Assembly (NCBI GenBank): GCA_964017045.1
Contig: OZ024811.1
Location: 8,767,674-8,831,673 of the forward strand
DNA from: Omphiscola glabra
Taxonomy: Eukaryota; Mollusca; Gastropoda; Lymnaeidae
Length of the DNA stretch: 64,000 bases
Reading direction: 5' to 3'
Shown: piece by piece, positions 1 through 64,000 of the stretch
How the letters are laid out: each line of letters begins with the position of its first letter
How positions within the stretch are numbered: position 1 is the stretch's first letter
The notes under the pieces: generated by a model
What the model was told of the DNA's origin: nothing
What the model saw: the letters and a program-made list of their open reading frames with translations, nothing else
Databases searched by the model: none
Position numbers and translations under genes: made by a program

Positions 1-94
1 GAGTGGTGGGCATAAGGTTAACGTGGCATTGCCCTGAATGGTGGGTATAAGTTAATGTAGCATTGCCCTGAATGGTGGGTTAGACCTCTGGGAA
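1..94. repeat. 34-bp tandem repeat at the LINE 3' end
   Basis: A unit beginning CATTGCCCTGAATGGTGGG recurs at 27 and 61, and a partial copy precedes it. It lies immediately beyond the stop codon of the minus-strand LINE, so it is probably the element's short repetitive 3' tail. Confidence 0.6.
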
Positions 95-609
95 TTCATC
101 GCATGTTGTCCCGTCTTGGGCATAGGCCACAAACAGAGGCTCTCCAGGTATCTCGGTCTTGGGCAAGTCTCTCCAGCTGTCCCCAGTTGGGCCCACTCTT
201 TCTGGTGTCTGCCTCTAGGTCCCTTCTCCAAGTCATTTTGGGTCGACCTCTTTTTCTCTTGCCCTGGGGGTTCCAATTGAGGGCTTGTCTCGGTATACTT
301 GATGTGGGCTTTCTGAGGATGTGACCAATCCATCTCCATCTGCGCTGGTAGACTAACTCTTCCACTGGTTCGTGTTGTGTGCGCCGCCATAGATCCTCGT
401 TGTTGATGACGTTTGGCCAGCGGATTCATAGAATCATTAGGAGACATGAGTTAATAAACGTATGAAGCTTTTTTTAGCTGCTGTTGTTCGACATGTTTCT
501 GCTCCATATAGCAAGACATGTTTTACTGTGGTGTTGAATATCCTGATCTTGGTCTGGAGGGTCAAGTTGCTGTAGCTCAGACTTTTTTTAAATGGTTAAA
601 TGCAGCTCT
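89..609 (-). pseudogene. LINE C-terminal region
   Basis: Minus-strand fragments NHLKKV, LLYGAETCR and then RRWRWIGHILRKP, KRGRPKMTWRRDLEA and GQLERLAQDRDTWRA are the usual C-terminal tail of this LINE family, ending CGLCPRRDNMR before a stop. Several frame changes separate the pieces. Confidence 0.75.
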
Positions 610-904
610 TGCCTTGCCAATTCTCACTCTTATGTCGTCGTCTGTCCCTCCTTGTATGTCAATGATGCTGCGAGGTATGTAAAGCTATCCACCTCCTCAA
701 GGTTTGTTCCTTCCAGTGCTATAGGTGTTTTGCTTGATGTATTTATTTTAAGGACTTTTCTTTTTCCTCTATGGATGTTCAGGCCGTTGCAAGCAGAGTA
801 TCGTGCTACATAACTGGTTTTCTCTTGCATCTGTTGCCGTGTGTGTGATAATAGGGCAAGATCATCCACAAAATCAAAATCATCAAGCTGTTTCCATAGT
901 GTCC
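610..904 (-). pseudogene. LINE reverse transcriptase catalytic segment
   Basis: On the minus strand TLWKQLDDFDFVDDLALLSH contains the polymerase box. The two catalytic aspartates are present (about 861-866), with Val in place of the common Ala of FADD. It is followed by GLNIHRGKRKVLKIN and EEVDSFTYL, which are conserved downstream RT and thumb-region pieces. The upstream half of the RT lies beyond the LTR insertion at 1504-1700. Confidence 0.8.
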
Positions 905-1503
905 TGTTATAAGGGATGACGTATTTTAAGACGCTTTGCCCGCCTTCCACGTGCATGACCTCTTTCAAGTCGGTCCTGTGTTGGGGCGGCTAGAAAAAAT
1001 ATCCCTTTGTTGATACTTTTGTTTACTATCGTCCGTTTCTGTGGAACAGGATCGAACGATCTAGAGAATGCGAGAAGCAGTAAGACTGCGTATTCCTTTT
1101 TCCAGAATGATCATCTGAAACTGAGTATAAAAGGGATAAGAATAAATGACGGGAGAGAGATTTTCCTTTCCTTGATTACGAGGCATGCTATGTGTCATAC
1201 TTTGTTGTGTGTAGAGTTTTCTATTTCCTCATACAATTTTGTGCTCATTGTATTTTTAAATACAGTACCAGTACCAGCAAATCTGTAAGTTTATAATTTT
1301 AATAATATTTCTCTTGCTGTTATTATTTACTTGAAGTTCACAAATTAAAAAGTTATTAATTGTAATTAGCTCTGGCCTTGATTGTCGTTTTATTTGTTAT
1401 TATTTTTAACCTTTGGTATCGTCCTTTATTATGGACTGTTTTTAGAACGAGCCCTAGACAAAACAACAGAGATTACATTCTCCATCTATAACGGTCCGTA
1501 ATA
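905..1503 (+). mobile_element. Solo LTR-like element, copy 1, inserted in the LINE
   Basis: A 599-bp block begins TGTTATAAGG and ends CCGTAATA. It interrupts the LINE coding sequence exactly, with GTCC on both sides (901-904 and 1504-1507) as a probable target duplication. A related block occurs at 22603-23221. Shared landmarks are CCACGTGCATGAC, CAGTAAGACTGCGTATTC, a TATAAAAG box (1126-1133) and CAGTACCAGTACCAG. The TG start, the internal TATA box, the short duplication and the absence of a coding region suggest a solo LTR; no gag or pol is present. Confidence 0.65.
1126..1133 (+). promoter_or_regulatory. TATA box of LTR-like copy 1
   Basis: TATAAAAG lies about 220 bp into the element, at the same relative place as in copy 2 (22834-22841). 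This is the expected position for an LTR promoter. Confidence 0.45.
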
Positions 1504-1700
1504 GTCCACTGAATACCATTTCTCTTATACTCTGTAGACATTTTCATTCTCCAATCAATGGTCAGCAGGAATAAGAAAGGCGAGAGCAAACACCCATGTC
1601 TGACAGGGTTTGTACCCCAAAAGCTGCAGTTGTTTGTTGTCCATGAACAATTCTGCACGACAGTCCTTTGTACCAAGCCTTAATTTTGTCTGTCAATTTT
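1504..1700 (-). pseudogene. LINE reverse transcriptase, palm segment upstream of the LTR insertion
   Basis: The minus strand reads RHGCLLSPFLFLLTIDWRMK and then KRNGIQWT, a standard RT palm stretch of this LINE type. The coding sequence should run directly into TLWKQLDD, but the 599-bp LTR-like element lies exactly at this junction. Confidence 0.8.
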
Positions 1701-1985
1701 TGTGGTACCCGTAGTGTCTTAGCATGGAGTCTGTCAATTTGTGTGGTACCCGTAGTGTCTTAGCATGGAGTCTGTCAATTTTTGTGGTACCCGTAGTGTC
1801 TTAGCATGGAGTCTGTCCATTTTTTGTGGTACCCGTAGTGTCTTAGCATGGAGTCTGTCCATTTTTGTGGTACCCGTAGTGTCTTAGCATGGAGTCTGTC
1901 CATTTTTGTGGTACCCGTAGTGTCTTAGCATGGAGTCTGTCCATTTTTGTGGTACCCGTAGTGTCTTAGCATGGAGTCTGTCAAG
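1689..1985. repeat. 41-42 bp minisatellite inside LINE coding sequence, about 7 copies
   Basis: The unit contains TGTGGTACCCGTAGTGTC and TTAGCATGGAGTCTGTC. On the minus strand it encodes the LINE RT sequence LRVPQKLTD-like, so the array is an in-place expansion of LINE sequence. Confidence 0.85.
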
Positions 1986-2099
1986 AGATTGGTGTTAAAA
2001 CGTTGGCGCTTGCTTCCCTCGCTTGTCCAGTTATTTTTCAGTTCAAGCCTTAATTTGGCAATCAGTAGATGATGGTCTGAGGCTACATCTGCCCCATTT

Positions 2100-2797
2100 T
2101 TACCCTAATATCTTGGAGAGATCGTCTAAACTTAATGCAAATATTGAAATGTTCAATTGGTTAGCCGTATCTGGTGATATCCATGTCGCCTTGTGGATAT
2201 TTCTATTCAGGAAGAGGCTTCCTCCAATCACCAGTCCATCTGTAGCACATAAATCTGCTAGTCTTTCACCATTTTCATTCATCTCTCCCATGCCGTGTGT
2301 TCCCATGCATTCTTCATAGCCTTTATTGTTGCTGCCTATTTTCGCATTTAGGTCACCAATGAGTATAACCACATTGCTCTTAGGACAATTTTGGACAAGG
2401 GTTCGCAGTCTGTTGTAGAAGTCCTCTTTGTCCTCTTCTTTACTATCGTTGGTAGGAGCATATACCTGTAGGATGTGCATATTGACTTTTCGTTCTTAAA
2501 TCTTGCCGTAATTATACGGGGGCCGTGAGATTCCCACCCTATAAGTGCGTTCTGGGCAGTTGTGGAGAGCATGAGCGCCACTCCTTGGTTGTAAGCCGCA
2601 TTTTCATCTTTGTTGCCTGAGTATAGCAGCAGTTCCCCTGTGCTGAGCTTTATCTGACCTGAGCCAATCCATCGAGACTCACTTATTCCTAAGATGGCTA
2701 GTTTATATCTATGCATTTCAGCAGCTACTTGGAAATTTGTCCAGTTTCGAATATGGTCCTTAAGTTCCATGTTCTGAGACAGGGGGTGGTCTTAGTG
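2100..2797 (-). pseudogene. LINE endonuclease domain, frameshifted
   Basis: The minus strand encodes an APE-like endonuclease. RTWNLRT begins near 2797, the glutamate-containing ISESRW follows, and after a frameshift near 2490 the frame continues with VYAPTND and GDLNAKIG, the GDxN motif expected of the nicking enzyme. The family nicks target DNA to prime reverse transcription. The product cannot be made intact here. Confidence 0.8.
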
Positions 2798-2922
2798 GAG
2801 AGGATGGTTGTCCTTAAGATCCATGTCCTGAGACAGGTTGTGGCCCTAGTGGAGAGGATGGTTGTCCTTACGTTCCATGTTCTGAGACAGGTGGTGGTCC
2901 TAGTGGAGAGGATGGTTGTCGG
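2757..2922. repeat. 54-bp tandem repeat, 3 copies
   Basis: Units with TTCTGAGACAGG and TAGTGGAGAGGATGGTTGTC follow one another. The first copy overlaps the start of the LINE endonuclease (minus strand), so this is another expansion of element sequence. Confidence 0.8.
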
Positions 2923-3007
2923 CCGGGTGGTTTACAGTTGGCTTTGGCCACAAAAATATTTCCTGAATAACCCTCTTTCATTTAATGTTATTATTATGTT
3001 TTAGTGA

Positions 3008-3680
3008 ATGTATCTTATGAAATGTCTTACTGCATGTTTGAATGTATGTCTCATTGTATGTCTTATGAAATGTCTTACTGCATGTTTTAACATATGTTGC
3101 ATTGTATATCTTATGGAATCTCAAACTGCATGTTTTAACATATGTTGCATTGTATGTCTTATGGAATCTCAAACTGCATGTTTTAACATATGTTGCATTG
3201 TATGTCTTATGGAATCTCAAACTGCATGTTTTAACATATGTTGCATTGTATGTCTTAAGGAATGTCTTATTTGTATGTTTTAATATATGTTTCATTTTAT
3301 GTCTTATGTAATGTTTTAATTTATGTCTCTTTGTTTGTCTTATAAAATGTTTTATTGCATGTTTTAATCTATGTCTCATTGTATGTTTTAATCTATGTTT
3401 CATTGTATGTCTTTTGGAATGTCTTATTGCATGTTTTAATGTATGTCTCATTTTATGTCTAATTGCATGTTTTAATGTATGTCTCATTGTATGTCTAATT
3501 GCATGTTTTAATGTATGTCTCATTGTATGTCGTATGGAATGTCATATTGCATGTTTAACATATGTCCCATTGTATGTCTTATTGAATGTCTCATTGCATG
3601 TTTCTATGAACGTCTTATCGAATGTCTTATTGCATGTTTTAATAAATGTCTCATTGTATGTTTTATGGAATGTCTTAATT
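3008..3680. repeat. Degenerate minisatellite (28-48 bp periods)
   Basis: Variants of TATGTCTTATGGAATGTC and TGCATGTTTTAA repeat throughout. A cleaner 48-bp sub-array sits at about 3080-3255. Apparent Met/Cys-rich open frames on both strands follow from the repeat and are not genes. Confidence 0.85.
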
Positions 3681-3689
3681 ATATAAGTC

Positions 3690-4174
3690 CCAAATAAGTG
3701 TCAATTCTATTAGTCCTAAATGTTATCAACAAAATGATAAGATACTGACATCTTCTTATTCTTTAAAAAGACAACAACACACTATCATGTCATTTTATGC
3801 TTAGATGCTCATTTCTTTCAATATTCAAATTAAGATATTGTCGCTGTAATTCTCTAAATTTGGTTGACCAAAGTTTACATGAGACACTAAAGAAGCGTAA
3901 TAAATTTTGCAATTTTTATTCAAACATCCCATTGCGCACATATGTTGAAAATACAAATAAATGCTAGATTATCATATCACATAATATCATTTATATTTAA
4001 GATAAAAATTTGTGAGTTTGTGGGCAGGCCCGCACCTAGGAAATTCTGACCACAGGCAGCTGACAGAGACGGACCCATTTCGTGTTTCAAACATGTGCGT
4101 ATATTTTAAAAGAGCGGACCCCTATCTAGCTCGGTCCCCTGACAAGTGCCATTGTTCTATCCCCCCCCCCCCTT
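3690..4174. other. Unassigned AT-rich DNA
   Basis: No gene or clear repeat is seen. A short GC-richer piece at 4018-4150 (CAGGCCCGCACCTAGG and following) looks like a fragment of a dispersed element, but it has no identifiable partner end. A C-run lies at 4161-4172. Confidence 0.3.
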
Positions 4175-6000
4175 CCATGTTGTGGGTTTGTTTATTTGTT
4201 CCACAAAGGCTTTTACATGGATTGATGGATCTTGACTAAACTTGGCACATATATCCATCATTATCTAGCATAAAGTACTGGGGGGGGGGGGTATTAACTT
4301 CTTATACTATACTTTTGGAGCCGTGGGCCCCGAATTCGTTTTTTTTTTCTAATATGAGATATTTAAATAAAATGACCAACAAATACTCCTACATGAAATT
4401 ATGGATTTTGACCAAAGTTAGTACACTTACATTTAATAATCCATATTTAAATACCGATGGGTACTGAACTTATAATATCCCTTTCTCTAGGGCCGGGGGC
4501 CCATTTCATTTTTCCTAAATAAACCTTATAAATATCAATAGGCTTTGTCAACACTATAGGTTCTATATGAATTGATGGATATAGGCTTAGGGTGGCAGCA
4601 ATACACTTCATTGTCCATATTGAAGTATCGGTGGATTTAAAACTAAGAATATCCAATCTAGAATATTCCAGAAGGTTCGATAAATTTGAATAGCTATATC
4701 TAAGGCATTATTAAATAGATTTTAATGGGACAATTTTAAATTTTAACTCCATAACTTATCCGAATGATTCTTATCCCCCAGACCCCAATCTCAGGCAAAA
4801 CGGATTCGGTACAATAAGGGAATGGGCCCCCGCTGGGGCCCCTCTTTCAACTTAAATAGTTATACTTGTGCACTTAGATGCATTCAAATAATAATTACTT
4901 AGTAAAGACATTTTTACACGTTTCGATGAGAATATTAAATTTAATCTAGAATGTTGCAGAAGGTTCTATATAGTTCTACGGGGATATATAATGGTACCTA
5001 AAAGCTTATTGAAATTTCAGTTTAGTTATATTCATTTCTATACTTTCCTGGGGATTTTCCCTAAACATGCCCTTCATAATCCTACCGGGAATAAAACCCC
5101 AACGAGGAACAGGATCCTTAAGGGGAAGAAGTAAACTGGAACCCACAAATAATGCGCTCCCATCGAGTAACGGGAAACGGAATCCCACCGGCAAACGGGA
5201 ACATACCAGGATCGGGAACCTCCGGGATTGGGATTCTACCGGGATTGGAATAATACCAAGATTATGATACATCCGGGACTGGGATCACACCGGGAAATGG
5301 GATACCGACGGGATCGGAAACCCAAACGGGATCTGAATAAAGACGGGATCTGGATCCGACGGTTATCGAGATTCCACCGAGATCGGGACCCAACCGGGAT
5401 CTGGAATTAACGGGGTCGAGATCCCTCTGGATAACAGGATACCATTGGAAAACAGTATCCCATCGGGAAACGGGATCCGATTGGAATTCCTCTGGGGTCC
5501 TATCGGGAAACTGATACCATCGGGAAAGAGGGATCGCAACGAGAAATAGGATCCTAATGGAATCGGGATACTAACGGGATCGAGACCCTGTCGGAAACCT
5601 CGAGCTTTATCGGGGTCCAATTGGGATCAGGAAATCATCGGGATTGGAATACCGACGGGATATGGATCCCACCGGGATTGAGATCGTATCGGGATCGGGA
5701 TCCTATCGGGATCGGGAGCTTATCGGTAGACTCGATACTACCGGGATTGGGATTCAACTGGGATCGTTATCAAATCGGGCTCGTTATCAAATCGGGATCG
5801 TGAGCCCACCTGTATCGGGATCTCAATGGGATCGGGATACCACCGGAATCGAGATCCAGTCGGTTTCGGGATCTAAACGGGATCGGGATCCGAACGGGGT
5901 TGGGATCCTAGCGGGTACCGGGATACCATCGGAAAGCGGAATTTCATTGGGTCACGGGATCCGATCTGGATCTCTCTGGGATCGAAATACCATTGCGGGA
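4175..6000 (+). mobile_element. Helitron-like non-autonomous element, copy 3, truncated
   Basis: This is the reverse orientation of the repeat at 28686-31476. It begins with TTCCACAAAGGCTTTTACAT and the GGATCTTGAC block, carries repeated blocks rich in GGGGCC next to TCAAGATCC-type sequence, and then a long GGGATCGGGATCC-like minisatellite (about 5090-6000). The hairpin-CTAG terminus seen in the other copies was not found, so the 3' end is lost or too diverged. No protein is encoded. Confidence 0.5.
5085..6000. repeat. GGGATC-rich degenerate minisatellite
   Basis: A 13-20 bp theme of GGGATCGGGATnCCA variants repeats for about 0.9 kb. The matching, much shorter GATCCCG regions at 28720-28810 and 29960-30140 show that it belongs to the Helitron-like family and has expanded here. 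Confidence 0.75.
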
Positions 6001-6297
6001 CGAACGTTTTACAAAAGTTATTATAAATGCGTTTTTATAGGAGTCAAAAAGTATTATTTTTTACTAAAGGAGTGCGTGTACTTTTCCATGTTGCTTAATT
6101 TTAATGTTGAGTAAAAGTCTGTAGAACTTAGTGTTCCGAATGGAATCCCGTGCAACTCCGGGTATATTGATTAGTTATTTGTTAATTTGATTTAGCAATC
6201 TGACGAAACCACTTGGTTCCACGCGTTTGGTAATGGGAAATTAGTAAAATACAGAAAGGTTAAACCTGAAAAAAGGAACGCAACAAAACAACTAACG

Positions 6298-6320
6298 TGT
6301 CGGCATGAAGCCTTCATCAG
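6298..6320 (-). ncRNA. Hammerhead-ribozyme-like core, copy A (decayed)
   Basis: The minus strand reads CTGATGA, a hairpin AGGC-loop-GCC, then GACA. CTGATGA and stem II match a hammerhead core, but the GAAA element is changed to GACA. The sequence downstream (to CAGGTTTAAC near 6260) resembles that after copy C at 21548-21570, so this is probably a Penelope-type terminal repeat remnant. It is unlikely to cleave. Confidence 0.45.
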
Positions 6321-6479
6321 CGAACAAACAGAAAAAACAAATACATGTAGGCCAGTGGCCTTTTTAAGTTTGTTTCGTCTAAATGTATGTTTTTGTTCTG
6401 CTGGCCCCCTTTTTGTGTTAAGTGGATTCCCCGTTTTTTGAAAATGACTATTTAAGTTGCTAGTGAAATGTCAAGACAG

Positions 6480-6717
6480 TGTTCCGTTTCAAGGTTTAAG
6501 ATGTAGCACTAGGTAATTATTTTGTTTAACCTCTAATGTTATTTTATATTCGCATGTTTATTATAGTCTATGTACTTTTGTTACTTACTGCTTTGATGCC
6601 TGTATCTAACACTATTTAGTTAAGTTTTAAATGAGAATGTGCATTATGAACATGAGTTGACTAGGTCAACTAAAGCGGTAATACTATATGTATTACGGAT
6701 ACTGCAATGGGTATATT
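6480..6717. other. Unassigned DNA before the 108-bp duplication
   Basis: AT-rich sequence with no recognisable gene, repeat or terminal structure. Confidence 0.2.
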
Positions 6718-6925
6718 TGTCTCAGATAATCATGGTCTCCCAGATTCTGAGTCATGCCTCTTATGTATTTTATACATTGATAAATTAATAATTAATGTCT
6801 TAGAGTGTACCAGACAGTGGTGCGGTGTCTCAGATAATCATGGTCTCCCAGATTCTGAGTCATGCCTCTTATGTATTTTATACATTGATACATTAATCCT
6901 TAATGTCTAGAGTGTACCAGGCAGT
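6718..6925. repeat. 108-bp direct duplication
   Basis: The block starting CTCAGATAATCATGGTCTCC at 6721 is repeated at 6829 almost unchanged, including TTATGTATTTTATACATTGA and GTACCAG(A/G)CAGTGGTG. Confidence 0.9.
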
Positions 6926-8100
6926 GGTGTGGCCTCATACCGGCATTAACAATGTTTTAATTCCCTCATTTAACTTTCTAATATTTGTTCTTATTTTTAT
7001 TGTAATTCATGAATTAATGTGTTTTATTATTTTATCTTCCAGCCGCGCTAATTGGCTGGTTGGGTTTTTGGTTTTTGGTTTTCTTATACAAATAAACGCT
7101 ACCCTTCTCACCTTCCTGAGTTTGTCTCGTGAGTGTCGTAGTTGCGCGAGCTTACATACAAATTAAAAAATATTTTAAAAAATTAAACAATAATAGAGCA
7201 CATATCTGAGAAGTAGTGTCTAAGAGGTCAGCAAAAGATTTGTGTTTGGTAATGAAAGCATTTTGACCGCACAGCCATCGAGCCACCGATGGTTAGAATT
7301 TTAAGAATTAAAACTAATACTTTAATTTTATGCCAACTAAAATTCATTTTTAAAATAGTAATGACTGAATTTAATAATTTGTTTTACTGAAAATTGTGAA
7401 ACATTGTTGAGATGTTAACGACAAAGTAATCGTTTGTTATCTATTGACTATCATTATTGAATGGCCAACAATGTTCTTACAATTCTAAACTGTCAATGGG
7501 TGTGCTACAAAAGTATAGGCCTTTATTTATAATGAACTGTCAAATTAAATACCAATAGCATAACCCAGATAATTGGGCAAGGTCGGGGTGGGGGATTGGC
7601 TTCCACCACTCATCGGGAATTGACGCTGAGTTTGAGTTTTGTTACCCTCACTAAAAGGTAAAGGATGAGTTGACAAGCCTCAAGTCTCATTTTAAAATTT
7701 GTTTTATATCGTTTGGGCATTTTCACTGGTTTGAGTATCGATACCAGTATTATATCTGGACAGAGCAGTACTTCTCACAACTAATGACGATGATGACCAC
7801 GCCAGTGTCGGCTGACCATCCATGTGTTAATAACAAGTTTGAGTGGTCATAGTAATGACCAACCCACTCAACACTTTGATCTGCTACAGGAGTTAATAAT
7901 TCCTACTGAGAGAACTGATCAATTTAGACAGGGGTCGGGGGGTCATGGGGGATCTGGCAATCTTTCTCTAAGATTGATGTCATATCTCAATTAAGTTAGA
8001 TCTCAATCATGGCATTTCTCAATCAGTTCTTATCTCAAACATGTCATAATTTAATCATATCATATTTTAATCGTGTGGTAACGTAATATGTCATATTTAA
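6926..8100. other. Unassigned DNA
   Basis: No convincing coding exon. Short open frames occur (for example 6903-7166 and 7670-7852) but have no recognisable domain or splice context. Confidence 0.25.
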
Positions 8101-8102
8101 AT

Positions 8103-8600
8103 CATGGCGGAGTGGGTGAGGGTGGGGAGGAATGGGAAAGTAGAATGGGTGAGTGGAGGAGTGAGGGAGTGGAATGGGTTAGTGGAGGGGTGGCTGAGAG
8201 GATGTGTGAGTGGATAGGGTGAGTGGAATGGGTGAGAGGAATGGGTGAGTGGGAGGGGTTGGTGAATGGAATGGGTGATTGGAGGAGTGGGTGAGTGGAA
8301 TGGGTGAGTGGAGGAATGGGTGAGTGGAGGAATGGGTGAGTGGAGGAGTGGAGAAATGTGGAAGTTGATGAGTGTGTATAGGAGTGGGTGAGTGGAGGAA
8401 TGTGGAAGTTGATGCGTGAGTGAAGCAGTGGGCTAGTATAATTTTTTAGTGGAGGAGTGGGTGAGTGGAATGCTTTAGTGGAGGAGTGGGTGAGTGGGGG
8501 AATAGGTGAGTGGAATATGTGAGTGGAGGAGTGTGTGAGTTGAGGACTGAGTGAGTGGAATGGGTGAATTGAGGAGTGGACATATGGAGAAATGGGTGAT
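8103..8600. repeat. Degenerate GAGTGGAGGAATGGGT minisatellite
   Basis: 14-17 bp purine-rich units (GTGAGTGGAGGAATGG variants) run for about 0.5 kb. The complementary Ser/Pro/Thr/His-rich frame is a repeat artefact. A short complementary stretch occurs at 9453-9480. Confidence 0.85.
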
Positions 8601-8699
8601 TGTAGAGACTGGAAGAGTTGGTGAATGGATGAATGAGTTGAGTGAAAGATGAGGAGGGGGAAGTTGATGAGGTACTCGAGTAGTGTGTAAGAGGAGGGT

Positions 8700-9645
8700 G
8701 AGGGGACGAGCTAAGAGTGAGTGTAAAACTAAAACTGTTGAATGACGTCCTTGTTTGTATGGGAGAAGGGAGGTTGGGGAATGCGTGATTGACAGACTTA
8801 AAACTTACTAAGAACTCAACTCTTTCTATTAAGCCGACTAATGTGCAGGATTTCAAACTGATAATTGCTATATTCCAGCCCTGCAGGGCAGATAATTAAG
8901 CTGATAAACCAATAAGGGCAGATAATCCAACCCCGAGCTGCAGGCGGGCAAGTTTAATTAAGAAATAGACCAGAGCGACATAAAAAGGTTGAACAAAGTA
9001 AAATCAGATCTTAGATAAGAAAACGAAATCTATTCTGTCAACAGCAAACTATGACGTCATTGTTTGTGGACGGCAAGGTTGGGGGAGGGGGGGAGCTTGA
9101 AGTTGTTGTGACATCAAAACATTAAAAAAATATATTTAATTAAAAACACTCTTCTCACACTAAACATATGAAGTTATCATACTATATTAGAAATAGTGTG
9201 TTTTTATCAGGAAAATTTCAAAGAATGATTTGCTGTTAAGCAGCTATACAAGTATGTGATTGGACTTCCGATGCCCAAGTAATCCGATTAGAGGAATGTG
9301 CTCACATTAAAATGTTCCTTTACTTAGTCAGATATTAAATCTTGACTTTTAATATAAAAATGGCATCCGTAGGAATATAGCAATGTACGTATGTCGACAA
9401 CTTCTATAGCCTTTTAATTTACCTTAAATTATAAACCATGTAAAAATACACATTCCACTCACCCACTCCTCCACTCACTCCTCAACTCACACATCAAAAT
9501 ACCAACACACTAAAATTCACACAAACAAAAGTTTGTTTATAGGGTTTATCCGCGTATTCAATATACTTCCAATTCAGCAGGGTGGTAAGAAGAGCTTTTA
9601 TAATATTGTAGATAAAACTTACTTGCCCAGATTTCTGCTTACTGT
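8700..9645. other. Unassigned DNA with a weak direct duplication
   Basis: TGACGTC(C/A)TTGTTTGT followed by a GGTTGGGG-type run occurs at about 8741 and 9053, suggesting two related diverged repeats. No gene seen. Confidence 0.3.
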
Positions 9646-9648
9646 TAC

Positions 9649-10125
9649 AACCAAACAATACCTTTCCGCCTACCATTTATTAATAACCAAACAATACCTT
9701 TCTGTCTACCATTTATTACTAACCAAACAATACCTTTCTGCCTACCATTTATTACTAACCAAACAATACCTTTCTGCCTACCATTTATTACTAACCAAAC
9801 AATACCTTTCTGCCTACCATTTATTACTAACCAAACAATACCTTTCTGCCTACCATTTATTACTAACCAAACAATACCTTTCTGCCTACCATTTATTACT
9901 AACCAAACAATACCTTTCTGCCTACCATTTATTACTAATTAAACAATACCTTTCTGCCTACCATTTATTACTAACCAAACACTACCTTTCTGCCTACAAT
10001 TTATTACTAACCAAACAATACCTTTCTGCCTACCATTTATTACTATCAAACAATACCTTTCTGCCTAACATTTATTACTAACCAAACAATACCTTTCTGC
10101 CTACCATTTATTACTAACCAAGCAT
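9649..10125. repeat. 36-bp minisatellite, about 13 copies
   Basis: The unit contains ACCAAACAATACCTTTCTGC and CTACCATTTATTACTA. Because 36 is a multiple of 3 it creates a repetitive 182-aa open frame (QYLSAYHLLLTK) that is not a gene. Degenerate units continue to about 10250. Confidence 0.95.
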
Positions 10126-10249
10126 GACCTTGATTTCTGCCTACCATTTATAAATCAAAACCTTAATATCTTCCTACCATTTATTAATCAAAACCTTAAT
10201 ATCTTCCTACCATTTATTAAACAAAACCTTGATATCTGCGTACCAATTA

Positions 10250-10780
10250 TGACTGACCAAACTCAAAACACTTTCAAAGCAAGTTTGAAAAACAGTGACA
10301 CTTCATTGTGTAGCACGTGATTAAAAATTTTGACCGAATCTTTAACGCACATCACCAAAAGGCTTCTATGAAATCATCAAATTAGCAAACCTTATTTTTG
10401 CTGGTACTATGCACGGCTGGATGGGTGGATGAATTAATGGATGGAAAGATGGACGGACAGACACACGAATGGGTGGATGTCTGGATAGAAGGATCGATGT
10501 TTCACAAGGTCACCAAGACAAAGGTCATTAACATATTTAGATAATACCATATTCCATGAATAGTTTACGTGAAGAGCGCGAATTAATTACTTTACTCTCT
10601 TACCTCTCTCTCTGTATTCTTCAATGGTCATGCCTCCTGGTGGGCACAATGACGTCATCTTCTCCATTATTTGTGCTCTAGATAATATCTGTATTTAAGA
10701 TGTTTAAATGTTTGACGTTTAGCTTCGAAACAAGAGAGACAAACCGATTGAGGGTATGGAGAAAAAAAGGTTAAAGTCAT
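10250..10780. other. Unassigned DNA with a GGATGGATGG-like tract
   Basis: A loose (GGATG)n microsatellite lies at about 10417-10500. Nothing else is recognised. Confidence 0.35.
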
Positions 10781-10784
10781 TGTT

Positions 10785-10880
10785 AATCTGAGTCTAGATA
10801 TGGATAAACTGAATCTAGACTTGGATAATCTGATTCTAGATATGGATAAACTTATTCTAGACATGGATAAACTTATTTGT
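10785..10880. repeat. 23-24 bp minisatellite
   Basis: Four units of TCTAGA(T/C)(A/T)TGGATAA(A/T)CT follow one another. The theme (a six-base palindrome plus TGGAT) resembles the adjoining 21-bp array only loosely. Confidence 0.7.
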
Positions 10881-10914
10881 TGTAGACACTTTTAGTGTGT
10901 ATCTTAACATTCTC

Positions 10915-13337
10915 TAAACATAGATCACAAGTTTCGACATATGAATCACAAGTCTCTAAATATGAATCACAAGTCTCTAAATGTGGATCACTAGTCTCTA
11001 AATGCGGATCACTTGTCGCTATATGTGGATCACTAGTCTCTAAATGTGGATCACTAGTCTCTAAATGTGGATCACTAGTCTCTTAATGTGGATCACTTGT
11101 CTCTAAATGTGGATCACTTGTCGCTATATGTGGATCACGAGTCTCTAAATGTGGATGACTAGTCTCTAAATGTGGATCACTAGTCTCTAAATGTGGATCC
11201 CTAATCTCTAAATGTGGATCACTTGTCGCTAAATGTGGATCATTAGTATCTTAATGTGGATCACTAGTCTTTAAATGTGGATCACTTGTAGCTTTATGTG
11301 GATAACTAGTCTCTTAATATGGATCACTAGTCTCTTAATGTGGATCACTAGTCTCTAAATATGGATCACTAGTCTCTAAATGTGGATCACTAGTCTCTTA
11401 ATGTGGATCACTTGTCTCTAAATGTGGATCACTTGTCGCTATATGTGGATCACGAGTCTCTAAATGTGGATGACTAGTCTCTAAATGTGGATCACTAGTC
11501 TCTAAATGTGGATCCCTAATCTCTAAATGTGGATCACTAGTCTCTAAATGTGGATCACTTGTCGCTTTATTTGGATTACTAGTCTCTTAATGTGGATCAC
11601 TAGTCTCTTTATGTGGATCACTAGTCTCTTAATGTGGATCACTAATCTCTTAATGTGGATCACTAGTCTCTAAATATGGATCACTAGTCTCTAAATGTGG
11701 ATCACTAGTCTCTAAATGTGAATCACTTGTCGCTATATGTGGAACACCAGTCTCTAAATGTATATCACTAGTCTATTAATGTGGATCACTAGTCTCTAAA
11801 TGTGGATCACTAGTCTCTAAATGTGGATCACTTGTCGCTTTATTTGGATTACTAGTCTCTTAATGTGGATCACTAGTCTCTTAATGTGGATCACTATTCT
11901 CTAAATGTGGATCACGTCGCTTTATTTGGATCACTAGTCTCTAAATATGGATCATTAGTCTCTAAATGTGGATCACTAGTCTCTAAATGTGAATCACTTG
12001 TCGCTATATGTGGATCACCAGTCTCTAAATGTGTATCACTAGTCTATTAATGTGGATCTCTAGTCTCTAAATGTGGATCACTTGTCGCTTTATGTGGATC
12101 ACTAGTTTCTAAATGTGGATCACTAATCTCTAAATGTGGATCACTAGTCTCTTAATGTGGATCACTAGTCTCTAAATGTGGATCACTAGTCTCTTAATGT
12201 GGATCACTAGTCTCTAAATGTGGATCACTAGTCTCTAAATGTGGATCACTAGTCTCTAAATGTTGATCACTAGTCTCTAAATGTGGTTCACTAGTCTCTA
12301 AATGTGGATCACTTGTCGCTTTATGTGGATCACTTGTTTCTAAATGTGGATCACTAATCTCTAAATGTGGATCACTAGTCCCTAATGTGGATCATTAGTC
12401 TCTAAATGTGGTTTACTAGTATCTAAATGTGGATCACTTGTCGCTTTATGTGCATCACAAGTCTCTTAATGTGGATCACTAGTCTCTTTATGTGGATCAC
12501 TAGTCTCTTAATGTGGATCACTAGTCTCTAAATGTGGATCACTAGTCTCTTAATGTGGATCCCTAATCTCTTAATGTCGATCACTAGTCTCTAAATATGG
12601 ATCACTAGTCTCTAAATGTGGATCACTAGTCTCTAAATGTGGAGCACTAGTCTCTAAATGTGAATCACTTGTCGCTATATGTGGATCACGTCTCTAAATG
12701 TGTATCACTAGTCTATTAATGTGGATCACTAGTCTCTAAATATGAATCACTAGTCTCTAAATGTGGATCACTTGTCGCTTTATGTGCATCACTATTTTCT
12801 AAATGTGGATCACTAATCTCTAAATGTGGATCACTAGTCTCCTAATGTGGATTACTAGTCTCTAAATGTGGATCACTAGTCTCTAAATGTTGATCACTAG
12901 TCTCTAAATGTGGTTCACTAGTCTCTAAATGTGGATCATTTGTCGCTTTATGTGGATCACTAGTTTCTAAATGTGGATCACTAATCTCTAAATGTGGATC
13001 ACTAGTCTCTTAATGTGAATCACTAGTCTCTAAATGTGGATGTCTCTTAATGTGGATCACTAGTCTCTAAAAGTTGATCACTAGTCTCTAAATGTGGTTC
13101 ACTAGTCTCTAAATGTGGATCACATATCGCTATATTTGGATCACGGTCTCTTAATGTGGATCACTAGTCTCTAAATGTAGATCACTAGTCTCTAAATGTG
13201 GATCACTATTCTCTAAATGTGGATCACTAGTCTCTAAATGTGGATCACTAGTCTCTAAATGTGGATCACTAGTCTCTAAATGTGGATCACTGGTCTCTAA
13301 ATGTGGATCACTAGTCTCTAAATGTGGATCACTTGTC
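10915..13337. repeat. 21-bp satellite-like array, about 115 monomers
   Basis: The monomer contains TCTCTAAATGTGGATCACTA, recurring every 21 bp for 2.4 kb. Variants (TTAATG, CTTGTCGCTTTATG, CACGAG, GGATGAC) mark higher-order periodicity; for example a GGATGACTAG variant block recurs 315 bp apart (about 11154 and 11469). Frames such as the ETSDPHL repeat (13151-13360, minus) are artefacts. Confidence 0.97.
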
Positions 13338-13344
13338 GCAAAAG

Positions 13345-14360
13345 GTGAATAGCTGGTCATAACTGAGAAAACATTTGATTACTGTCACCATTTGAAATGT
13401 ATCATTTGTTCCCTCATACCGAGGAGGAGTTTAATGATGGCCATGGGAACTAACTCGATACCTCCGCAGGGATTGTCAGGTCATAGATCACAGAAAGTTA
13501 TTCTTTCTTTATCACAATGTACAACCGTAAACCGGTTATTGGCTTGAGCGACCCGGTTTTAAACCGGTTATTGGCATTTATTATATATTCTGTTCCGTCA
13601 GATGGTCGTGATATCTCATAAGATCATAAGCGTCATTAGATAGTTTATTGGTATTTAGAACCGTACAATTAGGATTACGCATTTGTCTACCAGCATTTAA
13701 CCTATATTTATCAGACTACACGCCTGCAACGAAAAGGCGAACTTTGATTTCAATGTCACCGACAGTCATCTATGGTGGGAGATGACCTCCTGCAAAATAA
13801 TAATAATAGTAATAATAATCAGCTAACGCAGAGAGTATTAGCCCATAGCTTTTCCAAAGCGATGTTCTGTGGACCGGCACAGGAACGATACCGGCCCGGG
13901 AGCTTTACGGAAGCTTCATAACACGAGACAAAAAAAAGTAAATAAAAGTTTTAGTTAAACTAAAAAGCTTATAAGATAGCATTCATCATTGGCTGATAGT
14001 GAAATACAAAGATACAAATAATTAATCTGGCACAGGTTTCTGGTGCAATGGTCCGCCAACTTAAAAATTGAGAAACACTTTATAATTAATGAGTTAACTG
14101 TATTCATTCTGTTATATGTTTATTGTTTATAAATTTAATTTAAAATGCTAAAAAATGAACAACGCATACAAATTGTGTAAGAAATGTATAAGTACATGAA
14201 TAGCTTAAAATTAAAAATTATTTTTTTATAAACACAATTATAAATACAGAAACTCAAACAGATATAATTAATTTTCGTTTATTTATAATTTTTTAATTTT
14301 TTAAATTTTTAATTGTGTTGACTTTTAGTGGAAATTATGTTAACTTTAGTTATACTCAGT
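13345..14360. other. Unassigned intergenic DNA
   Basis: A short direct repeat (AAACCGGTTATTGGC at about 13532 and 13560) and a TAA/TAG microsatellite at 13798-13820 are present. No coding evidence. Confidence 0.3.
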
Positions 14361-14486
14361 CACACGATCAAATTTTCGTAAATTTTTTTTAACATTTGCG
14401 TTAAATTTATTTTTGAACGCACTATTTAGTTTAAAAAGAAATTTGGCAAAAATTTGAAGAAAATTTGACGAAAATTTGATCACGTG
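14361..14486. mobile_element. Small palindromic MITE-like hairpin
   Basis: The left arm CACACGATCAAATTTTCGT pairs with the right arm ending ACGAAAATTTGATCACGTG. The two arms are near-perfect inverted copies around about 80 bp of AT-rich DNA, so the 126-bp block could fold into one hairpin. Confidence 0.55.
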
Positions 14487-15360
14487 AACATAAATACAAA
14501 TGTTAAATGTAATCATGTTAACTTTTAGTTGTAATTAAGTTAACATTTAGTTGAAATAATATTAAATTGTTATTAAAAGGAAACTATGTTAACTTTTAAG
14601 TTGTAATTATGTTTAATGATTTTTGTAGCTTTTTTACCTTTAAGTATACTGATGTTAATACTCGACTCACTCGTCAATTGCACCTTGCTTTGCTGTAGAC
14701 TATGATTTTGTAACTGAATTCATATTTCCAATACTATTCAATTTTTCTAGTTTAAAATAATGCAAAATATGTTTCAAAACCTACCTTGTGATTTGTTAGC
14801 ATACATACATATCAATTACATTACAATGATAAAAGCAGTTTGCACGATAATTCTGTAGATGGAGTCAGACGGTGTTGCGAGAAGAAATGTTTCCTTACAG
14901 TCCAGCTGTCCTGGTGCCAACACTCTCTTTGTCCGCATGCTACAGGAATGCGTGGGTGACGTACGGTGACGTACGGTCACGTGGTCAGGATGGGTGGTCA
15001 TTATGTGGGTGGCGTATGGGGTGGCACCTATTGCTGGCATGAGATATGGTACATATGTCCAATATGAATGCTGTTGTTTAGATTTGACACGTGTTCAATA
15101 AAATTATTGTTGTTAAATTCTGACCAATGTCAAAACCCAATGATGGGCAGACATGAACTGATCCCATTTTTGGTGGATATAATTTAGATATTACCTAAGT
15201 CCGGTCACAATTTTGGACACTCAAATTTGATCATGGTCCATTTCTATTTAAAGATGTTTATATCTGCCCTAAGCAAAGACCATATAACAGATGTTCAGAT
15301 ATGAACTATTTCCATTTTTTATGAATAATGTTGAGATCTGATCAAAGATCGAACATAATT
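14487..15360. other. Unassigned DNA
   Basis: Degenerate GTTAACTTTTAGTTGTAAT units occur at 14515-14610. A GC-richer patch at 14860-15040 contains a doubled GACGTACGGT and may be part of a dispersed repeat. Confidence 0.3.
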
Positions 15361-15369
15361 ATTCACATT

Positions 15370-15580
15370 CAAGTTTGACTAATGTCAAAGAATTTCAGAC
15401 ATGACCAGTTTATTTGACAAATGTTAAAGAAGTTCAGACATGACTAGTTTATTTGACAAATGTTAAAGAAGTTCAGAAATGACCAGTGTATTTGACTCAT
15501 GTCAAAGAATTTCAGATATGACCAGTGTATTTGACTCATGTCAATGAAGTTCAGACATGACCAGTGTCCATTCTGTTTGA
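15370..15580. repeat. About 56-bp degenerate repeat, 4 copies
   Basis: TTCAGACATGACCAGT and TTTGAC-ATGTCAAAGAA(G/T) alternate through this stretch, and looser units extend on both sides. Confidence 0.6.
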
Positions 15581-15935
15581 AAGATTTGTAGATCTGATCA
15601 ACGTCCCTCAACAATTATTGTTATTCAGATCTGACAAATTACCATTCAAACTGCCTGATGTTCAGTTACGACAAATATCCTTTCTGATATGAAGATGTTT
15701 AGATATGATTAATGTTCATTTTGACTACATGATGAGCAGATATGACATGTATTCACATTCCTTATTGATATTCATATATGACCAATTTTCACTTCCAAAT
15801 ATCCTTGTTCCGATTTTTTTTAATGAAAACTCTAAAACATTATTTACAAGTAGTATTTTTAGCACTAGGGGTTGTTTTCCTTTATGCTCTTTGAAAAATC
15901 GTTCTCCATTTTAAAATTGTTCCATCGTTATTTCC

Positions 15936-16092
15936 ATTGTCTGATGTTTATTACAAATAAATTACATTGTCTGATGTTTATTACAAATAAATTACATTGT
16001 CTGATGTTTATTACAAATAAATTACATTGTCTGTTGTTTATTACAAATAAATTACATTGTCTGATGTTTATTACAAATAAATTACATTGTCT
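15936..16092. repeat. 30-bp minisatellite, 5 copies
   Basis: TTGTCTGATGTTTATTACAA plus ATAAATTACA repeats every 30 bp. A degenerate relative (CATTGTCTCCTATCTTTT units) follows to about 16475. Confidence 0.9.
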
Positions 16093-16480
16093 GTTATCTT
16101 TTTATATTAAATGCTTTCTTATTTCATTGACTTTTTATTTTATTGTTTTTCTTCTTATTCCATTCTCCTATATGTGTTTTATCTTATTCAAATGTCTATT
16201 ATATTTTTTATATGTCTATTTTCTTGCTCATATGTCTATTTTCTTGTACATATGTTTATTATATTTATTACCTATCAATTTTGTTTATCCTTTATTATAT
16301 CTCATTGTCTCCTATCTTTTTATAACGTCTTTTACGTCATCCATTGTCTCTTTATCTTTTGCTAACGTCTCTCATGTCATTCCATTGTCTCCTACCATTT
16401 GCTAACCTCTCTTACGTCATTCCACTGTCTCCTATCTTTTTATAACTTCTCTTAAGTCATTCCATTGTCTCATAACTTTT

Positions 16481-17839
16481 GGGGGCATCCATTAATTATG
16501 TCAACAAAATAGCGGGGGGGGGGGGGTGTTTGATAGTTGATGACAATTATGTTTTCTTTATTAAAATTTGTATCTTCAAAATTGTCTTGTTATTACATTA
16601 TTTTTAAAAATGTATAAATGTAAATAGTCATACATTTTTTTAGGTTTTTAACAATATACGATTTATTTAATGTGTGTCTGTCTGTGCGCTGCACATGGCT
16701 GGTTAGAATGTTAGCACACTTTGTTAGTGTAAGAGAAGTCAAAAGTTGGCCTCTCTTCACCTGTAGATTCTGTTTGTCGCAAATGATTAAGTGCGATCAT
16801 GTTGCAGGTATGGAACAAGGACAAGTCAATTATCATGTGCATAAATGATATTGATAGAGTAAGAATACGATATTTTGAGAATTAGGGGAAAGTAAAGTGA
16901 GTAGCAATAATAATATCGCTGCTTGAACGGATTTGAAAAATCTGTAACATGTATTTTTGCATCACAAGTCATGCTGAAAAAGCATGTTCAATAGCACCAA
17001 GACAATAGCACCAAGACAATAGCACCAAGACAATAGCACCGATAATGCCCTGAAGAGCATAAGAAATTAGCACCTACTCCTCAACAAATAAAAGGATTCG
17101 ACCAATGCGAGTAGCTGCAAGGAGATAGAGACAGAGCATATGGCAATTATTGCTTACACCGACAATGCTTCTACTTCTATTTTAAGTGCTGAATGATTAG
17201 ATGAGGATGATGTTGACTTGTCTGGTCTATCAGTTCCGCAAGAAAATGATTATTCAGATAGTATAGACTATGCCCATCAACTTGGTCGGATGTTAAGTTG
17301 TTTATTACTGGTGGCGCCACAGTACATAGCAATTTAAATAAAACCTGCAAATTCAGGGGGGGATGCCCCCCCTTACCCTACCCAAATGATGTCCCTGCTG
17401 CCCAATGTTTCGATAGAACAACACCTGGCTACTGCATGGAAAGATGATAGCAGCTAGAAACTATACTATAAATTTTGTCAGCTTTACTTACAATAATCAT
17501 ATTTATACCACGAACAATAATATTTAGTCTTTAACAACTTTTAATTGATTCTGCATTATAAAATTTAAGTGTAAAAACTTTTTAACATGTTGATTAACAA
17601 GCTAAAGATGTAATAAAATGTTTTTCTTAAAATTGTGTGTCATTAAAATAGATCAGCCCAAAGTAAAATGTATTTATAAATGTATTTATATTATAATTTA
17701 TTTTTAAGGGAGTGGGGGTAGAAAATTTTGACATAATTAAAATGGGGGGGGGGGGGGGCATTGAAAGTTTGACAGTTGTTGACATTGTGGGGGTAAAAAA
17801 AAATGTGTACAAATTGTGGACGTAATTAAAGGACGACCC
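16481..17839. mobile_element. MITE-like element with TIRs related to the Harbinger-like family
   Basis: The left end GGGGGCATCCATTAATTATG pairs imperfectly with the right end, which in reverse complement reads GGGTCGTCCTTTAATTACG. Each end is followed inward by a long G or C tract. The ends resemble those of the 25.3-28.5 kb elements (GGGGCCATCCATAAATGAC). The flanks are T-runs, so the target duplication cannot be resolved. No transposase is seen; a GCACCAAGACAATA repeat lies at 16990-17040. Confidence 0.5.
16988..17042. repeat. 14-bp tandem repeat, about 4 copies
   Basis: CAATAGCACCAAGA is repeated directly. Confidence 0.85.
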
Positions 17840-18374
17840 TTTTGGTGATGTTTCTTGCGTCATTCCGTTGTCTGCTATGTTATAAGTTATACTATTTTTG
17901 AAATCTTATTTTATTGTCTGTTTTATGAACTCGTCTGTTGGCATATCCCATCTTTTAATATCTTATTCTATGGTCTGCTATCGTATTTCTTCATCCGAAA
18001 TCCAAAGTGACTGTCTGTCATCTCCTTCCTAAAGTTATATAACCATTTGCTTGCAATGATTGATTCTCAATATATTTGTCAGTTAAAATGGCATGCCAAG
18101 GACGTCATTGACGAAATACTTTAGCCACCAAGACTTTTTCTTCATTTCTTGGGTTTAGCGGCGTTAATGTTCGAAAAGATGACAAAGCAGAGAAGCAGAC
18201 ACTGGGGTATCGACAGATTTGTACGGCTCAGAAATTAAGTGCGTGCCGCGCTCCCCTTGTTGTGGAATAACTTCAGTGGATTAGCCATCTCTCCCCCAGA
18301 GCTGTTATACTCACGACCGTCTTAAGTTTTATTATTAGAACGTGCTGACGTCGTAGGCACAATTTCAGTTTTAT

Positions 18375-18660
18375 TATATAAGGGCTAGTCTAGTATTAAT
18401 TTCAATATGGTATAACTAGTGTAACATTAATTTAAAACATGGTTTAATTAGTGTAGCATTAATAACAACATCTTGATATAACTAGCGTAACAGTCATTAC
18501 ACGATGACATTCTAGGTTAACATTAATTACAAGATGGTACCATTGGAGAGAAATTAATTTCAAGTTAAATGACTAGTGTAACATTTATTGCAAGATGGCA
18601 TACCTTGTGTAAGTAAATAAATATTGCATAATTTACAAGATGGTAGGATTAGAATTGCAT
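18375..18660. repeat. Degenerate 33-36 bp repeat next to the hAT element
   Basis: Units such as TAACTAGTGTAACATTAATT followed by ACAAGATGGTAT recur about eight times with heavy divergence. Confidence 0.6.
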
Positions 18661-19690
18661 TAATAACCATCAGTTATAACTGTTGAAATCAAATTATGAA
18701 ACACCATATAGCAGAGGTTCTCAAACTTGTTCGAGTTACAGCGCCCTTGTTGTATTTAGGTCATTGTTTTCCAAAGTGAAGCCAACACCCTATGGGGGGG
18801 GGGGGGGGCAATTTGATTGTTAAGGGTGGGGGCAATTCGAAAATGAGCTGTTTAAAATTTGAAAACCAACAGCCTACTATAATTTAACTTGTATTTTGAA
18901 AGGAGAATCATTCGAGTCTAAATTTAAAATAATTGTTCGTTAAAAGTGTTATAAACATCTGTTGATATTAATTAAAAATAGTCAATAGTCTCAGTTGGCA
19001 AAAATTATAATTAGAACGGGTGCTAATATAATAAATTGTAGGGCTTGACTTATTTTAAAACTTCCATTTAAAGCTATTTATAGTACTTGTCTGCACTAGT
19101 ATAATGTATAGCTTGTTTGTTTTTTTTTTACATCTAAACATAGTTATTTAATAGTAATCACATTTGTCTTCTAGTAGAATGGCCTTGAAATCAATGTCAA
19201 CGTTAAACTGATACTCTGTCCTAGCTGGTGACAACAGTTCCTTTACATTCAAATGAGTTCCATTTGTTCTCCAGAAGGCCAAGAGGTGAGCAATATCTGG
19301 ATGTTTCTATACTAGAACGTCCTGATTTAAGTCCTATATAAAGCCGCCAGGTTTCCTAGAAGTTTGAGTGTTGTGCCTTTATTTTCCGATTGCTGTAAGT
19401 TGATATACTTTTTGTATTTGTATTCACATTTGTATTTGCATATAAATGTATTTATACAATTTTAGTATCAATAGCTTTGGTATCGTTTTTCTTTGCATAC
19501 TGTTAGATCAGTCTTATTGTACGTATTTTTTTAATACGAGCCATATATGAACAAAGATTTAATCTTTATAACCATAACGGTACGTTTTAGTTTTATTTTT
19601 AAAAAAAAATTTTTTGTACCTATTATTTTTATATTTTTGGTAATTTTCTTTCAGCCTCACCGTAAAATAAGTAGGGCAATTTTTAAAAAA

Positions 19691-20305
19691 ATGTCAGAAT
19701 CGGAGGAATATTTAAAATATGTATTTATACCCAACGTCCATGATGAACGGTCACGTTTTTGTCTTTTATGCCAAAGTGCGTCTCCGAAGAATCAATGAAG
19801 ATAGATCGTCTTGAGGAACATTTGAAGGCCAAAAATAGTGCTCATATTAACTCAGATTTAAATTACTTACAAACTTTAAAGAGAAACTTATGGAAAATAT
19901 AACAACCTTAAAGTCTATGTTTACTGCTCATACTGCAACTTTCAATCGTACTCTTTGGGCTAATTATGAAATTTCTTTACTCAATACTAAATCTGTGGGA
20001 AAAAAATATATAGGAGAGAATTTAATCAAACCATCAATATCAGTATTCCTTAAAACAGTTCTGGAAAGAGATGACAAAGACGTGATAGCTATGCCTCTCA
20101 TTAACCAAACTGCTAGCAGAAGAATAGATCAAATGAGAAACTACAAAGATGAAAACAAAAACACTTCTCAAAATGATGAATAAACTTTGAGAGGCAATGA
20201 GGCCGTACTGACAACTTATGTAAGATATAAAGAGATTTAGTTAAAGACTTGTTGTTCTGTAAATCATTAGCAAGCACCCATACTGACAAAGATAATATAA
20301 AATCC
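19691..20305 (+). pseudogene. hAT transposase (ZBED5-like) N-terminal part, disrupted
   Basis: The ATG at 19691 opens with SEEYLKYVFI and a CLLC pair, then, after a frameshift near 19796, DRLEEHLKAK. This is a BED-type zinc finger with its CxxC and first His; the final ligand is doubtful. It is followed by NYEISLL, PSISVFLKTVL and TASRRIDQM, and after an in-frame TAA at 20180, TLRGNEAVLTTYVRY, which in ZBED-type hAT transposases follows the first catalytic Asp (here in QNDE). A further stop and frameshift precede DLVKDLLFCKSLAS. Everything C-terminal to about 20305 is missing or displaced, so it cannot transpose. Confidence 0.7.
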
Positions 20306-20480
20306 TAATTCCGGCAACAACTAAGGAGATCTCTAAAATTTTATTTTACTATTCTCTGTTTCTTGTCATACTTCTATTTGTCTTATTCGCTGAGGAAGGC
20401 TCTAAGCCGAAATGTTCAAATCTTATTGTCCTGTCTCTTGATTCCAGTTTCAACATACCTACTTCTACTATTTTGATTTA
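20306..20480 (+). mobile_element. Penelope-like terminal repeat fragment, copy B
   Basis: TTCCGGCAACAACTAAGGAG, ATACTTCTATTTGT and GAAGGCTCTAAGCCGAAAT match the minus-strand sequence at 21515-21655 in order, in inverted orientation. The two therefore bracket about 1.3 kb like the inverted terminal repeats often seen in Penelope-like elements. Confidence 0.55.
20390..20412 (+). ncRNA. Hammerhead-ribozyme-like core, copy B
   Basis: CTGAGGA, then AGGC-TCTAA-GCC (a three-pair stem II), then GAAA. Compared with the canonical CTGATGA core there is one substitution (T to G) at an essential position, so activity is unlikely. Copy C has the intact core. Confidence 0.5.
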
Positions 20481-20734
20481 ATAACCGCGCGTGACAACAC
20501 TGATAATGTATTTTCCCTTTCTTAAAAGTAAAATTAATAAATATAGTTGATTGCTTTTTAAATTGTTAATAAAACACACACCCCTTTTAGCTTTGCATAT
20601 TAACATTGAATAAGTTTTTTGCTTATTTTTTTCCAAAAATATACTTTTATTAAATTTATAAAGAAATAAAAACTTAACCTTTAAATATAGCCTACTTTTA
20701 ATAAGAAATACCTTTTACGTCAATGATCTTTCTC

Positions 20735-21112
20735 TTTCTCTGCCCTCAAACAACGGAATTCTCTCCTATTACACATTCGCTTTATACCGAATACCCAAGC
20801 TTCAAAACTACACTCAAGACACATCTCTCCAAACTCTAATATTCCGACTCAATACCCCTCTTGCCGATAAAAGCTCGGTGCTGCGGGGTGCCGTCCATGG
20901 ATAGACAGGGGCAATAGTACTTGGGTCGGAGAGATCAATATTTTTACACAGCTGTAGTTAAATGAATAATTTTATATAACTGTTTTTAAAGTCATGTTTC
21001 TTTCTTTTTTTTCCTTTCTTTTTTGATTATTTTATGTGAAGCGCGTTGAGCCTAGCCCTAGGTTGGGGTACCGCGATATATAAACTACTTTTAAAATAAT
21101 AATAATAATAGT
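20735..21112 (+). mobile_element. LINE 3'-end fragment with (AAT)n tail
   Basis: The + strand encodes YPSFKTTLKTHLSKL, typical of the C-terminal end of several LINE reverse transcriptases. Next comes a short UTR with GAAGCGCGTTGAGCC and CGCGATATATAAA, ending in an ATA/AAT microsatellite (21096-21110). The layout is that of a 5'-truncated retrotransposon. Confidence 0.5.
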
Positions 21113-21547
21113 CCGTTTATCATTCGTCCAAATAAGAATAAGAATAAACTATATGAAGTTGCAATTGGTTCATTTTGATATCTATATCTAAAGACCCAAT
21201 TATGCGACAGATTTTAACTTTGGTATAGTCTTTAATTTTAAAATAAACAACCATAATATTTAAACATGGAAATAATTAACCCTCTTAGGTATCGAGGGTA
21301 GGAAATAGGATATTTTCATTTTTACGTGGATGACAATATCTTTAATTTGTCATTCTCTTTTTACAAATAAACATATGGGTACATTTACAAGTATACCCAT
21401 GAATATGTAAAGTTGGTATATATTGTTATGAGATTAATAACATTGCTGCAAAAAAGGCCACTTAATGCTGTTACAGACGTCAATTTCAAATATAAGAACA
21501 AATTATGTTAAACCTTGAATTAATAGACAGGACAAAATATTTGGACG

Positions 21548-21570
21548 TTTCGGCTTAGAGCCTTCATCAG
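21548..21570 (-). ncRNA. Hammerhead-ribozyme-like core, copy C (core intact)
   Basis: The minus strand has an exact CTGATGA, stem II AGGC-TCTAA-GCC, and GAAAC. It sits in the terminal repeat downstream of a Penelope-like coding end, where hammerhead motifs are known in this class. I could not identify convincing stem I and stem III partners or the UH cleavage site, so the motif is supported by core and context only. Confidence 0.6.
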
Positions 21571-21748
21571 CAACAAAATAAATAGAAGTATATCAAGTAA
21601 CAGAGCACAGTAAAAAAAACTTTGGAGGGTCTCCTATTTAGTTGCCGGAAGTAGGAACACAGGAAGTGAAAGAATAGTAGAGAATCTTAACGGACCAAAA
21701 TATTTAGGGATGCATAAAATATAAGGAATAAGAAAAAATTGAGATACA

Positions 21749-21985
21749 TTAGAAGGAGAGTATTTGATTCATATCATGTGGAGATATGGTGCCGAAAAGC
21801 TGAACAAATCTGTTTTCCAAATTAACTCTCTGTGGTATTTGTGTGCAAGAAATAAGTGCCGTAATGGATACATCCATTGCACCATTATGTTGCTCTCTGT
21901 TGAAATGTGAAGAGACTGGGGAAAGTTTACCTTGTTCAATATTCCGAAAATGATCTGTGAATCTATCTACCAATCTTCTCCCAGT
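21749..21985 (-). pseudogene. Penelope-like GIY-YIG endonuclease C-terminus
   Basis: The minus strand reads TGRRLVDRFTDHFRNIEQGK, then SPVSSHFNREQHNGAMDVSI, and ends VQLFGTISPHDMNQILSF before a stop. TGRRL-RF-H, HF-H-G and the closing FGT-HG-like motif are characteristic of the GIY-YIG nuclease fused to Penelope reverse transcriptases. The usual YIGE just upstream is destroyed by stops, and no RT is found next to it. Confidence 0.75.
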
Positions 21986-22129
21986 TTATAACTAGAATGA
22001 AATCTATGGCACACAATATAATACATCAGGGAGACTGAAGACTAAAGCCGACTAAATGGGAGCCTAACATAAAATCTATGTGCAGCAAACATAAAGTTTC
22101 TCATTAAATTAGTCATTTGACACTTTATT

Positions 22130-22602
22130 TGTGATCTTATATTGTATTTGTGATCTTATATTTTATGTGTGATCTTATATTGTATTTGTCATCGAAAATG
22201 TATTTGTGATTTCACACTATATTTTTTTATCTCAAACTGTATTTCTGATCCCTCAGTGTAGTTGTGATCTCATACTGTATTTATGATCTCACACAGTATT
22301 TGTGAATTCTCACTGTATTTTTGATCCCACACAGTATTAGTGATCTCAAACTGTATTTATGATCTCACACTGTATTTGTGATCTAACATTGTATTTGTGA
22401 TCTCACACTGTATTTGTTTTCTCACACAGTATTAGTGATCTCACACTGCATTTGTGATCTCACACTGCAATTGTTATCTAACACTGTATTTGTGTTCTAA
22501 CACGGTATTTGTGATCTAACCCTGTAATTGGGATTTAACACTGCATTTGTGATCATACACTTTATTTGTTATCATAGACTGTATTTGTGATCTCAGACTG
22601 TA
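22130..22602. repeat. 19-bp minisatellite, left half
   Basis: GTATTTGTGATCTCACACT variants repeat about 24 times. The array is interrupted by the LTR-like element and resumes at 23222. Confidence 0.85.
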
Positions 22603-23221
22603 TGTTATGCAGGTGAAGTGTTTTGAGTTAAAGCACGCCTTCCTCGCTTTCCACGTGCATGACATCTCGAAGTCTCGAGGCCACGTTTTGGAGTGTGGCT
22701 AACGAAATTAAACCTTGTTTACAACAACACTTATTATCGTCCGTTCCAGTCAGGAAAATTGTCGAATAGTCAAGAGGATGCGGGAAGCAGTAAGACTGCG
22801 TATTCTTTTCGAGAAATATCATTTGAAGTAGACTATAAAAGGGCTAAAAATTGAATGGAGAGTGATAGAGATCCCTTTATCACGAGACGTGTGGCGTGTG
22901 TCATTAATGTACTAGACAGTGCTTTGTTGTGTGTAGATTTTCTTTCATTGTGCAAATTATGCTCATTGTATTTTTTATTAACACAGTACCAGTACCAGCC
23001 AAATGGTAAGTTAATAATTTTAATAATATTTTCTTGCTTTTGTAATTCATTGATATTGACACATTAAAAATTTATTAATTGTAATTAACTCTGGCTTTGA
23101 GTATCGTATTATTTGTTATTGTATTTAAACATTGGTATCATCCTTTGTTATGAACTGTTTTTGGAACGAGCCATATACTTAAATAAGAGAAAAAATTATC
23201 CATTAATAACAGTCCGTAATA
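22603..23221 (+). mobile_element. Solo LTR-like element, copy 2, inserted in the minisatellite
   Basis: Starts TGTTATGCAGG, ends CAGTCCGTAATA, flanked by CTGTA (22598-22602 and 23222-23226). It is collinear with 905-1503 over its whole length (CCACGTGCATGACAT, AGTAAGACTGCGTATTC, TATAAAAG, GTACCAGTACCAGC, ACAGTCCGTAAT). No internal coding region is present. Confidence 0.65.
22834..22841 (+). promoter_or_regulatory. TATA box of LTR-like copy 2
   Basis: TATAAAAG is conserved in place with copy 1, about 230 bp into the element. Confidence 0.45.
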
Positions 23222-23338
23222 CTGTATTTGTGATCTCACACTTTATTTGTAATTTAACTATGTATTTGTGATCTCACACTGTATTTGTGATCTCACACTG
23301 CATTTGTGATCTCACACTGTATTTGTGATCTCTCAATG
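23222..23338. repeat. 19-bp minisatellite, right half
   Basis: The same GTATTTGTGATCTCACACT units as at 22130-22602 resume exactly at the LTR boundary. Confidence 0.85.
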
Positions 23339-24139
23339 GCTTTTTAAAAATATTAAGTAATGAATAATAAATTAAATAATACATAATTGAAATGTTTTAG
23401 AAAAATCTTCCCTGTTATGTTTGAATTTCAGTTCTCCATTATATGTTTTAAAAAATTACTTACTGCGTTTCCTTAAAAATTTCTTCTTCTTGAAACCTAT
23501 CGTTAGTTTTCATTCAGTGAACAATTCAATTTTTGATTATTAAAAATTATGTATATATTACTTACAGGGGGGGGGGGGCATAAGAATTTTAGAAAGGATC
23601 AGATGAGGTACAAAAAGAGTTGGGAAACACTGATCTATAGGTTTTCAAATGCCGCTTCATGTCAAATTCTGAAAAGTTCAAAGTGAAATCGCAATGTTAT
23701 AATGATTTTTTAAAATGGAAACTTCGCAGCGCCCCTGGAAGGTAGTAACGGCTTCCTAGGGTACAGCAACGCACAGTTTATGAACCTCTGCCCTAAAGTA
23801 CAGTTATGGGTTGCGGGAGGATGGCTAACTCTCTTATTAAAGACTGAAATGAGAGCGGTGGTGGATTTGCAGACTTCTCAAGAAGTCATCCCTTAGGCAA
23901 GCTGGGGACTGCGCATGTCTGCACGTACATATCTTAAAATAGTTCATGGAATTGACGTAATTTGATTTGGGGTAAAGGGGGACAATCTAATCGATACGTT
24001 TCTTATTAATCTTTTTTTAACATAAAAAAACTCGTGCATACATATAATTGATAAAAAACAACTTTGAGAATTCATCGAAGCTTCAATTTGAACAAATTTA
24101 ATGAATGATTAACAGGGACATCTTAACATGGGGTATAAA

Positions 24140-24905
24140 TATAAGTGTCATCACAGTGACAGTATAACATAGGATATGTAAATCAATACATCTGTGACAG
24201 TTTAAGCAATTTGACAAACTTAACTAGGTATATGACATCAAAGACAACAAGACAGTGGTCTGGTCCAGACTAACTAACCTAATTATATGACAGCCAGACA
24301 ACTAGACTAACTTACCTAGGTGTGTGATAGTCAAGACAACAAGTTAAACCTAGGTATATGACTGCCAAGATGTCTACACTAACTTTACTAGGTATATGGC
24401 AGTCAACACAACTAGACTAACCTAGATTTATGACAGCCAAGACAACTAGTGTAACTCACCTAGGTATATGAGAGCTAGAACAACTAGTGTAACCTAGGTA
24501 TATGACAGCCAAGACAACCAGACTAATTCACCTTGGTATTTGACAGGCAAGACAATTAGACGAACATAGGTATATAACAGCTAAGATAACTAGGCTAACT
24601 AACCTAGGTATATGACTGCCGAGACAACTAGACTAACCTACGCATATGAGTCAACTTGTGTATATGATAACTTGTGTATATGATATCCAAGACAAGTCTA
24701 ATTTACCTAGGTAACCACTAGGTATATGAGAGCTAGAACAACTAGACTAACCTAGTCGGCTATATGACAGAAAAGACGACTAGACTAATCTAGGTATATG
24801 AAAGCCTAGACAACTAGACCAAACTTAGGCATATGGCAGCTAGACTAACTAACATAGGCATATGAAAGTCAAGACAATTAGACTAACTTTCCTAATTATA
24901 TGACA
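24140..24905. repeat. Degenerate 34-bp repeat, about 22 copies
   Basis: AACTAGACTAACCTAGGTAT followed by ATGACAGCCAAGAC recurs with many substitutions and indels. Confidence 0.85.
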
Positions 24906-26372
24906 GCTAAAAATGACGGTAGTCCCTCCCCGAAAGTCACTCCCAACCAAGTAGAGGAAAAAATGTTTACAAAAAGAAACGAAAATATATTTATTAACAA
25001 ACGAAATTCGCACTGTTGCTTTTTGTGGATTTTTTTGTTGGGGTGGAGGGGTGGGGTGGGGGGTGTATATAATGTAAGGTTGATATTCTAATCTTGGCTT
25101 CAAAATAATACATACGTTTCAATATAATTAATTACAATTATGAAAGAAAGGTATTTTATTTAATTTTAAACGTATTCTTGGTATTTCTTTCTGTTTATCG
25201 TATTCTAAAAAATGGCGATACGAGAATTAAAGCCATTGCCAATGCTCTTTTGTAGAAAATTGAAAAAGTTGTATTTTGTGTTAGGGGCCATCCATAAATG
25301 ACGTCATGCAATTTTGGCCGATTTTTGACCCCCCCTGCCCCCATCGTCACAAATCGTCACAAAATTTAGACCCCCCCCTAAAATATAACGTCACAAATAT
25401 CTACACCCCCCCCCCCCCTTTTCTATAAAAAGTCACTTTGTCCACTATTGTCCTTTACAAACCCTTTAGAGAGTCACCTCCCGTGGATATCAAATTACAG
25501 CACCTGTGGAAAAACCCACAACACTTCACTAGAACAGTGGTTCTTATCCGGTGGTAAAAGTACCTCCCCAGCACTGAGGTGTGGTCGACCAGAAAAGTGC
25601 ATTCAGTGGCGTAGCTAGAGGGGTGCAGACCGCACGGGGGTGAAACCATCTCAAGGGGTGACATCAAATTGAAAAATTGCGTATTTCCAGAGCACACACT
25701 GCTCTGTCTAACCGAAATCCACAAAAGGATTACAGATGACGCGTACATTTTCCACCCATGTAACCAATAAAAATGCGTTTTTAATTAAAAGTTCAAAGTT
25801 GATGCGTCAGCAATTAGGTTACCTTATTATTAAGTCAGAAACACGTCGTTTTGACCATGTTTCAACGCCCAATGGAGTGTTCGTTAACTTTTGTAAGTGA
25901 CATTAATCTATACCGGTATTCATCTAAATTCTGTGAAATAAAACTATCCTTTGATAACAATGAGTGATTCTAAGTACATGTCACAGTTCTTAAATACAAT
26001 TACCTCAAGGCCTTCAATTAATTTTTTTGTTCTTGTATTTGTTATACTGTGGACTAAGTTTAACAAGAAGAATTACATCGTGGAAAGGGTGTGTGTGTGT
26101 GTGGGGGGGGTGACACTATGAGCTTAGGGGCCATCCATAAATGACGTCACGCAAATTTTTCCGATTTTTGACCCCCCCCTCCCCCCATCGTCACAAATCG
26201 TCACAAAAAGTTAGACCCCCCCCCCCTAAAATATAACGTCACAAATCTCTACACCCCCCCCCCCCCTATAAAAAAAAAACTGTGTCCACTACTATCCTTT
26301 ACAAGCCCTTAAGAAAGTCACCTCCCGTGGATATCAAATTACTGCACCTGAGTCAGAAACACTTCACTAGAA

Positions 26373-27255
26373 CAGTGGTTCTTATCCATTGGTAATAGTA
26401 CCTCCCCAGCCCTGAGGTGCGGAAGACTAGAAAAGTGCATTCAGTGGCGTAGCCAGAGGGGTGCGGACCGCACAGGGGTGACACCATCTCAAAGGGGATG
26501 ACATCAAATTGAAAGATTGCGTATTTACAGAGCACACAATGCTCGGTCTAACCGAAATTCATAAAAGGATAACAGATGGCACGTACATTTTCCACCCATG
26601 TAACCAAACAAGATTCGTTTTTTATTAAAATTTCAAAGGTTATGCGTCAGCAGTTAGGTTACCTTATTATTAGGTCAGAAACACCCCGTTTTGACCATGT
26701 TTCAACGCCGAATGAAGTGTTTGGTAACTTTTTTATGTGACAGGAAGCTATAATTATCTAAAATCTGAGAAGTAAAACTATCCTTTGATAACATTCTAAT
26801 AACAATAAGCAATTCTAAGTACATGTCACAGTTCTTAAATACATTTACCCCCTGACGTTCAATACTGTGGACTAAGTTTAACAAGAAGAATTACATCGTG
26901 GAAGTCGAGGGTGGAGGGTTGACACCACTAGCTTACTGGACCGGGTGACACCAACCCTGGCTACGCCACTGATTGTAATTGCTGCCATTGCTAGCTGTTG
27001 CAGCTTTTTTTTTAAAAATAGTTTGTCTCCATTTTGATTAGCAGCAGTAACTGTCTTTCTTGTGAATTTTGTTGGCGCATTGCTTTTATTTGTAATTTTT
27101 TTCCCTTGCTTATAAAGTTAATGAAAGAAATAAAACTGCGATGAATAAATTGTTGAGTTATTTTTAATATTATTACAATATAATTTATATGTTTGGGGGG
27201 GGGTGTTTAAAACGGAGTGGGCCAGCAGGGCTGCAAAAAATGTTAAGAATCCCTG
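26373..27255. mobile_element. hAT-like element nested in Harbinger-like element 2
   Basis: It begins CAGTGGTTCTTATCC and ends GTTAAGAATCCCTG. Flanks CACTAGAA and CTCTAGAG match at 6 of 8 positions. It occupies the same place as in element 1, so the insertion predates their separation. Confidence 0.55.
26442..26971. mobile_element. Inner CAGTGGCGTAGC element, third nesting level
   Basis: CAGTGGCGTAGCCAG at 26442 and CTGGCTACGCCACTG ending at 26971 are perfect 15-bp inverted ends. It lies inside the hAT-like element. The counterpart in element 1 starts at 25614 and ends at 27768. A 181-bp relative is at 31488-31668. Target duplications are weak. Confidence 0.6.
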
Positions 27256-28520
27256 CTCTAGAGCATGTACTAAGATACCCCCCGGCCCCTGCCCTAGAGC
27301 ATTTACCACCACCCACCCACCCCAAGGTCAGCCATTGTATTCTTTCAATTCCACTTCCTCTGGATGACTCCTGTGTCCACATTTAGCCATAAATTCTCAC
27401 AACTGGCATTGCAACCACACCCCCAGTTCCCTCCTCCATGGTGTCTTGTAACCTGATCTGAGCCGTTATTGGGACCTCACATACCTGAACTGATTCTCTC
27501 AGTCTCAGTGATAGTAGTTTAAAAATAAAATAATGATTTTTGTATAAAAGAATATGTTAAAAATGTCAATAATTTAGGGTTATTAAGTGCAATTCTTTAC
27601 TACAATATTCTACTTTTCATGTGACGTCACATTGCTTGAGAGTCCCCCCCTCCCCCTCGTCACACATCGTCACAAAAATCTGAACCCCCTCCCCCCCCTA
27701 GACGCGTGACGTCATTTATGGATCGCCCCTTACCGGACCGTGTGACACCAACCCTAGCTACGCCACTGGTTGTAATTGCTGCAATTGCTAACTGTTGCTG
27801 CTTTCTTTTGAATCAGTTTGTGTGAATTTTGATTACAGCAGTAAATGTTTTTCTGGTGAATTTTGTCGGCGCATTTGCATTGCTATTAATGGTAATTTTT
27901 TCCATTGTCTATAAAGTTAATTAAAGAAATAAAACTAAGATAACTAAATTGTTTAATTATTGTTAATTTTATTACAATATAACTTATACGTTGGGGTGTG
28001 TGTTTAAAGCGGAGTGGGCCTGTAGCCCTGTAAAAAATGTTAAGAATCCCTGCCCTAGAGCATTTACTAAGATACCACCACCTCTCTCCCCCACCCTGTC
28101 ACGGTCAAACATTTGTTATCCTTCCACCCCACTTCCTGTGGTTGCCGTGGAATGCGAATTCTAGGACTCCAGTGTCCGTCTTTAGCCATAAATTCTCACA
28201 GATGTCATTGCAACTTCACCCAGAGTTTCCTCCTATTTGGCGTCTTGTAATATGATCTGAGTCTGCTTGGACCTCGCATACCTGCACTGATTCTCTCAGT
28301 GATAGCAGTTTAAAAATAAAATGATGGTTGTTGTATACATGAATATGTTAAAATGTCTGTAATTTAGCGTTATTAAGTGCATTTATTTACTACAATATTC
28401 TACTTTTCATGTGACGTCACATTGCTTGAGGGTCCCCCCTCCCCCTCGCCACACATCGTCACAAAAATCGGACTCCCCCTCCCCCCCTAGACGCGTGACG
28501 TCATTTATGGATGGCCCCTT

Positions 28521-28685
28521 ATGGAACATTTTGGTCTAGTGTGCATCGTTATTTTAACAAGTCACAAAAACTATTGATAAATTATAATTTTTATTGAGTA
28601 CTTTTGCAACTTTCATAGTTCACCTGCAAGTTTTAAAAACCAAATTATAGATTTGCTGAACAGGTTCCGTTTATTTATTAAAATA
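28521..28685. other. Unassigned spacer between element families
   Basis: Short AT-rich segment with no recognised feature. Confidence 0.3.
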
Positions 28686-29887
28686 CTAGCCGATATACCC
28701 GGCGTGGCCCGGGATTGCATTAGGACCCCGATCCCGGTGGCCTACAGATCCCGTTAGGATACTGTTCTCTGTAGGATCCCGTTCCATCTAACGACCCTGC
28801 TTTCTAATGTTATCCCATTTCCCGATAAAATATATTGAATAATGCCATAGATATAGCATTTTCAGAATATCGAACTTTCTGGAAAATTCTAGATTGGATA
28901 TATGATATGATTAGTAAAAAAATAATTTCGGGGCCACCGGCCCCAAACGGAATGTCATAAAAAGTTCTTAACCCCTTAAGAGTTCCTTTCGGATAATGAT
29001 GGATATATGTGCCTAATTTGACCAAAATCCATCCATTAGTGTAGGAGTATTAAGCCTATTGAACTTTAGAACTTTCTGGAAGATTCTAGATTAAATGTAA
29101 TATCCTCCTCGAAATGTGTCAAAAATATATTTTCTAAGTAACTATTCTTCGAATACGAAAATTTATTCAACTAAATGCATTTCTCTGACTGTAGTACATT
29201 TAAGTTGAAAGAGGGGCCCCGGGGGCCCATTCTATAATTTTACCGAATTAGTTTTGCCTGAGATGGGGCCCTCTAAAAATCATTCAGGTAAGTTATGACG
29301 TTAAAAATTTAAATTTGTCCCATTAAAATCTATTGAATAATGCCATAGATATAGCGTTTTAAAGTTATCGAACTTTCTGGAAAATTCTAGATTGGATATT
29401 ATTTGTTTTAAATCCACCGATATTTCAATACGGACAATGAAATGTATTGCTACCAAGTTAGGCATAAATCCATGAATTCACATAGAACCTATAGTGTCGT
29501 CTAAGCATATCGATATTTATATAGCTTATATAAGAAAAAATGAAATGGGGCCCCCGGCCCCAGAGGAATGGATATTATGAGTTCGGTACCCTTCGGTGTT
29601 TGAGTATGGATAATCAAGTGTATGTGAACTAAGTTTGGTCAAGATCCATCCATTCATGTAAGAGTATTAAGCCTCTTTATATTTATATAGCTCATATAAG
29701 AAAAAAACGAATTCAGGGCCCCCGGCCCCACACGAAATGTTATTAAAAGTTCTCAACCCCGTAAGAGTTCTTTCTGGATAATGATGGATATATGTGCCAA
29801 GTTTGGTCAAGATCCATCAATCCGTTTAAAAGCCTTTGTGGAACAGACAAACCCACAGACAAACAAATTTTCACTTTTATATATATA
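28686..29887 (-). mobile_element. Helitron-like non-autonomous element, copy 1
   Basis: Read on the minus strand, its 3' end has a GC hairpin (CCCGG-loop-CCGGG, 28698-28713) followed about 8 nt later by CTAG and a flanking T, the classic Helitron 3' terminus. The body has repeated blocks of GGGCCnCCGGCCCC next to sequence like AAGTTTGGTCAAGATCCATC and carries no protein. The opposite end is TATATATAAAAGTGAAAATT on the minus strand and directly abuts copy 2. Confidence 0.6.
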
Positions 29888-31476
29888 CTAGCGGATGTAC
29901 CCGGCAAATTTGCCGGGATAGCATTCGGAACGAAGGAACTTCAACAGTCTTCAGCCTTATAATTATTCCGATCCCGGTGGGCTCCCTATCCCGCTCCCGT
30001 TAGTATACCGTTTCCCGGTGGGATTTTGATCCCTCTGGATACCAATTCCGGTATGATCCCAATCCCGTCGGTATTCCGATCCCGGTGGTATCTCGATGCC
30101 AGTGGCATAACGATAGCTGTCGGATCCCGATACCGGTGGGTTACCGGTCTAAGCCTATTGATATTTATACATAGCTTATATAAGGAAAAATTAAATGGGG
30201 CCACCGGCCCCAGAGAAATGGATATTATAAGTTCAGTACACTTCGGTATTTGCATATGGATAATAAAGTGTATGTGTACTAAGTTTGTTTAAGATCTATC
30301 TATTCATGTAGGAGTATTTGTTGGTCATTTTATTTATATAGCTTATATAGGAAAAAACTACATTTTGGGCCCCCGGCCCCAAACCGAATGTCATAAAAAG
30401 TCCATAACCCTTTAATAGATCTTTCCGGATAATGATGGATATATGTGCCAAATTTCGTCAAGATCCATCCATTATTCTATGAGATTTAAGTCTATTGACC
30501 TATAGAACTTTCTGGAACATTCTAGATTAAATGTATTATCCTCCTCGAACTGTATAAAAACTGTCTTTTCTGAGTAATTATTCTTCGAATACGAAAAGTT
30601 ATTCAACTAAATGCATTTCTATAACTATAGTACATATATGTTAAAAGAGGGGGGCCCCGGGGCCCATTCCATAATTGTACCAAACATTATAACAGATGGG
30701 GCCCAATAAAAATCATTCAGCTAAGTTATGACGCTAAATCTTTTAATTTGTCCCAATAAAATCTATTGAATAATGCCATAGATATAGCGTTTTAAAGTTA
30801 TCGAACTTTCTGGAAAATTCTAGATTGGATATTATTAGTTTTACATCCAACAATATTTCAGTACGGACAGTGAAGTGTATTGCTACCACGCTTGGACTAT
30901 ATCCATCAACTCACATAGAAACTATAGTGTTGTCTAAGCCTATTGATATTTATATAGCTCATATAAGAAAAAATGAAACGGGGCCCCCGGCCCCAGAGGA
31001 ATGGATATTATGAGTTCAGTACCCTTCGGTACATAAATATGGATAATCAAGTGTACTTGTACTAAGTTTAGTCAAGATCCATCTATTCATATAGGAGAAT
31101 TATATCTATTGATATTTATATAGCTTATATAAGGAAAAATGAAATGGGGCCCCAGAGGAATGGATATTATGAGTTCAGTACCCTTTAGTATTTGAGTATG
31201 GATAATCAAGTAAATGTGTACTAAGTTTGGTCAAGATCCATCCATTCATGTAGGAGTATTAAGCCTATTGATATTTATATAGCTCATATAAGAAAAAAAC
31301 GAATTCGGGGCCCCCGGCCCCACACGAAATGTTATTAAAAGTTCTCAACCCCGTAAGAGTTCCTTCTGGATAACGATGGATATATGTGCCAAGTTTGGTC
31401 AAGATCCATCAATCCGTGTAAAAGCCTTTGTGGAACAGACAAACAAACAAATTTTCACTTTTATATATATATATGA
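29888..31476 (-). mobile_element. Helitron-like non-autonomous element, copy 2
   Basis: The minus-strand 3' terminus has an 18-bp perfect palindrome CCCGGCAAATTTGCCGGG (29900-29917), a short spacer and CTAG, followed by T. The minus-strand 5' end appears as A then TCATATATATATATAAAAG (31476 downward), matching the A^TC...CTAG^T rule. It shares tail sequence (AGCCTTTGTGGAACAGACAA) with copy 1, and its GGGCCCCCGG blocks are amplified, making it longer. Confidence 0.6.
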
Positions 31477-31487
31477 TATATGATATA

Positions 31488-31668
31488 CAGTGGCGTAGCT
31501 AGAGTGTTTGGCGCCCGGGGGACAAGATTCATTTTAAAGCGCCCCCTTTTCCTTTTTTCAACTCTCAAACCCATTATTTTCATCAATAAAATAATACCAA
31601 GGCACATTTTGGTGCCCCTAACTAGCTGGCGCTCGGGTACATCTGTACCCCCCTACGCTACGCCTCTG
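31488..31668. mobile_element. 181-bp MITE with CAGTGGCGTAGC ends
   Basis: CAGTGGCGTAGCTAG at the left and GCTACGCCTCTG at the right are inverted. The flanks are similar AT-rich octamers (ATGATATA and AATATATA). It is related to the inner element at 26442-26971. Confidence 0.55.
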
Positions 31669-33020
31669 AATATATATACAGAAACAAATTAATCTTACTT
31701 TTTCTTCTTCAGTCCGCTTCTATTATATTATTTAATTAGCTGAATACCTTTACTTTAGTTCACCGGGAATTTTCTTTTCTTACTAAGGATATAATGTCGT
31801 TAACAATGATACACAATATACCTTTATATGGCGGTCCAAGTTCTTGAGAATCCTTAATGTTTTTATTTGTTATTAAGATTTAGCAGATTGAATTGAATTG
31901 AATTTATAATAGCTTTTTTTTGTGGAATACTTGTTGCGACCCAGTCTCACATGCACTTTTCCTCTTGCGGCCAACGGATAATACGAGTTTGAGACCCCTG
32001 GTTTATGACTTCAGGGCGTTTCGCATGGACACCAGCGTCATCATTAACACATTCCTAATAATGATTTGTACTTTTAAAATAGAGTAATGGATATTTGATA
32101 TATATAAACTTGTATAACAGTATTTACTATATAACTTGTATAACAGTATTTACTATTTTAACGATTGTGTGTTCAAATGCAAATAGCAAATGCAGAAGTG
32201 TTTGACGGTAATAATGTTAGAATGATCTAATACTTTTTGTTAATTTAAAAAAAGAACAATTATTCATTTTAAAAAAGTTTTTTTGTTGTTTTTTTTTGTA
32301 GTGGAATGTGGGGCTTGGTTACTGATTGCAAGAGGCCCCGGGTTAGCTAAATCAAAATCGGGCCCAGATTAAGAATTTAAAACATGGAAAAAAGAAATAA
32401 AGTTACTTATTTCATTGTACATAGTTCAATTGAATCCGTTGAATTCATTTTGCCCTTTCCGTGCTGATATTGACAAAATGGTTTGTTGAGATTGAGAAAA
32501 GTAAATACAAAAGAAAAATAATTGGGAGTAAAAGGAGAGGGCGTTTCCCATTATTTCTTAATACATGAATTATGTGCTGAGAATAATGTAAAGATAAAAC
32601 AATTAATGGTCCGGGGTCACGTGACATTGTCCAAGATGGCGGTGTGAAATCGGGAGAGGTGAAAGAACTTTAGTGAAATGAATTGTTTAATTATCTAGAG
32701 CATATGCAAAATGAGCATGACTAAAAAAAAATATACAATATTTCTCTAACTCTGAATCGTTAGCTGTCATATATATTTATACCATATTTAGAATTATATA
32801 AGCTAGCTTTACATAAACTAAGGGCACTGACTAAGTCAAATGCTCTATAAACAAAAAAGGGCTGATTCTTAGTTATGGCTGATAATTTACCCTCGTAAAC
32901 TTAAACTTACTAAAGACTAGATTCTTATAGCTACTAGGCATAAGCGTCATTTATTAAGTGATTTAATCAAAATAAATTTTTAGACCTAACTAATAAAAAA
33001 TTTGAGGATAAGAAATACGA
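31669..33020. other. Intergenic DNA with element remnants
   Basis: Contains a hAT-like right end (GAGTTTGAGACCCCTG, about 31985-32000) whose partner was not found, a 27-bp doubled block with CTTGTATAACAGTATTTACT (32104-32155), and the promoter-like motifs described separately at 32616-32642. No coding exon recognised. Confidence 0.35.
32616..32642 (+). promoter_or_regulatory. CLEAR-type E-box plus YY1-like motif cluster
   Basis: A perfect palindrome GTCACGTGAC (32616-32625) is followed six bases later by CAAGATGGCGG (32632-32642). The first equals the TFEB/MiT CLEAR consensus, and the second equals the YY1 initiator-type element common just downstream of vertebrate transcription starts. The local GC rise in AT-rich DNA supports a promoter, but no gene could be attached to it. 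Confidence 0.35.
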
Positions 33021-33023
33021 AGT

Positions 33024-33115
33024 GATTATTCGCACAGCTCTGCGGATAACGTTCGCCGTTATTAGAAGATTTTGGTCTGCCGATAACGCTCGCCGTTATT
33101 TGAAGATTTCGGTCT
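33024..33115. repeat. Hairpin-forming 37-bp repeat, left block
   Basis: CGCACAGCTCTGCGGATAACG is followed by two units of GGTCTGCCGATAACGCTCG with CCGTTATT, in which ATAACG pairs with CGTTAT. The same module, better preserved, recurs at 34350-34487. Confidence 0.6.
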
Positions 33116-33325
33116 GCCAAACTATCTATTCTTTTTTACATTATTTCACTAATAAATGAATAAAAAAAAATTAAAAAAGAACGAATTTCCGTAAAACCAT
33201 GGACTTACGCCTGCGTACACAGTAGCGGTTTATCTAGCAAACCTTGGACCTATGCCTGCGTACACACGGCAAAAATGTACCATTTACCTGGTTTTAAGAT
33301 AAGACAGTTGGATGTGAACTTGTGT

Positions 33326-33406
33326 GGTCTTGTGGTAGAGTATGCGCTAAGCGATCTACATTATTTAATCATATACTAGATGGGGATCGAGTTTTACTTT
33401 TTTTTT
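33326..33406 (+). mobile_element. tRNA-like SINE head or tRNA relic
   Basis: A box A-like TGGTAGAGTATGC (33333-33345) and a box B-like GGATCGAGTTT (33384-33394) lie at tRNA-like spacing, followed by a T9 run (33398-33406) able to stop RNA polymerase III. The arms do not form a clean cloverleaf, so a functional tRNA is not called. Confidence 0.4.
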
Positions 33407-34349
33407 CTTCTTCATTTCATTAAAAGTATATTTTATATTCAATAATTATGTTCATTTGTAACAGTAGTTTTATGAGAATTTAAAAAATATTTTGTAGCGA
33501 TTGAAATATTTTAAGTAAATGTTGAATTTGAAAATAATAAGAAATGAGAAAACAAATAGAAAGTAGGATATATAGGCATAGGTCCCTCTATTTACGCACT
33601 GTGGAAGGAGGAGGAGGTTGTTGATTTTGGATATTTTGCATACTGCTGCGTATAACAGTTGTTGGAGGGAAGGTGGGTTCGGCAGAAAGAACATACATTT
33701 AATCATTATCTTGCATTTTTTACACTCAAATACATCTATTAAAAAATTAAAGCCAATTTTAACCTAAAAATCTGTGCAATCAATAACATTTGTGGGGGTA
33801 CGCCACAGGTTATGATTATGATATAAAATGCGTTTCACTTACTAAGAAGCCAAATATACGACCAATTAAATACTAAGAAATGCTCGCCCTTTACAAAAGT
33901 GTGGAACTTACCCAAATATCTTCCTCCCAACCCCCAAAATAAATAAAATGTATATTATCAAATTAAAAAAAAAGATTACTATTAAAGTTTTACAGGAACG
34001 TCGTTCCTTTGCGTTCATGCAGGACTCCAGCCCTGCGCACAATGAAAATATCAGTTCTACTTTTGTTTAATCTTGCAGGTATTAAATAATTTTTAAATAA
34101 ATAGTTTTCAGTTTTAACAAGAGTTTAAAATTAAAATTACAAGTACCGCATAGAGTTAAAGACTGGCAAAAAAGACCAAGGATTTGCTGCTTTTACAGCC
34201 GCGGTGTACGCAGGCCAACGACCGTGGTTTTGCTAGTAGAGCCGGACATTATTTCTGGTCAAAACATTCATTCAATGAAATCACACTTACACCCCCCCCC
34301 CCCCTCGGCACTTGGAATGTGATCCTAATTACTCCTGGAAATTTTGTCA

Positions 34350-34487
34350 AAAATTTCGGTCTGCCGATAACGCCCTGCATTATTCGAAGATTTCGGTCTG
34401 CCGATAACGCTCGGCATTATTCGAAGATTTCGGTCTGCCGATAACGCTCGGCATTATTCGCAGAGCTGTGCGGATAACGCTTCCCTA
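34350..34487. repeat. Hairpin-forming 37-bp repeat, right block
   Basis: Three units of TTTCGGTCTGCCGATAACGC with ATTATTCGAAGA, closing with CGCAGAGCTGTGCGGATAACG, which corresponds to the outer sequence of the block at 33024. The two blocks bracket about 1.25 kb. Confidence 0.65.
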
Positions 34488-34739
34488 AGAAATAAGGGTA
34501 AATCCGAATATATCGTACCGCGTTTTTTTACCATGGCCAACAACTTGATTGCCGTGACCCGTAAAATTAAGAATAAAACGTTAAAAAATAATGAAAAAAT
34601 TTCCTAAATCTATCCCTAAACCTAACCGAGGTACTTCGCTAAGCGGCGCGCGCCGATCGATTTTTCGGATGTCGGAAACAGACCATAAACCGATGACCGG
34701 TCAATGCTGGTAGGTCACGGGGTCGTATTTATATTTAGT

Positions 34740-37140
34740 TTCCTTTGTCCACGTAAGGGAGAGACTATGAACTTACTATAGTCTGTTTTGTGCACACGAG
34801 GACGACGATCATTACAACATAAACCTTTTCACCGGACTTACATGGCTTGTAACAGATATCTTTCGTTAGGAAAACCGGTAAGTTTGCTAGCACTATTTTT
34901 CGGAAACTATAATAATAATAGTATTGCAATTAATTTTTTTTGTATTCAGTGTAAGAACGATTTAACTAATTGAAACAAGACACATGATGACATTTAGATA
35001 GGTCATAAATTGTATAGATAGGTCTACTATTTGAGCATAATTCGTAACCAGTTATCGATTAGGCCAAATGAACCTGAAGTGATAGCCATTCTCTGTTATT
35101 ATTATTCTTATTGCATAAGAAGTATTTAAAATCTTTATAATCTATTGTTTTTTAAAAGCCATCCAGTTCATTAATATTACTTAATTTGTTTTAATTTTAT
35201 GACTGAAAACAAATTTATACATATTTTATGAAATTTCATTATTATTTTTTTTTTAATAATAAAATTTATATTCATGATAACCATGTCATAACTAAATCAA
35301 CTTTAGTCATTTAAATCTATGTTTTATTTGTAATAATTATCAAAATATCCAATTGTAAATTATATTTTTGGTAATGGATAATAATGTCCTTAATGATATT
35401 GATATAATTTATCTTAAACTCATTTTATATAACCAATGAATTGTAGGCTCGGCAGCTACTGAACTTCATTGTCAATTTTTACTAGGTTACATAATTTTAT
35501 TTATATTTATCTTCTAAATAACATGTATCCCTTTTTTAATTTTACTTTTGTATACCCTTTTTTGCCTTTTTAAGCTTTACTGCTTTAGTTCAAAGCTATT
35601 ATATTTGACTTTTCAGGCTTAGTCCAGTCTGAATTCTGGTCATTGAATAAATTCATTTGTAAAATAACATTAACAGCTAAGCCCGTAGTTTGTATTCAAA
35701 TATTGGTGTTACCATTTCTTAAACGTCTTATCATTTTCTTTCTTTTAAATATACAGCCATGTCACCACCACTTTTTGGAGGAGCTGTGAAGAGTTGTGCT
35801 TGTAGTACTACCCGTATCTCGGATTCACACCTGTTCATTCCATTTGGACAAGCTGTAATGGGGACTCGACTACCAGACTTTTTTTATATAAGTAAATTTA
35901 TATCCGATGAATGAATAATGTTCCCTAATACTAATGGATATGTAATAAATACTCGGCTTACTCTGAATAACAATAATATTAGAACATCACGATATATTAT
36001 CTATACTGGATAGACAGGATAAATTAAATTACCATTGTCTTCATTAATAATTTAATTACAAAACTACCACACGGAAATACACAATCTTTACTTAATTAAA
36101 TATATATAAAAATCAAATATACATGGTACCGTTTGTTACTTATGATAATATGCTTATTTTGTGTTTAGTTAAAATGAATTTATTTCTATCTCTATTTCAG
36201 TTTGTCTTTACTACGATACCAACATTTAATTACAAGGCGTTTGTGTAGCGATGAAGTGGAAGATAGTGCCTCTTCTGCTTAGAGGTACTGACTGACTACC
36301 TAGCTGTACCAAGTGTTTCTTCAGCAAAACTTTCTAGATACTTCTCTGGATCCTTCTCTTGGATATGGCCTCTACTGCCAAAATGTGTCTGCGTGAACAA
36401 TTTAACTTTGTTGTATTGGACTTTCCTGTTTTAACAAAAACCTGTCAGGTGTGACTGAATGTCCAACTGGACAATCCACCACAGTATGGACTACCAGAGC
36501 ATAATCTTAACAGCTATTGATATTTTTCATCATCGACTGCATTTTTTGGGCAATTTATACACTCAGGACTCCTATTTATCATCGTGATGGGTGGAATCAA
36601 CAATATTGACACAGTGTAAACCATTTTTGAAAAACTGTTCATTACCAATGGAATATACACTAGGACTCAATTCATCTATGTCATAAACTGAATCATTACC
36701 AATGGTATCTATAACTGTCACAAATTTGATCAAGATTGCCATGGATTCAACCAAAACGTTACTTTTGACTATCATCTTTCTATGAAAGAAAATGTATTCT
36801 TTTATTCAGCTGCTCAGTGAACTATAAAAGTACTAATATAATATTAAGTGATCACCATTTCTACTGTGGATTTCTAATACTAATAGCACTAGCATGGCTA
36901 CTTGGATTGTCAATTTCATAGATTGGAGCATGGATGATTGGATTTAACATTTGTGATTAGCATTTTTTCAATGCGACTTATCCATTATTAAAAATAACTT
37001 TATAAATCTTTTCAGTTTATTCACAGTATTAATATTAATTCACTATATCATTGTATGCATTAACAATAGGTTGAATTGGTAATAGTAATATTTATGCAAA
37101 TTGTATTTTTAATGCACAAACAGGTTACATTTTAAAATTA
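34740..37140 (+). other. Possible non-coding transcript region (weak)
   Basis: Splice-like signals occur without recognisable protein: a GTAAGTTT donor after AGGAAAACCG (34877), an acceptor TCTATCTCTATTTCAG before 36201, and short unrelated open frames (about 34788 and 35760). I see no conserved domain. It may be a non-coding RNA, upstream UTR exons of coronin, or nothing. Confidence 0.2.
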
Positions 37141-37690
37141 AATTTATTCACTCTCAGTTGCTCAAATGCCTCTGATTTAATTAATTTATTGATGTATTAA
37201 TATTTAAATGGCTTATTATAAAAGCCCAATACCTAATTAAACTAAGCTGAAAATTTCAGGGCTTTAACTTTACAGGTAAAATAGTTATGGCATTTTGAGT
37301 ATTGAGAACAGGTGCTAAATTTTTAATGAAATTTACTTACCCTCTGTTGTTCAAATCCCACGCATGAATACTTTAGTTAAGATAATAATATGAAAATGGC
37401 TTATTATAAAAGCCAAATGCTTAATTAAACTATGCTGAAAATTTGAGGGCTTTAACTTTACAGATAAAAAAGTTATGGCATTTTGAGTATTGAGAACATG
37501 CGCTACATTGTTAATGAAATTTACTTACTCACTGTTGTTCAACAATTCCCTCGCATTAATATATTTATTGTAGCATTTGCATAACAATTATTTATTATTA
37601 AAGACCAATACTTAATTGAAATGTGTTGCAAATTTCAGAGCTTTCACTTTGCTGATTAAAAAGATATCGCATTTTGAGTGTCAAAGATGT
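37140..37690. repeat. About 185-bp tandem repeat, 3 diverged copies
   Basis: TTAATGAAATTTACTTAC, GGCTTATTATAAAAGCC and GCTTTAACTTTACAG recur in order near 37201-37275, 37386-37460 and 37580-37660. Confidence 0.75.
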
Positions 37691-37941
37691 CTTTTTTCGG
37701 TCACAGAGTTTTGGAAATTATATACTAAGGCTATATAAGGAAAAATTCTGACACTAAAAATGCAATAACTATTTTTCTAATTAAGATAGAAACATAAGCT
37801 TGGTATCAATGGAAAGGAAATACTAAGTCCTTTCTAATGATATAAGTGTCATCAATATATAACAACTTTGAAATTTTTAGTGAAGTACCTACCTAACCTG
37901 AACCCTAAACCTAACCTAATGAAATGAGGTACGATCTATCT

Positions 37942-38316
37942 TAATGGACTACGATGAGTCGATTATTTTGTCACGTGATAAGCGTAAGTACGAGTAAGAC
38001 TTCCGGTAGGCTGTCTGAAACTTACTAGTCGCTCACAAATTTTTCTTCAAACAACTTTCTTCCTTTAATCATAAAGGAATTATAATTATTGTCACATTTA
38101 TGTATGTCATTTAAAAAAACATGTGTATTCAAGAATATTTTGAATAGTAAAATTTTTAATTAACATTGGGGAAGCGCTGATGGAGACAAACATTTTGCTT
38201 TACAATTAATGATAATGGCTGATCAGCTGTTATGTGTTGTTATGTGTAGCATAGGCTACCGAAGGCTTACACGTATCACGTGACTTAACAAGGAAGTGAC
38301 TCATCGTAGTCCATTA
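37942..38316. mobile_element. 375-bp MITE with long inverted ends
   Basis: The left end TAATGGACTACGATGAGTC and the right end (GACTCATCGTAGTCCATTA) are perfect inverted copies of 19 bp. Pairing continues through GTCACGTGAT on both sides and AAG further in. No coding sequence. Confidence 0.7.
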
Positions 38317-38319
38317 GCC

Positions 38320-39360
38320 GAAATAAGATTACCATTGCCATTATAATTATTATTCAAATATTTAAGAATTATTGAGTTAATTCATTGGAGTAAAGTATTG
38401 GAGAAAAGATTCAACAAAAACATAAATTTAAAGTGGTCAGTAGGCTTTTTTGAAATATAAATCATATCAATGCTTATTATAATATCATGTAGTATTTATA
38501 ATATTCTTGCAAAATTAATCTCATGATGATGCCTTTACATTTGGTTTTTTATAATAATATTATTAGGCCTATCAGTATCATGTATCAATTAAGCTAATTA
38601 AAAATAATTTATAAGCTCAAGTACTTATGCTGTAACTAAGTATAATTTATAATTAAATAATATACTATTGCCATATAGGCCTACTATTCTTATATTTCTA
38701 ATCTTATTAAAAGTGCCACATGCACAGGTCTATAAAATATGCATAGACTTAGACTTTTGCCAGAAGTCTACCTCAGAACTACGGGGTTATTCATAAATTA
38801 CATCACCCATTGGGGGAGGTGGGGGGTCTCATATATTTGATGGCATGGTATGAGAAGGTGTCTTAACACTAAATGTAGGCCCTATATGCTGATGGGTAAC
38901 AAAGAGAAGAGAAAAAGAAAAAAAAGGAGGGGGATGGGCAGGTACCCCAATGCCGGTTGCGCTGGAAAAAAAAAACGCTGGCTTTGCGTGGTACATTTCT
39001 GTGACGAGACGTGAATGGCGGGTTTCAGTAAATGTCAGGTTTTGTCGTTCCTATGCGCCACTTTCTAAAAATAAATAAGTTTCCAGTTTTAAACTCTATT
39101 TGTTGAAGAATTCCGGTCACGATGGTACAAATGCTGTGTCATTCTGACCTGTCTCAGACAAACTGTTGGACTGCAAACTGTGGGTAAGTGTAAACTCATG
39201 TTGATGGTTTTGTTTACTGTTTAAGAGGAATAAAACCTTTAACTAGAGTAAAAGTATGGACTGCGATAAAGCTTTAAAATAGATTAAATAGACACGAACA
39301 ATCTGGTTCATTATAACAATATATATTAAGCTTTAAAAATAATTTTACAATACACATAAG
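38320..39360. other. Intergenic DNA; possible 5' UTR exon at its end
   Basis: GGGGTTATTCATAAATTACATC at 38783 resembles a Harbinger-like left end without a partner. A stretch ending at 39183 is followed by a strong GTAAGTG donor (39184) and could be a non-coding first exon of the downstream coronin gene; this is unproven. Confidence 0.25.
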
Positions 39361-39366
39361 TAAAGG

Positions 39367-39387
39367 TTTCGGCGCATGATTCATCTG
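39367..39387 (-). ncRNA. Hammerhead-like core, copy D (decayed)
   Basis: The minus strand has CAGATGA, a 10-nt spacer ending GCC, then GAAAC. It differs from CTGATGA at one core position and stem II is poorly paired. It is called mainly because it follows a Penelope coding fragment. Confidence 0.3.
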
Positions 39388-40048
39388 TACAACAAGACAT
39401 ATAAATAAGTATAAATCAAATTTACGAATATATATATAGAAATATCCTACCTAAAAAAAGAGAGATAAAAACCAGACAAAATAAAGAAGAATGGAAAGGA
39501 AGTGACTTGAAGTAAAATGTAAAAACCCAATCAGGAAAAAGACATGGCAGTTACGTAAAATTGTGGATTTGGTTTATCTGTATGGAGTTAATGTACTGTC
39601 AAGGTGTAAGAACCCCCGAGCGTCTGTGTTGTGCCTGATACTGATAGCTAAATCGACTATAGGTGTAGGGATACGAAAGCCAAAGGGGGGAGTACGGTAG
39701 GGTAGTAAGTAGTGTGAAGTGTGTCAGTAGAGCAGGGGAGAGCAAGCGGGTAGGACGCTGACTAGATCAGTGGACCAGTGTTAGTGTTATTGTTAGTTGG
39801 TGTTATTTACTTGGATAGTACTTTTACTTGTGCAGTAAAGCCATCCTTTATTTTGAATATGTCCAGAGGGAAAGTGATCTTAACTTCAATCACGTAGGGA
39901 CATGTGTTACATCGGCTACGATTGCAACTTTTGGTGCCTTAATGCGCTTGCGGCAGGTGGCTTCTAACTAGCATGTCTCTTACTCTCTTGTCCCTCCGGA
40001 AAGCGAAAAGAGGAGGTTTTCAGAAAAACTCATTGGTGACAGGGTCTG

Positions 40049-40255
40049 TCAGAGAATTGAGCGGTTTTTCAGGACCAGATAACGAGCTTTAAGGTTATGG
40101 GGATGAAAAGTTAAAATAAATTTTGACCTATCACTAGCGTCACAATGAGTAGCTTTAAAAGAATCATGTCTAGTCATGCCTTTAACTCGAGTGACAGCTG
40201 CTTTTAAAATTTGCTCAGGATATGACCTTTGTCGGAAAAAATCCAACATTTCAGC
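40049..40255 (-). pseudogene. Penelope-like RT/endonuclease linker fragment
   Basis: The minus strand encodes DFFRQRSYPEQILKAAVTRV and, after a short gap, KFILTFHPHNLKARYLVLKN. A tyrosine-proline (gYP) block followed by a TFHPHN-type block is the conserved segment C-terminal to the reverse transcriptase in Penelope-like elements. Neither the RT core nor the GIY-YIG domain lies beside it. Confidence 0.6.
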
Positions 40256-40259
40256 CGTC

Positions 40260-42790
40260 CTTTCCCAAAACTAGAGTAAGCTTGATCACTTTAACATTGA
40301 AAGCATTTATTGTTAACATTACTGTCTATGCATCTAATTTATGATACTTCGCAAAAAAAGTAATTTTATTTACTGGAGGGAGGTGAAATTATTTGGAAAT
40401 TAACGTTTTAAATAAAATATTTCTAAATCATGGAAACATCTGGTTAAACAAACATTTTTTATTCTAATATGACTAAACAATATAAATTATATTATAATTG
40501 TAAACAAAAAAATAATAATTTGTTTTAAAATAATTGTTTATACAATTATTCTTTATAATATAAGAAATTAATCAATTTGCCAATCGGAATACCTCTTCTC
40601 TTAAATGTAAACATAATATTTAATTATTATTAGGTGCTGTTATTAGATAACCTAAGACTACTAGTTATAAGGGTGCATAAATAGACCTTTATTCATACTA
40701 TAATTAAATTAAATATATTTTAACACTGGGGACATTCCTTTAATTTATTTTGTATAATTAAAGGGATTTTTGTTTAAAAACCAATTTATAATTGCAATTT
40801 CATTAGCTTATATTTTAGTATTTTCCTTTCTTTTTTCAATAGATTCCACACATGAGGACATGCATTGCAACCTGGAGGAGATCAATAAACAACTCAATTT
40901 GATGTTGTCAATGATGTTGTTTTTTATCTACCAGTCGGTGAGAATGAAGTGTTGCTAGAGCTCCTGAGCCACCAACCATGTCCACGATTGTTTGAAATTG
41001 TTTTGTAAGTTGGAATTATTTGACATAGATCATGAAGAAATAACATTGTAAAATTTAGCTTCTGATGCTCTTATGTGAGATTTTCATTTTGTTAATTTCT
41101 GTTTTGATTGAAATTTATTTCAATTTTCTGTTCATTAATTTTAAAATTTAATTCTTAAATATTTTGTATGCTTTCAGCTGGAAAAGGATACCATATGTTG
41201 CTGTGGACAAAGACACTATCCGTTGCTGTGGACTGTGTATAGTTATATTGCATTTGATGATTTTATGTTTGGTATTTAAATGTACTGGTTGTTTAATTGA
41301 GATGGAGTTTAAGTTAATAACTTTTATTTATAAAATGTTCTGAATTATGGTTTTTGCTTTTGAATACTTTATTAAATTTAGATTGTCACTGTCTATTTAT
41401 ACTGAAGATTTCATTGAGCTAGCATTATTAGTTTAAAAGTAATGTTTATAAATATACATCAATGTTGACAGTTTACTTGACATTTTTAAATTTTGTATTA
41501 CATGATTTAAATTGCTTTTGTAATACTTGAATATTCTATGACATTTGGGTTGTCACTATCTATTTGTACTGGAAATTTCATTGTAGTAGCTTTATTAGTT
41601 TAAAAGTTATCTATTTAATTGTAAAAATGTCTCGGACACGGTCGCTTTTCATGAAATACTTTTTCAAGCGCTGCATACATTTTTTTGATCTGCATTTCAT
41701 TTATTTTAAATTTACCTTACTCTAAGATGGATATTATCTATTTGTTTTGAAAATTTTATAGCAATAGCTTTATTGGTTTAGTACTAATGTAATTTTAAAA
41801 AAAGCATATATAAGCATTATATAAGCATTTTGTTTTAAGTCTTCACTGCTATTAAATAAGTCAACTAAAAAGAAATTTATTGACAATTGTCGTTATCCAC
41901 GCCATATGCTCATTAAGTCATATTTAATAAAATAAAATAAGTTAATTCACAATTCATGTGTTTTATTTTGTTAAACATTGTATTGTAAATGTTTCCTCCA
42001 AATTTGATAGCTCTAACTTTAATAGCCAAAAAGATACAAACAAAATAGTACCAAAAGAGTAATGATGCAATCACATTTTAAAAAATGAAATACAATAGTG
42101 CCGAATAGTGAGGTAAAATAAATCACTAAAAAAATCATAACTTTTCTCCTATTAATGATAGAAAAATTATCTTGGTGTCATTGGAAAGCTTAAAGCCAGC
42201 TCTTTTCAATGATTTGCTCGTTATCTGTGTCAGATGTATTTGAAAATTTGAATTGGAGTACCTAGGGTGGATAGGCAAAAAAACCATGACCTCAATTTAT
42301 GGTTGGCCCCTAATGTCTAAAATATACATTATACGAATACTGTTATAGGGCATTCTATTTTCATTAGATCACAAAATGTCACAAAAGTTTAGGGTATTCA
42401 TTAATACTCAATCAGTTTGTAGGTTTAGCTATAGAATCAATGAGTGTGTAAGTTTAGTTATTATAGACTCAAATGAACCTGTATGTCTAGTTATTCTGTG
42501 AACAGTTTCAATTAATTGATCAGTCTGATTACCCTATACAATTTATAAGACTGTAGTTATTAATGTATTATAAGAGCAATAACCTTTTTAACACTTTAGT
42601 TTTAATTTTTTTAAAAGGTTTAAATCAGTGTTTTGTTATTATAAATGCAATGCTTGCAATCAGTGTTTAGCGTTTGACAAGCAGTGAAAAAAAATTGTTA
42701 GTAGCTTTTACTTTAGATGGATAAAGATATTTATGGTTCACACTCGCACTGTGTTTTCTGATAACAAATATCATAATATTTTATATTCCA
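40260..42790. other. AT-rich DNA upstream of coronin
   Basis: Mostly low-complexity AT sequence. A repeated module (TTGTCACT-TCTATTT-ACTG plus TTTCATTG-AGC and TTATTAGTTTAAAAGT) occurs at about 41383, 41550 and 41730. A block near 42120-42260 resembles 37750-37880. Splice-like signals near 40850-40940 and 41178 have no coding support. Confidence 0.3.
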
Positions 42791-42791
42791 G

Positions 42792-42859
42792 GGATCAGGA
42801 AAAGAGGGCAATTCCTGCAATTTGAAGTTTAAAAATAATTAATAGAAAGTTACAAAACC
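42792..42859 (+). other. Coronin 5' UTR part of first coding exon
   Basis: An acceptor TTTATATTCCAG precedes 42792. An in-frame TAA at 42836-42838 lies upstream of the ATG, and AAAACCATGG gives a good start context. At least one upstream non-coding exon is therefore expected. Confidence 0.65.
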
Positions 42860-55672
<12,813 letters not shown>

Positions 55673-57850
55673 GTAGAATTAGGGGAGAAAATTGTTGATT
55701 GTTAGAACAATAAATTTAAAAACCCCCCCAAAAAATATTTTCCTTATAAATCCTTCATATGCATTTTTGTTTGCATTGATGTTATTGTACATGATTTAAT
55801 GTTTTTTAAGAAGTGTTTATGTAAATGGGTTGTTGTTCGTCTGTCAACATTGACTAGGACCATCCAGTCATCCTGTTGAGAGAGGGTTGGTTACGGTGAG
55901 TTCATAAAGGGGTAAACTTCTGACAACAACACGTTTCATATTTCCTTTATTTTCCTCTTCAAAAGTACATTTTATTTTTACTGCATACTCAAATATGTCA
56001 CAAATACAAAGCACATAGCAACAGCTAATTAATCTCCACAGCAAAACACACAGCCATTGTAACTAATCATATTTCATTCATCTTCCCCTTGAAAAATAGG
56101 AAAAACTGATTTTTGGGGGTGGGGCTGATTATTTGATAGAACGTGTTATCATCGGCAATGAGTCTATGCCATAGATTTTCAGCATTTAAACTGAAATAGA
56201 TTTAAAGTGTTTGAACTGAATATTCCCATGATGCACTTAGTTTTGTACATAATAGGCATTAAGAAAAATATGGACACATCTCAATTTTTAAGTAATTTAA
56301 GTAGAATATAAATTTGTTGTTTCGTACAACTAAAATTGTTAGTTTAGGTCGATGAAGTGGAACAAGAAATGTACAAGATATGTGCTTATATTTTACAGAT
56401 CAATCAGAAACAGTTGACAGATGTAAACAGGGAAGCCTAACATTATTCAACAGTTACAGTAACCAAATCAAAACACCAACTGTAGGGGACCTAAGTCAGC
56501 TCAATCAGCAAAGCTGGAAACCCAGAGCTATTAAACTTGGGATAATGAAAGTTTGTGAACCAATCTATTCTACACATAAACTTCATCAGAGTTGTAGAAC
56601 TTGGACTTATAAAGTATTTGCTCTATTGTTGCTCGTCTGTCAACATCCTCTAGGACCATCTATTACATAACCATATAATTACATAAACATATTATCAAAG
56701 AGTTGAATGTAAGTTTATGGTTGGGTCAGAAATTCACCATGTAAGTTATGTATTTATATATAACAAATGTAGACCTTTAAGAATTTCCTCACAAATATAA
56801 CAAAAAAGATCCCCCCCCCTCTAAATATAGAACATCCAGATTGCTGTCAGTTTTCTATTGATAGTCCTGTACACTATGAATGATGTATATACAGAGAGAA
56901 GTATTCACTTTTTCAATGGTATTGAATGGTTAGCAGCTAATACTAACATATTTTATATATCAATTTGATGGTACTTAGTATGCTAGATGGCATCAGAATG
57001 CCACATCTACTAACATTATGACATGATGTTCTGTAGTTGGTAGCGACCAGACATATTTTACTATCTAGAACAAAATCTATGCACTTTATGGTAATCTTAG
57101 TATTTATTGTCGCCAATGAATGATGTTTGTTGATTGTGTCCCTTGAATGAAACTATGCAAGGACTGTCCCCTGTTGCCACCTGATACCTATGCCAGGTAT
57201 GTTCATATATCTGCTCATACTTTTATTTTCATCATTTGAACATGCTTTTTATGTTCATTTATTGGTCATATTTTTATTTACTGATGTGAAAAACTGACAG
57301 TTTAAGCTTGACATTTTGTGACAATGTCTTGTTTTTTCACTTTTTAAACAATTTTAAAACTGTTTTTCCTTGTAGGCTATATGAATATAAAGAAAATGAC
57401 TCTCCTAGATGCAACAGTTTGGATGTTAGAAATTGTGAGATTTCCCAATACAATCTGTCAAAGGCATTTATACACTTTTAATTATCATTGAAATGAGATT
57501 TCAAATTTTGTTTAAACATTATTTGACAAACTACACACATCTCTGAGAAATAAAAACGTTTTAGATAACAATAGCTTCAAGAACAATTTATGAGTGAATG
57601 TATGCAGATTTTAAGTCAGTTAAATTTTAGACAGCAATTGATGGTGAACAAATTTAAAAAATGATCAATCATATTTTTTTATACAAGTTTATGAGTGGAC
57701 TGTCCAAATTGTGTCCATTTTTATAGTCATTGTAAAAATATTATTTTTCTTTCTTACACTGATTTGAATTTTTTGTCTTACCTATGTGATAATGCCCATG
57801 TTAGCTATATTTATAATGTTATTATTTAAGTACCTCTCTCACTTGGTCAA
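55673..57850. other. Downstream flank of coronin
   Basis: A short motif TCGTCTGTCAACAT followed by CTAGGACCATC occurs at 55848 and again at 56631, indicating a dispersed repeat. An open frame at 56380-56670 spans the second copy and has no recognised domain. No further gene is supported. Confidence 0.35.
55709..55714 (+). terminator. Candidate coronin polyadenylation signal
   Basis: AATAAA lies 37 bp after the stop codon. This gives a very short 3' UTR; other downstream signals could be used instead. Confidence 0.35.
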
Positions 57851-57851
57851 T

Positions 57852-59130
57852 GGTGGGACTGCTGATTGATTTTTAGGACTGCTGATTGATTGGTGGGACT
57901 GCTGATTGATTGGTGGGACTGCTGATTGATTGGTGGGACTGCTGATTGATTGGTGGACTGCTGATTGATTGGTAGGACTGCTGATTGATTGGTAGGACTG
58001 CTGATTGATTGGTAGGACTGCTGATTGATTGGTGGACTGCTGATTGATTGGTGGACTGCTGATTGATTGGTGGACTGCTGATTGATTGGTGGACTGCTGA
58101 TTGATTGGTGGGACTGCTGATTGATTGGTGGACTGCTGATTGATTGGTAGGACTGCTGATTGATTGGTAGGACTGCTGATTGATTGGTAGGACTGCTGAT
58201 TGATTGGTGGACTGCTGATTGATTGGTGGACTGCTGATTGATTGGTGGGACTGCTGATTGATTGGTGGACTGCTGATTGATTGGTAGGACTGCTGATTGA
58301 TTGGTAGGACTGCTGATTGATTGGTAGGACTGCTGATTGATTGGTGGACTGCTGATTGATTGGTGGACTGCTGATTGATAGGTGGACTGCTGATTGATTG
58401 GTAGGATTGCTGATTGATTGGTGGGACTGCTGATTGATTCTTGAGACTTCTGATTGATTGGTGGGACTGCTGATTGATTCTTGAGACTTCTGATTGATTG
58501 GTGGGACTGCTGATTGATTCTTGAGACTTCTGATTGATTCTTGAGACTTCTGATTGATTCTTGAGACTGCTGATTGATTGGTGGGACTGCTGATTGATTG
58601 GTGGGACTGCTGATTGATTGGTGGGACTGCTGATTGATTGGTGGGACTGCTGATTGATTGGTGGGACTGCTGATTGATTGGTAGGATTGCTGATTGATTG
58701 GTGGGACTGCTGATTGATTCTTGAGACTTCTGATTGATTGGTGGGACTGCTGATTGATTCTTGAGACTTCTGATTGATTGGTGGGACTGCTGATTGATTC
58801 TTGAGACTTCTGATTGATTCTTGAGACTTCTGATTGATTCTTGAGACTGCTGATTGATTCTTGAGACTTCTGATTGATTCTTGAGACTGCTGATTGATTG
58901 GTGGGACTGCTGATTGATTGGTAGGAGTGCTGATTGATTGGTAGGACTGCTGATTGATTGTTGAGACTGCTGATTGATCGGTAGGACTGCTGATTGATTG
59001 GTAGGACTGCTGATTGATTGGTAGGCATGCTGATTGATTGGTAGGACTGCTGATTGATTGTTGAGACTGCTGATTGATCGGTAGGACTGCTGATTGATTG
59101 GTGGGGCTGCTGATTGATTGGTTGGACTGT
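57852..59130. repeat. 19-20 bp minisatellite, about 64 copies
   Basis: GGTGGGACTGCTGATTGATT with GGTAGGAC, GGTGGAC and CTTGAGACTTC variants. Because the 20-bp period shifts frame each unit and the unit lacks stops on the minus strand, two frames stay open for about 400 codons (NQSAVPPINQQS). These are not genes. Confidence 0.97.
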
Positions 59131-60050
59131 TTTTTTATATTCTGCAAACTTCAGATCTTAAACTTACTTTATCACTCCACATAAATTCATCTAAGCCATT
59201 TTAACTAACTAACCTGATTTTATTTTTTAAAAGTGACTTATTAATGAATTGATTTTATTGAGTGTTTTACAAATTAAGATTTATTTGAACTGATCCATGA
59301 ACATTATAAACTAAATAATTAGTTTTTATGCTGGTTTGAACTCTGCTTGTATACGATTTTAGTTACGTTGACGCAATTTTTTTGTTTGTTTAAATTTTTT
59401 GTCTCATTTCATCTGTAGCACTTAATTTGCTTGAAGTAACGTGTATAAGATAATGATGTTTTTGTTTTATTGATCTTTAGCACTTAATTTTATCTAAGCA
59501 TGGCCTGAATGAATAACGTTTTTGAGCACTTGTAGCAATGTAATGCCATTATTTTTTCACCAGAGTAATGTTTCTGTTGAAATGAGTCTTTCCTTAATTT
59601 ATTGAATGTGTGTGTGTGTTGTATGACAGTAGTACCGTAATCATGTTAATTATCTATGTAATGAACTTTTACACTTTGAACCTTGGCCTCTCTTAGATGA
59701 ATGTTTCACATCTGTTTCTATATGTTGTTTGTGTATGAGAGCAGATTTAATTCTCAGTAATTATCAGTAATTATTCTTGACAAATATTGGCACAACCTTC
59801 TGATAGGTCACTTTGACCTGTATAATTTTGAGCTGTTTGTTTCTTTTGTCCCACCTCATCCCGATGATAAAATTAAAGTGTCCCAGCACATTCATTTTCT
59901 GACAATAATCTGAACATAGTCTTTATCACAACCAAAAGACATCTGACATGAGGTAAACAAGACATCTGACTTTCAATGACATTGTTTCTCACACATTCCA
60001 TCATGTCCCTTGTACAACAGCAACGATCCTTTCCTGAGTAACTGTCTCTA
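59131..60050. other. Unassigned AT-rich DNA
   Basis: No repeat or gene recognised apart from a short (TG)n at 59610. Confidence 0.3.
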
Positions 60051-60055
60051 CTATA

Positions 60056-60358
60056 CAGCTAGTGCTCGATTTACGACCTATGCACTCTAGTTTACGACAA
60101 CTATCACTAGCCATACTTAATTAGATTTCAGATTTATTTCTGCCTCAATATCAGTCGAACAGCGTTGTCTGCAATCATCGGCGGTCGTGAACATAGAAAA
60201 TTATGATTTATAACAATAATAAAAGAAATTTATGACATAAGTTAACTTAAATATTTTTATAACATCACTTCACATTACTGGTACCCGGTATACATAGCGT
60301 ACTCAACGTACGACCAAATCGTTGGAACCGATCGTGGTTGTAAGTGGAGCACTAGCTG
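60056..60358. mobile_element. 303-bp TA-flanked MITE
   Basis: CAGCTAGTGCTCGATTTAC on the left is inverted at the right end (GTAAGTGGAGCACTAGCTG), with TA on both sides (60054-60055, 60359-60360). The ends fit Tc1/mariner-type non-autonomous elements. Confidence 0.75.
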
Positions 60359-60360
60359 TA

Positions 60361-61478
60361 TACAGTTATAATTGAGTGTCTTTAAGGACACCCCAATTGG
60401 TTATTGAGCAGCCAAAGTTGCTGTTGAGCACCCCAATTGCCTTTGCCCACACACACAATAATAAGTTCACATGTTTCTCTGGTTGTGCCTTCTGTAAATC
60501 TTTTTCTTGACATTCAATAGATAAATTTGACTCAAAAGAGCTGTTTTTATTTCTTTAATTGACTAAATATTGAATTTGGAGGAACATGGATGGTAAGATT
60601 TAAATTAAAATAATGACAAGAGTTTCACAGACCTAATATATTAAGAGTTTAATAATTATGGTCAAAAGTATGAACAGTCTTTTCCAAGTTACATGCTAAG
60701 AAGTGCTAAGAGAGGGCAATAAATAGCATGCAATAAATAGCAATGTTTTTATATGAAATTATGTTAGTCACTCAATTGTATTATCTTACATTGTCAGGGG
60801 ATATCACAATCTAACAACCAATAGTGCCGTAAATAACAATCTTTTAGTATAAAATTATGTTTGTCAGTCATATTATTTTACATTTCTAGGTGATACCAGA
60901 TTGTCATGATTATTAGTACAGTGAAGAAACGTCAGTTTGGTGTGACACTCGCAATTTACTGTTTTTCCCATTAACTTTGCTCACATCAGACTAATTAAAT
61001 TGCTGTTATTAAAATGAACATGACATCTGACATGAGGTAGAAACATGACATCTTGACATAAGGTACAAACAGGACATCAAATGTACTGCTGATTTATTTG
61101 TTATTATTAAGAAACTTATCTGTTGGCATTTTATTTTGGAAGACTTTGAAAGACAGAGTTTATAGAAGCTGTCTTTATTTTGATGCACTTATCTTATACA
61201 TTTTGTAAACACCTATGCAATGTTGCTGGATTACTATCTGGTCATATTTATCTGGTTCTACTACTTTGTAGTTTTATATGAGAAATATTTTCATTTCTTC
61301 TTATTCTTGAAACAAGTCTTTACTTGATAACAGTAGTGTCTTGATTTGACATGTATATTATTTTAAAATAATTGAAAGAAATTAACTTTTTTACCATTTG
61401 ATCTTGTTTTTAGTTATGTACTGACAGTTATTGTGTTGTGTTGCTTTGTGTGTGATGTGCTGCGCTATCTATTGATCA
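60361..61478. other. Unassigned AT-rich DNA
   Basis: Small repeats only (ACATGACATCTGACATGAGG near 61017, AATAAATAGCA near 60718). No gene seen. Confidence 0.3.
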
Positions 61479-62005
61479 GCTGTCATATTTAGGGATGTGC
61501 TGTCATATTTAGGGATGTGCTGTCATATTTAGGGATGTGCTGTCATATTTAGGGATGTGCTGTCATATTTAGGGATGTGCTGTCATATTTAGGGATGTGC
61601 TGTCATATTTAGGGATGTGCTGTCATATTTAGGGATGTGCTGTCATATTTAGGGATGTGCTGTCATATTTAGGGATGAGCTGTCATATTTAGGGATGAGC
61701 TGTCATATTTAGGGATGTGCTGTCATATTTAGGGATGAGCTGTCTTATTTAGGGATGTGCTGTCATATTTAGGGATGTGCTGTCATATTTAGGGATGTGC
61801 TGTCATATTTAGGGATGTGCTGTCATATTTAGGGATGTGCTGTCATATTTAGGGATGTGCTGTCATATTTAGGGATGTGCTGTCATATTTAGGGATGTGC
61901 TGTCATATTTAGGAATGTGCTGTCATATTTAGGGATGTGCTGTCATATTTAGGGATGTACTGTCATATTTAGGGATGTGCTGTCAAATTTAGGGATGTAC
62001 TGTCA
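61479..62005. repeat. 20-bp minisatellite, about 26 copies
   Basis: GCTGTCATATTTAGGGATGT repeats with very few substitutions (GAGC, TTAT, GGAA variants). Confidence 0.97.
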
Positions 62006-62218
62006 TTTTAATGTTGGGCCATCAATTTTAGTGAAGTGCTGTTTATTTTAGTGGTTGTGCCACATCAGAAATGTCCTGTCATTTTAGTGGTGTGTCACTT
62101 ATTGTTGATTTGATCTCTTCTTGTCATTTTTACTGTTGTGATTTCATTAGAGTTCTATTTGTCTCAGTTGCCATCAGTGTCTAATTGTCTTAGTTCCTGT
62201 CAGTGTCATATTATCTCA

Positions 62219-62732
62219 GTAGCTGTCATTGTTGTGTTAGTGCACGCAAGGTAAAGCTCACATACTATAGTAGCTGTCATTGTTGTGTTAGTGCACACAG
62301 GGTAAAGCTCACATACTATAGTAGCTGTCATTGTTGTGTTAGTGCACGCAAGGTAAAGCTCACATACTATAGTAGCTGTCATTGTTGTGTTAGTGCACGC
62401 AAGGTAAAGCTCACATACTATAGTAGCTGTCATTGTTGTGTTAGTGCACGCAAGGTAAAGCTCACATACTATAGTAGCTGTCATTGTTGTGTTAGTGCAC
62501 GCAAGGTAAAGCTCACATACTATAGTAGCTGTCATTGTTGTGTTAGTGCACGCAAGGTAAAGCTCACATACTATAGTAGCTGTCATTGTTGTGTTAGTGC
62601 ACGCAAGGTAAAGCTCACATACTATAGTAGCTGTCATTGTTGTGTTAGTGCACGCAAGGTAAAGCTCACATACTATAGTAGCTGTCATTGTTGTGTTAGT
62701 GCACGCAAGGTAAAGCTCACATGCTATAGTAG
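62219..62732. repeat. 51-bp minisatellite, about 10 copies
   Basis: TAGCTGTCATTGTTGTGTTA, GTGCACGCAAGGTAAAGCTC and ACATACTATAG repeat. The period is a multiple of three and stop-free in one frame on each strand, which explains the 198-aa and 160-aa open frames. The unit holds CAAGGTAAAG, a donor-like site. Confidence 0.97.
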
Positions 62733-63389
62733 ATCATTTGGCTTTGTTATCCTCATAATTCCTTGTTGTGTGCTGGGCACTTCATTTGGGAGATGTTAGC
62801 TGCCTGTTAGGTCCTGAAACCTCCCTGTTGCCTCATTTGATGTCCCTGTCACCTCCTCATGACCTCCCTGTGACTTTCACTTGACTTCCCTTTAAGTTAA
62901 TTTTGGTTACAAATACAAGTGCTGCAATTATAATTGCCCATGCACCCCTCCCCCAAGTTTATTTGCCCCCCTCCCCCATACACATGTTTCCATATGAAGT
63001 GGTTAGGTCTTAATGATCTCTTAATTAGTTGTCTCATCTCACACTGCTTGATGAATTTACTTAAACACTGTGCTAAACTGACTTAAACACTGTGCTGACA
63101 CATCCACATTGGTGTTTTTTTAAATTGTCTCATTAATCTGGTCACATGGTCTCAAGGTATTTTCCCAAATGTCATCTGACAGTTTTATCTTGAAAACTAG
63201 CAAATGCATAGCAATATGTAAGTATGTATGTGCTCCTTGTTTTCATCAAATAAATATTCATACATATGGCTGTACAACTTATGCATATAATTATCCCAGA
63301 CCTGTACACATCCAATAGCAATGTACACATCTATGAAAATATATCAACAGTAATTCTCAACCTTCAGTCAGTTAATTTAACCTGCAATT

Positions 63390-63600
63390 TAGATGTCATT
63401 TGGTGGGCAGATTGCCACAATAGACTTGGTCATTTGGTGGGCATATCGCAACAATAGACCTAGTCATTTGGTGGGCAGGTTGATAAGGCATACTGGTCAT
63501 TTCATCTGTACATTGAATGGATGTACTTGGTCATTTGGTAGGCATATTGAAAAGATGTACATGGTCAATAATGGGCACATTGAATTGATAGACTGACCAC
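63390..63600. repeat. Degenerate 32-35 bp repeat
   Basis: GGTCATTTGGTGGGCAGATTG and related units recur about six times. Confidence 0.7.
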
Positions 63601-63769
63601 TTCCTGGCCCCTTTAAATGGATACAAATTCCAAAGGAACTTTACATATGTGATCCATCTACTGGACACCAGAATATAAGATGCAGGTTAGAGAGAAGATG
63701 CACACTCAAGAAAAATGTTGACCAACAAAATGCAAAAGTACAATCCCTTTATATTTTATCTGATTAATG

Positions 63770-64000
63770 GAACATTGTTAGTCTCATGTTGGCAGCTTTG
63801 CCAATTGTTAGTCTCATGTGAGAAGCTGTGCAGCTATCACCAATGACAGACAATGCAAGTGGGCATCTAACTGCCCAATCTTCTCATTATATCCCAAATG
63901 ACAGATCATACTATGTCAGGATCACCTAACTGCCCAATCTCCTCATTATGTCCCCAGGACAGACCATACTATTTCAGGGGTCATCTAAGAACCCAATCTC
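63770..64000. repeat. About 63-bp degenerate repeat reaching the window edge
   Basis: GACAGA(C/T)CATACTATGTCAGG followed by CATCTAACTGCCCAATCT recurs three times and is cut by the window end. Confidence 0.65.

What the first reader, a model, noticed from the sequence alone, without database searches (positions are those of the whole stretch)
21548..21985. Penelope-like element end carrying an intact hammerhead-ribozyme core
On the minus strand a GIY-YIG nuclease C-terminus is followed by non-coding DNA holding CTGATGA, a paired stem II and GAAAC. Seen: the exact core and coding context. Known: Penelope-like elements of many animals carry hammerhead motifs in their terminal repeats. Inferred: this copy may still self-cleave. 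Stems I and III and the cleavage site could not be assigned.
Basis: partly seen in the sequence, partly recalled or inferred. Interest (0 to 1): 0.75.

Follow-up and report, generated by a model that had tools for sequence, protein, structure and literature searches.

The report
Retrotransposon remnant with worn hammerhead ribozyme
The stretch is the worn-out tail of a Penelope-like jumping gene that still shows the core of a small self-cutting RNA; this is a known kind of thing and this copy is probably inert, but a sister family with about a thousand copies in the same genome carries a mutation expected to disable the self-cutting RNA, which suggests the element can spread without it.

Summary
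On the minus strand, 21570-21544 reads CTGATGA-A-GGCT/CTA/AGCC-GAAAC-GTC, about 180 nt after the stop of a decayed 78-aa GIY-YIG-like C-terminus. The exact 27-mer occurs 148 times in the 745-Mb source genome, against 0 for the reversed pattern. An alignment with 40 of these copies shows a 5-bp stem I just outside the core, with G-C/U-A exchange at the first pair. The predicted cut is GUC^, directly after GAAAC. Helix III is missing, as published for hammerheads of Penelope-like elements (PLEs). Rfam does not see this form: no hammerhead in 20 relatives, 13 of which have the motif.

This copy is a 5'-truncated remnant with stem I worn to 3 bp and no working same-strand partner in the window. 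Self-cleavage is unlikely. The motif overlaps the start of the element's reading frame.

A sister subfamily (window copy 6294-6320) has 1,053 pattern matches in which essential A14 is C; nearly the same background with A gives 17. That subfamily amplified with a core expected to be inactive, which is the one point of real interest.

The parts
21749..21985 (-). C-terminal remnant (78 aa plus stop) of the GIY-YIG endonuclease end of the PLE reading frame; upstream, stops interrupt the part where the YIG motif would lie
   Evidence: 150 matches scored in the genome, next best 79% identity
21488..21748 (-). pseudo-LTR with 3' 'tail' of the element (ends approximate)
   Evidence: 21488-21656 is 80% identical to 20303-20473 (+); size agrees with the 218-bp pLTR plus 31-bp tail published for a rotifer PLE (PMC3846280)
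21544..21570 (-). minimal type I hammerhead core: CUGAUGA, unpaired A, stem II GGCU/AGCC with loop CUA, GAAAC, GUC; predicted cleavage between 21544 and 21543
   Evidence: 148 exact genome copies, reversed control 0
21571..21573 (-). 5' strand of stem I, 3 contiguous pairs left (5 in the family)
21541..21543 (-). 3' strand of stem I
21520..21567 (-). start of the element's reading frame (ATG inside CUGAUGA), 15 codons then a stop in this copy; open for more than 20 codons in 31 of 40 A-type copies
20303..20473 (+). second, solo pLTR fragment of the same family; hammerhead letters at 20390-20416 keep all invariant positions (position 7 = G, H17 = U)
6294..6320 (-). fragment of the sister (B-type) subfamily: GACAC in place of GAAAC

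Best explanation
The feature is the 3' end of an old, 5'-truncated Penelope-like retroelement: GIY-YIG C-terminus, stop, pseudo-LTR, then a tail that repeats the start of the reading frame. A minimal type I hammerhead sits across that start codon. Shown: core, stem II, a 5-bp stem I in the family, GUC directly after GAAAC, no helix III, many decayed copies. Inferred from published work on PLEs: in an intact element, transcripts of tandem copies form a double hammerhead whose shared helix III is the palindrome ACGU, and cleave after GUC, perhaps helped by the element's protein. In this copy stem I is reduced to 3 bp, the coding part is broken and no working same-strand partner lies in the window, so it most likely no longer cleaves.
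For: Exact motif and position. 148 genome copies against 0 controls. Stem I paired in 86.6% of cells over 39 distinct rows, with G-C 10 and U-A 19 at the first pair; whole structure 92.6% paired against 56% and 58% when slid by one column. In 20 relatives picked by protein and not by ribozyme (20 of the 22 best), 13 have a recognisable motif, 13 of 13 keep A14, 7 of 13 keep all twelve core letters, and 4.3 of 5 stem I pairs form on average. 78-aa frame related to 150 scored places; longer frames with YIDDG and YIGETGRR. Frame MKALSRNV... from the ATG in the core, comparable with the Anolis PLE whose frame starts at stem II (PMC11167929). Monomer fold traps the core; active dimer of this copy at -6.5 against -18.9 kcal/mol for the best dimer.
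Against: No Rfam hammerhead match, though Rfam also misses the relatives. GIY-YIG was not recognised by Pfam or NCBIfam; RVT_1 reaches only E 0.063 in L051 and nothing in L052. An extra unpaired A lies between A9 and stem II (18 of 18 and 14 of 14 rows). The stem I exchange is not shown to be several independent events: 5 changes on the best tree, 1 forced by supported branches. No copy with two same-strand motifs was seen (0 of 40), so the double hammerhead in cis is untested here. Core letters are not significantly better kept than flanks between the two window copies (24 of 27 against 115 of 140, p 0.57). The number of shuffles reaching the count of pairs changed on both sides was 47 of 500. 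Folding energies are no better than shuffles.
Confidence: 0.88

Rival explanations
1. The motif is kept only because it is the start of the protein-coding frame; the hammerhead letters are a relic and no copy family selects for cleavage.
For: The ATG in CUGAUGA opens a frame in both subfamilies, MKALSRNV and MKASCRHV. The B-type keeps the other 11 core letters in 12 of 16 copies although A14 is lost.
Against: In the A-type, stem I pairs an untranslated strand with codon 9, and the first pair goes G-C to U-A together with a Gln/Lys change. A14 is kept in 13 of 13 protein-selected A-type copies with the motif.
Confidence: 0.2
2. This very copy is still a working self-cleaving ribozyme.
For: All twelve core letters and stem II are intact. 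Helix III could be made in trans through the palindrome ACGU.
Against: Stem I is 3 bp and the core-trapping fold is preferred. The only other same-strand motif in the window is 15 kb away and has a broken core. The published Anolis PLE ribozyme shows no cleavage without protein (PMC11167929).
Confidence: 0.06
3. Chance match of a short motif in AT-rich repeats.
For: The core is short, and 1 of 100 Markov sequences gives a hit to the wide descriptor.
Against: 148 exact copies genome-wide, 0 in the reversed control; 172-bp homology around it inside the window, E 1e-34.
Confidence: 0.01
4. A metazoan retrozyme (small non-autonomous circular-RNA repeat) and not a PLE.
For: Retrozymes of animals also carry type I hammerheads (PMC7229834, passages).
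Against: GIY-YIG-like C-terminus upstream and start-codon overlap. No tandem array listed in the window covers the motif, and there is no second same-strand motif in 40 of 40 loci. Helix III is absent.
Confidence: 0.03

Closest known systems
Minimal type I hammerhead motifs of Penelope-like elements (Cervera and De la Pena 2014; Lunse, Weinberg and Breaker 2017; both known here only through citing papers)
   Same: Type I order, no helix III, location in the pseudo-LTR, host element with GIY-YIG
   Different: This copy has a worn stem I and an extra unpaired A before stem II; a letter-by-letter comparison with the published motifs was not possible
Poseidon of Anolis carolinensis (PAc), PMC11167929
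   Same: Hammerhead with stem I and stem II overlapping the start of the reading frame; GIY-YIG C-terminus; tail that repeats the frame's start
   Different: In PAc the frame starts at stem II; here the ATG lies inside CUGAUGA. PAc is tandem and full length, this copy is a fragment
Adineta vaga Penelope families, PMC3846280
   Same: pLTR of about 200 bp that includes the first codons, optional tail, solo and inverted pLTRs
   Different: Tail-to-tail arrangement of the two window copies, most likely two separate insertions

Membership tests
Hammerhead ribozyme | Conserved core C3 U4 G5 A6 N G8 A9 / G12 A13 A14 A15.1 / U16.1 H17 | tested here: met
   21544-21570 (-)
Hammerhead ribozyme | Stem II | tested here: met
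   GGCU/AGCC, 4 pairs; one extra A before it
Hammerhead ribozyme | Stem I that presents the cleavage site | tested here: inconclusive
   Met in the family (86.6% of cells paired; 4.3 of 5 in protein-selected copies); 3 contiguous pairs in this copy, about 6% expected by chance
Hammerhead ribozyme | Stem III | tested here: not met
   No intervening loop between C15.2 and G16.2, so none can form in a monomer; ACGU can pair between two copies. Published as normal for PLE hammerheads (PMC6155905, PMC7761336, passages)
Hammerhead ribozyme | Match to an Rfam covariance model | tested here: not met
   also absent in 20 of 20 relatives, 13 with the motif
Hammerhead ribozyme | Self-cleavage | not testable with these tools
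   needs an RNA assay
Penelope-like element | GIY-YIG endonuclease at the C-terminus | tested here: inconclusive
   No profile match; YIGETGRR in related frames; residues R, H, E, N read by recalled motif
Penelope-like element | Reverse transcriptase in the same frame | tested here: inconclusive
   Truncated here; L051 frame has YIDDG upstream of the YIG, RVT_1 E 0.063 below cut-off
Penelope-like element | Pseudo-LTR with tail that includes the frame's start | tested here: met
   compare PMC3846280 and PMC11167929
Penelope-like element | Tandem or inverted pLTR arrangement | tested here: inconclusive
   No tandem partner in 40 of 40 A-type loci; four head-to-head pairs of B-type motifs within 700 bp among the 100 places listed, all on contig C1

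The most novel reading that the evidence does not exclude
In this genome a PLE subfamily spread to about a thousand exact-motif copies while carrying a hammerhead that should be inactive (A14 changed to C in 1,053 pattern matches against 17 with A, and only 2 of 5 stem I pairs). A sister subfamily kept a consensus core. If so, ribozyme cleavage is dispensable for PLE amplification in nature, and the conserved letters that remain are held by the start of the protein.
Probability: 0.55. Interest if true: 0.5.

Novelty: new member of a known kind. Interest (0 to 1): 0.3.

Why it matters
The role of the PLE hammerhead is described as unknown in a review (PMC7761336, passages read), and in vitro the Anolis element inserts without it (PMC11167929). 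Two sister subfamilies in one genome, one with a consensus core and one with a core expected to be dead, make the question testable with natural sequences. The locus itself is an ordinary remnant. It also shows that Rfam's hammerhead models overlook the form found here.

Tried and rejected
Rfam on the window and on small stretches: no hammerhead; the control on 20 relatives showed the models do not see this form. Pfam, NCBIfam and the PDB by sequence: nothing for the 78-aa frame beyond one chance-level PDB match, E 1.2. Protein database searches: none. Viral and prokaryotic contig scans for the motif: none; prokaryotic contigs for the frame: none. Two viral loci matched 25 residues of the frame; I opened one (L001), the match lies in a tailed-phage-like stretch, and I rejected both as chance. 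AlphaFold of the 78-aa frame: mean pLDDT 43.6, not used. Single-strand folding energies are no better than shuffles (one of the stretches folded, L087, was cut at the wrong place and lacks most of the motif). Core against flank conservation of the two window copies: no difference. I at first took the GACAC copy at 6294-6320 for a decayed A-type; L051 and the 16 showed it is a subfamily trait. The tree meant to show independent stem I exchanges was too weakly supported.

Papers. PMC11167929: the main-text section in full and passages. PMC6155905, PMC7229834, PMC7761336, PMC3846280, PMC6466107, PMC6431247, PMC4075628: passages only. Cervera and De la Pena 2014, Lunse et al. 2017 and Arkhipova et al. 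2017 are not held, so whether PLE hammerheads with a lost A14 are already in print was not checked there. The library listing for 'Penelope-like' with 'hammerhead' gave 22 papers, of which I looked into six (PMC11167929, PMC6155905, PMC7229834, PMC7761336, PMC6466107, PMC6431247); PMC3846280 came and PMC4075628.

Full report
OBSERVATION. The minus strand at 21570-21544 reads CTGATGAAGGCTCTAAGCCGAAACGTC. The core pattern with 12-nt spacer is found once in the window and in 0 of 100 shuffles. A 78-aa open frame ends at 21749, about 180 nt before the motif. It could not place stems I and III or the cut.

ELEMENT. Inside the window, 21488-21656 (-) matches 20303-20473 (+) at 80% over 172 bp, so the motif belongs to a repeat. 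The window's genome turned out to be held: 744.8 Mb in 37 contigs, window on C19. The exact 27-mer occurs 148 times there (75 + 73) and its reversed control 0 times. I fetched the first 40 of the 100 places listed. By BLAST, similarity to other fetched copies ends within 200 nt upstream of the motif in 32 of 40; this understates some, as L046 has a frame relative further out. Relatives of the 78-aa frame occur in 7 of 40 loci, in one of them (L040) almost 4 kb away. The frame itself has 150 scored matches in the genome, out of 2,825 candidates, so this is a lower bound. The longest related frame fetched (L051, 398 aa) contains YIDDG and, near its end, YIGETGRR; L052 contains YAIVCRRCHSSYIGETGRR. 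Pfam sees only a sub-threshold RVT_1 match in L051, E 0.063, and nothing in L052. That these are the RT and GIY-YIG signatures of Penelope-like elements is recalled knowledge, consistent with the description in PMC11167929 (section read). The size and order of parts (stop, about 180 nt, motif, about 60 nt, end) fit a pLTR of about 200 bp plus tail, as published for rotifer PLEs (PMC3846280, passages).

RIBOZYME. Aligning the window copy with 40 exact-core copies shows a helix directly outside the core: five pairs, then unpaired positions. At the first pair, 11 of 41 are G-C and 21 of 41 are U-A. Over 39 distinct rows the proposed structure is paired in 92.6% of cells, against 56.1% and 58.4% when slid by one column. 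The covariation score is 0.119 against 0.064 (sd 0.013) in shuffles, reached in 0 of 500, but the number of pairs changed on both sides is reached in 47 of 500. Stem II cannot vary in this set, because the core was the search key. On a tree of 37 rows the exchange needs 5 changes, but supported branches force only 1, so repeated compensation is not proven. A second set of 20 copies was chosen by protein similarity alone (69-79% identity, 20 of the 22 best): 13 of 20 have a recognisable motif, 13 of 13 keep A14, 7 of 13 keep all twelve core letters, and stem I has 4.3 of 5 pairs on average. There is no room for helix III between GAAAC and GUC. PLE hammerheads are described as minimal forms lacking helix III (PMC6155905, PMC7761336, passages) and as cleaving as dimers (title of Lunse et al. 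as cited there). ACGU is its own complement, so two copies could share a 4-bp helix III. Rfam's models miss all of this: no hammerhead in the window nor in the 20 protein-chosen relatives.

START CODON. The ATG inside CUGAUGA opens a similar frame in A-type copies (MKALSRNVKIFCPVYEFKFSIPCSY...) and in B-type copies (MKASCRHVRCFVAFLLSGLTLL...). It stays open for more than 20 codons in 31 of 40 A-type and 8 of 12 B-type copies that were translated. The hammerhead thus overlaps the start of the element's protein, and the 3' end of inserted copies repeats that start. The Anolis element has the same overlap with a slightly different register. In the window copy the frame stops after 15 codons.

STATE OF THIS COPY. 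In the alignment it has one letter fewer next to the core than relatives, which leaves three contiguous stem I pairs; three are expected by chance in about 6% of random pairs of sites. The monomer's best fold pairs GAUG of the core with CGUC of the cleavage site; the same trap appears in three relatives folded, so it does not single out this copy. The active dimer is predicted at -6.5 kcal/mol against -18.9 for the best dimer fold. The only other same-strand motif found in the window, at 6320, is 15 kb away and lacks A14. Published work reports no cleavage of the Anolis ribozyme without protein. I judge cleavage by this copy unlikely (about 6%).

SISTER SUBFAMILY. In L051 the motif reads CTGATGAAGGCTTCCTGCCGACACGTT, the form also seen in the window at 6294-6320 with TTCAT in the loop. 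Of 20 places that I picked by protein similarity (49-57% identity, 19 of 20 without an inner stop), 16 have the motif, 0 of 16 keep A14, 12 of 16 keep the other eleven letters, and stem I has 2.0 of 5 pairs. Genome-wide, CTGATGAAGGCNNNNNGCCGACACGTT has 1,053 exact matches and CTGATGAAGGCTTCNTGCCGAAACGTT 17; both controls are 0. The first pattern is a little wider: 6 of its 100 listed places fall outside TTCNT. These counts, and the 148 of the A-type 27-mer, are exact-motif counts and not family sizes. Mutation of A14 lowers hammerhead activity more than 100-fold (PMC4075628, passage). The simplest reading is that the master copies of this subfamily had already lost the ribozyme when they amplified. 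Median pairwise identity in the 3' region is 0.774 for 18 B-type rows and 0.721 for 14 A-type rows, so the B-type is at most moderately younger. The activity of either form was not measured. The 27 motif letters are better conserved than the rest of the fetched 3' region in both (0.96 against 0.82 in the B-type, 0.93 against 0.81 in the A-type), which the overlapping start of the frame can explain without a ribozyme.

VERDICT. The locus is an ordinary, decayed member of a known kind. The sister subfamily is a natural experiment worth a specialist's attention, subject to the two primary papers on PLE hammerheads that could not be read here.

Noticed in passing
6294-6320 (-): B-type PLE motif with GACAC; 1,053 pattern matches in the genome against 17 with GAAAC in nearly the same background.
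   Followed up: yes
20303-20473 (+): Solo pLTR of the A-type family, tail-to-tail with the main copy, keeping all invariant hammerhead letters with H17 = U.
   Followed up: partly
22120-22603 and 23221-23332: A 19-bp minisatellite begins next to where the element's recognisable part ends (about 22119) and recurs 600 bp further on.
   Followed up: no
2103-2495 (-) and 633-989 (-): Remnants of a non-LTR retrotransposon: Exo_endo_phos_2 E 7e-5 and RVT_1 E 0.013, both below Pfam cut-offs.
   Followed up: no
10911-13337, 57851-59129, 61479-62010, 62218-62732, 46767-47123: Large tandem arrays, among them 116 copies of 21 bp, 65 of 20 bp, and 6.2 copies of 58 bp at 100% matches.
   Followed up: no
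L049:3384-3779: The end of the GIY-YIG frame (TISPHGMNQILS and variants) is repeated several times in a row in one copy.
   Followed up: no
G000 C1: 30457617(-)/30457703(+), 29565991(-)/29566179(+), 48362242(-)/48362930(+), 71827187(-)/71827405(+): Close head-to-head pairs of B-type motifs, as expected for inverted pLTRs of Penelope elements.
   Followed up: no
L028:151-387 (-): A second GIY-YIG relative (48% identity to the window frame) on the opposite strand of the same 5-kb locus.
   Followed up: no
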